Translations under genes and position numbers: made by a program
Part shown: positions 1 through 64,000 of the stretch, in pieces
Position numbering within the stretch: the first letter of the stretch is position 1
Layout of the letters: each line of letters begins with the position of its first letter
Source of the DNA: Pseudoalteromonas sp. MEBiC 03607
GTDB lineage: Bacteria > Pseudomonadota > Gammaproteobacteria > Enterobacterales > Alteromonadaceae
Assembly (NCBI RefSeq): GCF_004792295.1
Contig: NZ_SRRY01000001.1
Location: 1,498,501 to 1,562,500 of the forward strand
DNA: 64,000 nucleotides
Direction of reading: 5' to 3'
The notes under the pieces: generated by a model
What the model saw: only the letters and a program-made list of their open reading frames with translations
Told to the model about the DNA's origin: nothing
The model's database searches: none

Positions 1-1
1 T

Positions 2-235
2 GCAGCCAAGTTACGTTTTAGAGCTGTACTGATGACGGCATTATCGTTTGTGCTTGGTGTACTACCGCTGGTATTTGCCAGTGGGGCAGGGGCAGGAAGC
101 CGAATTTCACTTGGTATCACAGTGTTGTTTGGTATGCTTGCCGCCACAATTTTTGGTACTTTATTAGTGCCGCTATTTTATACTTTAGTGCAATCTATGC
201 GCGAAAAAATCAAGGGTGAGTCAGCTCGCGATTAA
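2..235 (+). CDS. RND efflux pump inner-membrane subunit, C-terminal fragment
   Basis: This is the 3' end of a resistance-nodulation-division (AcrB/MexF-like) proton-driven transporter; the 5' part lies outside the window and the frame is open to the left edge. The 77 visible residues hold the last two membrane helices, with the characteristic stretch FVLGVLPLVFASGAGAGSR followed by GITVLFGMLAAT and VPLFY. These are typical of the final transmembrane helices of HAE1-type pumps. Substrate and subfamily cannot be told from this fragment. A terminator hairpin follows about 20 bp after the stop, so this is the last gene of its unit. Confidence 0.9.
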   Translation, partial: AAKLRFRAVLMTALSFVLGVLPLVFASGAGAGSRISLGITVLFGMLAATIFGTLLVPLFYTLVQSMREKIKGESARD

Positions 236-253
236 TAATTGATAAAAAATAAC

Positions 254-284
254 AAAAAAGTCAGGGTAACCTGGCTTTTTTTTT
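254..284 (+). terminator. Intrinsic terminator after the RND gene
   Basis: A stem AAAGTCAGG/CCTGGCTTT with one G-T wobble and a GTAA loop runs into nine T residues. It ends the RND pump transcript. Confidence 0.8.
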
Positions 285-354
285 GGCAAAAAAGAAAATA
301 GGTTTGTTATCATATTCCGATTAACGCAATCCGAATGCGCAGAGGGTTTGAACA

Positions 355-675
355 ATGGCAGGTCCACGTTTATATAGTGAAGAAGAAGTAACACATCAGG
401 CATATGATATCTTTTTAGAGTTAGCACCTGATAATTTGAACGAGCAGGATATTGCTGACTTTAATGAACACAGAGAAGAGTTGGGTTTTATTGAAGAAGG
501 TGAGCCTGATGAGCAGTGGCAAGAATTTGTTGCACTAGAAATTGAACCTGAGCTGTTTGTACAAGTCTTAGTTGGACTTGAATTTGAAAACCAAGATATT
601 TTATTCGCCAAGATTTTAATTAGCCGAGATAAAGATGCTCCGTTTTGCCACATACTTTGGAAAGATAGCGAATAA
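355..675 (+). CDS. yciU: YciU/HI1450-family dsDNA-mimic protein
   Basis: A small, very acidic 106-residue protein resembling the HI1450/YciU (UPF0263) family, proposed to imitate the charge pattern of double-stranded DNA and bind DNA-binding proteins such as HU. Matching blocks are AYDIFLELAPDNL near residue 16, the central VLVGLEFENQDILFAKILIS and the C-terminal FCHILWKD, which parallel AYDIFLEMA, VWVGL and FHVIWK in HI1450 as I recall it. Asp and Glu dominate the first 70 residues. The start is supported by AGAGGG about 8 nt upstream. The family assignment is from memory of the sequence pattern; the biological role is poorly known in any species. Confidence 0.8.
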   Translation: MAGPRLYSEEEVTHQAYDIFLELAPDNLNEQDIADFNEHREELGFIEEGEPDEQWQEFVALEIEPELFVQVLVGLEFENQDILFAKILISRDKDAPFCHILWKDSE

Positions 676-686
676 CGCGCCAGCTG

Positions 687-1529
687 ATGTTTGACTCTAC
701 TTTTAATTGTTTTAATACCCTAAAACGAATTACCTTAGCCGCCATGCTCGTTAGTAGTTGGCAGGCTTTTGCTGTTGATCCGTTTGAAGACTTTCATGAA
801 TACGGGCAATTATCAGAAGAAGAGATCCATAAAATTCATAAAGGTGAGTTGCTTTATGGTGATATTGAGTTTGGCTTTATGGTAAGTCGTGGTAATACAG
901 ATTCAACCAGCTTCAAACTTAAAGGTAACCTTTATCAAGACTTTGAAAAGTGGCGTAATCAATTTAAGCTCGACACCCTGTATAAGCGTGATCGTAACGA
1001 TGAAACCGGAACTGAAGAAGTGTCTGCGGATCGTATCTTTGTATCTGGGCAAGGCAACTACAAGCTGAATGTCAAAAACGAATCATTCTTTATTTATAGT
1101 GATTACGAACGAGACAAATTTAGTGGTCTAGAATTTAAAAGCACCGTTGCGACAGGATACGGAAATCGTATTTATCAAGGTAGTAAAAATAAGGTGGATA
1201 TTGACGTAGGACCCGGTTTGTATCGCTCAGTGGCAGATCAAGAGACAGCCACAGAAGAAGATGAAACAAAAACAGGTTACTTACTTCGAATGGCATTGCA
1301 GTGGGAGCGTACGGTCTCTGCTCGCACTCGCTTTAATCAAGACGTCAGTTATGAACAATCGTTGTCGGGATTAAACTCGCGTTTAAAATCAGAAACCTCA
1401 TTGATCAGCAAAATTATGGGTGATGTATCACTCAAATTTACTTATATGTATCGCTATAACTCAAAACCGGAAGAAGAAAAGCTCAAGTACGATTCTGAGC
1501 TGAGTGCGACCTTTGTTTATAGCTTTTAA
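687..1529 (+). CDS. DUF481-family outer-membrane beta-barrel protein
   Basis: A 280-residue secreted protein with a signal peptide (hydrophobic stretch TLAAMLVSSWQAFA, cleavage near residue 29) and an even alternation of aromatic and polar residues through to a C-terminal phenylalanine (ATFVYSF), as expected for an outer-membrane barrel. The motif GFMVSRGNTDSTSFKLKG near residue 63 is the hallmark of the DUF481/YdiY family (salt-induced outer-membrane proteins). It starts 11 bp after yciU and may be cotranscribed. The function of this family is not established. Confidence 0.8.
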   Translation: MFDSTFNCFNTLKRITLAAMLVSSWQAFAVDPFEDFHEYGQLSEEEIHKIHKGELLYGDIEFGFMVSRGNTDSTSFKLKGNLYQDFEKWRNQFKLDTLYKRDRNDETGTEEVSADRIFVSGQGNYKLNVKNESFFIYSDYERDKFSGLEFKSTVATGYGNRIYQGSKNKVDIDVGPGLYRSVADQETATEEDETKTGYLLRMALQWERTVSARTRFNQDVSYEQSLSGLNSRLKSETSLISKIMGDVSLKFTYMYRYNSKPEEEKLKYDSELSATFVYSF

Positions 1530-1543
1530 GAGAATATCTCAGT

Positions 1544-2014
1544 ATGTATCAACATAAGCAGTACGCTATTTTTATTTTTGTTATTTTAGGCTGGATTGGC
1601 GGTTTTATTGCCTTAGCATGGAATTTAATTGGTGCAGATATTCCACTCATGGTGTTTAGTGCTATCTTAGTGCTGGTGGCCTTTTTGTTTCATGGTTTAA
1701 CCATCAAGGTGAGTGATAAAAACGTAAGCTGGGCATTCGGTCCGGGTGTATTTGGTAAAACAGTTACCTTTGATGAGATTGAATCTGTTCGGGCAGTAAG
1801 TAACTCATTTCGACATGGCATAGGCCTGCGTATTACACATGATGGGTGGGTTTACAGTGTCTCTGGGTTCAGTGCAGTAGAGCTTGCTATGAAAGACGGT
1901 ACAAAGTATCGCTTAGGAACCAATGACCAAGAAGGCTTACTTGCTGCGCTTAAAGAACATGTTGCAGAACCTGTGACAGACGCTTCTGTGGATACAGAAG
2001 AAGTAGTCGAATAA
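1544..2014 (+). CDS. Hypothetical two-helix membrane protein with PH-like tail
   Basis: I do not recognise a named family. The 156-residue protein opens with two hydrophobic helices (about residues 8-27 and 34-52) separated by a short loop, followed by a cytoplasmic-looking beta-rich part (VTFDEIESVRAVSNSF, GIGLRITHDGWVYSVSG, VELAMKDGTKYRLGTND). That layout, helices then a strand-rich domain ending in an acidic tail, resembles bacterial PH-domain (bPH) membrane proteins. It lies 14 bp after the DUF481 gene and its unit ends at the hairpin after 2030. Confidence 0.65.
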   Translation: MYQHKQYAIFIFVILGWIGGFIALAWNLIGADIPLMVFSAILVLVAFLFHGLTIKVSDKNVSWAFGPGVFGKTVTFDEIESVRAVSNSFRHGIGLRITHDGWVYSVSGFSAVELAMKDGTKYRLGTNDQEGLLAALKEHVAEPVTDASVDTEEVVE

Positions 2015-2030
2015 GCACACAGCAGATATA

Positions 2031-2057
2031 AAAAAAGCGCCAATGGCGCTTTTTTTA
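2031..2057. terminator. Bidirectional terminator between convergent genes
   Basis: AAAAAAGCGCC-AAT-GGCGCTTTTTTT is a near-perfect palindrome with A and T tracts on both sides. It sits between the + strand membrane protein and the - strand slyD, and can end transcription from both. Confidence 0.85.
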
Positions 2058-2067
2058 TAGTCATGGT

Positions 2068-2553
2068 TTAGTGGCTGTGACCACAACCGCCTTCACCGTG
2101 CACATGACCATGTGCCAACTCTTCTTCTGTTGCATCGCGTACTTCAAGTACTTCAACATCAAAATGTAGAGTGATGCCTGAAAGAGGGTGGTTACCATCT
2201 ACAATCACATCTTCATCTTGGATTTCGATGATCATTACTGATTGATCACCGGCATCAGTTGTCGCACGAAACTGCATACCAACTTCGATTTCCATTCCTT
2301 CGAACATCGACTTAGGCACAGCTTGCATCAAGTCATCATGACGTTCACCATAGCCTTGCTCTGGTTCTACAGTTACGCTAAATGTGTCACCGGCTTCTTT
2401 ACCTAGTAGCGCATCCTCTAGGCCTGGAATTAGGTAGCCAGTGCCCACGATAAACACCAGTGGTTCACCATCGAAAGAGTTGTCGATAGTGTTTTTGTTA
2501 TTATCCAATACTGAATAATGCATTTTTACCACTTTGTTTGCTGCTACGATCAT
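2068..2553 (-). CDS. slyD: FKBP-type peptidyl-prolyl isomerase SlyD
   Basis: SlyD combines prolyl cis-trans isomerase activity with a chaperone flap and a metal-binding tail; in enterics it helps nickel delivery to hydrogenase. The 161 residues show the FKBP core (VKMHYSVLD, PLVFIVGTGYLIPGLEDALLG), the insert-in-flap segment (EQGYGERHDDLMQAVPKSMF and VIVDGNHPLSGITLHFDVEV) and the family-specific EATEEELAHGHVHG-like region, here DATEEELAHGHVHGEGG. The tail after it, GCGHSH, is His/Cys-containing but much shorter than the enteric tail, so metal capacity is probably lower. Convergent with the preceding gene. Confidence 0.95.
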   Translation of the reverse strand: MIVAANKVVKMHYSVLDNNKNTIDNSFDGEPLVFIVGTGYLIPGLEDALLGKEAGDTFSVTVEPEQGYGERHDDLMQAVPKSMFEGMEIEVGMQFRATTDAGDQSVMIIEIQDEDVIVDGNHPLSGITLHFDVEVLEVRDATEEELAHGHVHGEGGCGHSH

Positions 2554-2565
2554 AGTCTTTCCTAT

Positions 2566-3477
2566 TTATTCATCTTCGAGAGAGTAAGGCAGAGCTTGAA
2601 TTGATAGCTCAACCTGAGGGAGGTGTTTAGCACGCAACACTTGGCCTGCCTCATTGTCGTTTGGCAGCACAACAAGGCCCATTAATGTTTGCGTATCTTG
2701 ATTATAACTTTGGCTAATTAGCTTGCCTGCACGACGCCAATTCTCGCCCATCTTGGTTTCGAGCTCAAGCTCATCAAGTTGACCTTCGGCTGTGCCTGCA
2801 ACGATATACATAGCGCGTTTATTTTTGCCCAGATATTTCATGCGAGCGACTGTTTCTTGGCCTGTATAACAACCTTTTCTAAAGCTGATACCACCTAGTG
2901 CTTGTAGGTTCACCATTTGTGGTACGTACTCGCCAATGGCGTCGCTATTTAAAGATGGCTCACCAGCTGCAATTGCAGCTTGTTGCCAACGTGCATCATC
3001 ATCAAGGGCCGTGACTTCGTCTGGTAAACAAAAGTCGTTATTGACCATCAGTAGAACACGGTTATCAGCAAGTTTTAATGCTTTACCGCCAGCAAAGTCA
3101 ACGGCACTGTGTTCCTCATCAAACTCAATGTTGAGTGATTTAAGTGTATTATTAAGGTCATCACCAATTAGGCCAATAAGCGCTTTTTCACTTTGCTGAA
3201 TGTCTACTTGGGAAAATACCGCATATTTTTTTAACTCTACCAGTGACTGCTCAACTTCAGGTTTTGTGCCCACAAGGTAGTAGCTATCTTGATGCTCAAA
3301 AAGTCTAAACACACCCCAAAGTTTGCCTTTGGCATTACAGTGTCCAGCCCATAAAAAGTTATCTTTGTTGAGCTTATTGATATCTTGAGTAATTTGTCCG
3401 TGAAGGTAAGACAGCTTATCTTTGCCAGTTAGGCTGATAAGCGAATAAGATAAAGGACATGCGTAAACAGTCGACAT
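2566..3477 (-). CDS. ygfZ: Folate-binding tRNA-modification/Fe-S protein YgfZ
   Basis: A member of the YgfZ/GcvT-like folate-binding family, needed for repair or assembly of some iron-sulfur enzymes such as MiaB. The diagnostic motif KGCYTGQETVARMKYLGK, with the conserved cysteine, is present near residue 200, and the N-terminus ISLTGKDKLSYLHGQITQDI matches the aminomethyltransferase-like fold. The length (303) is slightly below the enteric protein. It lies upstream of slyD with 12 bp between them, so the two are probably cotranscribed, and it diverges from sdhE as in enteric genomes, where ygfZ neighbours ygfY/ygfX. Confidence 0.93.
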   Translation of the reverse strand: MSTVYACPLSYSLISLTGKDKLSYLHGQITQDINKLNKDNFLWAGHCNAKGKLWGVFRLFEHQDSYYLVGTKPEVEQSLVELKKYAVFSQVDIQQSEKALIGLIGDDLNNTLKSLNIEFDEEHSAVDFAGGKALKLADNRVLLMVNNDFCLPDEVTALDDDARWQQAAIAAGEPSLNSDAIGEYVPQMVNLQALGGISFRKGCYTGQETVARMKYLGKNKRAMYIVAGTAEGQLDELELETKMGENWRRAGKLISQSYNQDTQTLMGLVVLPNDNEAGQVLRAKHLPQVELSIQALPYSLEDE

Positions 3478-3597
3478 AAAAACCTTCTTTACGATATGAA
3501 TGAGAGGTAATGATAACTTAGTTAGGGTAGCAATTTAAATAGCTGTTTATTCGATGGCAATTTGTTAAACTGCAGACAAATAAGTACGAGGTTTAAA

Positions 3598-3849
3598 ATG
3601 ACTGAAATTCACAGTAAAGAACGTATTCGTTGGGCATGCCGTCGCGGTATGTTGGAACTTGATGTTTTATTCATGCCATTCGTTGAAGAAGCGTTTGACT
3701 CACTTAGCAAAGAGCAGCAAGCTGTATTTCAACGCTTACTTGAAAGTGATGATCCTGATTTGTTCGCATGGTTCATGGGGCATGAAGAGTGTAAAGATCC
3801 AGAACTAAACACTATGGTCTCGTTAATTTTAGACCGAGTTCGTGTATAG
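3598..3849 (+). CDS. sdhE: Succinate dehydrogenase flavinylation factor SdhE
   Basis: SdhE (YgfY) promotes covalent FAD attachment to succinate dehydrogenase and fumarate reductase. The 83-residue protein has the essential RRGMLELD motif (family RGxxE) after KERIRWACR, and the helical remainder LLESDDPDLFAWFMGHEE is typical. I chose the ATG at 3598 because GAGG lies 6-9 nt upstream and because the protein then has the usual size; an in-frame extension to 3562 would add 12 residues with no family match. Its last codons overlap the start of ygfX. Confidence 0.95.
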   Translation: MTEIHSKERIRWACRRGMLELDVLFMPFVEEAFDSLSKEQQAVFQRLLESDDPDLFAWFMGHEECKDPELNTMVSLILDRVRV

Positions 3850-4249
3850 GTTTGTCGTTAAAAATAATAAACTAGACCACAAACCATTTGTGGTCTTTTT
3901 TTGTTTTCTTGCTATCACGTTCTTTCTTACCGCCCACTCCTTGATTACACAAATATTTGCTATTTCATCTAGCCTGATTGCAGGCATTATTAGTTTTAAA
4001 AAAGCAAAACAAGCACATCCTGAAAACGGCACAGTTATTTTAGAATACTCACAGTTAAGATTTGTGAGTGATAACATTCAATTGCAAGGCGAGATAAGTC
4101 CGAAAAGTTATATCTTTGCAAACTACGTAGTGCTCAGGCTTGAGGGGTTTTATCAGTCACACTGGCTGATTATTTCAGCAGCCAGTGTAGAAGACGTTTA
4201 TTTTTCGCGTTTGAAACGTGCTGTTATTGCAGTGCAGCAACCGACTTAG
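3842..4249 (+). CDS. ygfX: YgfX-like membrane protein (CptA family)
   Basis: Starts at a GTG overlapping the end of sdhE by 8 bp, the same coupled arrangement as ygfY-ygfX in enterics. Two membrane helices (about residues 15-50) are followed by a soluble tail in which [23 protein letters not shown] parallels the enteric HLWLAADSMDAAEWRDLRRLLL. YgfX binds SdhE; it has also been described as a toxin acting on FtsZ and MreB, which is debated. Odd point: a strong intrinsic terminator lies within codons 11-21. The 3' end overlaps nadB on the other strand by 26 bp. Confidence 0.75.
3874..3902 (+). terminator. Intrinsic terminator inside the ygfX frame
   Basis: AGACCACAAA-CCA-TTTGTGGTCT is a perfect 10-bp stem followed by a run of seven T residues. 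It begins 25 bp after the sdhE stop, the usual place for the terminator of sdhE, yet it lies within the translated start of ygfX. Confidence 0.75.
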
Positions 4250-5846
4250 GGGTCAGTATTGTTGGTGTTGGATTGTCGTTTTGTTCTGGGTAATCAATAG
4301 TGTAGTGTAAACCACGGCTTTCTTTACGCTCAAGGGCACTGCGAATTATCAGCTCAGCTACTTGCACGAGATTTCTAAGCTCTAATAAGTTATTAGACAC
4401 TCTGAAGTTAGCGTAGTAATCGTGAATTTCTTGTTGTAGTAACTCCACACGGTGAAGGGCACGCTCTAAGCGTTTAGTTGAGCGTACAATCCCCACGTAA
4501 TCCCACATAAATAATCTTAGTTCATGCCAGTTATGAGTGATGACGATTTCTTCATCTGAATTAGTGACGCGGCTTTCATCCCATAGTGGGAGGGCTTCAA
4601 GGGCTGGGCTTGCATCGATTTTACTTAAGATGTCTTTCGCTGCGGCATGGGCAAACACAATACACTCAAGTAACGAGTTACTCGCCATGCGATTAGCACC
4701 ATGTAAGCCTGTGTAAGCGACTTCGCCAACAGCATAAAGGTTGTCTAAATCTGTGCGGCCATTAAAGTCAGTCATCACCCCACCACAGGTATAGTGTGCA
4801 GCCGGAACCACTGGAATGGCTTCTTTAGTAATATCTAAGCCCACACTTAAACATTTTGCATAGATGGTAGGGAAGTGCTCAATGATAAAGTCTTTGTCTT
4901 TGTGGCTAATATCAAGATAGACACAGTTCGCACCAAGGCGCTTCATTTCAAAATCGATAGCACGAGCCACGATATCGCGAGGAGCAAGCTCTTCACGCTC
5001 ATCAAAATCTTTCATAAAACGGGTGCCATCGGGGCGTTTTAAATATGCACCTTCACCACGCATTGCTTCGGTAATCAAAAAGTTTTGTAGCTCTGGGTGA
5101 TATAAACTAGTTGGGTGGAATTGGTTAAATTCCATATTGGCAACCCGACACCCCGCACGCCATGCCATGGCAATACCATCGCCACTTGATACATCAGGAT
5201 TAGAAGTATATAGATAAACTTTGCTGGCTCCACCAGTGGCAAGTGCAACGAATTTGGCTGAAATTGTTTCGACTTTTTTCTCTTCACAGTTCCATACATA
5301 TAAACCATGAATATGTTTGCCCTTTTTACCTAGGCTCTTATCACTGATTAAATCAATCGCATTATAGTTTTCTAGCAAGGTAATGTTTTGATGGGCTTGT
5401 ACTTGGCTAATTAAAGTTGTTTGCACTGCGCGACCAGTGGCATCTGCAGCGTGTAAAATACGGCGATGACTGTGGCCACCCTCACGAGTTAAATGAAAGC
5501 GCTCTTTACCTTTTGAGTCAAACTCCATATCAAAAGGCACACCTTGTTCGATTAGCCATTTCAAACACGTCTTAGCATTGCTTGCAGTGTAATGCACCGC
5601 ATCTCGGTCACATAAACCACCACCCGCATCGAGTGTATCTTCAACATGAGATTCAATGCTGTCATTCTTTTTATCAAATACCGCGGCAATGCCACCTTGT
5701 GCATATAAGGTTGACCCTTCAGTCAGTGCACCTTTACTTAGTACAGTGACCTTGCAATGGTTAGCAAGAGATAAAGCAAGAGAAAGGCCAGCGGCGCCGC
5801 TGCCAATGATAGCGACATCAGTAATGTGATGTTTATTTTGGTTCAT
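4224..5846 (-). CDS. nadB: L-aspartate oxidase NadB
   Basis: FAD-dependent oxidation of L-aspartate to iminoaspartate, the first step of de novo NAD synthesis. The 540-residue protein starts with the dinucleotide-binding motif [19 protein letters not shown], then [12 protein letters not shown], the active-site region [15 protein letters not shown], and near residue 350 [10 protein letters not shown] and [15 protein letters not shown], all typical of NadB rather than of succinate dehydrogenase SdhA. Length matches the family. It is divergent from rpoE, as in Escherichia coli. Confidence 0.97.
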
Positions 5847-5970
5847 GTCTGTGGTCTTTGCGGTTACAATGCTCGGCTAGTAGTGCCAAAAGTTTGAGCA
5901 AATATTTTTTTATGTGGTATACGTATATGTACCATATTTGCAGTAACACTATTAGTCATTTTAATATGTT

Positions 5971-6109
5971 ATACCAATCTTATTAGGTTTTAGGTCACAT
6001 AAACAGTCTACTTTAGGCTGTTTGTTTAAATTTATTTAATTCACAGTGAACTTATGTACCCGTTGATTTAACAGCAGTATTTGAACTTATTGTGTAATAA
6101 GATCGGTAT
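5971..6109. repeat. MITE-like inverted-repeat element
   Basis: The ends ATACCAATCTTATTA and TAATAAGATCGGTAT are inverted copies with one mismatch, 109 bp apart. Further partly paired sequences (GGTCACATAA and TTATGTACC) lie inside. No reading frame of note. A related pair of ends occurs after pdxJ. Confidence 0.5.
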
Positions 6110-6156
6110 GACTCAATTTATTTGCATGCTATTTTATAAAAAAATCATTTTAAACT

Positions 6157-6184
6157 GAACTTTTATATTCATGCTGCAGTCAGA
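6157..6184 (+). promoter_or_regulatory. Sigma-E promoter of rpoE
   Basis: GAACTT, 17 bp, then TCAGA fits the sigma-E consensus (GAACTT-N16/17-TCTGA) with one difference in the -10. It would start transcription near 6190, giving a leader of about 60 nt before rpoE and a positive autoregulatory loop like that known in enterics. Confidence 0.65.
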
Positions 6185-6250
6185 GTTTGTGTAAACAATG
6201 GCGAGTATATGAATAGCAAGCAAGAATCAAACAGAGGAGTACCGGCTCGA

Positions 6251-6832
6251 ATGAGCGAGCAGGATTTGGATTTAGCGTTAGTTAAAAGGGTCCAGCAAGG
6301 AGATAAAAACGCCTTCAACCTATTAGTTAGAAAATATCAGAACAAAATTGCGGGTTTGATTTCACGTTATGTGTCGAACCAAGGTGATGTCGCTGATGTC
6401 GCGCAAGAGGCGTTTATTAAAGCGTATCGAGCTCTACCTAACTTTAGAGGTGATAGCGCCTTTTATACTTGGTTATACCGTATCGCCGTAAATTGTGCTA
6501 AAAATTACTTGGTTGCGCAGGGCCGAAAGCCCCCCGCAAACGATGTTGATGCTGAAGAAGCCGAATTTTATGACAGTGCAGATGCTATGCGTTCTAACGC
6601 ATCACCTGAAAACCTGTTATTAAGTGACGAAGTACGTGCTGTAATTTTTAATACGATTGATAGTTTGCCTGAAGATCTGAAGACCGCGATAACCCTTCGT
6701 GAAATTGAAGGGATGAGCTATGAAGAAATAGCCGTGGTTATGGATTGCCCTGTGGGAACGGTACGCTCGCGTATATTTCGTGCCCGTGAGGCGATTGATA
6801 ATAAATTGAATCCATTAATAGGTGAGTCTTAG
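6251..6832 (+). CDS. rpoE: Extracytoplasmic stress sigma factor RpoE (sigma-E)
   Basis: ECF sigma factor directing the envelope-stress response. The 193 residues show region 2 (AFNLLVRKYQNKIAGLISRYV, then DVAQEAFIKAYRALPNFRGDSAFYTWLYRIAVN) and region 4 (LREIEGMSYEEIAVVMDCPVGTVRSRIFRARE). I chose ATG 6251 because MSEQDLDLALVKRVQQGDK aligns with the start of the enteric protein and AGGAG lies 11 nt upstream; an in-frame ATG at 6209 would add 14 residues. It heads the operon with rseA, rseB and rseC, whose products control its activity. Confidence 0.96.
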   Translation: MSEQDLDLALVKRVQQGDKNAFNLLVRKYQNKIAGLISRYVSNQGDVADVAQEAFIKAYRALPNFRGDSAFYTWLYRIAVNCAKNYLVAQGRKPPANDVDAEEAEFYDSADAMRSNASPENLLLSDEVRAVIFNTIDSLPEDLKTAITLREIEGMSYEEIAVVMDCPVGTVRSRIFRAREAIDNKLNPLIGES

Positions 6833-6833
6833 T

Positions 6834-7460
6834 ATGACAAAAGCAGACGTTAACAAGTTGGATAATGAGCAGTTGTCCGCGTTACTTGACGGCGAGCAGC
6901 AGTTAACTGATCAAGCGATCACTAACGACGATGTAGCAACATTTGGTCGTTACGCGATGATCGGTGACGTAATGCGTGCTGAGGCAAATAATAACGCTTT
7001 TAATTTCGACATTGCAGACGCAGTGGCAGAATCACTTGAGCAAGAACCTGTTTACGCTGATTTCGCGAATAAAACAACAGCACCAAAAAGCGAAGAAATC
7101 GTGGCGGCAACAGGCACAGATAACGTTGTAGCATTTAATTGGCGTCGTCCATTTGCCCAAGTGGCAATTGCTGCAAGTGTTGCTATGTTTGCGATTGTGG
7201 GCGTACAAACATTGCCGCAGAACACCGAATCACCAGAAAGTGACATTCCACTTTTACAAACAACACCTTTAACGGGGGTTGCGTCACCTGTTAGCTATTC
7301 ATCAGAACAGCCTGCACTTGAAAACGCAGAGCAAGGTTTACGTGAATTACAACAGCAGCGTATAGGGGCATTAGTTCTTGAGCATCAGCGTCAAGCACGT
7401 GTTGCCTATTCTCTGGAAAGTTCACAAACTGCAGAAAACGCAGAAGAGGAAAAAAACTAA
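6834..7460 (+). CDS. rseA: Anti-sigma-E factor RseA
   Basis: Single-pass inner-membrane anti-sigma factor that sequesters RpoE and is degraded by DegS and RseP under stress. The N-terminal cytoplasmic domain has the family pattern LDNEQLSALLDGE near residue 7 and RYAMIGDVMR near 42; one membrane helix lies at about residues 102-120 (VAIAASVAMFAIVGVQTL), with a periplasmic C-terminal half. I start at ATG 6834, one base after the rpoE stop, rather than at the in-frame GTG 6822 within rpoE. The 208-residue length suits the family. Confidence 0.93.
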   Translation: MTKADVNKLDNEQLSALLDGEQQLTDQAITNDDVATFGRYAMIGDVMRAEANNNAFNFDIADAVAESLEQEPVYADFANKTTAPKSEEIVAATGTDNVVAFNWRRPFAQVAIAASVAMFAIVGVQTLPQNTESPESDIPLLQTTPLTGVASPVSYSSEQPALENAEQGLRELQQQRIGALVLEHQRQARVAYSLESSQTAENAEEEKN

Positions 7461-7464
7461 TTAA

Positions 7465-8418
7465 ATGAAAGTGTTTACTTTTATTTTGTCACTGGCATTA
7501 ATGGCTCCGGCTTTTGCCAGTGATGAAAACCCCGCCAAAGCATTATTACTTAATATGGCTGATGCCGTTCATACCCGCAACTTTGATGCATCTTTTGTCG
7601 TTGTTAAAGGCCAAACCATGGAACCTTATCGTTGGTTGCATGCTAAACAAGGTGATATCGAGCTTGAACATTTGAGCTTGCTTAATGGTGCAGGGCTTGA
7701 GATGGCAAGAGTCAACGGACAAGTTACTTATTTTGAGCCTCACTCACAGCCTTATACTATCAAAACCGACACTATTGCCGGGCCTATTCCTGAAGTACTT
7801 TTTAAAGATATTGAACGCGTAAGTGCACATTATGATTTTGTGCTAGGTGGTAAAGGACGTATTGCAGGTCGCTCAGCGCAGTTAGTGCGTATTGAATCAA
7901 AAGATGAGCATAAATTTAACTACTGGATTTGGATTGATACCGAATCATCGCTTCTACTTAAGTCTGCTTATGTTGATCATAAAGGCGAAATGTTGGAGCA
8001 ATTACAGTTAACTCACATAAGTGTGACCGAGCAGCCAGCGCCAATGCTACTTGAAATGCAAAACCGTAGTTTTCCTGCTGCTATGCCAACCACTGAGATT
8101 GAAAATGCATCTGAAGGTGCTGGCAATAATTGGAATATTGGCTGGTTGCCAGATGGATTCAAATTGTTAAAGTCAGATCGCCACAAATTAGACTTAAATA
8201 ATGAACTAACAGACTATTACTTATACTCTGATGGTTTTGTGGAAGTATCTGTGTTTATTCAAAGACCTTTACCAGGCAAACGAGCCAGTGGTGCACTATC
8301 ATCGGGTGCAACGACGGTTTATGTTCACAATGGCGGTGGCTTTGATGTATCGGTTGTTGGTAATATTCCTGCTATGACAGCCAAAGCTATAGCTGAGTCG
8401 GTAGCGCGACCTCTTTAA
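7465..8418 (+). CDS. rseB: Sigma-E regulatory protein RseB (MucB)
   Basis: Periplasmic partner of RseA that shields it from proteolysis and senses mislocalised lipoproteins and LPS. The 317 residues start with a clear signal peptide (MKVFTFILSLALMAPAFAS). The N-terminal lipid-binding domain shows FDASFVVVKGQTMEPYRWLHA, and the C-terminal domain NWNIGWLPDGFKLLKSDRH and HNGGGFDVSVVGNIPAMTAK, as in MucB/RseB. It lies 4 bp after rseA in the operon. Confidence 0.94.
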   Translation: MKVFTFILSLALMAPAFASDENPAKALLLNMADAVHTRNFDASFVVVKGQTMEPYRWLHAKQGDIELEHLSLLNGAGLEMARVNGQVTYFEPHSQPYTIKTDTIAGPIPEVLFKDIERVSAHYDFVLGGKGRIAGRSAQLVRIESKDEHKFNYWIWIDTESSLLLKSAYVDHKGEMLEQLQLTHISVTEQPAPMLLEMQNRSFPAAMPTTEIENASEGAGNNWNIGWLPDGFKLLKSDRHKLDLNNELTDYYLYSDGFVEVSVFIQRPLPGKRASGALSSGATTVYVHNGGGFDVSVVGNIPAMTAKAIAESVARPL

Positions 8419-8421
8419 ATT

Positions 8422-8871
8422 ATGATTGAACAAACACTCACTGTCGTGTCGGTTAAAGGCACGACAGCGAACTTAGAAGCAGAGCAAAAACAGGCCTGTG
8501 CCGGCTGTAATGGTCGATGTGGCTCGCAAGTATTCGCTAAACTGTTTGGAACAGCCAAAAAAACTTTCCCCTATACCTTTGATTCTGAGTTAAAAGTCGG
8601 TCAAAAAGTGACCTTGGCACTTGATGATAGTCATTTAGTTAAACATGCGATGGCTGTGTATATGTTGCCACTTTTACTCAGTTTGGGATTTGCTTTAATC
8701 GCTTTTGCCGCTTTTTCATTACCTGAGGGCTGGCAAATTTTAGCAGCCGTGATTGGTGGCTTAACGGGCTATGCAATAGCAAAATCAAGGGTTAAGAGCC
8801 TCAAGCACGATATAAAAGTAATAAAAATTCACCCAATTACTATTCCTTTCACTCAAATAGATGGTGATTAA
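8422..8871 (+). CDS. rseC: SoxR-reducing / sigma-E operon protein RseC
   Basis: Inner-membrane protein of the RseC/MucC family, linked to SoxR reduction and mild regulation of sigma-E. The 149 residues have the N-terminal cysteine cluster CAGCNGRCGSQVF, then two membrane helices (about residues 74-93 and 97-113) and a short basic cytoplasmic tail. It follows rseB by 3 bp and closes the sigma-E operon; lepA begins 69 bp later. Confidence 0.92.
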   Translation: MIEQTLTVVSVKGTTANLEAEQKQACAGCNGRCGSQVFAKLFGTAKKTFPYTFDSELKVGQKVTLALDDSHLVKHAMAVYMLPLLLSLGFALIAFAAFSLPEGWQILAAVIGGLTGYAIAKSRVKSLKHDIKVIKIHPITIPFTQIDGD

Positions 8872-8940
8872 AGCCAATTAAATGTAAAATTGTCGCTTTA
8901 TACACTTAGTCCATTTATATAGAAGTTTAGAATCCAGTTT

Positions 8941-10728
8941 ATGAAGCATATCCGTAATTTTTCGATCATCGCCCATATTGACCATGGTAAATCGACTCTC
9001 TCAGACCGTCTTATCCAAGTTTGTGGTGGTTTAACAGACCGTGAAATGCAGCAGCAGGTGTTAGACTCAATGGACATTGAGCGTGAGCGTGGTATTACCA
9101 TCAAAGCGCAAAGTGTAACACTAAATTATAAAGCTAAAGACGGCGAAACATACCAGTTAAACTTCATCGATACTCCAGGACACGTTGACTTTACATACGA
9201 AGTATCGCGTTCACTTGCAGCCTGTGAAGGTGCATTATTGGTTGTAGATGCGGGCCAAGGTGTTGAAGCACAAACATTAGCAAACTGCTACACAGCAATC
9301 GAAATGGACTTAGAAGTTATTCCAGTTCTAAATAAAATCGACTTACCGCAAGCCGACCCTCTTCGTGTAGCTGAAGAAATTGAAGATATTATCGGTATCG
9401 ATGCTCTAGATGCAGTGCAATGTAGTGCTAAAACAGGTATTGGTATTGAAGAAGTATTAGAAGTTATTGTTAAAGATATTCCGCCACCGGTAGGCGACAA
9501 AGATAAGCCACTACAAGCGCTAATCATTGACTCATGGTTTGACCCATATCAAGGCGTTGTATCATTGGTACGTATCAAACACGGTGAATTACGCTCTGGC
9601 GATAAAATTAAGATCATGTCGAATGAGCAAGTTCATATCGCAGATAAAGTGGGTATTTTCACTCCAAAACAAACCAACACGGGTATCTTAAAAACCGGTG
9701 AAGTAGGTTTTGTTATTGCGGGTATTAAAGAAATCCACGGTGCACCAGTTGGTGATACTATTACGCTTCAACGTAATTCTGCCCCTGAGCGTTTACCAGG
9801 CTTCCAACGCATTAAACCGCAGGTTTATGCTGGTATGTTCCCAATCTCATCAGATGATTATGAATCATTCCGTGATGCGCTTGATAAACTAAGCTTGAAC
9901 GATGCGTCGTTATTCTTCGAACCAGAAAACTCAACTGCACTTGGTTTTGGTTTCCGTTGTGGTTTCTTGGGTATGCTACACATGGAAATCATTCAAGAAC
10001 GTCTTGAGCGAGAGTACGACATTGATCTTATTACTACTGCGCCAACAGTAATCTACGAAGTAGAAACAAAAGACGGAACTAAACAAATAGATAACCCGTC
10101 TGACCTACCACCGGTAAACAATATTATTGAAATCCGTGAGCCAATTGTTGAAGCTAACATCTTAGTTCCGCAAGAGTTTTTGGGTAACGTAATTACACTT
10201 TGTGTTGAAAAGCGTGGTATGCAAACTAAAATGAGCTACCATGGTAAGCAAGTTGCGGTGACGTACGAATTACCGATGGCTGAAGTAGTAATGGACTTCT
10301 TTGATAAGTTAAAATCAACAAGTCGTGGTTTTGCATCACTTGATTATAACTTTAAGCATTTCCAAGCTTCAGACATGGTGCGTGTTGATGTACTAATTAA
10401 TGGTGAGCGTGTTGATGCACTTGCTATTATTGTGCACCGTGATATTGCGCAGTCACGTGGTCGCCAGTTAGCGGAAGCGCTAAAAGATCTGATCCCACGT
10501 CAGCAGTTTGATATTGCGATTCAAGCAGCGATTGGTCAGCATGTGATAGCACGTACAACAGTTAAGCAATTACGCAAAAACGTAATCGCAAAATGTTACG
10601 GTGGTGACGTGAGCCGTAAGAAAAAGCTACTACAGAAGCAAAAAGAAGGTAAAAAGCGAATGAAGCAATTAGGTAACGTTGAAGTTCCTCAAGATGCATT
10701 CTTAGCTATCCTTAAAGTTGGTAAATAA
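8941..10728 (+). CDS. lepA: Elongation factor 4 (LepA)
   Basis: Ribosome-associated GTPase that back-translocates or remodels ribosomes, affecting initiation and stress tolerance. The G motifs are intact: [10 protein letters not shown] at residue 11, RGITI, DTPGH, NKIDLP and CSAKTG. After the GTPase come domain II, then a domain III/V region without the EF-G domain IV, and the LepA-specific C-terminal domain ([23 protein letters not shown]). Length 595 is normal. lepB follows 26 bp downstream as in most gammaproteobacteria. Confidence 0.98.
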
Positions 10729-10754
10729 TAAGAAGTAGATATAGGAATTAATGC

Positions 10755-11690
10755 ATGGCGGGTTATTTTTCAATTTTCTTAGTGTTGTTAACACTTGGCT
10801 CAGGTTTAATTTGGTTAATTGACCACTTTATGTTTGCGCCGAAGCGTCAACAGCGAATTGCCCTTGCTCAAAATGCCGCAGGTGGTGATTTAGATGAAGA
10901 AACCGCTGCATTAATTGCGCCTGAGCCAAGTATTACTGAAACGGCTAAATCAATTTTTCCGATGATTGCGGCAATCACCATCTTCCGCTCATTTATTTTT
11001 GAACCGTTTCAAATTCCATCTGGTTCGATGATGCCAACTTTACTTGTGGGTGACTTTATTCTTGTTCAAAAGTACTCATATGGCATTAAAGACCCAGTTT
11101 GGCGCAGTCAGCTAGTTGATGTAAACGAGCCTGAGCGTGGTGATATTGTTGTATTTAAATACCCACTTGATGAGCGTGTTGATTACATTAAACGAGCAAT
11201 AGGTCTACCTGGCGATAAGATTGTTTATCGCAACAAGCACCTTTATATTCAGCCAAAATGTGAAGAAGGTGCTACGCAACAGGGTGAGTTGCTGTGTAAT
11301 GAATACAATAAAATTGATATGGAAATCCTCAATAGCGATGAGTTCAAACAAGGTTCAATGAATTTGGTGCGTTTAGAAGAAGGTCTAAGCACAGTCAATC
11401 ATAATATCTTGATTAACCCGCAAGCGCCTGAAATGAAAGGCCGCTATTATCAGCAGCCGGGTACTCGCTCAGATGAGTGGGTGGTTCCTGCCGATCATTA
11501 TTTTATGATGGGTGATAACCGTGATAATAGCCAAGACAGTCGCTTTTGGGGCTTTGTACCAAAAGAAAACTTGGTTGGTAAAGCCGTCTTTATATGGATG
11601 AGTTTTGAATTTGAAAATGGCCCAGATGACTTTTTACCAAGCTGGGTTCCAACTGGTGTTCGTTTTGAACGCCTAGGTAATATTCAGTAA
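10755..11690 (+). CDS. lepB: Signal peptidase I (LepB)
   Basis: Inner-membrane serine protease that removes signal peptides from exported proteins. Two N-terminal helices (residues 3-22 and about 70-86) precede the catalytic domain: the nucleophile in [15 protein letters not shown], the general-base lysine in [13 protein letters not shown], and the conserved [17 protein letters not shown]. The 311-residue length is close to the enteric enzyme. It lies between lepA and rnc, with 2 bp to rnc. Confidence 0.97.
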
Positions 11691-11692
11691 CG

Positions 11693-12370
11693 ATGAAAAA
11701 AAACGTAACAGAGTTATACAATAAAATAGGTTATACATTTACTGATCAAGCGTTGCTTGAGCAGGCAATGACGCATCGCAGTCATAAAGGTCAACATAAT
11801 GAACGCTTAGAGTTTTTGGGCGATTCAATTTTGAGTTTTGTGATTGCTAATGCGCTTTATAATAAATTTCCAAAAGCACGTGAAGGTGATTTAAGCCGTA
11901 TGCGCTCTACCTTAGTGCGTGGACAAACCTTGGCTGAATTTGGCCTAGAATTTGGCTTGGGCGATTACTTACGCTTAGGCCCAGGTGAATTGAAAAGTGG
12001 CGGTTTTCGCCGCGAATCAACCCTTGCCGATGCTGTTGAAGCGATTATTGGCGCGGTGTTCTTAGACTCAAACATTGAACAATGTGGAGAGCTTATTTTA
12101 AGCTGGTATGAGTCTCGCCTTGATGCAATTTCGCCAGGTTTGAACCAAAAAGACCCGAAAACATTACTTCAAGAATACTTACAAGCGCGCAAACTATCGT
12201 TACCAGGCTACACTGTTATTGATACAAAGGGCCAAGCGCACAATCAAACATTCACGGTTGAATGTATTGTTGAAGGGATGGATAGCATTATCTCAGTGGG
12301 TAGCTCGCGTCGTAAAGCAGAGCAAAAAGCCGCTGAAAAAGCCTTAAAGATACTTAAAAATGAATCTTGA
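11693..12370 (+). CDS. rnc: Ribonuclease III
   Basis: Double-strand-specific endoribonuclease that processes rRNA precursors and regulates mRNAs. The signature [16 protein letters not shown] is at about residue 38, and the second acidic patch ([14 protein letters not shown]) near 116; the C-terminal dsRNA-binding domain runs from [12 protein letters not shown] to [15 protein letters not shown]. 225 residues, as usual. It overlaps the start of era by 11 bp, suggesting translational coupling. Confidence 0.98.
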
Positions 12371-13292
12371 TGATTTAATCTCTAAATCACCTGCAGAGTT
12401 AGATACACACTGCGGGATGATTGCCATTGTAGGCCGTCCAAATGTGGGCAAATCAACCTTACTTAACTACATTGTTGAGCAAAAGGTGTCGATTACTTCG
12501 CGTAAACCGCAAACTACACGTCACCGTATTATGGGTATTCATACCGAAGGTAAATACCAAGCTGTGTACGTCGATACTCCGGGTTTACACGTAGAAGAAA
12601 AGCGTGCCATTAACCGTTTAATGAACAGAGCAGCATCAAGTTCAATTGGTGATGTAGAACTGATCATTTTTGTGGTTGAAGGAACACACTGGAACGAAGA
12701 CGATGAGATGGTACTTAACAAAGTGCGCCAAAGTGGTCGTCCGGTGTTATTGGTAATGAATAAAATCGACCAAGTAAAAGATCGCGATCTTGTGCTGCCA
12801 CACATGCAGTTCTTGGGCGAAAAGTTTGATTTTGTTGGTATTATTCCTGTTTCTGCTAAGCAGGGTAAAAATATTGAACTAATCAAAGCTGAAGTAACTA
12901 AGCGTCTTCCTCTTTGCGAGTTTTATTTCCCTGAGGACTACGTGACAGATCGCTCTATGCGATTCATGTCGGCAGAAGTTATCCGTGAAAAGCTGATGCG
13001 TTTTATGGGTGATGAGTTACCTTATTCTGTCACGGTAGAAATAGAACAGTTTAAATGGCTCGATAATGGTGTTTGGCAAATCAATGGCCTTATCTTGGTT
13101 GAGCGCGAAACACAAAAACGTATGGTGATCGGTAACAAGGGCGAAAAGCTAAAAGTTATCGGTCGTGAAGCGCGTAAAGACCTTGAAGAAATGCTTGATA
13201 ACAAAGTGTTTTTAGAACTTTGGGTAAAAGTCAAATCTGGTTGGGCTGACGATGAACGTGCGCTACGTAGCCTTGGCTATGGTGAAGACTAA
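12360..13292 (+). CDS. era: GTPase Era
   Basis: Essential GTPase that binds 16S rRNA during 30S assembly. G1 [12 protein letters not shown], the switch region [15 protein letters not shown]3 DTPG, G4 NKID and G5 SAKQG are all present, and the C-terminal KH domain has the loop [18 protein letters not shown]. The 310-residue form has about 10 more N-terminal residues than enteric Era ([19 protein letters not shown]); no better internal start is apparent, and the overlap with rnc is typical. Confidence 0.97.
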
Positions 13293-13308
13293 GTAAAGCT
13301 TACACGCC

Positions 13309-13995
13309 ATGGATAGCGAATTCTACACAGCATACTTGCTGCATCGACGTCCTTTTAGTGACTCGCAAGTTATGCTTGATATGCTGGTAGAAGGCGTTGG
13401 TCAACTGAGAATGTTGGCTCGTATTAGTGGTCGCCAGGCCACTAAACATAAAGCTCAACTGCAACCTTTCCAATCTCTGCTTGTACAATACAGCGGTAAG
13501 TCTGATTTAAAATACATCACTCGTTTTGAGCCCCATGGCGGGCAAAGTATGTTAACTGGCACCCAGTTATATTGTGGTTTTTATTTGAACGAATTAACCA
13601 ATCGTATCGTACCAATCAACGAGCCGATGGAAAGTGTTTATCATCTCTATAAACAGCATTTACACGAGTTATCGACCACTAAAAGCCTGCAAGCGGTGCT
13701 GCGCTCATATGAGTTTCAACTGCTAGAGATGCTAGGTTACGGTGTTGATTTTAGCGTTGATGCGCAAGGGGATGAAATAAACGATGCAGCAAATTATCAG
13801 TACTTTGCTGAATACGGTTTTTTGTTGCATGACGACCCCCATAGTGGCTTTTCAGGAAAGCAATTAAATGCCATAGCGGCTCATGACTTTAGCGCCCCTG
13901 ATGTGTTATATATGGCTAAGCAATTAAGTCGATACCTACTCAAGCCTTTACTTGGTAAAAAGCCATTAAAAAGCCGTGAGTTATTTATTAAATAG
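13309..13995 (+). CDS. recO: DNA repair protein RecO
   Basis: RecO works with RecF and RecR to load RecA on SSB-coated single strands. The 228 residues start with an OB-fold (YTAYLLHRRPFSDSQVMLDML, GVGQLRMLARISGRQ) and continue with the helical domain (YCGFYLNELTNRIVP, FQLLEMLGYGVDF, LYMAKQLSRYLLKPLLGKKPLKSRELF). The zinc-binding cysteines of some RecO proteins are absent, as is common in gammaproteobacteria. It lies between era and pdxJ as in enterics. Confidence 0.95.
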   Translation: MDSEFYTAYLLHRRPFSDSQVMLDMLVEGVGQLRMLARISGRQATKHKAQLQPFQSLLVQYSGKSDLKYITRFEPHGGQSMLTGTQLYCGFYLNELTNRIVPINEPMESVYHLYKQHLHELSTTKSLQAVLRSYEFQLLEMLGYGVDFSVDAQGDEINDAANYQYFAEYGFLLHDDPHSGFSGKQLNAIAAHDFSAPDVLYMAKQLSRYLLKPLLGKKPLKSRELFIK

Positions 13996-14038
13996 GCTGA
14001 TACTCAGCCTTGAATCGTTGTTTTAAACAGGTAAAAAA

Positions 14039-14770
14039 ATGAAAGATATTCTTCTTGGTGTAAACGTTGATCACATTGCCACTTTACGCCAAGCGCGTGG
14101 CACGAGTTACCCAGATCCTGCGCATGCCGCTGCTGTTGCAGAGCATGCTGGTGCAGATGGTATCACCATTCATTTGCGTGAAGACCGTCGTCATATTCAA
14201 GATCGTGACGTATATGTGATGGCAAAAACGATTCAAACACGTATGAATCTTGAGATTGCAGTCACTGATGAAATGATCGACATCGCCCTTGAAGTGAAAC
14301 CTGCTTATGTGTGTTTAGTGCCTGAAAAACGTGAAGAACTCACCACAGAAGGTGGCCTTGATGTTGTAGGTAACTTTGAAAAAGTAAAAGCTGCAACAGA
14401 AAAGCTGACAGCAGCAGGAATTAAGGTTTCGTTATTTATTGATGCCGACAACGCGCAGCTTGACGCTGCAAAAGCGTGTAATGCTCCTTACGTTGAAATT
14501 CACACAGGTGCTTATGCCGATGCTGAGAATGACGAAGAGCTTCACACGGAGCTTGAACGTATTCGTAGCGGCGTACAATATGCTGATAGCCTAGGTTTAA
14601 TCGTTAATGCCGGCCATGGTCTTCATTATCACAATGTAAAACCAATTGCGGCAATGCCAGAAATTTATGAGTTAAACATTGGTCATGCAATAATTGCCCG
14701 TGCAGCGATTGATGGTTTAGAAAAAGCCGTTAGCGATATGAAACGCCTAATGATTGAAGCAAGGCTTTAA
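14039..14770 (+). CDS. pdxJ: Pyridoxine 5'-phosphate synthase
   Basis: Joins 3-amino-2-oxopropyl phosphate with deoxyxylulose 5-phosphate in vitamin B6 synthesis. The N-terminal [20 protein letters not shown], the catalytic region [17 protein letters not shown], the glutamate in [15 protein letters not shown], and the C-terminal GHGLHYHN are characteristic. 243 residues, normal length. In enterics acpS follows directly; here there is no acpS, and the operon ends with an inverted-repeat element and a terminator. Confidence 0.98.
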
Positions 14771-14875
14771 TACTAATCCGCAATAATATTAATCATTTTG
14801 AGGGATTAAACCTGTCGCTATCTACGAGGTTTTATTGCCTCAAAATAGGCTACTCAATTAAGCGAATTGGTATAA
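14771..14875. repeat. MITE-like palindromic element after pdxJ
   Basis: The ends (TACTAATCCGC and GCGAATTGGTATAA) are imperfect inverted copies. Nested inside are ATTTTGAGG/CCTCAAAAT and AAACCT/AGGTTT pairs, so the whole could fold into one long hairpin. The ends resemble those of the element upstream of rpoE (ACCAAT core). Confidence 0.5.
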
Positions 14876-14924
14876 GCTTTGAACTGCCGCCCTTTTATAG
14901 GCGCTGGCAAGTTTGAATACTGAG

Positions 14925-14957
14925 CGCGGTGGATGTGATATCCACCGCGTTTTTATT
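14925..14957 (+). terminator. Terminator of the pdxJ operon
   Basis: CGCGGTGGAT and ATCCACCGCG form a perfect 10-bp stem followed by TTTTTATTT. The T tract runs into the end of the hypothetical gene on the other strand. Confidence 0.85.
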
Positions 14958-15279
14958 TACTCAGATAAACAATAAATTGTGCAAGTAATGAAGAAAGCCA
15001 AGGCGAAAGACAGAGTAGGGCCACTAAATATTGATGTTTTTTCTTAAAGCTTTTTAAAACATCATCATCTACGGCCGACAATTCACCTTTTTTAATTGAA
15101 TGAAAAACCATCGAGTTAGGTTTTGCCTTCATTAATTGGGCTTTACTCTCGTATTCTTGCCATTGTTCTGCGTAATTGTTCTTTACGTAATCGTTTGCCA
15201 TCCCACTAAGCCTTTTATGACAAACTATGCACCATACGAACGATAGCGATACAAAAACAAAAAATGAAATAAAAAACAT
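14953..15279 (-). CDS. Hypothetical two-helix membrane protein
   Basis: No family recognised. The 108 residues have one membrane helix at each end (about 2-20 and 86-106) and a charged central part (YVKNNYAEQWQEYESKAQLMKAKPNSMV). A Shine-Dalgarno AAGGA lies about 6 nt before the ATG, which supports a real gene. It lies 28 bp after barA on the same strand and could be read from the same transcript. Confidence 0.6.
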   Translation of the reverse strand: MFFISFFVFVSLSFVWCIVCHKRLSGMANDYVKNNYAEQWQEYESKAQLMKAKPNSMVFHSIKKGELSAVDDDVLKSFKKKHQYLVALLCLSPWLSSLLAQFIVYLSK

Positions 15280-15307
15280 TTATCTTCCTTGAGATTCTTT
15301 CTAACTT

Positions 15308-18070
15308 TTATTGCTCTTCCATACCTGCATCGCTTAACAAATTATTAAGCTCATCAATTAACTCAAACAGTTCAGGCTCAATGTAATTTAAATCGCAATC
15401 GCCTTTTAATGCTGTTTCGAGAGTTTCGGCAAGTGATTTTAGTTTTGGTACGCCGGTATAACAACATGCGCCATGGAACTTGTGTACTATGCTAAGTACA
15501 TGTTCGCAATCTTCTTTTTCTATAGCTTCATTGAGCAGGCGCAAGGTCTCCGGCACGCTCAGTAATAGCATGTTAAGCATTTCAAGTGCTAGTTCTTCTT
15601 TACCGCCTGCGCGTTGTAGTGCTAATTGCCAATCAAGACGAGCGCTTTCAAATGGTGGCTCCGAATGAACGGCAGCTGCTTTACTTCGCTCACGATTAAT
15701 AGGTGATTGCGGGCTATGATCGCTGATGATTTGTTTTAGCATATCTTCATCGATAGGCTTGGTTAAGTAACCTTTAAAGCCATCTTTAAGCAGTTGCTCT
15801 TTTTCACCCGCCAAAGCGTGCGCTGTAACTGCAATGATAGGTGTATCTTCATTGAGTGATGATTCGCGAATAAGCTTACAAGCGGTAATACCATCCATGA
15901 TTGGCATTTGAATATCCATAAATATTAAATCGTATTTATGGCTTTTGCTTAAGCTATAGGCTTGAGAACCATTATGGGCGGTATCAATTAACTCAATTTG
16001 TTCTTCCAGAAGGGTACAAATAAGCTTTAAGTTAGCGTCATTGTCATCAACGACCAACACTTTAAGTGGTAAAAGCTTTTCGTCACCCTGTTCAATATTA
16101 TGTACTGGGTGATCAAGGCGATAAGGTGCAGCCAATATTTCACACAGTTTACGGTGGTTAAGCGGCTTGCTAAGGCATGCATCAGCACCACTACCAATAA
16201 ATGCCTCACGCATATTATGTGACACAGTATTGAGCATAATATATAAATAATCAGTCGCAGGGCGAACTGCTTTCACGTAGCTTTTCAGCTGCTGCATATC
16301 ATCTATTGTGGCAGTATGGCCAATAATACAGATGTCATAGCTGAAATCTTTATTGATCTCGTTTAAGAAACTTTCTTCATCTGTGCACGCAGTCACTCGC
16401 ATTTGCCATTCATTCAATAACGACAATGTTGCTTGATGAGAGTGCTCATGTGGCTCTAAATAAAGCACGCGTTTATTTATTAAGGATTGAGTAGGTAAGT
16501 CGCTGGTAATTATATTACTTGGCGTTCTAAATACCGCATTGAATGTAAAGCAGGTGCCATTGCCAGGAGCTGAGTTAAGCGTTATGCGACCGTTCATCGC
16601 TTCAACAATATGTTTAGTGATGATTAAACCAAGCCCAGTACCACCAAATTTTCGGGTAATACTTGAGTCTGCTTGGCCAAATGGTGTGAATAACGCATCT
16701 TGTTTATCCATAGGAATACCTACACCTGTATCAGTCACTGAGACCAAAATTGAGGCGCGCTCTTCATCGAGCAAGCGGTAGCCAACATCCACTTTAATCG
16801 ACCCTTTTTCAGTGAATTTAATCGCGTTACTCAACAGGTTAATTAAGATTTGTTTAAAGCGAGTCGGGTCACCGGTCAGGTTATCAGGCACTTGTGGATG
16901 AATAAAAATTGATAGCTCAAGTTGCTTTTCATGAGCGCTCGGTGCCAATAAAGTTAAAACTTCATTGATATTGTCACGCAGCTGGAATTGCATTGATTCT
17001 AGCTCCATGGCACCGGCTTCTAATTTAGAAAAGTCCAAAATATCACTAATAATGGTCAATAAACTGTTAGCCGACAGCTCAATGGTATCAAGATAATCTT
17101 TTTGATGCTTATTTAGCGGGGTTTTATAAAGCTGGCGTGTAAAACCAATTACACCATTTAAAGGCGTACGTAATTCATGACTCATCTTGGCTAAGAAGTC
17201 TGATTTTACTCGGTTAGCATCTTGCGCGTCTTTTTTGGCGATACTTAACTGGATATTTTGGGTTTCGTACTGTTCGAGTGTTTCGCGGTAATCAGAGGTT
17301 GCTTGGTCAATGTGTTTTTGCATTTCGTCACGTTGCATGACCATGGTTTGCGAAATCGTATTAAGGCCTTCTCTGAGTAACTCAAACTCTCCAAACATTT
17401 TTTTATCAAGACCGGTATCTACTTTACCTTCTATTAATCTGTCGGTAGCAAGTACTAACTTATTAAGTGGTTGAACAAACATACGGGTAAGTCTAAATGC
17501 CAAAATAGTCGCCAGCACTAACGCTAAAATAATGACAATGCCACTTATGAGCAGTGCGCGTTGCTGACCAATGATAGCCTGTTGTTTGTTGAGCATGATA
17601 ACCACAGTCCCCAATGAAGCTTGATAACTATGGTGGTTCCAAATCGAATCTTGGCGACTATGATTAACAATGGCAGTTTTAAACGTTAAGTAGTGCTCTG
17701 AATTTTTGACAATAATACCGTCTAGTGACGCTGAGTTATCGGTTATAAACTCTTTGAACTCACTTTGATATTTACTAAAAATGACAAGCTCATTGTTCTC
17801 ATCAAAAATAGCAATTGATTGAATAGCAGGGGAGTGCTTGTTATGGGTATGACTAACTAGGCGTGTTAATAGCGGTTTATCACGTTTGAGCAAGGGTTGT
17901 TCAACCGCTATAGCCAGCGGCTCAATTATTGTCACACCTTGTTGATATAAAATTTCATCGAGCTCAATGTAACGATTTATTGTAAAATAACCGCCCAGCA
18001 ACAAGCCTATGATCACAGTCGGTATTAAAGTGAGAGTTAAGACTGAGTCACGTAAGCCAAATTTAGTCAT
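15308..18070 (-). CDS. barA: Hybrid sensor histidine kinase BarA
   Basis: Tripartite sensor kinase that phosphorylates the regulator UvrY/GacA to switch on Csr small RNAs. Order: two membrane helices flanking a periplasmic sensor (about 10-30 and 170-195), HAMP, HisKA with AKMSHELRTPLNGVIG near 300, HATPase (GLGLIITKHIVEAMNG), a degenerate receiver (RVLYLEPHEHSHQ), a full receiver with FMDIQMPIMDG, and an HPt domain with SIVHKFHGACCYTG. I prefer the ATG at 18070 (MTKFGLRDSV) because it lines up with enteric BarA; an in-frame ATG at 18088 adds six residues. Divergent from rlmD, as in enterics. Confidence 0.95.
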   Translation of the reverse strand: MTKFGLRDSVLTLTLIPTVIIGLLLGGYFTINRYIELDEILYQQGVTIIEPLAIAVEQPLLKRDKPLLTRLVSHTHNKHSPAIQSIAIFDENNELVIFSKYQSEFKEFITDNSASLDGIIVKNSEHYLTFKTAIVNHSRQDSIWNHHSYQASLGTVVIMLNKQQAIIGQQRALLISGIVIILALVLATILAFRLTRMFVQPLNKLVLATDRLIEGKVDTGLDKKMFGEFELLREGLNTISQTMVMQRDEMQKHIDQATSDYRETLEQYETQNIQLSIAKKDAQDANRVKSDFLAKMSHELRTPLNGVIGFTRQLYKTPLNKHQKDYLDTIELSANSLLTIISDILDFSKLEAGAMELESMQFQLRDNINEVLTLLAPSAHEKQLELSIFIHPQVPDNLTGDPTRFKQILINLLSNAIKFTEKGSIKVDVGYRLLDEERASILVSVTDTGVGIPMDKQDALFTPFGQADSSITRKFGGTGLGLIITKHIVEAMNGRITLNSAPGNGTCFTFNAVFRTPSNIITSDLPTQSLINKRVLYLEPHEHSHQATLSLLNEWQMRVTACTDEESFLNEINKDFSYDICIIGHTATIDDMQQLKSYVKAVRPATDYLYIMLNTVSHNMREAFIGSGADACLSKPLNHRKLCEILAAPYRLDHPVHNIEQGDEKLLPLKVLVVDDNDANLKLICTLLEEQIELIDTAHNGSQAYSLSKSHKYDLIFMDIQMPIMDGITACKLIRESSLNEDTPIIAVTAHALAGEKEQLLKDGFKGYLTKPIDEDMLKQIISDHSPQSPINRERSKAAAVHSEPPFESARLDWQLALQRAGGKEELALEMLNMLLLSVPETLRLLNEAIEKEDCEHVLSIVHKFHGACCYTGVPKLKSLAETLETALKGDCDLNYIEPELFELIDELNNLLSDAGMEEQ

Positions 18071-18150
18071 AAAGAATGTTGTTATCATTATTATCGTTGT
18101 TTAAGAGTATATACTTACTTCCGCTTTATCAATAATTAAGGTGTTGCCCA

Positions 18151-19476
18151 ATGGCACAGATTTTCAAAGCCAAAAAGAAATCCGTTTCACAAAAAATGCT
18201 AACCCTGTCTGTCACCGCTATGGATCATCAAGGTCGAGGCGTAGCTAAACAAGGGAGTAAAGTTTGTTTTGTTAATGGTGCTTTGCCGGGCGAAGAAGTA
18301 AAAGCACTGTTGATAGAAGATAAGGCACGTTTTGCCAGTGCTGATTGTAAAAAAGTGCTATCAGCCTCAGAGCATAGGGTTACTCCTTTTTGCCAACATT
18401 ATCAGGTATGCGGTGGTTGTCAGTTACAACACCTTAATGCAGAGCAACAATTGGTTGAGAAGCAAGCTGCGGTTAGCCAGCTGTTTAACAAGTTTGCCAA
18501 AGCTGATGACTTAAATTGGCAAGCACCTCTGCTTAGTGAAGAGCACCATTATCGTCGCTCTGCGCGTATTGCTGTAATGCATGACAAAGCCGCCAAAAAA
18601 ATGCGAGTAGGGTATCGAGCTCAGGGTTCTAAGCAATTGGTGAGTATTGAAAACTGTGATGTGCTAAGCGGCACTTTTAAAGACGTTTTTTCAGTTTTTG
18701 ATGTTCTTATCAACAGCCATTCAGGTCTGAGCAGTATTAGTCACTTACAATTATGTGAAGCTGATAATGCGTCCTTTGTGGTTATTAGGCATACCAAAGC
18801 TATTAATGCAGAGTTAAAAGCCATTGTTGTAGCGGCGTGTGATGAATATAGCTGGCGTGTTGTGTGGCAATCACAAAGTGGTGAAATTGATCACAGTGAC
18901 CATCCAATGCCGTACTACCAGATACCAGCTTATGATTTACGTTTTGAGTTTGGCCTTGAGAACTTTATTCAAGTTAACCCGCAAGTGAACCAAGCTATGC
19001 TGCATCAAGCAAAACAGTGGCTTGATTTACAAGGTCATGAGCAGGTATTGGATTTGTTTTGTGGTATTGGTAACTTTTCATTATTAATGGCAAAGTATGC
19101 TAAATATGTTATTGGTGTTGAAGGTGTTGATTCTGCGGTTGCATTAGCCAAACAAAATGCGCAAACTAACTCTTTGTCGAATACCGATTTTTACTGTTTT
19201 GATTTAACACAGCCAATGAAATCAGCAGCTTGGTTTAGTGATGATTTTGATGTGTTAGTCCTTGACCCGTCACGCACTGGGGCGATGGCCATTTTAGAGC
19301 AGTTACCACTAACCCAGTTTAAAACGATTTTATACGTCTCTTGTGATCCTGTTACTTTAGCCCGTGACAGTGCGATTATTTTACAAGCAGGCTTTAGCAT
19401 TAAGAAAATAGGGCTAATGAATATGTTCCCGCATACCGGGCATATTGAAACGATGGCGTTATTTCACAGGAGGTAA
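18151..19476 (+). CDS. rlmD: 23S rRNA (uracil-1939-C5) methyltransferase RlmD
   Basis: SAM-dependent enzyme making m5U1939 in 23S rRNA. An N-terminal TRAM domain (LTLSVTAMDHQGRGVAKQG) precedes the four-cysteine Fe-S site (CQHYQVCGGCQLQHL plus a later Cys). The Rossmann domain has VLDLFCGIGNFSLLMA, and the catalytic cysteine is in YVSCDPVTLARD after LDPSRTGA. 441 residues, as in the family. relA starts 9 bp downstream. Confidence 0.96.
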   Translation: MAQIFKAKKKSVSQKMLTLSVTAMDHQGRGVAKQGSKVCFVNGALPGEEVKALLIEDKARFASADCKKVLSASEHRVTPFCQHYQVCGGCQLQHLNAEQQLVEKQAAVSQLFNKFAKADDLNWQAPLLSEEHHYRRSARIAVMHDKAAKKMRVGYRAQGSKQLVSIENCDVLSGTFKDVFSVFDVLINSHSGLSSISHLQLCEADNASFVVIRHTKAINAELKAIVVAACDEYSWRVVWQSQSGEIDHSDHPMPYYQIPAYDLRFEFGLENFIQVNPQVNQAMLHQAKQWLDLQGHEQVLDLFCGIGNFSLLMAKYAKYVIGVEGVDSAVALAKQNAQTNSLSNTDFYCFDLTQPMKSAAWFSDDFDVLVLDPSRTGAMAILEQLPLTQFKTILYVSCDPVTLARDSAIILQAGFSIKKIGLMNMFPHTGHIETMALFHRR

Positions 19477-19484
19477 AGCGCACT

Positions 19485-21644
19485 ATGGTAGCCACTAGAC
19501 AGTCACATCAGCTTACAAAGCCGAGTGATTTTGCCAGCCGTATCGAGCTGTTAGCGCTAACAGAAGATAAACAAATCCTATTAAAGCAGGCTCATGATTT
19601 GTGCCAGCATTGTGACGATGCAAAACGTGAAAATACCGCAATCGAAATGGTGGAAATTTTAGCCGAGCTGAACTTAGACGCTGATTCGCTGGCAACCGCA
19701 TTTTTGACCCCTTACTTTTTAGCCGAAAAAATCTCAATTGAGACAGTCACCGAAAAGTTAGGTAATCACGTTGCGTTATTACTAACCGGCGTCAGCCAAA
19801 TGGCCACTATTAGTACCTTAGCCCATCAAGGTAAAGGTACAGTACAAATCGATAATATCCGCCGTATGCTATTAGCCATGGTTGAAGATGTGCGCGCCGT
19901 GGTGATTAAACTCGCAGAACAAGTATGTCACTTGCGTGATGTTAAAGACGCAAGTGAAGAAGAGCGCGTTATTGCCGCCAAAGAAACACGTGATATTTTT
20001 GCTCCGCTGGCTAATCGTTTAGGGATTGGTCAACTTAAGTGGGAGCTTGAAGACTTATCGTTCCGTTATTTGCACCCAGATACCTATAAAAACATTGCAA
20101 AACAGCTTGATGATAAGCGCCTTGCTCGTGAAGCTTACATGGAAAATATGGTTGCTTTAGTAAAGTCAAAACTAGCTGAAGCAGGCATTGAAGGTGAAGT
20201 CTATGGCCGTCCTAAGCATATCTACAGCATTTATAAAAAAATGGCGCAGAAAAACTACGAGTTTGATCAGCTTTTTGATATTCGTGCTATGCGCATTGTG
20301 GTGGAACGCTTGCAAGATTGTTATGCCGCATTAGGTATTGTGCATACCAACTGGCGTCATTTGAATAAAGAATTTGATGATTACATCGCAACACCGAAGC
20401 AAAACGGCTATCAGTCAATTCATACCGTGGTTTTTGGCCCTGAAGGTAAAACCGTCGAAATTCAAATTCGTACTAGCGAAATGCATCAAGATGCAGAGTT
20501 AGGTGTAGCTGCGCACTGGATGTATAAAGAGGGAGCGTTACCAGGGCGAGGTTCGGGCTATGAACAAAAAATTAGCTGGTTGCGCAAACTACTGCAATGG
20601 CAAGAAGAAGTTGTTGATGGCAGTGACTTAGCCGAAGAGCTTAAAAACCAAGTAGTAGAAGACCGCGTTTATGTGTTCACACCAAAAGGCGATATTTATG
20701 ATTTACCACTGGGTGCGACACCGCTTGATTTTGCCTATTACATTCACTCAAATGTAGGTCACCGCTGTATTGGTGCAAAAGTGTTTGGCAAAATTGTGCC
20801 TTTCACTTACCAGTTAAGTACCGGGGATCAGGTTGAAATTTTAACTCAAAAGCAGGCCAACCCAAGTCGTGATTGGTTAAACCCATCACTAGGTTATATC
20901 AAGTCGTCGCGTGCACGCTCTAAAATACATCATTGGTTTAAGCAACTAGACCGAGATAAAAATTTAAGCGCGGGTAAAGAAATTCTAGAGACTGAGCTAC
21001 AAAAGTTAGACCTAACAACTAAAGATCTGGCGCCAGCAATTGAGCGCTTTAATTTGCGTGGCCTTGAAGATTTAATGGTGGCTGTTGGTGCTGGGGATGT
21101 TCGTTTAAATCAGTTATTAAACTTTATTAGTGACCGTGATGATGACGAGCCACAAATTAAGTTTAAAAAGCCGAAAAGTGTCACCGGCGATAAAAACGGT
21201 ATCGTTGTTGATGGGGTAGGTAGTTTAATGAGCCACGTAGCAAAATGCTGCCGACCTGTGCCAGGCGATGAAATTATTGGTTATATCACCCAAGGCCGAG
21301 GGATTGCGGTTCACCGTGAAGATTGTGATTCGTTCGAAAAACTACGTGATAAACACCCAGAGCGAGTGATATCAGTAAGCTGGTCAGACGATGTAAACGG
21401 CTCGTACTCATTAACCATTAAAGTTGAAGCCACCGATCGTTCTGGGCTAATTCGAGATATCAGCTCAGTACTTGCAAACGAAAAAGTAAATGTGCTGAAC
21501 ATGAACGTTAACACGGTTGAAGATAAGCAACTTGCACTGTTTTCAATGCAGGTTGAAGTTCATGACTTATCAAGCACCAACCGCTTATTGTCGAAGTTAC
21601 ACCAAATTGAAGGTGTCCATGAAGCAAAGCGTGGTCATTCGTAA
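19485..21644 (+). CDS. relA: (p)ppGpp synthetase RelA
   Basis: Ribosome-bound GTP pyrophosphokinase of the stringent response. The N-terminal hydrolase-like domain lacks the HD metal site seen in SpoT, as expected for RelA. The synthetase domain (YGRPKHIYSIYKKM, FDIRAMRIVVE, KQNGYQSIHTVVFGPEG) is intact. TGS (VYVFTPKGDIYDLPLGATPLDFAYYIH region), a CCRPVPGDEI zinc-finger segment and a C-terminal ACT domain (TDRSGLIRDISSVLANE) follow. 719 residues; the stop overlaps the start of mazG by 1 bp. Confidence 0.97.
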   Translation: MVATRQSHQLTKPSDFASRIELLALTEDKQILLKQAHDLCQHCDDAKRENTAIEMVEILAELNLDADSLATAFLTPYFLAEKISIETVTEKLGNHVALLLTGVSQMATISTLAHQGKGTVQIDNIRRMLLAMVEDVRAVVIKLAEQVCHLRDVKDASEEERVIAAKETRDIFAPLANRLGIGQLKWELEDLSFRYLHPDTYKNIAKQLDDKRLAREAYMENMVALVKSKLAEAGIEGEVYGRPKHIYSIYKKMAQKNYEFDQLFDIRAMRIVVERLQDCYAALGIVHTNWRHLNKEFDDYIATPKQNGYQSIHTVVFGPEGKTVEIQIRTSEMHQDAELGVAAHWMYKEGALPGRGSGYEQKISWLRKLLQWQEEVVDGSDLAEELKNQVVEDRVYVFTPKGDIYDLPLGATPLDFAYYIHSNVGHRCIGAKVFGKIVPFTYQLSTGDQVEILTQKQANPSRDWLNPSLGYIKSSRARSKIHHWFKQLDRDKNLSAGKEILETELQKLDLTTKDLAPAIERFNLRGLEDLMVAVGAGDVRLNQLLNFISDRDDDEPQIKFKKPKSVTGDKNGIVVDGVGSLMSHVAKCCRPVPGDEIIGYITQGRGIAVHREDCDSFEKLRDKHPERVISVSWSDDVNGSYSLTIKVEATDRSGLIRDISSVLANEKVNVLNMNVNTVEDKQLALFSMQVEVHDLSSTNRLLSKLHQIEGVHEAKRGHS

Positions 21645-22444
21645 TGAGTGATAAACATGCCATTGAGCAGTCGCTAGCGATTATGGCCAAACTACGGGAC
21701 CCAGAATCTGGGTGCCCGTGGGATTTAAAACAAGATTTTAAATCGATTGTGCCGCATACCCTTGAAGAGGCATACGAAGTAGCAGATTGCATTGAAAAAG
21801 GTGAGCTTACTGAGCTTAAAAGTGAACTTGGCGATTTACTGTTTCAAGTCATCTTTTATGCTCAACTTGCCAAAGAGCAGGGATTATTTGATTTTGCCGA
21901 TGTGGCTAATACGCTTAATGATAAATTAGTTCGTCGTCATCCCCATGTCTTTGCAGAACAAAGTGAGCTGACTGACGCTGAGCTTTCTGAGCAGTGGCAG
22001 GCTATTAAAGCACAAGAGCGAGCAGAAAAAGCAGCTTCACCACAAATGAGCCTGTGGCAAGACATTCCTGATGCTATGCCGGGGTTATCAAAAGCGAAGA
22101 AGATTCAACAGCGTGTAGCAAGCTTAGGGTTTGATTGGCCAAGTTATCATGGTGCGCTCGATAAAGTTGCTGAAGAAGTAGACGAAGTAAAAGAAGCGCT
22201 GGCTCACGACCCTTATTCAGAGCACAGTGCAGAAGAGCTTGGCGATTTACTGTTTGCAACAGTGAATGTTGCCCGTCATATTAAGCGCGATCCAGAGCAA
22301 TTATTACGAAGTGCCAATGCTAAGTTCGCGTCACGCTTTGAAAAAGTGGCTGCTTACTTAGGTGAACGTGGCCAGAGTTTAGAAACGGCTAGCCTTGAAG
22401 AAATGGACAACGCATGGGAAGCCATTAAAAAGCAAGCAAACTAA
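21644..22444 (+). CDS. mazG: Nucleoside triphosphate pyrophosphohydrolase MazG
   Basis: Hydrolyses NTPs to NMPs and pyrophosphate; implicated in lowering ppGpp precursors and clearing damaged nucleotides. Two MazG domains are visible: CPWDLKQDFKSIVPHTLEEAYEV with ELGDLLFQVIFYAQ (about 25-80), and EEVDEVKEAL with EELGDLLFATVNVARH (about 185-220). 266 residues. The overlap with relA repeats the relA-mazG pairing of enterics, although no mazEF lies between them. Confidence 0.96.
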   Translation: MSDKHAIEQSLAIMAKLRDPESGCPWDLKQDFKSIVPHTLEEAYEVADCIEKGELTELKSELGDLLFQVIFYAQLAKEQGLFDFADVANTLNDKLVRRHPHVFAEQSELTDAELSEQWQAIKAQERAEKAASPQMSLWQDIPDAMPGLSKAKKIQQRVASLGFDWPSYHGALDKVAEEVDEVKEALAHDPYSEHSAEELGDLLFATVNVARHIKRDPEQLLRSANAKFASRFEKVAAYLGERGQSLETASLEEMDNAWEAIKKQAN

Positions 22445-22458
22445 GTCACTCATGATAC

Positions 22459-22491
22459 AGCTTGGGTACAGTGTAACCAAGCTCGTTTTTT
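22459..22491 (+). terminator. Terminator after mazG
   Basis: AGCTTGG and CCAAGCT pair around an 11-nt loop; after CG come six T residues. It separates the relA-mazG unit from pyrG. Confidence 0.75.
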
Positions 22492-22538
22492 GTGCACTTA
22501 TTTGCTAATTTTATCTGGATTGATAGCAGCCCCTTTGC

Positions 22539-22544
22539 TATAAT
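22539..22544 (+). promoter_or_regulatory. Probable -10 box of the pyrG promoter
   Basis: A perfect TATAAT lies 58 bp before the pyrG start, after the mazG terminator. The -35 region is weak (TGGATT at 17 bp spacing), so this is a tentative promoter. Confidence 0.45.
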
Positions 22545-22586
22545 ATCGCCCCGTCTTGATTCTATATTATTCCTTTTAATTCCTGA

Positions 22587-24236
<1,650 letters not shown>

Positions 24237-24245
24237 TTTAAATAG

Positions 24246-24273
24246 GCCGTGCTTTATGCACGGCTTATTTGTT
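24246..24273 (+). terminator. Terminator after pyrG
   Basis: GCCGTGC-TTTAT-GCACGGC, followed by TTATTTGTTTT. The T tract is interrupted, so some readthrough into eno is likely. Confidence 0.65.
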
Positions 24274-24319
24274 TTAATAAGCCAATGGCATTAAGGATAA
24301 TTAATAAAATTGGCACTAA

Positions 24320-25648
<1,329 letters not shown>

Positions 25649-25672
25649 TCTGGCTTAGCTCATCAAGACTTT

Positions 25673-25699
25673 AAAAAACCTCCTTCGGGAGGTTTTTTT
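25673..25699. terminator. Terminator between eno and mutH
   Basis: AAAAAACCTCC-TTCG-GGAGGTTTTTTT, a tetraloop hairpin with an A tract before and a T tract after. It can stop transcription from both convergent genes and touches the mutH stop codon. Confidence 0.9.
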
Positions 25700-26369
25700 A
25701 TAGCTGAAATTGTTGTTTTAGGATCTCGCCAGTGAAGCTGGTTTTTAGATAAAAGCCGCGAGGTAAAGTTTGTACTATCTGGCCATTCGGGCCAATTGCA
25801 TCAGTCAGCACTTTGCTATTGGCAGCTTTTGGCCTTATTTGCATTACATCACCTAAATGACCCGAAATTTCATCTACGCGACCAAGGGCAATTAGCTCCA
25901 TTTGTTCTTCCCAATCACGCTGTAAAAGGGCATCTTGCTCTGCACTTGGCTGCCATAAAAAGCCACTGCCTATGGTACGGTGAAAAGGCAGTATCTCACG
26001 TTCGCCTAAAATCGGTAGCCATAAAACATGATTCAACTTTTTACGAACCGTGCTTTGCTGCCAAGTCATTCCTGTAACATTTAATAGCGGCGTTACCGAA
26101 ACAAAGGTTGTTTCGAGAGGTTTCCCTTTAAACGAAATAGGCAGTGTTTTTAATTCAATTCCTAACTCTTCAAAATCAGGTGTTGGTTTTGAACCCGCTG
26201 TTGCGCCAAGCACATATTCGATAAGTTGCCCGGTCCAGCCTTTTTCACGAAGTAAATCGTCAGGGGTTTTGAACTGATATTGCTCGGCTAGCTGCCCTAG
26301 GGTGAGGCCAGCAATAGCATCAACACGTTGCATTAATTCGTTTATAGAAGCGGGTTTTATTGGTCGCAT
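25698..26369 (-). CDS. mutH: DNA mismatch repair endonuclease MutH
   Basis: Methyl-directed nicking enzyme that cuts the unmethylated strand at hemimethylated GATC. Catalytic pattern: TPDFEELGIELKTLPIS (Asp, then ExK) near residue 70, with LLREKGWTGQLIEYVLGA before it, and the C-terminal DNA-recognition part LQIRPKAAN-like (MQIRPKAANSKVLTDAIG) and TLPRGFYLKTSFT. I chose ATG 26369 (MRPIKPASINELMQ) because it gives family length; the frame is open to 26405. No clear Shine-Dalgarno at either start. Its presence implies Dam methylation in this organism. Confidence 0.94.
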   Translation of the reverse strand: MRPIKPASINELMQRVDAIAGLTLGQLAEQYQFKTPDDLLREKGWTGQLIEYVLGATAGSKPTPDFEELGIELKTLPISFKGKPLETTFVSVTPLLNVTGMTWQQSTVRKKLNHVLWLPILGEREILPFHRTIGSGFLWQPSAEQDALLQRDWEEQMELIALGRVDEISGHLGDVMQIRPKAANSKVLTDAIGPNGQIVQTLPRGFYLKTSFTGEILKQQFQL

Positions 26370-26909
26370 AAGGCGTTTATTTGATTGTCTATTTATCCGG
26401 TTCATGATAGCAAATGCGTGCCTTAGTGGATATCTTTGTGTTTGGGTGTTTTTTGCGCACGTTAAGGGTGGGCTAAAAATAATCAGTTTTACTTTTCGAT
26501 GTTTTAGTCTAACTAACTGATATTTAATTGTTTTACTGTTTTTTTATGTTGTTTCTATTTCATTAATTAAACAGTTGTTTGTATAAATACAGATATATAA
26601 ACATGTTTATCCACAGTTTCTGTGGAGAAAGTGGATATTTCAACTGTGGATTGTGGATTTGTTTGCAATTTAGGCATGATTTATAAAAGTTATGCACAAG
26701 CTGTGGGTAAGGTGATAAAAATACGGTTGTAAATAGTTATTTTAATCAAACAGCACATTTTTATAATAATTACTTCGTAACACCTTGATTAAACATGTTT
26801 GTTAAAAAATAATTTTTCAATCTAATTTAGGCTTAGGTGTAAAGTGTTTGCTGTATCGCAGGTTATGTGGAACAATCAATAAAAATCGACTTACAAATGA
26901 GGCACTAAG
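26370..26909. other. AT-rich mutH-rppH intergenic region
   Basis: About 540 bp with no supported gene. The centre holds a cluster of DnaA-box-like sequences next to very AT-rich stretches. Promoters for both divergent neighbours must lie here, but I cannot point to convincing -35/-10 pairs. Confidence 0.55.
26607..26710. promoter_or_regulatory. Cluster of DnaA boxes
   Basis: Within 104 bp lie TTATCCACA (26607-26615, +) and TTATGCACA (26690-26698, +), both matching TTWTNCACA. Near-matches are TTCTCCACA (26621-26629, -), TTACCCACA (26702-26710, -), and CAATCCACA and AAATCCACA (26645-26660, -, overlapping by 2 bp). Such density is unlikely by chance; function is inferred. Confidence 0.55.
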
Positions 26910-27428
26910 GTGATTGATGCCGAAGGTTTTCGTGCCAATGTCGGAATTGTAATTTGCAATAATCAGGGACAAGTATTTTGGGCTCGTCGCTATGGTCAGC
27001 ACTCTTGGCAATTTCCCCAAGGTGGTGTTGATGACGGCGAAACAGCAGAGCAAACCATGTACAGAGAATTACACGAAGAAGTGGGCTTGCTTCCTGAAGA
27101 CGTTGAGATCGTCGCAAGTTCTAAACATTGGTTACGCTATAAATTACCCAAACGTTTAATTCGCAGAGACTCAAGTCCTGTGTGTATTGGGCAAAAACAA
27201 AAATGGTTTTTACTGAAACTTCGTTGTAAAGATGAAGATGTAGATTTACTTAAAACTCATCACCCCGAGTTTGATGATTGGCGATGGGTGAGTTATTGGT
27301 ATCCGGTTAGGCAAGTTGTTTCGTTTAAGCGCGATGTATATCGTCGAGTAATGAAAGAGTTTGCTCCGTTTGCAATGCCGTTTAATAAACGAGAGCAACA
27401 CAAAGATCATTGGCGACATAAACGATAA
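26910..27428 (+). CDS. rppH: RNA pyrophosphohydrolase RppH
   Basis: Nudix hydrolase that removes pyrophosphate from mRNA 5' ends, starting RNase E decay. It begins with [20 protein letters not shown] lines up with the enteric start. The Nudix box ([11 protein letters not shown], then RELHEEVG) is at about residues 35-60, and the C-terminal [20 protein letters not shown] is family-specific. 172 residues. The rppH-ptsP order is conserved with enterics. Confidence 0.96.
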
Positions 27429-27461
27429 GGGCAACCTTATTTAAATCAAAGGAGCAGCATC

Positions 27462-29738
27462 ATGTTAGCCACGCTCAGATCAATTGCTGAGGCAGTGTCG
27501 CAACAGGCGGACTTGAATAGTGCGCTGGGGTGTTTTGTGCAAATGGTAAAAGATGCCATGCAAACACAGTGCTGCTCGATTTATTTTGCAGATTATAGCC
27601 AAGATAACTTTGTATTGATGGCCACCCAAGGCCTCAACCCAGATGCAGTGGGTAAGTTTCGTATAGGTTTTACCGAAGGCCTCGTGGGTCTTGTTGCTCA
27701 GCGTGAAGAGCCTATCAATATTGCTTTTGCTAAGTCTCACCCTCGTTTTAAACTCTCACCTGAAGTTAATGAAGAAGGCTATAACGCATTTTTGTCAGTG
27801 CCAGTCGTGCACCAGAAAAAGGTTTTAGGCGTTATTGTTGTTCAACAAAAACTAGCCCGTGTTTTTAGCCCTGACGAGGAATCATTCTTAATTACGCTCT
27901 CGGCCCAGCTAGCTTCTCAGTTAGCTCATGCAGAAATAAAAGAAATATTACGCGTCGATGAGTTTTCACACCAAACCTCAGTACTAAAAGGGGTATCAAG
28001 TGCACCAGGTATTGCCATAGGTGAAGCCTTCGTGGTGATCCCAAAGCTAGATTTTACGTCTATTGAATTACAAAAAGATGATGACATCAGCGCTCAGCGT
28101 AAGTTATTCACTCAAGCTGTTGCTGCGACGCGTAACGAGTTTAATACTTTATCGATGACACTTAGCGATTCAATACCTCAAGAAGCGCTTGCTGTATTTG
28201 ATGTGTACCAACAATTACTTGATGCCAAAAGTCTAGGACAAAATGTTGAAGCCCAGCTTCAACAGGGGTGGAGTGCTAAAAGTGCACTTAAAATTGTAAT
28301 CGAAAAGCTTGTTTCACAGTTTAATGCCATGCAAGACCCATACATCAAAGAACGTGCCGTTGATGTTAAGGATATCGGCTTGCGGGTTTTACATCACTTA
28401 GTGAATACCGAACATGCAGCAAAGCCTTACCCTAAAGATACTATTTTAATTGCCAGTACGCTGACACCAGCAATGCTTGCAGAAGTGCCAAAAGGGCATT
28501 TAGCAGGGGTGGTGAGTGTGAACGGGGCTGCGAACAGCCATGCTTCAATTTTAACCCGCGCGATGGGGATCCCAGCTATTTGGGGTATTGAAGATGTGCC
28601 GTTATTGCAGTTTGAAGGCAAACCAATGATTTTAGACGCCTATGCGGGGCGTTTATATATTTCTCCTTCGCAAGTGTTACACGAAGAATATAGCCAACTT
28701 AAATACCAAGAAACGCTATTAAATGATCGCTTTTTTGCAGAGCAAAGTTTAGAAGCTGTAACGCGTGATGGTGAGCACATTAGCTTACTACTTAATGCAG
28801 GCCTTGAGTTAAACACCGAGCATGATAATAAACCTTTCTGCGACGGTGTTGGGCTTTATCGTACAGAAGCTTGGTTTATGCAAAAAGGCCAGTTTCCTTC
28901 CCAGTCTGATCAAGAAACTTGGTACCGCGAAGTACTAACCAGCTATCACCCGAACCCTGTGGTGATGCGTACTTTAGATATTGGTGGCGATAAAGTATTA
29001 GACTACTTCAATATAACAGAAGAAAACCCGTTTTTAGGTTGGCGCGGTATACGCGTTACTCTTGATCACCCTGAACTTTTTTTAGATCAACTTAGAGCCA
29101 TGTTAAAAGCGAATATTGGTTTAGGTAATTTAAAAATAATGCTGCCGATGATCAGTGGTTCAGAAGAAGTTGATGAATCATTAAAGCTGCTTGAACAAGC
29201 ATACTTTGAATTAAGTGAGCAATATCCAGAGCAAGCTATTGAACGCCCAGAAGTCGGGGTGATGCTTGAGGTTCCTTCAAGTGTATTTATGCTCGAAGAG
29301 TGGTCACAAAAAGTCGATTTTTGCTCAGTGGGTAGTAATGATTTAACCCAATATATGCTCGCAGTTGACCGTTCTAATGCTCGCGTTGCCGAGTTGTTTA
29401 ACCCATATCACCCTAGTGTGCTGCGGGTGTTGTTAAAAATTGCCCAGGAGTGTCATCAACATGAACTGCCATTTAGTTTATGTGGTGAGTTAGGCGGCGA
29501 CCCAGAAGGCGCACTACTGCTCATTGCTATGGGTTATCGAAGCTTGAGTATGAACTATTCATCAATTAGTAAAATTAAGTTTGTGCTCAGACGTTTAAAT
29601 GTCAGTGATATGGAAAAGTTACTTGCAGAGTGTTTAATGCAGCCAACGGCAAAACACGTACTTAGATTAACGCGCAACTTCATGATAGAGCATCAACTGG
29701 GTGAATTATTTTACACCCCAAGCCAAGGGCAATCATGA
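27462..29738 (+). CDS. ptsP: PTS-Ntr enzyme I (PtsP)
   Basis: First phosphotransferase of the nitrogen-related PTS, which takes phosphate from PEP and passes it to NPr. An N-terminal GAF domain (about 1-160: CCSIYFADYSQDNFVLMATQGL) is fused to the enzyme I body: GVSSAPGIAIGEAF, the phospho-histidine loop NSHASILTRAMGIPAIWG, and the PEP-binding domain with MRTLDIGGDK, FLGWRGIR and VGSNDLTQYMLAVDR. 758 residues, standard for PtsP. lgt and thyA lie downstream as in enterics. Confidence 0.97.
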   Translation: MLATLRSIAEAVSQQADLNSALGCFVQMVKDAMQTQCCSIYFADYSQDNFVLMATQGLNPDAVGKFRIGFTEGLVGLVAQREEPINIAFAKSHPRFKLSPEVNEEGYNAFLSVPVVHQKKVLGVIVVQQKLARVFSPDEESFLITLSAQLASQLAHAEIKEILRVDEFSHQTSVLKGVSSAPGIAIGEAFVVIPKLDFTSIELQKDDDISAQRKLFTQAVAATRNEFNTLSMTLSDSIPQEALAVFDVYQQLLDAKSLGQNVEAQLQQGWSAKSALKIVIEKLVSQFNAMQDPYIKERAVDVKDIGLRVLHHLVNTEHAAKPYPKDTILIASTLTPAMLAEVPKGHLAGVVSVNGAANSHASILTRAMGIPAIWGIEDVPLLQFEGKPMILDAYAGRLYISPSQVLHEEYSQLKYQETLLNDRFFAEQSLEAVTRDGEHISLLLNAGLELNTEHDNKPFCDGVGLYRTEAWFMQKGQFPSQSDQETWYREVLTSYHPNPVVMRTLDIGGDKVLDYFNITEENPFLGWRGIRVTLDHPELFLDQLRAMLKANIGLGNLKIMLPMISGSEEVDESLKLLEQAYFELSEQYPEQAIERPEVGVMLEVPSSVFMLEEWSQKVDFCSVGSNDLTQYMLAVDRSNARVAELFNPYHPSVLRVLLKIAQECHQHELPFSLCGELGGDPEGALLLIAMGYRSLSMNYSSISKIKFVLRRLNVSDMEKLLAECLMQPTAKHVLRLTRNFMIEHQLGELFYTPSQGQS

Positions 29739-29947
29739 GGTCAAATTGTGCTGTGAAGCTCCCAAAGGGTTGGTTTAAAAGCGATTTATACTGCGTTATT
29801 GATTTTAACAATAGAACCACTATTACTTGCAATCAATGCCTTGCCTAAATCGCTTTTAATTCCAACTGAAACTCGCATCTTGAGGTGGTTTGGGTATATA
29901 TATTAGTTTAGTATATGTATATAACAAACTGAATATTTGAGTGTGCT

Positions 29948-30757
29948 ATGCATGACGTAATACTTTTAATGGTGTACTGCGCAATTTTAGGAAGCGTAGT
30001 GGGGTTTTTAGCCGGGTTGCTTGGGATTGGCGGTGGACTAATTATTGTTCCTGTTCTTAGTGCGCTGCTGGTGTCATTTAACGTTGCTGATCCAAGTCAT
30101 GTTTTAGTCATTGCTATTGCAACATCGTTAGCTTCCATTATTTTTACTTCAACTTCTTCAGCCCTTGCTCATCATCGCAATGCTAATGTGCCTTGGCAAA
30201 TTGCCCCTTGGGTGATGACTGGGGTTGGGCTTGGCGCATTGATCAGTGGCTTTGCAGCAAGCTTTATTCCTGAACAATTATTACGTTTTGTATTTGCTGG
30301 CAGCGTGGTGTTTATTGCGCTCAGAATGGTGTTATCAACCCGAGCTAAAGCGGCTAGTGAAAAACCATTACCTTCAGGCCCCATTTTAGGCTTTTTATGT
30401 GCCATAATGGGGGCTTTATCAGGACTTATTGGTATTGGTGGTGGTGCTTTAATTGTGCCGTTACTGCATTATTTTTCTGTTGATATAAAAAAGGCCATTG
30501 GTTGTGCTGCTGCATGTGGTATTGTCATTGCGCTGTTTGGTTCAGTGGGTTACGTCTCTGCTGGATGGCAATTAACATCATTCAGTGATGGATTTGCTGG
30601 GTTTGTATATTTACCTGCTTTAGTGGGGATTGTGGTTACCTCGTCGCTGATTGCACCAATAGGTGCTAAAGCAACGCATTACTTGCCAGTGGCAACAATA
30701 AAAAAAGTATTTGCGCTCTTACTTGTCATAATTGCGCTTAAAATGGTGTTCAGTTAA
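29948..30757 (+). CDS. TauE/SafE-family permease
   Basis: Membrane protein of the TauE/SafE (DUF81) family, which includes putative exporters of sulfite and other sulfur-containing anions. The 269 residues form about eight helices in two similar halves, each with a glycine-rich motif ([15 protein letters not shown] near 24 and [15 protein letters not shown] near 160). Substrate cannot be told from the sequence. It sits between ptsP and lgt, an insertion compared with enteric order, 15 bp before lgt. Confidence 0.88.
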
Positions 30758-30771
30758 AGGTTTTTATTTAT

Positions 30772-31575
30772 ATGGCTCTTCAATTTCCAGATATCGATCC
30801 GGTTATTTTTTCGGTAGGTCCGCTCAGCGTACGTTGGTACGGTTTAATGTATTTAATTGGTTTTGCTTTGGCTATGTGGCTTGCTAATCGCCAAGCAGAA
30901 AAACCAAACTCAGGTTGGACAAAAGAACAAGTAAGTGACCTGCTATTTTACGGCATGCTCGGGGTAATACTCGGTGGTCGTATTGGTTATGTATTGTTTT
31001 ATCAGTTTAGTTATTTTATTGAAAACCCACTTTATTTATTCAGAATTGACCAAGGCGGCATGTCTTTCCATGGTGGTACGCTAGGTGTTATTACAGCAAT
31101 AGCTATATTTGCGTGGACACGTAAAAAGTCATTGTTTGAAGTAGGCGACTTTGTTGTACCTTTAGTGCCGCTTGGCCTACTTGCAGGGCGTATAGGTAAC
31201 TTTATCAATGGTGAATTATGGGGCCGAGTAACTGATGTGCCATGGGCGTTTATCTTCCCTACAGGTGGTCCAGAGCCTCGTCATCCATCACAATTATACG
31301 AAGCCTTTTTAGAAGGTTTAGTGCTGTTTTTAATCTTACAATGGTTTATTAAAAAGCCACGTCCAGCGGGCAGTGTTGCTGGGGTGTTCTTACTTGGTTA
31401 TGGTGTGTTTAGATTTATTGTTGAATACTTCCGTGAGCCAGATGCTCATTTAGGTTTATTCGCAGGCGTTATTTCAATGGGACAAATCTTATCATTGCCA
31501 ATGGTCATCGGTGGCCTTGGTTTGTTAATATGGGCCTATAAAAAGCCGCAACACAGCGTGGCAAGCAAAGCATAA
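30772..31575 (+). CDS. lgt: Prolipoprotein diacylglyceryl transferase
   Basis: Transfers diacylglycerol from phosphatidylglycerol to the lipobox cysteine, the first step of lipoprotein maturation. About seven membrane helices; the signature [14 protein letters not shown] is at about residue 140, the conserved HGG in [10 protein letters not shown], and [13 protein letters not shown] near 175. 267 residues, near the usual length. thyA starts 14 bp downstream, the standard pair. The many predicted lipoproteins in this window depend on this enzyme. Confidence 0.97.
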
Positions 31576-31588
31576 CAAGAGCTAATCA

Positions 31589-32440
31589 ATGAAACAGTAT
31601 TTAGATTTATGTCAACGCATCGTTGATGAAGGTGTGTGGGTTGAAAATAAGCGCACTGGCACCAAATGTTTAACCGTTATTAATGCCGATCTTGAGTATG
31701 ATGTGGCAAACAATAAGTTTCCACTGATCACTACACGCAAGAGCTTTTATAAGGCTGCAATCGCAGAGTTACTTGGTTACTTGCGTGGTTACGATAGCGC
31801 TGCACAGTTTCGTGAAATTGGCTGCATGACTTGGAATGCAAACGCTAACGAGAATAAGGCTTGGCTCGAAAACCCGCATCGTCGCGGCGAAGACGACATG
31901 GGTCGTGTATATGGTGTGCAAGGCCGCAGTTGGCAACGCCCTGATGGCAGCCACCTTGATCAGCTAAAAAAGGTTATTGATAACTTATCAAAAGGTATTG
32001 ATGATCGCGGTGAGATCATCACTTTTTATAACCCTGGTGAGTTTGAGCTGGGCTGTTTACGCCCTTGCATGCACACTCATACCTTTTCTTTGTTGGGTGA
32101 TACTCTATACTTAACATCATATCAACGCAGCTGTGATGTGCCGCTAGGCTTAAACTTTAATCAAATACAATGCTTTGTGTTACTTGCTTTAGTTGCACAA
32201 ATCACTGGGCACAAACCGGGCAAGGCATACCATAAAATTGCTAATGCGCATATTTACGAAAATCAACTGGAGTTGATGCGTGATGTGCAGCTTAAGCGTG
32301 AGCCTTTCGCGTCGCCAGAATTAAAAATAAACCCAAATATTAAATCACTAGAAGACATTGAAACCTGGGTTACAAAAGACGATTTTGAAGTAGTAGGTTA
32401 TCAGTGTCACGATGCAATTAAGTATCCGTTTTCAGTGTAA
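31589..32440 (+). CDS. thyA: Thymidylate synthase
   Basis: Methylates dUMP to dTMP with methylenetetrahydrofolate. Catalytic cysteine in CLRPCMHTH near residue 155, the dUMP-binding [15 protein letters not shown], and the C-terminal HAIYKNQ-like block ([11 protein letters not shown]). At 283 residues it is longer than the 264-residue enteric type and some conserved positions differ (for example LNFN where PFN is usual), so it belongs to a divergent ThyA branch. Confidence 0.95.
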
Positions 32441-32466
32441 GAACAATAAAATTTAAGGAGAAATCA

Positions 32467-33348
32467 ATGAAAGCTGTGATCCCAGTTGCTGGCCTTGGCA
32501 CGCGAATGTTACCTGCAACGAAAGCGATTCCAAAAGAAATGTTGCCTATTGTCGACCGTCCTTTGATCCAATACGTAGTGAATGAAGCGATTTCGGCTGG
32601 TATTAAAGAAATTGTTTTAGTTACCCATTCAAGTAAAAACTCAATTGAAAACCATTTTGACACGAGCTTCGAGTTAGAAGCGACTCTTGAGAAGCGTGTT
32701 AAACGCCAATTACTTGCTGAGGTACAATCAATTTGCCCTAAAGATGTAACCATCATTCATGTTCGTCAGGGTGAAGCGAAAGGGCTAGGTCATGCTATCA
32801 ACTGTGCAGCTCCGATTATTGGTAATGAACCATTTGTGGTTATTTTACCTGATGTGATCATTGATGATGTAGCAAGCGATCTTAAAAAAGACAACTTAGC
32901 AGAGATGATCCAACGCTTTGAAAAAACAGGTGAGAGCCAAATTATGGTCGAGCCTGTGCCAAAAAACGAAGTAGACAAATTTGGTGTTGTTGACCTAGGC
33001 GATGCAAAAATTCAGCAAGGCGAAAGTGCAGCTATTTTAAACATGGTTGAGAAACCGCCAGTTGATCAGGCTCCTTCAAACCTTGCGGTTGTTGGCCGTT
33101 ACGTATTAAGCAAAAATATTTGGCCACTACTTGCAAAAACTCCAGCAGGTGCCGGCGATGAAATTCAATTAACTGACGCTATTGCTATGTTGATGGAAAA
33201 AGAAATTGTTGATGCTTATTCAATGAAAGGCAAAAGCCATGATTGTGGTAGCAAGATTGGCTACTTAAAAGCAATTGTTGAATTTGCGCTTCGCAGAGAA
33301 GAATTTAAAGATGAATTAAGCGACTTTATTAAATCGCTTGTTAAATAG
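32467..33348 (+). CDS. galU: UTP-glucose-1-phosphate uridylyltransferase GalU
   Basis: Makes UDP-glucose for polysaccharide and LPS synthesis. The nucleotidyltransferase N-terminus [19 protein letters not shown] with [16 protein letters not shown] is complete; later come [25 protein letters not shown] and [13 protein letters not shown]. 293 residues. A clear Shine-Dalgarno (AAGGAG) precedes the ATG. A terminator follows. Confidence 0.96.
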
Positions 33349-33375
33349 TTAAGCTATCTAATTAAAAATAATATA

Positions 33376-33401
33376 AAAAGTGCCTATACGGCACTTTTTT
33401 T
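33376..33401 (+). terminator. Terminator after galU
   Basis: AAAAAGTGCC-TATAC-GGCACTTTTTT with a trailing T tract. Confidence 0.88.
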
Positions 33402-33764
33402 ATGTTTATTTACCTTCCTAATTTTTTGTTCATTATGCAAATAATGACTTTTCTGATATACCTTTGTCCTAACACATTGTTATGATTGAATGTAATTAAA
33501 ATGTTTCATTGCATATTGGTTGATAATTTATTCTACTCAAGTGTTGAAACCTAGCTCATTGCATTATTTGCCATTTTAGGACGTAGACTTGAAGTGGATG
33601 TTTTTTCATGGCCGCTTTTTGAAACGCTAAATAAAAAACAATGTGTTAGTATTTTTATTTGATACCTAAAATGATCTTATTCGCCTTGGTGTACAGGTAA
33701 GTGCTAACAGCGAGTCTTCTTGAATGAGAAGAAATTTTTTATGGTATGTTTAAGAACTCTGATT
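33402..33764. other. Intergenic region before the SPOR lipoproteins
   Basis: About 360 bp, AT-rich, no gene supported. It contains a 13-bp perfect inverted repeat 181 bp end to end (separate entry). I found neither a sigma-54 nor a FliA promoter for the following gene. Confidence 0.5.
33469..33649. repeat. Element bounded by 13-bp inverted repeats
   Basis: CTAACACATTGTT (33469-33481) and AACAATGTGTTAG (33637-33649) are perfect reverse complements. There is no obvious target duplication and no reading frame inside; it could be a small non-autonomous element. Confidence 0.45.
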
Positions 33765-34289
33765 ATGAAATGTTGTGTGAAGCCTTTACGTTACAGTATA
33801 TGCCTAGTGGCGTGTTTGACTGTGTCAGGTTGCAATAATACGACAACCTCTTTTCTTTCCCCTAAACAATGGCCCTTATTGCACCTTGTGCAATTGTTGA
33901 GTCAAAATATTATAAAAGTAGATAGCTCTCCCTCTTTCGTTAACCAACACGCAGCGCTTGAAACAGTTCCTGCTGGTTCATTGAATAGCACGTTAATTGA
34001 GCAACCGTTTAAACATGAATATGCCTTTGCTGTGCAGCTTGCATCGGTTCAATCAAAGCCATTACTCGCTTATTCTGTTAAAAAAATGACCAAGCGTGCC
34101 CCCAATATTTTTCAAGGTGAGCCTATTTTAAATATTGAAACCGCTACTGTTGAGCAACACACGTTTTATCGTCTTAAATATGGTGGTTACAAGTATTTTA
34201 AAAACGCACAAGCAGACTGCGAAGCCATAAAACGTCAAGGGATCGATTGCTTCGTAAGCAAGTACACGGATAATCGCGTTTACTTTTAA
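33765..34289 (+). CDS. Lipoprotein with SPOR-like C-terminal domain
   Basis: A 174-residue predicted lipoprotein: signal sequence YSICLVACLTVSGC with lipobox VSGC near residue 23. The C-terminal part resembles a SPOR domain: FAVQLASVQSKP as first strand, then HTFYRLKYGGYKYFKNAQADCEAIKRQ and the closing strand DCFVSKY, with the paired cysteines seen in many SPOR domains. I start at ATG 33765 because it gives a normal signal peptide; the frame is open upstream to a TTG at 33720. SPOR domains usually bind denuded glycan strands, but the role here is unknown. It precedes a second, similar gene. Confidence 0.65.
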   Translation: MKCCVKPLRYSICLVACLTVSGCNNTTTSFLSPKQWPLLHLVQLLSQNIIKVDSSPSFVNQHAALETVPAGSLNSTLIEQPFKHEYAFAVQLASVQSKPLLAYSVKKMTKRAPNIFQGEPILNIETATVEQHTFYRLKYGGYKYFKNAQADCEAIKRQGIDCFVSKYTDNRVYF

Positions 34290-34309
34290 TGTAATTCTTT
34301 TTAACTGGG

Positions 34310-34327
34310 TTGGCATTTTGTTTGCTA
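34310..34327 (+). promoter_or_regulatory. Sigma-54 promoter before the second SPOR lipoprotein
   Basis: TTGGCATTTTGTTTGCT has GG and GC exactly 12 bp apart and a good TGGCA/TTGC match. The predicted start (near 34337) leaves a 25-nt leader to the ATG. Confidence 0.65.
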
Positions 34328-34361
34328 GAATTTATGCCTGTTTTTTAGAGTTGACGTTTAC

Positions 34362-34763
34362 ATGATTTTTTTTACTCTTCTTAGGCATTTGTTCATTATC
34401 TTAAGTTTATCAACTTTGGCAGCGTGTATGATGACGCAAGAGCAAGATGAGCCTGTTTACACTAAGCAGCAAGTGCAACCTGAGCTCGCTACTGACAATA
34501 ATCAAGCTGCAGGTGTGCAGCTGGGGCTATATTTGTCAGTGAATAAAGTGAGTCATCAAGTATTGAAGCTAAAACATGATTATCCTAATGCTTTACAAGG
34601 GCTTAGTTTTCGCTTTAAACAGCGTGATCAAAAGGGAGTCACTTTGTATGCGCTGCGTGCAGGACCTTTTAAAAACTACAGCCAGGCCAGCGCTTTTTGT
34701 GAGATTGCTAAAAAAATGGGTCAGTCATGTGTAACTGCAACATTTGTTGGCGAGATGCTTTAA
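34362..34763 (+). CDS. Small lipoprotein with SPOR-like domain
   Basis: A 133-residue predicted lipoprotein (signal FIILSLSTLAAC, lipobox LAAC near residue 22). After a linker rich in Gln, Asp and Asn the rest is SPOR-like: GVQLGLYLSVNK, then VTLYALRAGPFKNYSQASAF and the closing strand SCVTATF, with the two cysteines again. Together with the gene before it this makes a tandem of two SPOR lipoproteins. A sigma-54 promoter lies directly upstream, which suggests control with the flagellar genes. I know no named family for this pair. Confidence 0.7.
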   Translation: MIFFTLLRHLFIILSLSTLAACMMTQEQDEPVYTKQQVQPELATDNNQAAGVQLGLYLSVNKVSHQVLKLKHDYPNALQGLSFRFKQRDQKGVTLYALRAGPFKNYSQASAFCEIAKKMGQSCVTATFVGEML

Positions 34764-35144
34764 TTATTACTTTTTGTATAAAATAATAATCGCAGCTACT
34801 TTGCTCTTCATAATTAACAGCCTCGCATACTCGGCCTGAGTAGCGATTATAACCAGCAAGCAGACTTATCATTAAAAGGCTTATTCGCTTAGATAAATAC
34901 CAACTCGAAATACAGAAACCACCCATGGGGATAAGCCTGAAACTAACAGCGTTAAAAATTACTTATTGACGATTGTATGGATGCAGAGGGTAGAGCAATG
35001 CAGGAGCAACTGCCAGGAACAGCTAAATAACCAAATTGGTATCAGAGTTTCTCGTTTCTAGACTATCAAGGTAAATCTCGCCAATAATAATAGTTAGGCA
35101 TAATTATTGCTTTGTATTTGTCATGTTGAAAGAGGATGGCAAAT
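34764..35144. other. Intergenic region before the FlgO-family genes
   Basis: About 380 bp. An imperfect inverted repeat around 34786-34850 (ATAATCGC... and ...GCGATTAT) is visible, and a sigma-54 promoter at the right end. No gene with a credible start or family match. Confidence 0.5.
35095..35111 (+). promoter_or_regulatory. Sigma-54 promoter of the FlgO-family operon
   Basis: TTAGGCATAATTATTGCT has GG and GC 12 bp apart and a TTGCT -12 box; the -24 has AGGCA rather than TGGCA. The predicted start near 35122 gives a 23-nt leader to the ATG at 35145. Confidence 0.55.
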
Positions 35145-35738
35145 ATGCGTCTGTTAGTTTATTTCGTTTTTTTAGTGTTAGTGGGTTGTAGCTTAATCGA
35201 AGAGCAACAAAAAACGCCCCCTAGAGAAACGCCAAAATCACCGATGGCTCCTTATACAGTGCATCAATATGTTACTGATTTAAGTAGTCAGTTAAGTCGT
35301 ATTCAAGGCCCTTACAAAGGTAATGCGCGCATTGCTGTTACGAGCTTTTACATGGCAGATGGCCTGGGGACTAAGTTGGCGCAAGACCAAGGCAGTGGCT
35401 TGAGTCAGCAAATTCAAGAGAGCTTACTTACGCAATTTACCCAGCTAGGCTTTCATACTATCGAATATCGATTAGAAAATACTTTAAATTTGCAGCCAAC
35501 GGCCGATAGTGTACTTAGTCGCGATATAAAAACCTTACGCCAACGTCAGAATATTGACTTTGTTATTACCGGCACACTTACCCGGCAACAACATGCCTAT
35601 ATAGTGAATGCTCGACTCGTCAATACAAAAGATCAGCGTGTTGTATCTGCGGCAAGTACAGAGATCCCGATAAACGTTATGTGGGGAGCTGAAAAAGTAC
35701 AGCAGCGTAATGGTCAGTTGTATCGAAGCGAATATTAA
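35145..35738 (+). CDS. FlgO-family lipoprotein (first of three)
   Basis: A 197-residue predicted lipoprotein (MRLLVYFVFLVLVGCSL, lipobox LVGC) with a FlgO-like domain: VHQYVTDLSSQLSR, RIAVTSFYMADGLGTKLAQDQGSGLSQQI, DSVLSRDIKTLRQRQNIDFVITGTL and VNARLVNTKDQRVVSAA. FlgO is an outer-membrane lipoprotein needed for flagellar stability in Vibrio. I start at ATG 35145, where GAGG lies 9 nt upstream, rather than at 35136. It is the most divergent of the three paralogs and leads the operon. Confidence 0.82.
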   Translation: MRLLVYFVFLVLVGCSLIEEQQKTPPRETPKSPMAPYTVHQYVTDLSSQLSRIQGPYKGNARIAVTSFYMADGLGTKLAQDQGSGLSQQIQESLLTQFTQLGFHTIEYRLENTLNLQPTADSVLSRDIKTLRQRQNIDFVITGTLTRQQHAYIVNARLVNTKDQRVVSAASTEIPINVMWGAEKVQQRNGQLYRSEY

Positions 35739-35752
35739 GAGGAATTCAATTA

Positions 35753-36427
35753 ATGAAACGTTTAATTTTAAGTATGTGTTTGCCTATGGGATTTGGTTGC
35801 TCTTCGATGCTTGCTAGTGATACACCTGAACAGCACGATGAACCACAGCTAATGGCTCAACGAGAAGTGGCTGCACCGCATAGTAACGACAGCGTATTTC
35901 AAACTAATCAAGCCGTGTTAAACAACAGTAGTTTTACCGCAGCGCCAACTCGTAAAAATATCAATCATTATGTACGTGGCATCATGCAAGACTTAGTTGA
36001 AAACTTGCAATATGTGAACGATAAAACCCCTATTGCTGTTTCAAGCTTTGTGTATCTAGATGCTGACTACAACTCAACCACGTTGCTAGGCAACCAGCTC
36101 GCTGAAAGTTTTATTCACGAACTGCATACCTTTGGTGTACCTGTTGTCGATTTCAAAACGACCGATTATATGCGTGTAACGCCTAGTGGTGATTATGTAT
36201 TTAGCCGAGATTATTTAGAGCTTAACCAAGACCAAAACTTTAATTATGTGCTAGCCGGCACCCTAGTTAACCATCAAAGCGGGGTACTGGTGAATGCTCG
36301 TATCGTTGGTTTGGCAAGTAAAGCCGTGGTGGGATCTGCACAAGGGTTTATTCCGCAATCTGTGGTCGATGCCTTAGATAGCACCAATCGTAGCGACGGA
36401 ATAATGCTAAAACAAGCAAGTGAGTAA
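35753..36427 (+). CDS. FlgO-family lipoprotein (second of three)
   Basis: A 224-residue predicted lipoprotein with signal sequence RLILSMCLPMGFGC (lipobox-like GFGC, not ideal). The FlgO domain is the clearest of the three: NHYVRGIMQDLVENLQ, TPIAVSSFVYLDADYNSTTLLGNQLAESF, VVDFKTTDYMRVTPSGDYVFSRDY, YVLAGTLVNHQSGVLVNARIVGL. It starts 14 bp after the first copy and ends 3 bp before the third, so the three form one transcription unit. Confidence 0.87.
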   Translation: MKRLILSMCLPMGFGCSSMLASDTPEQHDEPQLMAQREVAAPHSNDSVFQTNQAVLNNSSFTAAPTRKNINHYVRGIMQDLVENLQYVNDKTPIAVSSFVYLDADYNSTTLLGNQLAESFIHELHTFGVPVVDFKTTDYMRVTPSGDYVFSRDYLELNQDQNFNYVLAGTLVNHQSGVLVNARIVGLASKAVVGSAQGFIPQSVVDALDSTNRSDGIMLKQASE

Positions 36428-36430
36428 GGT

Positions 36431-37084
36431 ATGAAAGGTATTTTCTTAGCATTCATATTATTAGCGCTGTCAGGTTGCCAATTACTTGCTGAGCAAGGCG
36501 AGGCAAATCAAAGCACGGCTAACACCACATCATCACAAGCTGATTACGTTGCTATGTTGCAAGAGCTCGAGCAAAAAGAGTCGCAACAAACGAACGAAAA
36601 TCACCGCTTATTTGTGCCTTATCAGCATCACAAAACGCTGGTTAATTATGTTGAGCAAATGGCACTTGAATTAGTTGATACCATGCAGCAAGAAAGTGAG
36701 TTAGGTATTGCAATAACGACGTTTGTCGATCTTGATACAAGCTTAAAAAGCAGCTCGCAACTTGGCAATCAAATCGCCGAGTCTATGATGTACCAACTAC
36801 AAAAGTTTGGTTATGGGGTTGTTGATTTTAAAGCGATGGATGTGATTAACGTAACCGCCCGCGGTGATTTTGTTATGTCGCGTGACGTAGAAGAGCTTGC
36901 TGAGCGCCGTATCGCTAGCCATGTGTTAGCAGGCACACTAATTTATCGAACCAATGGTGTAGAAGTAAATGCCCGAGTAGTGAATTTAAATTCCAAACTC
37001 GTTGTTGCTAGCGCGCAAAAAGTGATCCCGTACTTTGTACTCAAAAATGAGTCGATTCAATTCGCAACAGCCAAACTAAATTAG
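36431..37084 (+). CDS. FlgO-family lipoprotein (third of three)
   Basis: A 217-residue predicted lipoprotein (MKGIFLAFILLALSGCQLL, lipobox LSGC). A Gln- and Glu-rich linker to about residue 60 precedes the FlgO domain: VNYVEQMALELVDTMQ, GIAITTFVDLDTSLKSSSQLGNQIAESM, VVDFKAMDVINVTARGDFVMSRD, HVLAGTLIYRTNGVEVNARVVNLNS. It is close to the second copy in spacing and motif order. Last gene of the operon; a hairpin without a T tract follows. Confidence 0.87.
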   Translation: MKGIFLAFILLALSGCQLLAEQGEANQSTANTTSSQADYVAMLQELEQKESQQTNENHRLFVPYQHHKTLVNYVEQMALELVDTMQQESELGIAITTFVDLDTSLKSSSQLGNQIAESMMYQLQKFGYGVVDFKAMDVINVTARGDFVMSRDVEELAERRIASHVLAGTLIYRTNGVEVNARVVNLNSKLVVASAQKVIPYFVLKNESIQFATAKLN

Positions 37085-37095
37085 CAGCTTGTTAA

Positions 37096-37127
37096 TACCA
37101 ATCGGTAAAGTACCTTACCGATTGGTA
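37096..37127. repeat. Palindrome after the FlgO-family operon
   Basis: TACCAATCGGTAA and TTACCGATTGGTA are perfect 13-bp inverted copies around AGTACC. No T tract follows. The ACCAATC core recalls the ends of the elements before rpoE and after pdxJ. Confidence 0.6.
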
Positions 37128-37168
37128 CAAATGCTTGATTCAAAAAGCCTTAGCCCGTTATAATTTTA

Positions 37169-37217
37169 GCTACAAGCTACAAGCTACAAGCTACAAGCTA
37201 CAAGCTACAAGCTACAA
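37169..37217. repeat. Heptanucleotide tandem repeat, seven copies
   Basis: GCTACAA is repeated seven times without error, followed by a partial GCT. It ends 21 bp before the tRNA gene. Length may vary between strains through slippage. Confidence 0.95.
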
Positions 37218-37238
37218 GCTTTACCTCAGCTTTTGAGT

Positions 37239-37313
37239 GGCCTCTTAGTTAAATGGATATAACGGCCCCCTCCTAAGGGGCAGTTACAGGTTCGATTCCT
37301 GTAGGGGCTACCA
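37239..37313 (+). tRNA. tRNA-Arg (CCU)
   Basis: A 75-nt cloverleaf: acceptor GGCCTCT with AGGGGCT (G-T at the first pair, T-G at the fifth), D arm TTAGTTAAATGGATATAA, anticodon stem GCCCC/GGGGC with loop CTCCTAA (anticodon CCT), T arm ACAGGTTCGATTCCTGT, and an encoded CCA end. It is very close to the enteric tRNA-Arg(CCU). The decoded codon, AGG, is rare. A tRNA next to a toxin-antitoxin pair is a common island border, but I found no repeat of its 3' end downstream. Confidence 0.93.
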
Positions 37314-37394
37314 AACCTCACCTTTTGAATATCACCCCCAATAATTTCACCATAAATGTAATTATTAATGACCAAAGTAATACTGAAAATTATT

Positions 37395-37566
37395 AAAGTC
37401 TATTAAGGTAGACTTTAATAGAGGTATTGTGATTATTTGCATATAAAGTCTATTGTATTGGACTTTATTGTGGCTTTTAAGTCTTATAACTGTAAAAGTC
37501 TTTTTAAGTAGACTTTATTTGATTTTATGGTGTAGGTTGAAATTAAAGTCTGATAGATTAGACTTT
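37395..37566. promoter_or_regulatory. Four operators AAAGTC-N10-GACTTT at 50-bp steps
   Basis: Perfect inverted repeats at 37395-37416, 37445-37466, 37495-37516 and 37545-37566. Each is AAAGTC, ten bases, GACTTT, and consecutive copies start exactly 50 bp apart. The last ends 30 bp before hipB. They are the probable binding sites of the HipB repressor. Confidence 0.85.
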
Positions 37567-37596
37567 AATAGAAACATTGTTCAAATTGAGATTGTG

Positions 37597-37899
37597 ATGG
37601 CAAAGAAAGTTAAAGCGAGTAAATCCCCAGATTTAAGTAGGGCGTTCACACCTTCTTTGCTAGGTGACGTTATTAAAGCGAAGAGAACACAAAGCAATAT
37701 CACGCAAACTGACGCTGCATTACTTTCGGGTATATCAAAGCAGACATACATAAATATTGAACAAGGTAGTGCTGATGTAAAAGTGGCCTCGTTAATGAAA
37801 GTTGTCTCGGCATTAGGCGTAAAGATATCAATTGAGCCATGGCAAAGTGATAGCACAGCTAACTCACCGCTGGAGGATGAGAATGACGTCTGGGTCTGA
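37597..37899 (+). CDS. hipB: HipB-like antitoxin / transcriptional repressor
   Basis: A 100-residue Xre-type helix-turn-helix protein (LLGDVIKAKRTQSNITQTDAALLSGISKQTYINIEQGS at about 21-58), expected to neutralise HipA and repress the operon. I start at ATG 37597 (MAKKVKASKSPD); the frame is open far upstream but would cross the operators. The distal end overlaps hipA by 17 bp, so the two are translationally coupled. Confidence 0.88.
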   Translation: MAKKVKASKSPDLSRAFTPSLLGDVIKAKRTQSNITQTDAALLSGISKQTYINIEQGSADVKVASLMKVVSALGVKISIEPWQSDSTANSPLEDENDVWV

Positions 37900-39196
37900 T
37901 AGATATACGCTCGATATAATTTATAGCCAAAAGCTGGTTGGTAAATTACATCTTTCTAGAGAAAGCGATAATTTATCATTGAGTTATCAACAAGAGTGGG
38001 TGGATGAGGGCTTTCCAATATCTCCTCATTTACCTTTTGGACATGACATACCTTCTGTCAATATCAGACGTTTTTTACAAAACTTACTACCCGAAAATAA
38101 GGGGCTAGATTATTTAATAGATTACTTAGGGGTATCACGGACGAATGTATTTGCTCAGATCGGTGGAATTGGTAAAGATACCTCTGGGGCTATGATGTTT
38201 TTACCTGAAGGTGCTTTAAACGATAAAGTAAAAAGTAACTTTATCGCTATTAGTGATGCTGAACTGATCAAAAAGTTATCTGATCCTCAATTTTGGCATT
38301 TGGAAGTCTGGGACGGCAAACCAAGATTGTCAGTAGCAGGTGTTCAATCAAAATTAAATGTATTGTCAGTTGATGGCAAGTTAGGTTTTGGTGAAGGAGA
38401 CCTTTGTTCTACCCATATTATTAAGTTTGAAAAGAATAATCAGCAACATCTTGTTATAAATGAATTTGTAACAATGAAACTTGCAAAACTAGCTGGGCTA
38501 AGTGTTGCAGAGGTTGAGCTTAAATATTTTGATCACCACCCTGCATTACTTGTAGAAAGATTCGATAGAAAATTGTTTAGCCCTGAAAATGTAAAGCGCA
38601 GGCATATGATTGATGCATGCCAAGCTTGTAATTTAGGGGTTGATAAAAAGTACGAAAGAAATTTAGGTAAGCAGCGAGATGTTCGTCACATTCGTGATGG
38701 TGCAAGCTTTGAAAAATTGTTTGCGCTATCTAAACTCTGCGAAAACCCAATAGCGGCAAAAATTGAAATTTTAAAGTGGGCGTTATTTAATCTTTGTATC
38801 TACAACTCAGATGCACACGGTAAAAACTTTAGCTTTTTTGTGCAAAAATCAGGTCTAATCCCTGCGCCATTTTATGATTTAGTAAACGTTAAAATGTATC
38901 CAGAGTTTGAACAGGATCTAGCTATGAGTATAGGAGATGAGTTTGACCCAGATGCAATTAATGCCTATCAGTTAGTTGACTTTGCAGATGAAAATGGAAT
39001 TTCAAAAAAGTTACTACAAAGCCATCTAACTAAAATAGCGACAAGTATTAAAAATAATTTACAACAGGCGATATCGCTTGTTGATAGCCCTTCAAAATCA
39101 CAAGTGTCATATTTAAAGCATTACTTTGATATAGTTAATGCACGTTGTGAGCACTTTCTTGAACAGGCAACTGTAATCCCTGATATCGAACTATAG
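37883..39196 (+). CDS. hipA: HipA-family serine/threonine kinase toxin
   Basis: HipA of E. coli phosphorylates glutamyl-tRNA synthetase and induces persistence. The 437 residues carry GAMMFLPEG, the ejectable loop SVAGVQSKLNV with the autophosphorylated-type serine, ATP-binding HIIKFEKNN, LLVERFDRK, the catalytic NSDAHGKNFSFF (Asp and Asn) and the metal-binding FYDLVNVKMYP. All key residues seem intact, so it is probably active. ATG 37883 is preceded by GGAGG at 6 nt; this overlaps hipB. Usual family length. The target cannot be told from the sequence. Confidence 0.9.
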   Translation: MTSGSDRYTLDIIYSQKLVGKLHLSRESDNLSLSYQQEWVDEGFPISPHLPFGHDIPSVNIRRFLQNLLPENKGLDYLIDYLGVSRTNVFAQIGGIGKDTSGAMMFLPEGALNDKVKSNFIAISDAELIKKLSDPQFWHLEVWDGKPRLSVAGVQSKLNVLSVDGKLGFGEGDLCSTHIIKFEKNNQQHLVINEFVTMKLAKLAGLSVAEVELKYFDHHPALLVERFDRKLFSPENVKRRHMIDACQACNLGVDKKYERNLGKQRDVRHIRDGASFEKLFALSKLCENPIAAKIEILKWALFNLCIYNSDAHGKNFSFFVQKSGLIPAPFYDLVNVKMYPEFEQDLAMSIGDEFDPDAINAYQLVDFADENGISKKLLQSHLTKIATSIKNNLQQAISLVDSPSKSQVSYLKHYFDIVNARCEHFLEQATVIPDIEL

Positions 39197-39204
39197 TTTA
39201 TAGC

Positions 39205-39236
39205 TTAGAAATTAACGTTTGATTGTTAATTTCTAA
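39205..39236 (+). terminator. Hairpin after hipA
   Basis: TTAGAAATTAAC and GTTAATTTCTAA form a perfect 12-bp stem; it lacks a T tract immediately after, so termination is uncertain. Confidence 0.5.
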
Positions 39237-39267
39237 ATTGCGGGTTATTGCTCGTTTTTAAACTAAA

Positions 39268-40332
39268 TTAACCCGTTACTTTTTCAAGCTCACCTGTGCG
39301 CCATGGTTCAATGATGATTTTGATATGGTCATTTGGTTTAAATAAGGTGTCAAACGCACCTTGTACGCCGTCTATGCCGACTTTACCAGTACGCATTTTT
39401 TGCCATGCGATCTTGCCTGACGCGATGTTCTCAAGTGATTGTGCAAACTCTTCTGGCTGGTAGTAATAAGAGAAAATAAGGTCTAACTCTTTCACTGTGG
39501 CATAGGCAAAGTTAACGTTTAGTGGCGCGGTATGTACACCTGTTACAACGATTTTTGCTTTTGCTGGCGCACGTAAAATGTAGTCGTTTAATAAGCGGCT
39601 TACACCAGCACATTCAAAAATAACCACTTTATTATTGTCTGCAAGGGCTGCTGCTTTGGCTGCTTCATCATCTAGGGTCGGGTTAACATATTCAGTCGCA
39701 CCAAACTCAAGAGCGACGTGTTTTTTGCTCTCTTGTGGGTCTGAGGCAATAATATGTTTAACACCTTGCAATCTAAGTGCTGCAATTGCGGCAAGGCCAA
39801 TTGGGCCACAACCAACCACGATTGCTATGTCGTCATTACTCATTTGTGCGCGGTTTACCGCATGCAAGCCAACAGCAAGGGGTTCTGTAATGGCTGCGGC
39901 TTCCGATGGGACTGCATCAGGAATAGGTAATAACAAAGCTTCATCAACGATAAAGTATTCAGAATAGGCACCATATAGCCCTGGGGTTACACCTACGCCA
40001 GCACCGCCGGCAGAGAGTAAGATTGGCACTGAGGTTACACGGGTGCCTTTAGCAAGTTCGCCTTTGGTATTTGGGCCGTAGCTGACGATTTCTGCCGCAT
40101 ACTCGTGACCTAGTAATACTTCTTGGTCATCACCTGCATCGTTTGCCATGATGCCCAAGTTTTTATAGATATCAAATACATCACTGGTATGGCGGGTGAT
40201 ATGAATATCTGAACCGCAAATACCGCAAGCAAGGCTTTTTACGAGTACTTGGCCTGGTCCTGGTGTTGGAATATCAATTTGTTTTACATGCAGTTTACCA
40301 TTTTGCATGGCTACAGAGTTCATTTGAGTCAT
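39268..40332 (-). CDS. Zinc-type alcohol dehydrogenase family oxidoreductase
   Basis: Medium-chain dehydrogenase (355 residues). The GroES-like half has the catalytic-zinc cysteine in ACGICGSDIH and LLGHEYAAEIVSYGP; the Rossmann half has VVGCGPIGLAAIAALRLQG. The four-cysteine structural-zinc loop usual near residue 95-110 is missing; SVPILLSAGGAGVGV stands in its place. I start at ATG 40332, with GAGG about 8 nt upstream. The frame is open to 40350. Substrate unknown; the similarity to threonine or polyol dehydrogenases is only general. Confidence 0.85.
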   Translation of the reverse strand: MTQMNSVAMQNGKLHVKQIDIPTPGPGQVLVKSLACGICGSDIHITRHTSDVFDIYKNLGIMANDAGDDQEVLLGHEYAAEIVSYGPNTKGELAKGTRVTSVPILLSAGGAGVGVTPGLYGAYSEYFIVDEALLLPIPDAVPSEAAAITEPLAVGLHAVNRAQMSNDDIAIVVGCGPIGLAAIAALRLQGVKHIIASDPQESKKHVALEFGATEYVNPTLDDEAAKAAALADNNKVVIFECAGVSRLLNDYILRAPAKAKIVVTGVHTAPLNVNFAYATVKELDLIFSYYYQPEEFAQSLENIASGKIAWQKMRTGKVGIDGVQGAFDTLFKPNDHIKIIIEPWRTGELEKVTG

Positions 40333-40393
40333 TTGTGTGTCCTCGATCAATCACGAAGAAGTTTCTTCGTTTCGATCTCTAGACTAAAGTAAA

Positions 40394-40579
40394 GTGACTG
40401 GTGATATCTTGACTTTTTACGCCAAAAATACAACAAATTGCGACAATGCTGTTTATAAATTCTTCATTTATGATTTTTTAAAACAAAAAGATCATGAGTA
40501 TTTATTGGTTTCTTGGTACGAATTTGAAACGAGTAAGCCTTTAATTGTCGATAGAATTGAAGTTAAAACCCTAAACTAA
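40394..40579 (+). CDS. Small doubtful ORF
   Basis: A 61-codon frame starting with GTG and ending within a hairpin, opposite in direction to both neighbours. The product (KFFIYDFLKQKDHEYLLVSWYEF) has no family I recognise, and no Shine-Dalgarno is visible. It may be chance, or a leftover of a larger gene. Confidence 0.2.
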   Translation: MTGDILTFYAKNTTNCDNAVYKFFIYDFLKQKDHEYLLVSWYEFETSKPLIVDRIEVKTLN

Positions 40580-40595
40580 CCATCAGGGTTTTAAC
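40562..40595. terminator. Hairpin downstream of nhaD
   Basis: GTTAAAACCCT and AGGGTTTTAAC form a perfect 11-bp stem 17 bp after the nhaD stop. On the - strand the T-rich arm precedes TTCAATTC, so it is a plausible but not ideal terminator. Confidence 0.5.
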
Positions 40596-40612
40596 TTTGA
40601 CATTTTTAAGGC

Positions 40613-42046
40613 TTAGCCGAAATAGGCAGTATTGAGGTATAAATGAGTAAATACACCAGCAAAGTAACCCAGTAAAATGACAGGCGACCATTTTAAGTGG
40701 CTATTAAATGTGTAAATACCTCTTGCTTGGCCCATTAGTGCAACACCCGCGGCTGAACCTATCGATAGTAAACTACCGCCAATCCCAGCTGTTAGGGTGA
40801 TCAATAGCCATTGACCATGAGACATCTCTGGCATCATTTGAAGAACAGCAAACATCACAGGAATGTTATCTACTACCGCTGACATCAAGCCTAATATAAT
40901 ATTTGCGCCAGTTGCTGACCAATTCGTATAAAGTAAATCAGAAAGCAGTGCTAAATAGCCTATAAACCCTAAACCACCGACGCAAATAACAATACCGTAG
41001 AAGAACAATAATGTATCCCACTCAGCACGTGATACCCGGCTAAATACATCAAAAGGAACAACGTTACCTAGGCGAGACAAGCGCTCTTTATCTCCTTCAC
41101 GCTCTGCCATCGCGCGTTTTCTGGCAAGCGAGCCGGGCAGGGTGACTCGTAAAAAGTAACCAAAAAATTGTAAGTAACCTAAACCCATCATCATGCCTAC
41201 AACAGGAGGTAAGCCAAAGGCTGTTTTTAGTACTACGGCGGTTAAAATTGTTAATAAAAACAGGCATAAGATTCGTAGCGCACCGCGTTTTAATTCAATA
41301 TCTTCGTCGACAGTATCAGGGTGTTTATTATTGATGAATAAAGACATTACCGCCGCTGGAATGATATAGCTCACAAGAGCAGGTAAAAACAATACAAAAA
41401 ACTCTGTAAATTCAACAACGTCAGCTTGCCAAACCATTAGCGTGGTAATGTCTCCAAACGGGCTGAATGCACCGCCGGCATTGGCTGCTATCACAATATT
41501 AATGCATGACATGGCGATAAAGCGGTTATCATTTGCGGCAACTTTCATTACGACTGCACACAATAGTAGCGCTGTTGTGAGGTTATCGGCGATGGGTGAA
41601 ATACAAAAAGCCAGTACGCCACTGATCCAAAATAATTGTTTATAACTAAAGCCTCTGGCGACCAGCCAACAACGTAGGCCATCAAACAGTCTGCGCTCTT
41701 CTAAGGCATTAATATAGGTCATGGCGACCAATAGAAATAGCATCAGTTCAGAGAACTCAAGCAATGCATGGCGAAATGCATCTGTGCTCAAGTCTGACAT
41801 ATTGTAAGCACTGTATTGCCAAGCAATTAATGTCCAAATGATACCAGCAGCAACAAGAACGGGTTTTGACTTACGTAGATGGATTTTTTCTTCAAGGATA
41901 ACCAGTACATAAGCGAAGATAAAAATGACAAGGCAGATAATACCAACAGGGTGGGTGAGTAGATCGATAGTACCGGTTGACGCAGCATGAGCTTGGCCAG
42001 CGAAACTTAGCAAGGACAGGATCAATCCTTGTAGTAGTTTTTTCAT
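40613..42046 (-). CDS. nhaD: NhaD-type sodium/proton antiporter
   Basis: Membrane antiporter of the NhaD family, typical of marine and alkaliphilic bacteria, exporting Na+ or Li+ for protons. A cleavable signal-like segment (LLQGLILSLLSFAGQAHA) is followed by about 12 helices. Conserved blocks: ISPIADNLTTALLLCAVVMKV and INIVIAANAGGAFSPFGDITTLMVW, and near the end SAVVDNIPVMFAVLQMMPEM with GGSLLSIGSAAGVALMG. I start at ATG 42046; an in-frame TTG lies four codons upstream. 477 residues. Confidence 0.94.
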   Translation of the reverse strand: MKKLLQGLILSLLSFAGQAHAASTGTIDLLTHPVGIICLVIFIFAYVLVILEEKIHLRKSKPVLVAAGIIWTLIAWQYSAYNMSDLSTDAFRHALLEFSELMLFLLVAMTYINALEERRLFDGLRCWLVARGFSYKQLFWISGVLAFCISPIADNLTTALLLCAVVMKVAANDNRFIAMSCINIVIAANAGGAFSPFGDITTLMVWQADVVEFTEFFVLFLPALVSYIIPAAVMSLFINNKHPDTVDEDIELKRGALRILCLFLLTILTAVVLKTAFGLPPVVGMMMGLGYLQFFGYFLRVTLPGSLARKRAMAEREGDKERLSRLGNVVPFDVFSRVSRAEWDTLLFFYGIVICVGGLGFIGYLALLSDLLYTNWSATGANIILGLMSAVVDNIPVMFAVLQMMPEMSHGQWLLITLTAGIGGSLLSIGSAAGVALMGQARGIYTFNSHLKWSPVILLGYFAGVFTHLYLNTAYFG

Positions 42047-42244
42047 TGTATGTTCCAATTAATTCATTTTAATTTCGTTACGGGTTGTGTGCATGTAGCT
42101 GCAGACATTTTAGATTCATTCTTTTGGTTATGTAACAAATTGGTAACTAAGAAGTTAGTATTTTGAATATAAATATGGATGATGGCGAGAGCAGACCAGT
42201 TGCTTAATCTATAAATTAATCAATAAGTTGTGGGGATTTTAATT

Positions 42245-42271
42245 TAAAAGGGCTGCATAGTGCAGCCCTAA
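42245..42271 (-). terminator. Terminator of the peroxiredoxin-glutaredoxin gene
   Basis: On the - strand GGGCTGCA-CTA-TGCAGCCC is followed by TTTT. It lies just after the stop of the fusion gene. Confidence 0.8.
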
Positions 42272-42279
42272 CTTGAAAA

Positions 42280-43008
42280 TTATGCAAAGTGTTTCTCTAA
42301 ATCGTCAGAACCACCTATATGCTCACCACCTATAAATACTTGTGGTACCGTTTCACGGCCTGAAATGGCTTTTAAACTCGTTAATGAAGCATGTTTACCT
42401 AAAATAATTTCTTCGTAAACATAACCTTTGCTGTCTAACAATGCCTTAGCTTTTGTGCAAAATGGGCAGTTAGGTTTAGTAATAATGCTCACTGGCTCAG
42501 GCTTTACTTGAGCTGGGTTAATATATTCAAGCATTGTATCAGCGTCAGATACCTCAAATGGGTCGCCTGGCTTTTGTGGCTCAATGAACATTTTTTCAAT
42601 AACGCCATCTTTCACTAGCATCGAGTAGCGCCAGCTACGCTTGCCAAATCCTAAGTCGTTTTTGTCGACTAGCATACCCATGCCATCAGTAAATTCGCCG
42701 TTGCCATCTGGTAATAGGGTGATGTTTTGCGCTTCTTGATTTTGTGCCCAAGCATTCATTACAAAGGTATCATTTACTGATATACACACAATGTCATCAA
42801 CACCATTTTGCTTAAACACACCTGAAAGTTCATTGTAACGTGGCAAGTGAGTTGATGAGCAAGTTGGTGTAAATGCGCCGGGTAATGCAAATAGCACAAC
42901 CGTTTTACCTTTAAAAATTTCATCAGTAGTTACTGACTTCCATTGCTCGTCTACACGGGTTGCGAATGTAACGTTTGGTACTTTTTGACCTTCAATATTG
43001 TTTAGCAT
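42280..43008 (-). CDS. Peroxiredoxin-glutaredoxin fusion protein
   Basis: A 242-residue hybrid peroxidase: an N-terminal Prx5-type peroxiredoxin (catalytic cysteine in LPGAFTPTCSSTHLP near residue 48) joined to a glutaredoxin (KPNCPFCTKAKALLDSKGY, with TVPQVFIGGEHIGG). Such hybrids reduce hydrogen peroxide and organic peroxides with glutathione. I start at ATG 43008 because AGAGGAATT precedes it; the frame is open to 43053. It is divergent from oxyR with an OxyR-type site between, so induction by peroxide is likely. Confidence 0.95.
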   Translation of the reverse strand: MLNNIEGQKVPNVTFATRVDEQWKSVTTDEIFKGKTVVLFALPGAFTPTCSSTHLPRYNELSGVFKQNGVDDIVCISVNDTFVMNAWAQNQEAQNITLLPDGNGEFTDGMGMLVDKNDLGFGKRSWRYSMLVKDGVIEKMFIEPQKPGDPFEVSDADTMLEYINPAQVKPEPVSIITKPNCPFCTKAKALLDSKGYVYEEIILGKHASLTSLKAISGRETVPQVFIGGEHIGGSDDLEKHFA

Positions 43009-43068
43009 TGTTTTAATTCCTCTTGATTTGTTGAGTGCTATTATGTCGCCCATAGCTTAATAGTTCCA

Positions 43069-43105
43069 ATCGTTTGTTTTTATCGTTATGATAGTTAAAA
43101 ACTAT
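43069..43105 (+). promoter_or_regulatory. OxyR binding site
   Basis: The right half (43091-43105), ATAGTTAAAAACTAT, matches the OxyR half-site consensus ATAG-N-T-N3-A-N-CTAT in full. Seven bases upstream a weaker half (ATCGTTTGTTTTTAT) gives the 37-bp two-half spacing known for OxyR. Confidence 0.7.
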
Positions 43106-43118
43106 TGATGAGTTTGCG

Positions 43119-44018
43119 ATGAATTTAAAAGATTTTGAATATGTAAAAGCGGTGGCGCAGTTTAAACACTTTCGTAAAGCCGCAGATGCTTGTTATGTCA
43201 GTCAGCCAACTCTCAGTGGACAAATTAAAAAGCTTGAACAAGAGCTTGGAGTGACAATATTTGATCGCTCTACTAAACAAGTCACTTTAACAGCGCAAGG
43301 AACGCGTTTACTTAGTCAAATTTCTCTTATCCTTGAACAAACCAAGGTGCTTAAAGAGTTGGCGGCAAGCTCTCACGATCCACTCAAGGGGAAGGTTAAT
43401 GTTGGTATTATTCCTACCATCGCGCCTTATTTATTGCCGACCTTGTTAACTTCAATGAAGCAGGCCTTCAACGAAACACAATTTTCATTCATTGAAATGC
43501 AAACCGCACAAATACTGACAGCACTCGATGCCGGCGATATTGATATTGCGATTGTCGCTGATGTGCCAGATTTAGCGAGCTATCATATTTCGTCTTTGTA
43601 TAAAGAAGATTTTTTAGTGGCAGTGTCTGAACAACACCCACTTGCAAGCCGAACAGAGGTGGTACTGCGTGAGTTAAACGAATGCGATATTTTAATGCTA
43701 AACGAGGGGCATTGCTTTAAAGAGCAAGCTGAACAGTTCTGTTTTTCGGCAGGAGTTGAAGTGTCTAATCAGTACAAAGGTAATAGCATCGAAACTTTAC
43801 TTGCGCTGGTGGCGATGAATGACGGCATTACCTTTGTACCAAAACTAGCATGTACAGCACGTGCAGGAATAAATTACCTTACGATGAAACCAAACCAGCA
43901 ACGTCATGTGGTTATTGCAACGCGTAAGCATTACCCACACATTGCTGGAGTAGAGTTGTTAGCGCAATGGCTAAGCCACCATGAAGGTTTAAAAGCTCAT
44001 TTGCTCTTTTCCAGCTAG
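43119..44018 (+). CDS. oxyR: Hydrogen peroxide sensor-regulator OxyR
   Basis: LysR-type activator of peroxide defence. Helix-turn-helix at about 18-37 (KAADACYVSQPTLSGQIKKLE). The sensing cysteines are in GHCFKEQAEQFC, nine residues apart, as Cys199 and Cys208 of the enteric protein. 299 residues. It is divergent from the peroxiredoxin gene and its own promoter region has an OxyR site, implying autoregulation. The 3' end overlaps flgT (opposite strand) by 30 bp. Confidence 0.95.
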   Translation: MNLKDFEYVKAVAQFKHFRKAADACYVSQPTLSGQIKKLEQELGVTIFDRSTKQVTLTAQGTRLLSQISLILEQTKVLKELAASSHDPLKGKVNVGIIPTIAPYLLPTLLTSMKQAFNETQFSFIEMQTAQILTALDAGDIDIAIVADVPDLASYHISSLYKEDFLVAVSEQHPLASRTEVVLRELNECDILMLNEGHCFKEQAEQFCFSAGVEVSNQYKGNSIETLLALVAMNDGITFVPKLACTARAGINYLTMKPNQQRHVVIATRKHYPHIAGVELLAQWLSHHEGLKAHLLFSS

Positions 44019-45191
44019 TTCAACAATATCGTTAATCTGAATATTTGGCAGTGGCTGTTGGTCAATGCTTATTGCAACCGCAGACTGCTGATAAAGCTGT
44101 GTAACTTTTAACTGGTTTAACGTGGTTATCTTATGGGGCAACTTGTTACCTTGCGCATCGGTTAAGTAATTATGATGTGCAATATTTAGTATTTGCCCTT
44201 GTTCAAGACCATGCGCTTTACCAAGATTAATGATTAGCCTATCGTTTTCAATATGTAGAATTTTACCTTGAGTAGGCAAGCAAGCCATAACTGCTTGCAA
44301 GTCATAGGTCAATGTTTGGTTTATGTCGGTAATGGCTTTGCCATAATCGGTTGCCCAAAATCGGTCGCTGTAAACATCGATAATTTCGGTTTTTTTGTAT
44401 GGCCAAATCCCTTCTGTTTGATAGCTTTTTTGCCAAAGTTTTTCGTATGTCGTGCCATCAAATAACACATAGTCAACTTTGTATGCGCGCTTAAAACTAT
44501 CGTCTTGCCAAAAAGCATAGTCGTTATTGATTTTATGATTGACCGATAAGTCACGAATACGACTTAACAATACATATTGCGAATTGCTGCGGCTGGTGAT
44601 CTCTTCAAGTAATGCATTACTGTAGTCATATTGCTGTGTAAAAAAATGATCGACCCTTAGTGGCAAATTATAATAAGCCGTGGGTTTAGCAGCCATTTGA
44701 GTGTTCTCTAAGCTGGTATACAGATGCTCACTAATCGCTTTGTTTACGTCAAAAATTTGGCCCATACGAGCTTGTTCACGATTAGCCAACTGGCTTTGTG
44801 TAACTGCAATAAATTTAGTGTATTGATTTGCTGGGCACTCTTCAGCTTGTGGAAAAATATCTAAACGCAGGGTAATGGCATAGGTGTCGTTATGGCGGTT
44901 TTCGCTGATCAATTCAATTTTTTGTATTTCACCATGGCTACTGATCTTTAGTTGATCTTGTGTCAAAACCCCGTCAACTAAGGTTTGTACAGAGGAAACT
45001 CGAGCGCCAGAGAATACTAAAGCTTGCGTTATCGCATCTTTTATCGCGGCTGACTTTGCTTGACTAGTATCACCATTTTTGACCGTAGCATGTCCTGTAG
45101 ACTCAAACCATTGAGCTAAACTATTGTTTGAAAAAACAATTGCACTGACTAAACCAAGCCATTTTATATTTGCCATAATTTTAACTTTCAT
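43989..45191 (-). CDS. flgT: Flagellar H-ring protein FlgT
   Basis: FlgT builds the H ring around the LP ring in Vibrio sodium-driven flagella and helps MotX/MotY assemble. The secreted 400-residue protein shows the N-terminal FlgT domain (WFESTGHATVKNGDTSQAKSAAIKDAITQALVFSG region), a middle domain with NSQYVLLSRIRDLS and RAYKVDYVLFDG, and a C-terminal part (ILHIENDRLIINLGKAHGLEQGQ). I start at ATG 45191, where AGGTG lies about 6 nt upstream. It diverges from flgP. Confidence 0.93.
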   Translation of the reverse strand: MKVKIMANIKWLGLVSAIVFSNNSLAQWFESTGHATVKNGDTSQAKSAAIKDAITQALVFSGARVSSVQTLVDGVLTQDQLKISSHGEIQKIELISENRHNDTYAITLRLDIFPQAEECPANQYTKFIAVTQSQLANREQARMGQIFDVNKAISEHLYTSLENTQMAAKPTAYYNLPLRVDHFFTQQYDYSNALLEEITSRSNSQYVLLSRIRDLSVNHKINNDYAFWQDDSFKRAYKVDYVLFDGTTYEKLWQKSYQTEGIWPYKKTEIIDVYSDRFWATDYGKAITDINQTLTYDLQAVMACLPTQGKILHIENDRLIINLGKAHGLEQGQILNIAHHNYLTDAQGNKLPHKITTLNQLKVTQLYQQSAVAISIDQQPLPNIQINDIVELAGKEQMSF

Positions 45192-45251
45192 GCTGACACC
45201 TAGCATTGATACTCATAGATTACAGGTAAATGAGCAAGGACTGTACCAGAT

Positions 45252-45269
45252 GTGGCATTAAACGTGCAT
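45252..45269 (+). promoter_or_regulatory. Sigma-54 promoter of flgP
   Basis: GTGGCATTAAACGTGCATA with GG and GC 12 bp apart. It predicts a transcript start near 45279 and a 26-nt leader to ATG 45305, which argues against upstream in-frame starts. Confidence 0.6.
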
Positions 45270-45304
45270 ATTTACGAGAAATGAGTTCTAAGCGGAAGCA
45301 AATT

Positions 45305-45763
45305 ATGCGAGCACTTTTATTAAGCGGGCTAGTTGCCTGCACAGCATTAACAGGCTGCAGCAGTATTTTCGACAAGCATGTCGAGTATCGCTATGTAGAG
45401 CCTGATAATTATCCAGTACTAAAAGCAATAGGTTACGCGCCAATTAGCGCTCAACCAAGTAGCAATGAGTCGCAACGCACCTTACTTGCAATTAAAGCGT
45501 CAAAGCTTGAAGCTTACCGTGAACTTGCTGAGCAAGTGTATGGGCAAAAAATTTCCGCAGGCACAACAGTGCAAAACAGTATTGCTCAAAACGATCAATT
45601 ACAAAGCCAAGTATTAGGTGTCATAAAAGGTGCGCAGGTTATAAAAACTTATGCAGTAGGCGATACCTACGCAACTGAATTACAACTTGATATGAAACGC
45701 GTACATGACCTTTATATTGGCGAAATAAAACCACGCGAAGTGAAAAAAGTAACCTATTACTAG
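45305..45763 (+). CDS. flgP: Flagellar outer-membrane lipoprotein FlgP
   Basis: LPP20-type lipoprotein needed for flagellar outer-membrane structures in Vibrio and Campylobacter. Signal MRALLLSGLVACTALTGC with lipobox LTGC. The body has ALLAIKASKLEAYRELAEQVYGQ-like sequence (LLAIKASKLEAYRELAEQVYG), typical of FlgP. ATG 45305 has GGAAG 7 nt upstream and fits the sigma-54 start; the frame is open to 45230. In Vibrio flgO precedes flgP; here it does not. Confidence 0.9.
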   Translation: MRALLLSGLVACTALTGCSSIFDKHVEYRYVEPDNYPVLKAIGYAPISAQPSSNESQRTLLAIKASKLEAYRELAEQVYGQKISAGTTVQNSIAQNDQLQSQVLGVIKGAQVIKTYAVGDTYATELQLDMKRVHDLYIGEIKPREVKKVTYY

Positions 45764-45801
45764 GTTACAACATCAGAAATGTATAATCTGCTCTAAAAAA
45801 T

Positions 45802-45838
45802 AAAGCGCGATAATTTGGCATTATCGCGCTTTATTTTT
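45802..45838. terminator. Terminator between flgP and flgN
   Basis: AAAGCGCGATAAT and ATTATCGCGCTTT form a perfect 13-bp stem around TTGGC, followed by ATTTTT. It can serve both convergent units. Confidence 0.9.
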
Positions 45839-45860
45839 GTATTCAATTTAATATCAGTTG

Positions 45861-46292
45861 CTAGGCTTTTAGGTTATGTACAATTGTTTTGTCGCCTTGA
45901 ACCACACTGCCGCCTTGATCGTAGGTCATCGATGAAGGCGAACCGATTAAGATATCTTTAAGTTGTTTAACACTTAGTTGAGCTTGATGCGCAGCATGAG
46001 CGTTAACATCGTTTTTCTTTTTACATTCAGCAAGTAGGCTGTTCACTTGCTTAATAAGAGCAGTAACGTCGTCATCTTTAGAATCATTATTGACTGATAG
46101 TTTCTGCACTTCTTTGTCGATAGTTTGAATTTGTTGCAGCAAAGAGATTTTCTGTTGGGCAATGCTTTTTAACCCTTCGCCACGTTTCGATGCGATTGCA
46201 TTGAGTTCATCATCTAAAAGCGCAGCAATAGACTCCAAGCAAGAAACTTGTTGTGTTAGTTTACTGGCAATTAAATGATTATGATTAGCCAT
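45861..46292 (-). CDS. flgN: Flagellar export chaperone FlgN
   Basis: Chaperone of the hook-associated proteins FlgK and FlgL. A 143-residue mostly helical protein (LTQQVSCLESIAALLDDELNAIASK at about 10-35, KISLLQQIQTIDKEVQKLS) with a flexible tail, as in the FlgN family; sequence conservation is low, and the place after flgM is strong support. I start at ATG 46292, which overlaps the flgM stop by 8 bp (ATGGCTAA). Confidence 0.88.
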   Translation of the reverse strand: MANHNHLIASKLTQQVSCLESIAALLDDELNAIASKRGEGLKSIAQQKISLLQQIQTIDKEVQKLSVNNDSKDDDVTALIKQVNSLLAECKKKNDVNAHAAHQAQLSVKQLKDILIGSPSSMTYDQGGSVVQGDKTIVHNLKA

Positions 46293-46605
46293 AGACATCA
46301 AACTCAAATGCGGCGATGTTCTTCGCTAGTTTTTCAGCATCAATTTGGTATTTACCTTCACTAATTGCTTTTTTTAGCTCGGCAACTTTGTTACTGTCAA
46401 AACCAGACGATTGCTCAGCTTTTTCTTGCAAAGATTTAAGCTGCTTAGCTTGAGGTGTTAAGCTTACAGAATCTGCACTTGCTTTTGGCGCAGCTGATTT
46501 AGCTTCAGCAGCGTTAGCATTATCTTTTTGTAAATCAAGCTTTTTTTGCTTGGTATTTGTCAACACAGAGGTTTGTTGTTGACCATTATTGACATTGCTT
46601 ACCAT
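46285..46605 (-). CDS. flgM: Anti-sigma-28 factor FlgM
   Basis: Binds and blocks FliA until the hook is complete, when it is exported. A 106-residue protein with an unstructured N-terminus rich in Gln, Asn, Lys and Ala and the conserved C-terminal sigma-binding part (DSVSLTPQAKQLKSLQEKA, then VAELKKAISEGKYQIDAEKLAKNIAAFEFD). ATG 46605 has AGGT upstream. A FliA promoter precedes it, making the usual feedback loop. Confidence 0.93.
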   Translation of the reverse strand: MVSNVNNGQQQTSVLTNTKQKKLDLQKDNANAAEAKSAAPKASADSVSLTPQAKQLKSLQEKAEQSSGFDSNKVAELKKAISEGKYQIDAEKLAKNIAAFEFDVYG

Positions 46606-46631
46606 AATATTTGACCTATACATTACCCAAC

Positions 46632-46658
46632 ATATGCCTTTATATCGGCAGGCACAGC
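46632..46658 (-). promoter_or_regulatory. FliA (sigma-28) promoter of flgMN
   Basis: On the - strand TAAA, 15 bp, GCCGATAT: all but the last base of the TAAA-N15-GCCGATAA consensus. Confidence 0.8.
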
Positions 46659-46684
46659 GGATACTTTAGCATAAATATAAAAAA

Positions 46685-47389
46685 TTAAATATTTACCTGA
46701 ACAGACTCGACACCATCCACACGTGCATTTAATACTTTACCTGATTTTTTGTTTTTTACACGCACTAATTCGTCTAACGTACCATCTTCAAGGGCAATGC
46801 CTGTCGTTTTAATTCTAAGGCCTCGTAGTGAAGCGTAAATAGTCACGTTGTCGCCTTTACAAACCATGCAAACCTGACTCATTACAATTGGTGTACCGTC
46901 ACGCAAATTGCGCTTAATTCGACTGCCAATAAGTATAGACTCATCTTGCACATATTGCGTTCTAACAAACTGTTTTGGTTTCATTTCAAGGCGTAAATGT
47001 TCAGCCCTGATCACTTCACCACGACTTAAATGAGTTGTCACAACAACCACAGGCTCAAGCTCAATGATGCGCACGTGTACGTATTGGGTCCAACTATTTA
47101 TATCTTCGCACTTAAGTTGTACAGTTACCTGCCGATTAAAAGGAGGTGTTGTTGGTACTTCTTTACTTAAAGGTGATTCGCACACTCTGTCGGGTATGCG
47201 GCTATCAAGCGGCAATGCACTCACTTGTGGTGTACTTTCTAGATCAGTAAGCTGCTCACTAACAAAATCGATAGCGATCTGTTGAAGCTGCTCGTTTTTA
47301 TATACTTCTGCATGCACTTGTGTAATGGACAACAAGCTAGCAAGGAAATAAAAAACACTGTATCTTCGGCTTTTTTTTAACAAACTCAT
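46685..47389 (-). CDS. flgA: P-ring assembly chaperone FlgA
   Basis: Periplasmic chaperone for FlgI. Signal peptide (SVFYFLASLLSITQVHAEV) and a SAF-type domain in the C-terminal half: HLSRGEVIRAEHLRLEMK, RDGTPIVMSQVCMVCKGDNVTIYA. I start at ATG 47389 (MSLLKKSRRY), which gives a normal signal peptide; the frame is open to 47479. It diverges from cheV, and no clear promoter was found in the shared gap. Confidence 0.92.
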   Translation of the reverse strand: MSLLKKSRRYSVFYFLASLLSITQVHAEVYKNEQLQQIAIDFVSEQLTDLESTPQVSALPLDSRIPDRVCESPLSKEVPTTPPFNRQVTVQLKCEDINSWTQYVHVRIIELEPVVVVTTHLSRGEVIRAEHLRLEMKPKQFVRTQYVQDESILIGSRIKRNLRDGTPIVMSQVCMVCKGDNVTIYASLRGLRIKTTGIALEDGTLDELVRVKNKKSGKVLNARVDGVESVQVNI

Positions 47390-47531
47390 ATTGTTTCGAC
47401 TATGCTTATGGTTGAAAACAAGGTATAAATATTTTGCGTCAAAAAACAGACGCTTTGTAACCTTATGTAGCTTTAACACAAAGAAAGCAATTATTGTTCC
47501 GGCTCTGATTGTTTATCTTTAGGAGATTGAA

Positions 47532-48464
47532 ATGGCAGGCATTTTAGACTCAGTGAACCAGCGCACGCAGTTGGTTGGGCAAAACCGCCTTGAATTACTA
47601 TTATTCAAACTCAGAGGGCGACAACGCTTTGGTATCAATGTGTTTAAAGTGAGAGAGGTTTTGCAATGCCCACCACTCACAAACATGCCCAAATCTAATG
47701 CTTATATACGAGGCGTAGCTCACATTCGCGGTCAGACTATTTCAGTCATTGATTTATCAATGGCCGTTGGCGGTCCTGCTATCGAAAATATCAAAGACAG
47801 CTTTATTATCATTGCCGAATACAACCGCTCTGTGCAGGGGTTTTTAGTTGGCGGTGTTGAACGTATCGTTAATATGAATTGGGAAAAAATAATGCCTCCA
47901 CCATCAGGTGCGGGTCGTTATTCTTACCTAACTGCGGTCACCGAAATCGAAAACGAGCTGGTTGAAATTCTAGACGTAGAAAAAATCTTGAATGAAATTT
48001 GCCCTGTGAATACAGAAGTAAGTGCAGAAGTAGTGGGTGATGGTGAAATCCAGCGAGACTTAGGCGAACGCATTGTCTTTATAGCAGACGACTCTGCTGT
48101 TGCGCGAAACCAAGTTAAGCGAGCGCTTGAGCCATTAGGTGTGCAAACTGAGCTCGCTAAAAATGGTAAAGAGGCTTTATTACGGTTACGTGAGATTGCA
48201 AAACTCGATTGCCAAAACGATATTACTGAACGCGTAGGGTTATTAATTTCAGATGTTGAAATGCCTGAAATGGATGGTTATACCCTTACGGCAGAGATAA
48301 AAGCGGATCCAAAATTATCACCTTTGCATGTGATCTTACACACTTCTTTAAGCGGTGTATTTAACCAAGCAATGATCCAAAAAGTAGGTGCAGATGATTT
48401 TATTGCAAAATTTAACCCTGACGAATTAGCAACGGCTGTTAAAAAGTGGGTTCATTGTGATTAA
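47532..48464 (+). CDS. cheV: Chemotaxis coupling protein CheV
   Basis: CheW-like coupling domain (about 15-160: LLFKLRGRQRFGINVFKVREVL, AHIRGQTISVIDL) fused to a receiver domain (180-305) with VFIADDSAVARNQVKRAL, acceptor aspartate in LISDVEMPEMDGYTL and the FIAKFNPDEL lysine. It links chemoreceptors to CheA and damps signalling. Gene order flgA/cheV-cheR-flgB is typical of Vibrio and Pseudoalteromonas. cheR follows 21 bp downstream. Confidence 0.96.
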   Translation: MAGILDSVNQRTQLVGQNRLELLLFKLRGRQRFGINVFKVREVLQCPPLTNMPKSNAYIRGVAHIRGQTISVIDLSMAVGGPAIENIKDSFIIIAEYNRSVQGFLVGGVERIVNMNWEKIMPPPSGAGRYSYLTAVTEIENELVEILDVEKILNEICPVNTEVSAEVVGDGEIQRDLGERIVFIADDSAVARNQVKRALEPLGVQTELAKNGKEALLRLREIAKLDCQNDITERVGLLISDVEMPEMDGYTLTAEIKADPKLSPLHVILHTSLSGVFNQAMIQKVGADDFIAKFNPDELATAVKKWVHCD

Positions 48465-48485
48465 TTATTTATAGGTGGTATTACT

Positions 48486-49316
48486 TTGGAAAATAAGCAC
48501 TTACAACAAAGCGAATACGATCAATTTCGCTCTTTTCTAGAGCAACAGTGTGGCATTGTGTTAGGCGACAATAAGCTTTACCTAGTGAAAAGTCGTCTTG
48601 CGCCATTAATGGTGCGCTTTAATGTTGAGTCTTTATCGCAGTTAGTTAGTAAAACGCTCAGTCCACATGAAAGACAGCTTCGTGCTGCTGTTGTGGATGC
48701 GATGACGACGAATGAAACCTTATGGTTTCGTGATCAATACCCATTTGAATTGCTCAAAACAAAGCTGTTTCCTGAGTTGAAAGATGTGCGTAGGCCACTA
48801 AAAATCTGGTCAGCGGCAAGTTCATCAGGCCAAGAGCCGTATTCAATTGCTATGTCGGTTGCTGAGTTTCAGGCGAAAAACCCTGGCGTACTTAAAATGG
48901 GCGCGCAGATTATCGGCACTGATATATCTAATACCATGCTTGATATGTGTAAAAATGCTGAATATGACTCGTTGGCACTAGCCCGTGGTTTATCAATTGA
49001 AAGACGGCAAAAGTTTTTTAAAGACAGCGGCAATGGCATGGCGCAGGTGATTGATCCAATCAAAAAAATGGTGAGCTTTAGGCATTTGAATTTATTAGAT
49101 TCTTACGCCTTAATGGGCAAGTTTGATATCATTTTTTGCCGCAATGTACTGATCTACTTCTCTCCAGAGGTAAAAGCAAAGATTATCTCTCAATTTGCTC
49201 AGGCCCTTAATCCAAAAGGGTATTTATTTTTAGGGGCATCTGAATCTATGGCTGGCTTAAGTGATAGCTTCGAGATGGTTCGTTGTAACCCAGGTATTAT
49301 CTACCAGAAAAAGTAA
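48486..49316 (+). CDS. cheR: Chemoreceptor methyltransferase CheR
   Basis: SAM-dependent methylation of chemoreceptor glutamates. An N-terminal helical domain (YDQFRSFLEQQCGIVLGDNKLYLVKSRL) precedes the catalytic domain: MTTNETLWFRDQYPFELL, IWSAASSSGQEPYSIAM, IIGTDIS and FDIIFCRNVLIYF. Starts with TTG; AGGTGG 7 nt upstream supports it. 276 residues. The final hairpin separates it from flgB. Confidence 0.96.
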   Translation: MENKHLQQSEYDQFRSFLEQQCGIVLGDNKLYLVKSRLAPLMVRFNVESLSQLVSKTLSPHERQLRAAVVDAMTTNETLWFRDQYPFELLKTKLFPELKDVRRPLKIWSAASSSGQEPYSIAMSVAEFQAKNPGVLKMGAQIIGTDISNTMLDMCKNAEYDSLALARGLSIERRQKFFKDSGNGMAQVIDPIKKMVSFRHLNLLDSYALMGKFDIIFCRNVLIYFSPEVKAKIISQFAQALNPKGYLFLGASESMAGLSDSFEMVRCNPGIIYQKK

Positions 49317-49323
49317 TCTCTTC

Positions 49324-49350
49324 TTAGCAACCTAGCTCTTAGGTTGCTAA
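49324..49350 (+). terminator. Hairpin after cheR
   Basis: TTAGCAACCTA-GCTCT-TAGGTTGCTAA, perfect 11-bp stem, then ATTATTTATTATT, a weak T tract. Confidence 0.65.
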
Positions 49351-49398
49351 ATTATTTATTATTCAAAAGCTTACCGTGCTTTATCTATCTAGTTAATT

Positions 49399-49415
49399 TT
49401 GGCTTGCCTTTTGCA
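49399..49415 (+). promoter_or_regulatory. Sigma-54 promoter of flgBCDE
   Basis: TTGGCTTGCCTTTTGCA, GG and GC 12 bp apart, strong TTGCA box. The predicted start near 49426 leaves a 25-nt leader to flgB. Confidence 0.7.
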
Positions 49416-49450
49416 TCTGCACTAGCAGAGTCAATTTTTTGGAGATGGTT

Positions 49451-49861
49451 ATGGCTATCAGTTTTGATAAAGCATTTGGTGTGCACCCGCATGCAATGTT
49501 GATCCGTTCACAACGCGCTGAGTTATTAGCGACAAACATCGCTAATGCTGATACGCCGGGCTACAAAGCAAAAGATATCGATTTTGCGGCGGCTCTAAAA
49601 GCGGCAAAAAGCAACCAGCAAGGCGGCAATAACATGGTACGAACTGACGCAAAACACCTTGCCGGTGGCAGTCGATTTGTTGGTAACGCAGAAATGTTTC
49701 GTACGCCAAATCAAGCAGATACAGGTGATGGTAACTCAGTTGATATACAAGTGGAACGAAACTTGTATGTACAGAACTCATTAGAGTATCAGGCAAGCCT
49801 GCAATTTATGAGTAGTAAAATTAAAGGCCTTAAAAAAGCCCTCGGTAGTCAAGGAGCTTAA
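49451..49861 (+). CDS. flgB: Flagellar basal-body rod protein FlgB
   Basis: Proximal rod subunit. N-terminal SQRAELLATNIANADTPGYKAKDIDF is the family signature; C-terminal VQNSLEYQASLQFMSSKIKGLKKAL. I start at ATG 49451 (MAISFDKAFGVHP), preceded by GGAG at 6 nt; an ATG at 49439 is in frame but too near the predicted transcript start. First gene of the flgBCDE unit. Confidence 0.96.
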   Translation: MAISFDKAFGVHPHAMLIRSQRAELLATNIANADTPGYKAKDIDFAAALKAAKSNQQGGNNMVRTDAKHLAGGSRFVGNAEMFRTPNQADTGDGNSVDIQVERNLYVQNSLEYQASLQFMSSKIKGLKKALGSQGA

Positions 49862-49863
49862 TC

Positions 49864-50295
49864 ATGAGTTTATATAATGTTTTTGATATTTCAGGCACTG
49901 GTATGAGCGCGCAAAATGTGCGTCTTAATACAACAGCAAGTAATATCTCGAATGCGAATACGATTAGCTCTAGTCAAGACAAAACATACCGAGCGCGCCA
50001 TCCTGTTTTTGCTGCGGAGTTGACTAAAGCGTCAGCAACACAAAGCAATCCTCAGGGCTCTTCTGTTGGCGTAAAAGTGTTGGGTATTGTTGAGAGCGAT
50101 AAGCCTCTGCAAATAGAGTACAACCCTAATCACCCCAGTGCGGATGAAAACGGTTATATCTACAAACCTAACGTTAATGTCGTAGAAGAAATGGCTAATA
50201 TGATTTCTGCCTCTCGCTCTTACCAAACAAATGTGCAAGTTGCTGATGCAGCTAAGCAAATGTTAAGTAAAACACTGTTGCTTGGGCAGCGGTAA
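49864..50295 (+). CDS. flgC: Flagellar basal-body rod protein FlgC
   Basis: Proximal rod subunit. N-terminal NVFDISGTGMSAQNVRLNTTASNISNA and C-terminal NVNVVEEMANMISASRSYQTNVQVADAAKQM are standard. 143 residues, 2 bp after flgB. Confidence 0.97.
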   Translation: MSLYNVFDISGTGMSAQNVRLNTTASNISNANTISSSQDKTYRARHPVFAAELTKASATQSNPQGSSVGVKVLGIVESDKPLQIEYNPNHPSADENGYIYKPNVNVVEEMANMISASRSYQTNVQVADAAKQMLSKTLLLGQR

Positions 50296-50308
50296 CCGAG
50301 GATAAGTT

Positions 50309-50989
50309 ATGAGTAACGACATCAGCAGTGCGTCATCCACGTATTTAGATAATTTACGTTGGCAGGACAATCAAAACAAACCAGAAGAGAAAGATGACAC
50401 TTTAACGCAAGAAGACTTCTTCTCGCTTTTAACACAACAGTTGTCGTTTCAAGACCCAAGCAAGCCGGCTGATAATGATCAAATGATTGCTCAGATGACC
50501 AACTTTACCATGGCTGAAGGGATCTCGAATTTAAACTCAAAATTTGATGCACTTACTGCGTCAATGACATCGAACTCGGCATTACAAGCTTCGACCTTAG
50601 TTGGTAAACAAGCACTATTAGAATCAAATACGATTGATTTTGATGGTAGTAACGTTGCTAAAGGTTCGGCAATAGCAGAAACGCCTGTTGAAGATCTTAC
50701 GCTTCGCATTACTGATGAGTCAGGTCAACTTGTACGTACCATCAGCATGGGCGCTCAATCGGCTGGCGCAGTTCGTTTTGAGTGGGATGGTAAAAATGAC
50801 GATGGAGAGCTTTTGCCTCCAGGCGAATACGAAGTTAAAGCTGAAGGATTCCAAAATGGTGACTATAGCAGTCTACCTTTAGCGACTTTCAAAAATATTG
50901 AAAGCGTTAATATCAATGGATCTAGCGGCATTATTATTAATACTAAAGAAGGCGCGGTTAGGCTAACTGATGTTGCAGAAATCGCTTAA
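50309..50989 (+). CDS. flgD: Flagellar hook assembly scaffold FlgD
   Basis: Cap protein for hook growth. Signature QEDFFSLLTQQLSFQDPSKPADNDQMIAQMTNFTMAEGI near residues 30-70, followed by a FLgD Ig-like/Tudor region (VRFEWDGKNDDGELLPPGEYEVKAEG). 226 residues; GAGG is 8 nt before the ATG. Third gene of the unit. Confidence 0.96.
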   Translation: MSNDISSASSTYLDNLRWQDNQNKPEEKDDTLTQEDFFSLLTQQLSFQDPSKPADNDQMIAQMTNFTMAEGISNLNSKFDALTASMTSNSALQASTLVGKQALLESNTIDFDGSNVAKGSAIAETPVEDLTLRITDESGQLVRTISMGAQSAGAVRFEWDGKNDDGELLPPGEYEVKAEGFQNGDYSSLPLATFKNIESVNINGSSGIIINTKEGAVRLTDVAEIA

Positions 50990-51045
50990 TTACACAGATT
51001 AACTAGTTAGCCTAGTGCTACAGATTGACACTTTAGAGGTGACTT

Positions 51046-52398
51046 ATGAGCTTCAATATTGCATTAACCGGCCTTGCTGCCGCGCAAAAAGACTTAGATG
51101 TAACAGCAAACAATATTGCTAACGTTAACACCACAGGCTTTAAAGAGTCTCGTGCTGAGTTTGCTGATGTGTACGCATCATCAGTATTTAGCTCAGGTAA
51201 AACTAAAAATGGTGACGGCGTAAGAACTACAATGGTGGCACAGCAATTCCACCAAGGTTCATTATCTTTCACTAATAACTCACTGGACTTAGCAATTACT
51301 GGTGAAGGCTACTTTGCCATGGCAAATGACCTAGGTGCACAAGATTTTACATATACTCGTGCTGGTGCGTTCAAACTGAATAAAGACAACTTTATTGTGG
51401 ATGCTAGCGGAAACTACTTACAAGGTTTCCCTGTTGATGAAGCAACGGGTGATACAACTTCTGTTAGTTTAAGTACATCTTCTGCGCTACAAATTCCTGA
51501 TGCATCAGGTTCTCCACGCGCTACGACCAATGTTTATTCGTCGTTTAACTTAGATTCGCGTGCATTAACGCCAGCAGTTACACCATTTGATCCAGAGACA
51601 AGTGCATCGTATAACAGTTCAACATCAACAACAGTGTATGATTCTTTAGGTGAGCCACACATTTTACAGTTCTTCTTTGTTAAAACTGACGCAGCAGTGA
51701 CTGGTAATGACAATGAATGGCAAGTGTTTGCAACACTTGATGAAAAGCCGTTTGCTGCTAATGGTACTGAGCAAACTACGTCGCCATATACGCCTATTTC
51801 AACTTTTCAGTTTGACTCAAGTGGTTTACCTCAAAGCACTGATGGAACTGCAAATACAGATGCTACGTTTAATCCATTAACAATACCTTCAGGCGGTATA
51901 TCTGGTTTATTATCTAACGGTGCGAGTTTCCCTGATGATGTAAACATCAATTGGCGCGATGAAGCTGGTACAACGAATAAAATACCGACTCAATATGCAA
52001 GTAACTTTGAAGTGAAAGCGCTAGAGCAAGATGGTGCGACTGTAGGTCGTCTATCAGGTATTGATATTGGTACAGATGGTAAAATCGTTGCTTCTTACAG
52101 TAATGGTGATACTTCATTCTTAGGCCAAGTGGCAATGGTGCGCTTTTCTAACTCACAAGGTTTACAGCAAGTGGGTAACACGGCATGGAAGAAAAGCTTA
52201 ACCTCTGGTGAGCCAATTGCCGGTGAACCAGGTTCAGGTACATTAGGTTCAATTAACTCATCAGCCCTTGAGCAGTCAAACGTCAACTTAACAAGTGAAC
52301 TTGTTGATTTGATCAGTGCACAACGTAATTTCCAAGCAAATTCACGTGCATTAGAAGTTAACTCAACACTACAACAAAACATCCTACAGATCCGTTAA
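51046..52398 (+). CDS. flgE: Flagellar hook protein FlgE
   Basis: Hook subunit, 450 residues. Family N-terminus MSFNIALTGLAAAQKDLDVTANNIANVNTTGFKESRAEFADVY (first 43 residues), central variable domains (about 150-340), and C-terminus ALEQSNVNLTSELVDLISAQRNFQANSRALEVNSTLQQNILQI. Ends its unit at the hairpin after 52429. Confidence 0.97.
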   Translation: MSFNIALTGLAAAQKDLDVTANNIANVNTTGFKESRAEFADVYASSVFSSGKTKNGDGVRTTMVAQQFHQGSLSFTNNSLDLAITGEGYFAMANDLGAQDFTYTRAGAFKLNKDNFIVDASGNYLQGFPVDEATGDTTSVSLSTSSALQIPDASGSPRATTNVYSSFNLDSRALTPAVTPFDPETSASYNSSTSTTVYDSLGEPHILQFFFVKTDAAVTGNDNEWQVFATLDEKPFAANGTEQTTSPYTPISTFQFDSSGLPQSTDGTANTDATFNPLTIPSGGISGLLSNGASFPDDVNINWRDEAGTTNKIPTQYASNFEVKALEQDGATVGRLSGIDIGTDGKIVASYSNGDTSFLGQVAMVRFSNSQGLQQVGNTAWKKSLTSGEPIAGEPGSGTLGSINSSALEQSNVNLTSELVDLISAQRNFQANSRALEVNSTLQQNILQIR

Positions 52399-52428
52399 TC
52401 TAAACGGCTCTGAGCTTAATCCGACACG

Positions 52429-52459
52429 AAGGCTGCTCCCTCAATTGGCAGCCTTTTTT
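52429..52459 (+). terminator. Terminator after flgE
   Basis: AAGGCTGC and GCAGCC with an 11-nt loop, followed by six T residues. It separates flgBCDE from flgFGHI. Confidence 0.85.
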
Positions 52460-52494
52460 CATTTTTACCATCCTATTTATGCGTCAATTTTACT

Positions 52495-52511
52495 TTGGCA
52501 CTTTTATTGCA
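52495..52511 (+). promoter_or_regulatory. Sigma-54 promoter of flgFGHI
   Basis: TTGGCACTTTTATTGCA matches the consensus closely; GG and GC 12 bp apart. Predicted start near 52522, 26 nt before flgF. Confidence 0.8.
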
Positions 52512-52547
52512 TTTCTTTAGTTATCGTATTTTTAGTGAGTCAATGTT

Positions 52548-53312
52548 ATGGACAAAATGGTCTACATTGCCATGTCTGGTGCTAAGCAAAGCTTGCGTGG
52601 TCTTGAGTTAAAGGCTAACAACCTTGCTAATGCTAACACCACTGGCTTTAAAGCTGATTTTGCACAAGCGCGTTCCATGCAGGCTTTTGGTGAAGGCTTG
52701 CCATCACGTGTGTTTGCGATGCAAGAGCGTCCTGGTTCAAATATGGAATCGGGTGGATTCGTTGAGACAGGCCGAGAGCTTGATATTGCCATGAGCGACC
52801 GTGGTTGGCTCAGTGTGCAAGATGCATCAGGTAACGAAGCTTATACCAAAACAGGCACACTAAACATCACACCTGACGGCGCATTGATCACCAGCCATGG
52901 CCGTCAAGTTATTGGCGAGGGCGGGCCTATTATCTTGCCTTTGCCAATTGAGAAAGTTGAGTTTAGCGAAGATGGCGCGATCCAAGTGCGCCCGCAAGGT
53001 GCGCCTGCCAACTTTTTAGAAGTGGTTGACCGCTTAAAAGTGATCGAAGCTGATAACACTCAGCTTGAAAAAGGTAATGACGGTTTATTTAGACCAAAAG
53101 AAGATATGTTGGTCAATGATCTTTGTGGGTTCTGTGATATTTCACCCAATGTAAAAGTACTGTCAGGTACGCTTGAAATGTCGAACGTTAATCCAGTCCA
53201 TGAAATGGTCGACATGATCAGCAACCAACGCCAATTTGAATTACAAGTTAAATTGATGAAAACAGCCGAAGAGCTTGATGAGCGTCAAGATCAGCTGTTA
53301 CGCATTGTTTAA
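52548..53312 (+). CDS. flgF: Flagellar basal-body rod protein FlgF
   Basis: Proximal rod subunit. YIAMSGAKQSLRGLELKANNLANANTTGFKADF at the N-terminus and GTLEMSNVNPVHEMVDMISNQRQFELQVKLMKTAEE at the C-terminus. 254 residues. Leads the flgFGHI unit, with flgG 21 bp downstream. Confidence 0.96.
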   Translation: MDKMVYIAMSGAKQSLRGLELKANNLANANTTGFKADFAQARSMQAFGEGLPSRVFAMQERPGSNMESGGFVETGRELDIAMSDRGWLSVQDASGNEAYTKTGTLNITPDGALITSHGRQVIGEGGPIILPLPIEKVEFSEDGAIQVRPQGAPANFLEVVDRLKVIEADNTQLEKGNDGLFRPKEDMLVNDLCGFCDISPNVKVLSGTLEMSNVNPVHEMVDMISNQRQFELQVKLMKTAEELDERQDQLLRIV

Positions 53313-53333
53313 GATGACTGAGAGGGTAGAGTT

Positions 53334-54122
53334 ATGAATCCAGCATTGTGGATCAGTAAAACCGGGCTTGACGCCCAGCAAACCGATATTTCGGTGATCT
53401 CAAATAATCTCGCGAATGCCAGCACGGTCGGTTACAAAAAAAGCCGCGCCGTATTTGAAGATTTACTATATCAAAACATTAATCAACCAGGTGGTCGTTC
53501 GTCTCAAGATACTGAAATGCCATCAGGTTTAATGCTTGGTGCTGGCGCTAAGGTTGTAGCAAACCAAAAGAACTTTTCGCAAGGTAATATGTTAACGACC
53601 GAAAACTCACTGGACTGGATGATTTCAGGCCCAGGTTTTTTTGAAGTACAGTTACCTGACGGCAATATTGCTTACTCACGTAATGGTCAATTTACGACAG
53701 ATGAAGACGGTCGTATCGTAACTTCAGGTGCGGGTTTCCCGTTGCAACCTGAAATGAATGTGCCAAATGATGCGCAATCAATTACGGTGTCACAAGATGG
53801 CGAAGTATCTGTTCGTGTAGCAGGTCAGGCAGAAAATGTGGTAATTGGTCAGCTCACTATAACAGACTTCATCAATCCATCGGGTCTTGAGCCAATGGGG
53901 CAAAACTTATACACAGAAACAGCTGTAAGTGGCGCACCAGTGCAAGGTAATCCGGGGATTGATGGTTTAGGTACTGTGGTACAAGGTTCGCTTGAAACGT
54001 CAAATGTAAATGTAACAGAAGAGCTGGTTAATCTGATTGAAACGCAGCGAATTTATGAAATGAATTCAAAAGTGATTTCAGCAGTGGATGAAATGCTTAG
54101 TTACATCAATCAACAGTTATAA
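53334..54122 (+). CDS. flgG: Flagellar basal-body rod protein FlgG
   Basis: Distal rod subunit, 262 residues, standard length. N-terminus ALWISKTGLDAQQTDISVISNNLANASTVGYKKSRAVFEDLLYQ; C-terminus GSLETSNVNVTEELVNLIETQRIYEMNSKVISAVDEML. Confidence 0.97.
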   Translation: MNPALWISKTGLDAQQTDISVISNNLANASTVGYKKSRAVFEDLLYQNINQPGGRSSQDTEMPSGLMLGAGAKVVANQKNFSQGNMLTTENSLDWMISGPGFFEVQLPDGNIAYSRNGQFTTDEDGRIVTSGAGFPLQPEMNVPNDAQSITVSQDGEVSVRVAGQAENVVIGQLTITDFINPSGLEPMGQNLYTETAVSGAPVQGNPGIDGLGTVVQGSLETSNVNVTEELVNLIETQRIYEMNSKVISAVDEMLSYINQQL

Positions 54123-54137
54123 GTCGTAGGAGGCAGC

Positions 54138-54821
54138 ATGCGTAATCTTATCTTAGTCACATCAGCAGCTTTTATGCTGGGTGGTTGTATAACAACGCAA
54201 AATCATCATGTGGTTCAGGATGACCCTTACTATGCGCCTATGTACCCAGAGCCTACAACAGAACAAATGGTGCCAACAGGGTCTTTGTTTGATAGCTATA
54301 CATCAAACGATTTGTACTCTGATAAAAAGGCACTGCGTGCTGGCGATATCATCACTGTTAAATTGCAAGAGTCAACGCAAGCAACCAAAGCAGCAAAAAC
54401 CGAAACCGATAAAGAAACAGATGCTAACTTAGACCCTGTAATTGGGTTAGGTGGAAACCCGGTTAACATTGGTGGTGACAGCATTCAATTTGGCATTGGT
54501 TCAGGGTCATCATTTAAAGGTGACTCAAAGTCGAATCAATCGAATAGTCTATTTGGTGATATCTCTGTCAATGTGATGCGCGTTTTACCTAATGGAAACT
54601 TAGTGATCCGTGGTGAAAAGTGGCTCACGTTAAATACCGGTGAAGAGTTTATTCGTTTGGAAGGGTTAGTTCGTCCAGAAGATGTCTCAGCAAGTAATAC
54701 AGTCACGTCAAACCGTATAGCGAATGCACGTATACAATATTCTGGTAAAGGGCAAATGCAAGAAACACAAAGTGCTGGCTGGCTTTCTCGATTCTTTAGC
54801 AGTTCGCTTTTCCCATTTTAG
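54138..54821 (+). CDS. flgH: Flagellar L-ring lipoprotein FlgH
   Basis: Outer-membrane ring subunit. Lipoprotein signal VTSAAFMLGGCI, then SLFDSYTSNDLYSDKKALRAGDIITVKLQESTQATK and, in the C-terminal half, FGDISVNVMRVLPNGNLVIRGEKWLTLNTGEEFIRLEGLVRPEDV. 227 residues; Shine-Dalgarno GGAGG 7 nt before the ATG. Confidence 0.97.
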   Translation: MRNLILVTSAAFMLGGCITTQNHHVVQDDPYYAPMYPEPTTEQMVPTGSLFDSYTSNDLYSDKKALRAGDIITVKLQESTQATKAAKTETDKETDANLDPVIGLGGNPVNIGGDSIQFGIGSGSSFKGDSKSNQSNSLFGDISVNVMRVLPNGNLVIRGEKWLTLNTGEEFIRLEGLVRPEDVSASNTVTSNRIANARIQYSGKGQMQETQSAGWLSRFFSSSLFPF

Positions 54822-54833
54822 AGGAACAAAGTC

Positions 54834-55928
54834 ATGAATGGGTTTAAATACATTATTGCTCTTTGCTTAATCAGCCTGCAGTTTTCTGCTCAAGCTGAGC
54901 GAGTTAAAGATGTGTCTATGGTTGAGGGTGTACGCTCTAACCAGTTGGTAGGCTATGGCCTTGTTGTTGGTTTGCCAGGCACAGGTGAGCAAAGCCGGTT
55001 CACACAACAAAGTTTTAAAGCCATGCTAAATGGCTTTGGTATCACTTTACCTGATAGCTTAAAACCCAAAATAAAGAATGTCGCAGCGGTGGCTGTGCAC
55101 GCCGAGCTTCCAGCGTTTAGAAAGCCTGGGCAAACTATTGATATTACGGTTTCGTCTATAGGTAGTGCGGGCAGTTTACGTGGCGGTACTTTATTACAAA
55201 CCTTCTTAAAAGGGGTTGATGGCAATACTTATGCGATTGCACAAGGCAGCTTAGTTGTGGGCGGTCTAGGTGCTGAAGGTGCTGATGGTAGCCGAGTTAT
55301 TATTAACACACCAACAGTAGGTCGTATTCCAAATGGTGCAATTGTAGAACGTGCTATTAAAAGCCCGTTTATGCAAGGCGATTACATTACTTTTAATTTA
55401 AATCGTCCAGATTTCACAACAGCAAAGCGCTTAGAGCAAACCATTAACGATTTAGTGGGCCCTGATAGTGCACAGGCAATCGATGCAGCCTCAGTACGCG
55501 TGTTAGCACCGCGAGATGCGTCTCAACGTGTTGCTTATTTGTCTACTCTTGAAAACTTAGAGTTTAAACCTGCAGACACAGCAGCGAAAATTATTGTTAA
55601 CTCTCGTACCGGTACCATTGTGATTGGCAAAAACGTGAAGCTACAGCCTGCGGCTATTACGCATGGTGGATTAACGGTGACGATCGCTGAGCAGCAAAAT
55701 GTATCGCAGCCAAATGCGTTAAGTGAGGGTGAAACCACAGTTACCAATCAAAGCATTATTGATGTGAATGAAGATGACTCACGTGCTTTTGTATTTAATC
55801 CAGGTGTTAATCTTGATGATCTCGTACGCGCAATCAATGAGGTTGGGGCTGCACCGGGTGACTTAATGGCAATACTTGAAGCTTTAAAAGAAGCGGGGGC
55901 GATAAACGGGCAACTGGTTATCATTTAA
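54834..55928 (+). CDS. flgI: Flagellar P-ring protein FlgI
   Basis: Periplasmic ring subunit, exported by a signal peptide ([19 protein letters not shown]). [44 protein letters not shown] follows at once, and the C-terminus [40 protein letters not shown] is typical. 364 residues. Depends on FlgA, encoded in the same region. Confidence 0.97.
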
Positions 55929-55931
55929 ATT

Positions 55932-55957
55932 AAAACGCGCTCTAGGGCGCGTTTTTT
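55932..55957 (+). terminator. Terminator after flgI
   Basis: AAAACGCGC-TCTAGG-GCGCGTTTTTT. It separates flgFGHI from flgJKL. Confidence 0.88.
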
Positions 55958-56077
55958 GTTTTCATATCTTTTAGCACTTTTTATATCTTTCACTCTTCAA
56001 GCATTAGCTAAAACTATTGTTTTAAAGTTAGTCAAAACCAATATCACTTATTAGCTATTCATTTCTAAAGATTTTTA

Positions 56078-56094
56078 TTGGCGCAATTTTTGCA
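56078..56094 (+). promoter_or_regulatory. Sigma-54 promoter of flgJKL
   Basis: TTGGCGCAATTTTTGCA; GG and GC 12 bp apart, strong match. Predicted start near 56105, 28 nt before flgJ. Confidence 0.78.
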
Positions 56095-56132
56095 TTTTAA
56101 TTTGCATTATTAACTATTGTGTCAAAAAGCTG

Positions 56133-57089
56133 ATGGATACTAATCATCTCGACAAGCAAAACTTTTTTGATTTAGGTAACTTAGACTCACTACGTCAAAG
56201 TGCCCTGAAAAGTGATGCCTCTAGCGATGCGTCAAAAGAGGCGCTGAAAAAAGCGGCGGCACAATTCGAATCTATCTTTACCCAAATGCTGCTTAAAAGT
56301 ATGCGTAAAGCCAATGAGGCATTCGAAGATAAAGATAGCCCATTTAATTCAAGTGGCGTGAAGTTCTTTGAAGAAATGCATGACCAACAGCTTTCAGTCG
56401 AGTTGTCGTCGAATGGCTCGCTAGGCTTAGCTGATTTAATCGTTCAGCAGTTATCACCAGACGGTAAACAGTTTACCCCAGGCTCAGTACTAAGAACGAC
56501 GACTGAGTTTGATAGTGATAAACGAGCAAGAGGGCAAGATGATGCTAATGCTCAAACTAAATCGGTTACAGATACTGAGCTAAATGAGCAGGCTAATAAT
56601 CGTTTTGACGATGCTGAATCGTTTATTAGTTCTATCTGGGAACATGCCAAAAATGCTGCACAAAAGATTGGCCTGAATCCGGCGGTTATGGTTGCTCAAG
56701 CCGCACTTGAAACGGGTTGGGGTAAACACATCATCAGCAAAGCGGATGGTACAAGCAGTAACAACTTATTCAATATTAAATCAGATCAGCGTTGGCAAGG
56801 TGATAAAGCAAGTAAGCTTACCCTTGAGTTTGAACAAGGCGTGCCTGTTAAAAAACAAGCAAGTTTCCGCGCATATCAATCAATTAAAGACAGTGTGAAT
56901 GACTTCGTTGACTTCTTAAATGAAAACCCGCGTTACGAAGAAGCACTAAAAAACACTGCAGAACCTGCTGCCTTTTTAGATTCGTTACAAAAAGCAGGCT
57001 ATGCAACTGATCCAAATTATGCCGATAAAATAAAGCAGGTGCTGAAGCGTGTTGAGCTTCAAAGTGTCGCTGCTTCATTGGTACGTTAA
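56133..57089 (+). CDS. flgJ: Flagellar rod-assembly muramidase FlgJ
   Basis: Two domains: N-terminal rod cap (AAAQFESIFTQMLLKSMRKANEAF to LADLIVQQL, about 45-110) and C-terminal peptidoglycan hydrolase (SFISSIWEHAKNAAQKIGLNPAVMVAQAALETGWGKHI with the catalytic glutamate, then NNLFNIKSDQRWQG). It opens the cell wall for the rod. 318 residues. Heads the flgJKL unit under a sigma-54 promoter. Confidence 0.96.
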   Translation: MDTNHLDKQNFFDLGNLDSLRQSALKSDASSDASKEALKKAAAQFESIFTQMLLKSMRKANEAFEDKDSPFNSSGVKFFEEMHDQQLSVELSSNGSLGLADLIVQQLSPDGKQFTPGSVLRTTTEFDSDKRARGQDDANAQTKSVTDTELNEQANNRFDDAESFISSIWEHAKNAAQKIGLNPAVMVAQAALETGWGKHIISKADGTSSNNLFNIKSDQRWQGDKASKLTLEFEQGVPVKKQASFRAYQSIKDSVNDFVDFLNENPRYEEALKNTAEPAAFLDSLQKAGYATDPNYADKIKQVLKRVELQSVAASLVR

Positions 57090-57102
57090 GGAGTAAACCC
57101 TC

Positions 57103-59112
57103 ATGTCATTTAGCTTATATGACATTGCTAATGCCGGTGTAAGAGCGAATTCTGAGCTTTTACAAACCACCAGTAAAAACATAGCGAATGTGAATACTGA
57201 AGGCTATGTGCGTGAACGCACTGAGTTCACAACCATGATCGACAACCAAGTGGGTCGTGGCGAAACGTATCGCTTGTTAAATGAGTTTGCCCAAAAGCAA
57301 TTAAATCGTGATACCTCAAATAAGGCATTTTTTGATCAGTTTGTAACTGAAGCAAGCCGAGTAGATAGCCTGTTTTCAGAAGAATCAAACAGTTTATCGA
57401 CCAGTATCAACTCGTTTTTTAACAACGTACAAGAAAGCTTAAATCAGCCTTCGTCAAGAGTCGCTCGTTCACTAGTAATGACTGATGCACAGAACTTGAT
57501 TGATCAGATGGATAGGTTATCGAGCATCGTGGTTGATCAAAAAGCGGTTGTGAATGAACAATTAGAAATCTTCTCAGATGAGGCGAATAACCTTATCCAA
57601 AATATTAGTGATTTGAATACTAAAATTGCGGCGGTACATGGTACTGATCGTGAGTCAGTCTCTAGTGGTTTATACAATGAGCGTGATAAAGCAATTCGTG
57701 ATTTATCAGAGTTGATAGATATTGAAACACTTGATGGTAATAACGGCGAAAAACAAGTGTATTTAGGCTCAGGTCAAGCACTTGTTATGCAAAGCGGTAC
57801 ATTTAACCTGTTTTCATTTAGTGGTGACCCCGATCCAAACTTTAAAGAGTTAAAGCTCGACGTCAATGGTGGCAAAGCAGTGCCGCTTGAAGTTGATGTA
57901 AGTAAATTAAAAGGCAAAATTGGTGGGCTGCTTGCTTTTCGTGATGACATTTTAGTCCCTGCCCAGAATCAACTTGGTCAAATGGGGTTAGCGCTGGCAG
58001 ATGCATTTAATCAGCAAAACCGCCTAGGTATGGACGCCAATGGTGAAATTGGTGGTGATATATTCGCTATTCCAACCGTTGATGCATTTAGCTACCAAGC
58101 CAATACCGGTTCATCAACCATGACGGCAACGGTTGAACCAGGTAAAGGCAGCGAATTGCCAGCAAGTGATTTTATTGTCACCTATACCAGTGCTACCACT
58201 GTCGAAATTCAAGCTATTGATAATAAAGGTGAGCCAATTGGCACTGCGTCAACAGCGAATGTGACGGCAGGGGTGATTGATTCATCAACCATCACAGGCG
58301 GTGAAGCGTTTGGTTTACAGCTTAATGTATCAGGCACAGCAAATGCCGGTGACCAATTTATGGTGAAGCTTAACTCACAAGCAGCAACAACGTTAGAGCT
58401 TGCAACTGAGCGCCCTGAAGACTTAGCGCTTGCTTCGCCCATACGTACTCAAAATGATATAAACAATACCGGTGACGCCAATATTTCGCCGGGTACGGTT
58501 ACTGACATAGCAAACTCGACGGGTATTACAGTGGGGCCTCCACCTAGTTTGGCCAATAGCGATATAACATTAGTAAAAACGGCGAATGCTAACGAGTATC
58601 AAATCACAGATGGTAACGGTACTAGCACCTTTACAATCACACCTCCGGCAGAGAATATTCTTGCGCAAGCAGGGGCGCCATATGACAGCTACGGTTTTGA
58701 TTTTAACATAGAAGGCACACCTGCTACCGGCGATACCTTTACGCTTGAATTTAACACAGGTGGTTTTGATGATAATCGTAATGGTTTATTACTGGCAGGC
58801 TTACAAACTGGCGACTTAGTGCGTCAAAATGTTGAAGCAAGCAGCACCGCTGATAATCATAAAACATTCAACCAAGCATACTCTGGCATTGTCACTGATA
58901 TTGGTGTTGTTACGAGTCAGGCGCAAACCAATGGTGCGGCCTTTACCGCATTGGCTGATCAATCTGAAGCTTGGTACGAGTCATTATCTGGTGTAAACCT
59001 TGATGAAGAAGCGGCAAACCTGCTTCGTTTTCAGCAGTCTTATGCGGCATCAGCGCAGGTACTTGCAACAGCACGTACTATTTTTGACACCTTATTAAGT
59101 GCGGCGAGGTAA
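57103..59112 (+). CDS. flgK: Hook-associated protein 1 FlgK
   Basis: Junction protein between hook and filament. N-terminus SLYDIANAGVRANSELLQTTSKNIANVNTEGYVRERTEF; C-terminus GVNLDEEAANLLRFQQSYAASAQVLATARTIFDTLL. At 669 residues it is about 120 longer than the enteric protein. The extra length is in the middle (about 330-580), where two similar segments occur (LQLNVSGTANAGDQFMVKL and FDFNIEGTPATGDTFTLEF). Confidence 0.96.
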   Translation: MSFSLYDIANAGVRANSELLQTTSKNIANVNTEGYVRERTEFTTMIDNQVGRGETYRLLNEFAQKQLNRDTSNKAFFDQFVTEASRVDSLFSEESNSLSTSINSFFNNVQESLNQPSSRVARSLVMTDAQNLIDQMDRLSSIVVDQKAVVNEQLEIFSDEANNLIQNISDLNTKIAAVHGTDRESVSSGLYNERDKAIRDLSELIDIETLDGNNGEKQVYLGSGQALVMQSGTFNLFSFSGDPDPNFKELKLDVNGGKAVPLEVDVSKLKGKIGGLLAFRDDILVPAQNQLGQMGLALADAFNQQNRLGMDANGEIGGDIFAIPTVDAFSYQANTGSSTMTATVEPGKGSELPASDFIVTYTSATTVEIQAIDNKGEPIGTASTANVTAGVIDSSTITGGEAFGLQLNVSGTANAGDQFMVKLNSQAATTLELATERPEDLALASPIRTQNDINNTGDANISPGTVTDIANSTGITVGPPPSLANSDITLVKTANANEYQITDGNGTSTFTITPPAENILAQAGAPYDSYGFDFNIEGTPATGDTFTLEFNTGGFDDNRNGLLLAGLQTGDLVRQNVEASSTADNHKTFNQAYSGIVTDIGVVTSQAQTNGAAFTALADQSEAWYESLSGVNLDEEAANLLRFQQSYAASAQVLATARTIFDTLLSAAR

Positions 59113-59114
59113 TT

Positions 59115-60347
59115 ATGCGTATTTCAAATAACATGATGTATAAGAATAACCTTAATTCTATTCTTAACTCACAGCAAAATGTTAATAAAGCACAAGAGCA
59201 GGTTAATACCCAAAAGCGCGTATTAACTGCTGCGGATGATCCTTCAGCAACTGCACGTGCGTTACTTTATAGCGACCGCATTCAAGGTAATGAACAGTTC
59301 ACAAAAAATATCACTATGCTGAATAGTCGTTTAACGACGGAAGAAAGTGTGCTGCAAAACATCAAAGGCGCACTTGAATCTGCTTATACATTATCTATTC
59401 AAGCAGGTAATGGTGCTTATAGTGATATCGACCGTGAAGGTATTGCTGAAGAAGTTAAAGCATTGCAAAGCACGGTGCTTGATTTAATGAATGCAAAAAC
59501 GGAAGACGGAAAATATATCTTTTCTGGTTACCAAGATAACACGCCTACTTATAGCTATGACAGTGCATCAGGTCGTTACGAATACGGTGGTGACCAAGGT
59601 CAGCACAAAATTAAAGTGGCCGAAGGTGTAGAAATAAAGTCGAGTGATAATGGTTTTGATACGTTTGAAAAAGTAAATGCTCGACTAAATGTGGCCTCAA
59701 ATAACGGCACTGTGTCAGGCGGTATCACAAGTTCTAAAATTTATGTCACAGAGCAGGGCGATTTTGATAGCTTCCATAAATCTAACTACAATGCTGATCC
59801 GGCTGCAGCAGCGAATGCAAATACATTAAGCTTTATTACCACCACAGGTACACCAAATACTTATGTGGTACAGCAAGCGGGTGTAACAATTGGCAGCGGT
59901 AGCTTTGATGAAGGCAAAATTAATTTTAAAGGAATGCAAGTCACTATTGACCCTGTTGCTAACGGGCAAGTTGATGTAGACCTAGAAGCACCACAAAAAG
60001 AGAATGCCCTTAATACCTTAGATGATTTAATTGCTGGCCTGACAGCGCCGAACTTAACGCAAGAAGAGTTTGATCAGGTGCTTGCCGATGCTGTTGTACA
60101 GCTAAATAATGCTAAAAACCAAGTATCTCTGGTTCAAGCCGGTTTAGGTGGCCGTTTAAACACAGCAAAGAAAATTGAAGAGTCTAATAGCGATCTTGAT
60201 ATTAACAACAAAGCTGCAAAAGCCGAGTTAGTTGAGCTTGATATGGCTGAAGCAATTACAGAGCTTACTAAACAAGAGACTGCACTGCAGGCATCGCAGG
60301 CCACATTCGGTCGTTTAGCCAATCTTTCTTTGTTTGATTATCTATAA
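59115..60347 (+). CDS. flgL: Hook-associated protein 3 FlgL
   Basis: Second junction protein. N-terminus MRISNNMMYKNNLNSILNSQQNVNKAQEQVNTQKRVLTAADDPSATARAL; flagellin-like C-terminus AELVELDMAEAITELTKQETALQASQATFGRLANLSLFDYL. 410 residues, longer than the enteric protein because of the central domain. 2 bp after flgK; a hairpin follows. Confidence 0.96.
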   Translation: MRISNNMMYKNNLNSILNSQQNVNKAQEQVNTQKRVLTAADDPSATARALLYSDRIQGNEQFTKNITMLNSRLTTEESVLQNIKGALESAYTLSIQAGNGAYSDIDREGIAEEVKALQSTVLDLMNAKTEDGKYIFSGYQDNTPTYSYDSASGRYEYGGDQGQHKIKVAEGVEIKSSDNGFDTFEKVNARLNVASNNGTVSGGITSSKIYVTEQGDFDSFHKSNYNADPAAAANANTLSFITTTGTPNTYVVQQAGVTIGSGSFDEGKINFKGMQVTIDPVANGQVDVDLEAPQKENALNTLDDLIAGLTAPNLTQEEFDQVLADAVVQLNNAKNQVSLVQAGLGGRLNTAKKIEESNSDLDINNKAAKAELVELDMAEAITELTKQETALQASQATFGRLANLSLFDYL

Positions 60348-60354
60348 TTAATCT

Positions 60355-60384
60355 AGGTTAAGCTCATTTTTTGGGCTTAACCTT
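60355..60384 (+). terminator. Terminator after flgL
   Basis: AGGTTAAGC and GCTTAACCT form a 9-bp stem, followed by TTAAAA; a moderate terminator. Confidence 0.65.
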
Positions 60385-60573
60385 TAAAACCTGCTTTAAA
60401 TTACCTACCAAAGAGCCTTTTGAGCGAAATATTTATAAAGTTTTTAACGTCTACAATACATATCTAAAACTATTTTTTAGCTACTCTAAAATGATTGATA
60501 AAGATTTTTAAAATTAATTTTCATTTAAATACAACGATTTAAATAAAAAATGAAAAATTGTTTAAAAATTCGC

Positions 60574-60600
60574 TAAAGGATTTTTTGACCGGACCGATAA
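60574..60600 (+). promoter_or_regulatory. FliA promoter of flagellin 1
   Basis: TAAA, 15 bp, ACCGATAA: one difference from TAAA-N15-GCCGATAA. Confidence 0.8.
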
Positions 60601-60692
60601 CTTAATTAACCAAGCAGCGTAGCAAATAACAGTTACCGCTTAATTAGAGTAAGTTTGAGAGTAAATGATAAGTTTACTTCGGGAGAAATATC

Positions 60693-61658
60693 ATGGCACT
60701 TTATGTAAATACAAATGTTAGTTCATTAAACGCACAAAGACAATTAATGAATTCTGGTAATGCACTAGACACTTCATTCCAACGTTTATCATCAGGTCTT
60801 CGTATCAATAGTGCGAAAGATGATGCGGCAGGTCTACAAATTTCAGACCGTTTAACATCACAAATTAACGGCCTAAACCAAGGTAACCGTAACGCGAATG
60901 ATGGTATCTCTTTAGCACAAACAGCTGAAGGTGCATTAGACGAAGTAACATCAATGTTCCAACGTATGCGTACACTTGCACAACAAGCAGCAAACGGTTC
61001 AAACACTGATGAAGACCGTTTAGCAATCCAAGAAGAGATGCGTTCTCTTTCTGCAGAAGTTAACCGTGTTGCAGGTGATACAACTTTCGGTGGTCAAAAC
61101 CTACTAGATGGTACATACGACGCGAAGTTCCAAGTAGGTGCTGATGCAGTACAAACAATTAACTTCAGTATGCAAACGGTAGGCGCTACAACGAATAGCC
61201 TTGAAGCAAATGGCGGTTTCACTATCTCTGGTATCGCGGGTGTTGCTGCAGGTGTAACTGGTAATACACTAGCTGAACTTGCTGAAGGTATCAGTGCAAT
61301 TGATAGCTCTGTTACAGCGGCATCACTAGATTTCGCAACGACATTTACAGCAGGTGGTATCAGTGTATCTACTCAAGCAAATGCACAGGCTGTACTAGCA
61401 GGTATGGATTCACTTATCGCAGTAGTAGATAAGAAACGTGCAGAACTAGGTGCGGTACAAAACCGCTTCCAATCAACAATTCGTAACCAATCGAATATTG
61501 CTGAAAACCTAAGTGCTGCTAAATCACGTATCAAAGATACTGACTTCGCTCAAGAAACAGCTAACTTAACTAAGATGCAAATCTTACAACAAGCTAGCCA
61601 AACAATCTTAAGCCAAGCAAACCAACGTCCTCAAGCGGCATTAAGCTTACTAGGTTAA
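60693..61658 (+). CDS. Flagellin 1
   Basis: Filament subunit of 321 residues. Conserved D0/D1 ends: [20 protein letters not shown] with [24 protein letters not shown], and C-terminal [43 protein letters not shown]. The central part (about 140-240) is short, so the filament has only a small outer domain. Strong Shine-Dalgarno (GGGAG) before the ATG. First of three tandem flagellins. Confidence 0.96.
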   Translation: MALYVNTNVSSLNAQRQLMNSGNALDTSFQRLSSGLRINSAKDDAAGLQISDRLTSQINGLNQGNRNANDGISLAQTAEGALDEVTSMFQRMRTLAQQAANGSNTDEDRLAIQEEMRSLSAEVNRVAGDTTFGGQNLLDGTYDAKFQVGADAVQTINFSMQTVGATTNSLEANGGFTISGIAGVAAGVTGNTLAELAEGISAIDSSVTAASLDFATTFTAGGISVSTQANAQAVLAGMDSLIAVVDKKRAELGAVQNRFQSTIRNQSNIAENLSAAKSRIKDTDFAQETANLTKMQILQQASQTILSQANQRPQAALSLLG

Positions 61659-61877
61659 TAGTTGGGAACTTGAGTTGAAGTGAAGTCAAAACTTTGACTC
61701 AAAAGAAAAGCGCCTTTGTCTAATGGGGTATTAACAAAGGCGCTAAGATCGGATTATAAAGCGGAGGCGCTCAAAATCCTGACAGTAGTGTTCTAACATT
61801 TGTAAGAACATAAAATACTAAGCACAGACTGTGCCATAGTTTGTGTTGATTTAACCCACTCTCAACTTATCTCTTTC

Positions 61878-61902
61878 AAGGCTCCTTTTAGGAGCCTTTT
61901 TT
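61878..61902 (+). terminator. Terminator between flagellins 1 and 2
   Basis: AAGGCTCC-TTTTA-GGAGCCTTTTTT. It lies 220 bp after the flagellin 1 stop, so the flagellin 1 mRNA would have a long structured 3' tail. Confidence 0.85.
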
Positions 61903-62044
61903 CATTCTGTTACTATTTTATCAATAGTTGGCCTATTTATTGCTCTATTTAATTCAAGTTAACTAACTAACACGCAAAGTGGCAGCTTTTTGCCTTAGGC
62001 AACTTAGAATTGCCGCCTAGTAAGCCACTTTGTCAAAACACTTT

Positions 62045-62070
62045 TAAAGTGACTTAACTTTGACAGATAA
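62045..62070 (+). promoter_or_regulatory. Possible FliA promoter of flagellin 2
   Basis: TAAA, 14 bp, ACAGATAA: two base differences in the -10 and a spacer one short. It is only 15 bp from the ATG and overlaps the ribosome-binding site region, so this is weak. Confidence 0.3.
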
Positions 62071-62084
62071 GAAGAGAGTTTATT

Positions 62085-63053
62085 ATGGCTTTATATGTAA
62101 ATACTAATGTTAGCGCATTAAATGCACAAAGACAGTTAGATCGGTCTGGTACAGATTTAGACACTTCATTTAAGCGTCTGTCATCGGGTCTTCGTATTAA
62201 TAGTGCTGCCGATGATGCTGCTGGTCTACAGATTTCTGACCGTTTGCAATCACAAATCCTAGGTCTTAACCAAGGTAACCGAAATGCAAATGACGGTATT
62301 TCTTTGGCACAAACTGCTGAAGGTGCGTTAGACGAAATTACTTCAACGTTCCAACGTATCAGAACCCTGTCGCAACAAGCTGCCAATGGTTCTAATACAG
62401 ATGAAGACCGATTAGCTCTTCAAGAAGAGATCCGTCAATTATCTGCTGAAGTAAATCGAATTGCTTCAGATACAACCTTTGGTGGTCAAAACTTACTTGA
62501 TGGTAGTTACTCAGCGAGCTTCCAAGTGGGTGCTGATGCAGTGCAAGTTATTGGTTTCAGCATGCAGTCAGTAGGTGCTACAACGAATAGCCTTGAAGCG
62601 AATGGTGGTTTCACTATTTCAGGTATCGCTGGTATCGCTGCTGCAGTTGGTGGTAAAGATTACGATGTACTTGCTGCAGGTATTAGTGCTATTGATGGTA
62701 CAACAACAGCGGCCTCTTTAACATTTGAGTCAGTGTTTACAGCTGATGGTATCAGTGTTTCGACCCAAGTAAATGCACAAGCAGTGCTTGCAGGTATGGA
62801 TTCACTGATTGCGGTTGTTGATAAAAAACGTGCAGAGCTTGGTGCTGTGCAGAACCGTTTCCAATCAACTATTCGTAACCAGGCTAACATTTCAGAAAAC
62901 TTGTCAGCAGCGAAATCGCGAATCAAAGATGCTGATTTCGCAGCAGAAACGGCTGCATTAACTAAAAACCAAATTCTACAGCAAGCAAGCCAAACAATTT
63001 TAGGTCAAGCAAATCAACGACCTCAGGCTGCTTTAAGCTTATTACAAGGTTAA
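62085..63053 (+). CDS. Flagellin 2
   Basis: Filament subunit of 322 residues, [44 protein letters not shown] at the start and [44 protein letters not shown] at the end. It differs from flagellins 1 and 3 in the central region (for example [21 protein letters not shown] and [19 protein letters not shown]). Probably under weaker or different control, as its FliA site is poor. Confidence 0.96.
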
Positions 63054-63089
63054 AGTTAAAAAATAAAGTTAAAAATTTACAAATAAAGC

Positions 63090-63116
63090 TAAAGCTTTCG
63101 CTTTATCAGACGATAA
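63090..63116 (+). promoter_or_regulatory. FliA promoter of flagellin 3
   Basis: TAAA, 15 bp, GACGATAA: one difference from the consensus. It gives a leader of about 95 nt. Confidence 0.75.
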
Positions 63117-63155
63117 CTGAGTTAGAGAACTATAAATCTAGGACTCTAAGTCGGT

Positions 63156-63187
63156 TAAATAGCAGGGTAGGGGTATCCCGCTGTTTA
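63156..63187 (+). promoter_or_regulatory. Hairpin in the flagellin 3 leader
   Basis: TAAATAGCAGGG and TCCCGCTGTTTA pair with two G-T wobbles and one mismatch. It ends 28 bp before the ATG and may affect stability or translation of the mRNA. Confidence 0.45.
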
Positions 63188-63215
63188 GCTATAAAATGAT
63201 AAAGCGGAGGCTAAT

Positions 63216-64000
63216 ATGGCTTTATACGTAAACACTAATGTGAGTTCATTGAACGCACAACGCCAGTTAATGAAATCTGGCAATTCACTTGATACATCTT
63301 TTCAGCGTTTATCTTCAGGTTTACGCATTAACAGTGCAAAAGATGATGCTGCAGGTATGCAGATTGCTAACCGTTTAACTAGCCAAGTTAATGGTTTAAA
63401 TCAAGGTAACCGAAATGCTAACGATGGTATTTCACTAGCGCAAACTGCTGAGGGTGCACTTGACGAAGTAACGTCAATGTTCCAACGTATGCGTACACTT
63501 GCACAGCAAGCGTCAAATGGTACAAATACCGACGAAGACCGCTTAGCACTACAAGAAGAAATCCGTTCACTTTCTTCAGAAGTAAACCGTGTTGCTGCAG
63601 ATACTACATTTGGTGGTCAAAACCTTCTTGATGGTAGCTATGATGCGAAGTTCCAAGTAGGTGCTGATGCAGTACAAACTATCAACTTCAGTATGCAAAC
63701 TGTGGGTGCAACAACAAATAGCCTAGAAGCAAATGGTGGTTTCACTATTTCTGGTATTGCGGGTGTTGCTGCAGGCGTGACAGGTAATACACTAGCAGAG
63801 CTAGCTGAAGGTATCAGTGCAATTGATAGCTCAGTTACAGCTGCATCACTAGATTTTGCAACGACATTTACAGCGGGTGGTATCAGTGTATCTACGCAAG
63901 CAAATGCACAAGCAGTGCTTGCAGGTATGGACTCTTTAATTGCTGTTGTTGACAAGAAACGTGCAGAGCTAGGTGCTGTGCAAAACCGTTTCCAATCTAC
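63216..64000 (+). CDS. Flagellin 3 (3' end outside the window)
   Basis: Third tandem flagellin, open at the window end after 261 codons. N-terminus [30 protein letters not shown] with AGMQIANRLTSQVNG. From about residue 143 to the end of the window the protein is identical to flagellin 1 ([19 protein letters not shown] and onward), although the DNA differs at many third positions. AGCGGAGG gives a strong ribosome-binding site 7 nt before the ATG. Confidence 0.95.
   Translation, partial: MALYVNTNVSSLNAQRQLMKSGNSLDTSFQRLSSGLRINSAKDDAAGMQIANRLTSQVNGLNQGNRNANDGISLAQTAEGALDEVTSMFQRMRTLAQQASNGTNTDEDRLALQEEIRSLSSEVNRVAADTTFGGQNLLDGSYDAKFQVGADAVQTINFSMQTVGATTNSLEANGGFTISGIAGVAAGVTGNTLAELAEGISAIDSSVTAASLDFATTFTAGGISVSTQANAQAVLAGMDSLIAVVDKKRAELGAVQNRFQS

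Follow-up and report, generated by a model that had tools for sequence, protein, structure and literature searches.

The window (the whole analysed stretch of 64,000 nucleotides from Pseudoalteromonas sp. MEBiC 03607) carries five consecutive genes on its forward strand, encoding two SPOR-domain proteins, S1 and S2, followed by three FlgO-domain proteins, O1, O2 and O3 (Table 1). A preliminary description of the sequence had proposed this row of genes, and profile searches bear it out: all five proteins score above the curated Pfam cut-offs (21 bits for SPOR, PF05036; 22.6 bits for FlgO, PF17680), and the FlgO domains span nearly the whole profile. A search of the whole genome returned O1, O2 and O3 as its only FlgO matches. 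An NCBIfam scan of the FlgO and SPOR genes gave nothing informative, with only FtsN-like matches far under the cut-off for S1 and S2. All five had also been described as lipoproteins; by eye, four have a normal lipobox, but that of O2 (GFGC) is atypical. Across the genus, a strict lipobox pattern was found in 77/79 O1, 20/79 O2, 75/76 O3, 15/38 S1 and 33/40 S2 proteins. Two cysteines are conserved in the SPOR domain across the aligned members.

As the same description had noted, flgP stands alone near flgT, about 8 kb from the FlgO trio: there is no FlgO gene between flgT and flgP, nor at the canonical position directly before flgP. The gap between the trio and flgT contains HipB- and HipA-like genes together with dehydrogenase, NhaD-like, peroxiredoxin and OxyR-like genes, the latter four read from their translations. 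In some relatives (L033, L034, L041), O3 lies only ~0.4-0.6 kb from flgT.

Table 1. Features of the SPOR-FlgO locus and of the flgT-flgP region, in window coordinates.
Feature	Coordinates	Strand	Description
S1	33765..34289	+	SPOR-domain lipoprotein gene; Pfam SPOR 1.1e-8, 35.7 bits; alternative TTG start at 33720
Sigma-54-like -24/-12 site	34311..34325	+	TGGCATTTTGTTTGC; 36 bp before S2; 9 of 10 core positions
S2	34362..34763	+	SPOR-domain lipoprotein gene, shortened; Pfam SPOR 9.6e-7, 29.5 bits
Interval before O1	34764..35095	+	In close relatives, ~5.5-kb operon pilin1-pilin2-chaperone-usher-S3; none of its genes here; possible S3-end trace
Sigma-54-like site	35096..35110	+	AGGCATAATTATTGC; 25 bp before O1
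O1	35136..35738	+	FlgO-domain lipoprotein, apparent ancient paralogue (trees); PF17680 5.5e-36, 123.7 bits
O2	35753..36427	+	FlgO-domain protein, corresponding to canonical flgP-linked FlgO (trees); PF17680 4.4e-45, 153.1 bits
O3	36431..37084	+	FlgO-domain lipoprotein, apparent ancient paralogue (trees weakly resolved); PF17680 6.4e-42, 142.9 bits
flgT	43989..45206	-	No flgO beside it; PF16548, PF16539, PF16538; matches solved FlgT chains
flgP	45305..45763	+	No flgO in front; LPP20; matches solved FlgP chains; longer ORF from 45230

We scored sites as sigma-54-like across loci when at least 8 of 10 core positions matched. Such sites precede S2 in 31/40 loci and O1 in 67/79 loci, compared with 0/40 and 0/79 in shuffled sequence, and they also precede FlgT (48/55), FlgP (40/54) and FlgB (10/11). 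With one shuffle per upstream region, preserving only base composition, each gene class yielded between 0 and 4 sites. None was found before the control genes (0 of 63 GalU, 61 ThyA, 48 Lgt, 40 PtsP, 39 Prx and 30 OxyR upstream regions), while a few precede unrelated genes (RppH 3/37, chaperone 4/42), and their occurrence outside the genus is patchy. Within the window there is no such site upstream of S1 or before its own FlgP. The window's total of 90 sigma-54-like matches (shuffled mean 73.5, sd 7.8; 1/100 shuffles reached 90) is slightly above chance and says little.

Ancestry and flagellar linkage of the FlgO trio

In two trees, O2 clusters with the flgP-linked FlgO proteins (UFBoot 99 and 98), with O1 and O3 outside that group. 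The groups of O1 and O2 are distinct and predate the genus, most of whose loci retain the order O1-O2-O3; the deep branches are weak, several being under 70, above all for O3. Judged from these trees, the trio is apparently old and lineage-wide, with O1 and O3 as ancient paralogues. O2 is also the best of the three against solved FlgO (E about 1e-35). The solved FlgO-domain chains (9yfg, 9yh6, 9yh7, 9yds) come from what we take to be Vibrio motors; going by chain counts and molecule names in 9yfg, 9yds and related entries, FlgO averages 58 copies per entry (174 chains over 3 entries and 58 in 1 more), and FlgP reaches 58 and FlgT 26 copies in entries of the same series.

We found that a single FlgO gene lies within 3 kb of flgT in 37/37 placed genomes, a count that covers 37 of 40 single-FlgO genomes (G282 and G294 have no FlgT, and G264 was unplaced at the time). 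G264 has since proved an exception, its FlgO lying away from flgT (locus L225). Among genomes with three or more FlgO genes, the one listed copy lies within 3 kb of flgT in 3/59 (60 genomes minus G278, whose FlgT is unplaced). The trio and a flgP-linked flgO thus largely exclude one another, and on this genomic pattern the trio appears to be a replacement of the flgP-linked gene.

FlgO and FlgT are present together in the same 107/108 genus genomes, and the exception, G078, is also without FlhA. Across the family they are discordant in 8/196 genomes: FlgT occurs without FlgO in G258, and FlgO without FlgT in G158, G239, G245, G276, G279, G282 and G294, where G158, G279 and G294 have only a weak FlgO match. 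G117 has FlhA and lacks both FlgO and FlgT. In G245 and G282, FlgO is kept and both FlhA and FlgT are absent, so that some FlgO proteins may serve something else. Their FlgO genes lie at a putative mnmC/fabB locus, and the surrounding sequence covered contains no fibre genes; these two genomes therefore do not decide between FlgO roles. Where the pilus-type operon described below is absent from the locus, omega for O1, O2 and O3 is 0.03-0.22 wherever dS is finite in 9 pairs, and the range is the same in the 4 of those 9 pairs drawn from genomes without any usher match.

SPOR genes and the pilus-type operon of relatives

Gene order was read in 80/108 genus genomes, the window included, which were hand-picked for variety, then as close relatives, then from the others; one locus (L042), where O1 is missing from the expected strand, falls outside the 79 that remain. 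In the interval before O1, 39 of these loci have an operon encoding DUF4402 pilins, a PapD chaperone, a usher-like protein and SPOR lipoproteins, 22 (the window among them) carry SPOR genes only, and 18 carry neither. The operon group includes loci with the usher in pieces (L044, L083), without pilins (L122) or truncated at the end of a contig (L052, L098). O1-O2-O3 stand in a row in 14 of the 18 loci with neither, O3 is missing from L047 and L120, and L043 and L126 are arranged differently, holding a second operon type further downstream. Some of these 18 genomes have usher relatives elsewhere. In the window's genome, no usher relative was found at E 0.001. The possible trace of the S3 end lies just before the O1 sigma-54-like site, and the S3 end is kept, by eye, in L078.

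Pfam matches identify the small operon products (L035: PapD_N 1.1e-7 and DUF4402 2.5e-6, with the second pilin at 23.4 bits, just under the 25.2 cut-off; L133: DUF4402 6.6e-9 and 9e-12). The identity of the large protein as a usher rests on its operon context. The Usher model (PF00577) placed 0/15 usher-like proteins or relatives over its cut-off, with one weak match (E 0.015), a PDB search with the usher-like protein found no usher, and a PDB profile search gave none among the matches listed (60 of 72). Six of the 15 scanned proteins end in one or more SPOR domains.

In some relatives, genes related to S1 stand in front of the pilus-type operon. S2 has 133 aa, compared with about 190-220 aa in operon-bearing relatives, and the alignment shows its middle region to be gone, which could be decay. 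Nevertheless, omega for S1 and S2 is 0.09-0.28 in window-type and operon-bearing pairs where dS is finite, dS being infinite or saturated in several comparisons with the window. Between L037 and L079, two species without the operon whose dS is not saturated, omega is 0.26 for S1 and 0.18 for S2. Based on these estimates, S1 and S2 look constrained despite the missing operon. Their dN is about 2 to 9 times that of the FlgO genes.

Outside the genus, a usher-like gene lies within 8 kb of a FlgO gene in 20/53 placed genomes and 7/23 genera, with both operon types pooled, related genomes not independent and the 8-kb limit chosen after the placements had been seen; the chance figure of 1 percent for such placement is a rough estimate. 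The 53 comprise 41 of 56 genomes plus 12 more (G167, G200 and G228 are unplaced), and they overlap in part with the named non-genus loci. The second operon type includes a FlgO-domain gene of its own, situated upstream of the chaperone (L057, L223, L224, L229, L230, L232). Of 23 gammaproteobacterial loci from other genera, 20 include SPOR-type genes in the cluster and 7 include FlgO; the other 16 have no FlgO in the stretch covered, two of them on short contigs. Three metagenome-assembled loci (L187, L195, L208) stood outside the scripted survey and were counted from a separate listing. A usher at E 1e-30 occurs in 0/19 genomes that lack FlgO (hypergeometric 5e-4), a figure confounded because these genomes are mostly small.

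Two proposed units side by side and their alternatives

We favour, with a probability of about 0.7, a reading in which two units lie side by side, a flagellar FlgO trio and SPOR genes left over from a lost fibre operon. O1-O2-O3 would be an operon transcribed from a sigma-54-type promoter and would supply FlgO to the outer-membrane H-ring of the polar flagellum. The FlgO ring itself would be made of O2, which corresponds to the single Vibrio FlgO, and the old paralogues O1 and O3 would most likely fill additional positions or rings in that assembly; the trio would have taken over upon loss of the flgO in front of flgP. S1 and S2 would be outer-membrane SPOR lipoproteins, the remnant of a sigma-54-driven chaperone/usher-type surface-fibre operon, and probably continue to anchor the outer membrane to denuded glycan at the septum or pole.

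The preliminary description had suggested instead that the five products could together form an envelope structure surrounding the base of the flagellum. The five genes do adjoin, sigma-54-like sites precede both S2 and O1, and FlgO and SPOR genes are neighbours in some other genera too, but FlgO is constrained at the 18/79 loci that have no SPOR gene before O1, including the 14 with a complete trio. Furthermore, the SPOR genes track the pilus-type operon outside the genus far more often than FlgO does, and they diverge faster. We reject a joint structure for this organism because the trio and the SPOR genes were inherited separately in the genus, as read informally from a tree of 75/79 loci, and we consider it improbable overall. 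A weaker form of the idea, in which a second structure has parts or control in common with the flagellar base, receives indirect support from the sites before S2 and O1 and from the recurrence, in other genera, of FlgO genes beside SPOR-type usher-like operons. A version in which the main role of O1 and O3, and perhaps of the whole trio, is to form a ring or collar for the fibre usher, and in which they were retained for some other reason once the fibre was lost, would agree with that proximity, with the FlgO-domain gene of the second operon type, with the absence of ushers from genomes lacking FlgO and with the retention of FlgO in two flagellum-less genomes. It is hardly more than a slim prospect, since FlgO is constrained in genomes without any usher match, tracks FlgT in the genus and the family, and is missing from most of the gammaproteobacterial loci outside the genus, while genome size confounds the 0/19.

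Two narrower alternatives concern single components. S1 and S2 could be decaying pseudogenes that leave the FlgO trio as the sole functional unit, as the shortened S2, the lost operon and the fast divergence would suggest. We regard this as unlikely: the frames are open, the SPOR domains score above the cut-off and the lipobox is kept. Pure junk is likewise not favoured, because the omega values and the kept promoter-like site speak against it; a site with 9 of 10 core positions precedes S2 in all five loci that have only S1 and S2 (the window, L037, L078, L079 and L106). The three FlgO copies, which are tandem members of one family, might also be redundant and kept for dosage rather than specialised. 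This is very improbable, given that the O1 and O2 groups predate the genus, that their order with O3 is mostly kept and that O3 alone is missing from two related species (L047 and L120).

Beyond the two-unit reading, we tentatively raise a broader possibility, one that we hold to be doubtful: FlgO lipoproteins may be general outer-membrane ring parts, common to the flagellum and to a sigma-54-controlled, wall-anchored fibre of chaperone/usher type with SPOR domains in its usher and lipoproteins, with both machines built and regulated together at one pole of Alteromonadaceae cells; the fibre would have been lost here and its SPOR anchors reused.

Comparison with known systems

The portion of one published study available to us lists P. 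haloplanktis PSHAa0755 and P. tunicata PTUN_a3193 as FlgO candidates and, by locus numbering, places FlgO apart from FlgT/FlgP in this genus, with one FlgO per genome and no trio (PMC6375700). The titles and abstract openings covered for FlgO in Pseudoalteromonas and for FlgO paralogs mention no trio. Searches that covered subscription journals and preprints thinly found no description of a SPOR-bearing chaperone-usher pilus operon, none of this operon type among Pseudoalteromonas chaperone-usher pili, and no literature on DUF4402.

In many marine members of the family there are three ancient FlgO paralogues, in others a single FlgO, and this contrast offers a natural test of the evolution of extra outer-membrane rings in polar flagella. 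The data also point to a pilus-type system whose assembly parts bear SPOR domains and whose genes are found beside these flagellar ring genes, which suggests a link between surface fibres, anchoring to the cell wall and the flagellar pole.

The trio resembles the Vibrio H-ring system in its FlgO domain, its lipoprotein-type signals and the co-presence of FlgT and FlgP. It differs in that Vibrio has one flgO before flgP, whereas here three apparently ancient paralogues share one operon away from flgP. SPOR domains (PF05036) occur, for example, in FtsN, DamX and RlpA. S1 and S2 resemble SPOR-domain lipoproteins in carrying the domain after a lipobox, and they are unlike the FtsN/DamX/RlpA type in being encoded with, or left from, a pilin-chaperone-usher-type operon. 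The operon of the relatives, in turn, is similar to chaperone-usher pili in having a PapD-like chaperone, two small secreted subunits and a large outer-membrane-type protein in one row. It departs from them in its DUF4402 subunits, in a large protein missed by the Pfam Usher model and in the SPOR lipoproteins encoded within the gene row.

Composition of the lipoprotein block

Our verdict is that the five consecutive lipoprotein genes comprise two units: a flagellar trio of FlgO-domain genes (O1, O2 and O3) and two orphan SPOR-domain genes (S1 and S2) of a lost pilus-type operon. The genes are real and ordered as in the preliminary description, and its domain calls held against Pfam profiles, all five matches exceeding the curated cut-offs. 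Its placement of flgP near flgT, 8 kb downstream of the trio, was likewise borne out; no FlgO gene lies between flgT and flgP in the window, and a whole-genome search found none beyond O1–O3.

Between the trio and flgT sits a HipB/HipA-like gene pair, preceded by four 39-nt copies with exact 50-bp spacing and palindromic cores, which look like a candidate operator array of this toxin-antitoxin pair. A perfect 7-bp tandem repeat (AGCTACA, 7.6 copies) lies just before a tRNA-Arg(CCT) gene, and flgT overlaps an OxyR-like gene tail-to-tail by 30 bp.

Coordinates of features in the window and in relatives' loci (L numbers)
Feature	Location	Positions	Strand	Basis
S1	window	33765-34289	+	Pfam SPOR, 1.1e-8
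Sigma-54-like site before S2	window	34311-34325		pattern match
S2	window	34362-34763	+	Pfam SPOR, 9.6e-7
Sigma-54-like site before O1	window	35096-35110		pattern match
O1	window	35136-35738	+	Pfam FlgO, 5.5e-36
O2	window	35753-36427	+	Pfam FlgO, 4.4e-45
O3	window	36431-37084	+	Pfam FlgO, 6.4e-42
AGCTACA repeat	window	37168-37220		
tRNA-Arg(CCT)	window	37239-37313		
39-nt repeat array	window	37392-37580		
HipB-like gene	window	37600-37899		
HipA-like gene	window	37883-39196		
OxyR-like/flgT overlap	window	43989-44018		
flgT	window	43989-45206	-	
flgP	window	45305-45763	+	
Second operon type	L057	12227-19034		
AMIN-matching gene	L190	6724-7641		Pfam
AMIN-matching gene	L200	5812-6852		Pfam
AMIN-matching gene	L204	6131-7135		Pfam

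SPOR genes and the pilus-type operon

For 80 genomes of the genus, the window's among them, we annotated the region against window and relative proteins; in the 79 loci with O1, we scored the interval that runs up to O1 from galU, from thyA or from the edge of the contig. The gene-neighbourhood comparison across Pseudoalteromonas that had been proposed yielded three interval types: 39 loci carry an operon, 22 (including the window) SPOR genes only and 18 neither. The usual operon encodes S2, a pair of small secreted proteins, a PapD-like chaperone, a large protein of outer-membrane type (~985 aa) and a further SPOR lipoprotein, S3; S1 often precedes it. Pfam matches in operon-bearing relatives are DUF4402 (small proteins), PapD_N (chaperone) and SPOR (lipoproteins). 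We call the large protein usher-like, a name taken from the gene row; none of 15 usher-like proteins or relatives scanned reached the Pfam Usher cut-off, with one weak match, and six have C-terminal SPOR domains above cut-off (L176, L186, L043, L057, L189 and L192). Usher-like relatives at E 0.001 or better, some of them distant only, occur in 78 of 108 genus genomes, and the window's own genome has none.

In the FlgO tree, loci with SPOR genes only are interspersed among operon-bearing loci, which suggests that the operon was lost repeatedly. By eye, L078 still has the final bases of S3 ahead of O1, which points to deletion; a weaker trace of the S3 end is visible by eye in the window. The window's S2 lacks its middle region, and S2 is also shortened in L037 and L079, two operon-less species.

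S1 and S2 exceed the FlgO genes in dN by a factor of ~2 to 9, and their omega is 0.09–0.28 where dS is finite (0.26 for S1 and 0.18 for S2 between L037 and L079). The large S1-S1b clade shows strong constraint on S1 (omega 0.04–0.09) and less on S1b (0.16–0.64). With moderate confidence, we regard S1 and S2 as functional orphans.

The trio itself has omega of 0.03–0.22 wherever dS is finite in nine species pairs lacking the operon at the locus, four of which have no usher match genome-wide (L034/L041, L047/L120, L101/L128 and L096/L109), which argues that the trio would work without the operon's presumed fibre. The suggestion that all five genes form a single envelope structure finds no support here; the idea of a second structure sharing flagellar-base parts deserves a test in operon-bearing relatives, of which P. 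shioyasakiensis (L134) and P. gelatinilytica (L133) are examples.

Outside the genus, 23 gammaproteobacterial loci were found via the usher-like protein. SPOR-type genes accompany the cluster in 20 by our own profiles, three such genes being Pfam-checked (both of L154, one of L165). FlgO genes adjoin it in seven: Paraglaciecola (2), Rheinheimera, Bowmanella (2), Aestuariibacter and Alteromonas. The remaining 16 (two on short contigs) have no FlgO gene in the stretch covered, which counts against a necessary link between FlgO genes and the usher-like operon. Among family genomes, the start of an usher-like gene and a FlgO gene are no more than 8 kb apart in 16 of 41 and then 4 of 12 more, or 20 of 53 placed genomes and 7 of 23 genera, and flgT-flgP lies inside the usher-like/FlgO cluster in L215 and L228. 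A usher at E 1e-30 was found in none of 19 FlgO-less genomes, which are mostly small. L057, L223, L224, L229, L230 and L232 have an operon of a second type, whose ushers measure ~1040–1210 aa; it has a FlgO-domain gene of its own, upstream of its chaperone, and further FlgO genes lie near. SPOR domains are present on the usher-like proteins of L043 and L057. Near the usher-like gene of three alphaproteobacterial loci, a gene matches Pfam AMIN, above cut-off only in L190, with no SPOR match in any of the three; wall-binding parts may therefore be general in the usher-like system.

Sigma-54-like sites

Sites agreeing with the -24/-12 sigma-54 consensus at 8 or more of its 10 core positions were counted upstream of genes. 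They precede S2 in 31/40 loci, O1 in 67/79, FlgT in 48/55, FlgP in 40/54 and FlgB in 10/11; none precede GalU (0/63), ThyA (0/61), Lgt (0/48), PtsP (0/40), Prx (0/39), OxyR (0/30), S1 (0/37), O2 (0/82) or the first pilin gene (0/36). Counts were low for RppH (3/37), chaperone (4/42) and FlgN (3/38), with one each for the second pilin, usher and O3. In shuffled upstreams, S2 scored 0/40 and O1 0/79, and no gene class exceeded 4. Because the window-wide count is only slightly above chance (90 versus 73.5, sd 7.8), the predicted use of sigma-54 is a comparative inference.

FlgO paralogues and known flagellar systems

FlgO and FlgT are present in the same 107 of 108 genus genomes; the exception, G078, lacks both as well as FlhA. 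By tally, 80 genomes have three FlgO copies, 25 have four to six and two have two. The family sample has FlgO in 177 and FlgT in 171 of 196 genomes, 8 being discordant. In all 37 listed single-FlgO genomes, FlgO and FlgT are within 3 kb of each other, a separately placed exception being G264; among genomes with three or more copies, distance was taken from the one listed copy of each, which is that close in 3 of 59. Most FlgO-bearing genomes listed from the order's other families have one copy. Two related species (L047 and L120) lack O3 and keep O1, O2, flgT and flgP, a natural experiment on O3. Genomes G245 and G282 (loci L213 and L214) retain FlgO genes without FlhA or FlgT; these are therefore either relics or have a non-flagellar role.

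In trees of 68 and 98 proteins, O2 groups with flgP-linked FlgO (UFBoot 99 and 98) and O1 and O3 fall outside, some deep branches, O3's above all, being weak. By these groupings, O2 is the counterpart of the classical FlgO, with O1 and O3 as paralogues that predate the genus. O2 also best matches the solved FlgO (about 1e-35), followed by O3 (about 9e-25) and O1 (3e-13). Solved structures, 9yds and 9yfg among them, average 58 FlgO copies per entry. FlgP is present in 58 copies in that series and in 52 or 26 elsewhere, and FlgT in 26.

In the literature, flgO loss leaves about 10 percent of V. alginolyticus flagella periplasmic, according to passages of PMC7175336 that also report sheathed flagella in several Pseudoalteromonas. 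The V. fischeri flgO promoter is described as FlrA-dependent (part of PMC3948606), flgP is tied to swimming in P. lipolytica (part of PMC10634453), and passages of PMC12838423 mention Alteromonas flgO and flgT merely as strain-specific. A portion of PMC6375700 lists one FlgO candidate per genome, with P. haloplanktis FlgO (PSHAa0755) apart from FlgT (PSHAa0761) and FlgP (PSHAa0762), and Colwellia FlgO, FlgT and FlgP numbered as neighbours (CPS_1468-1470).
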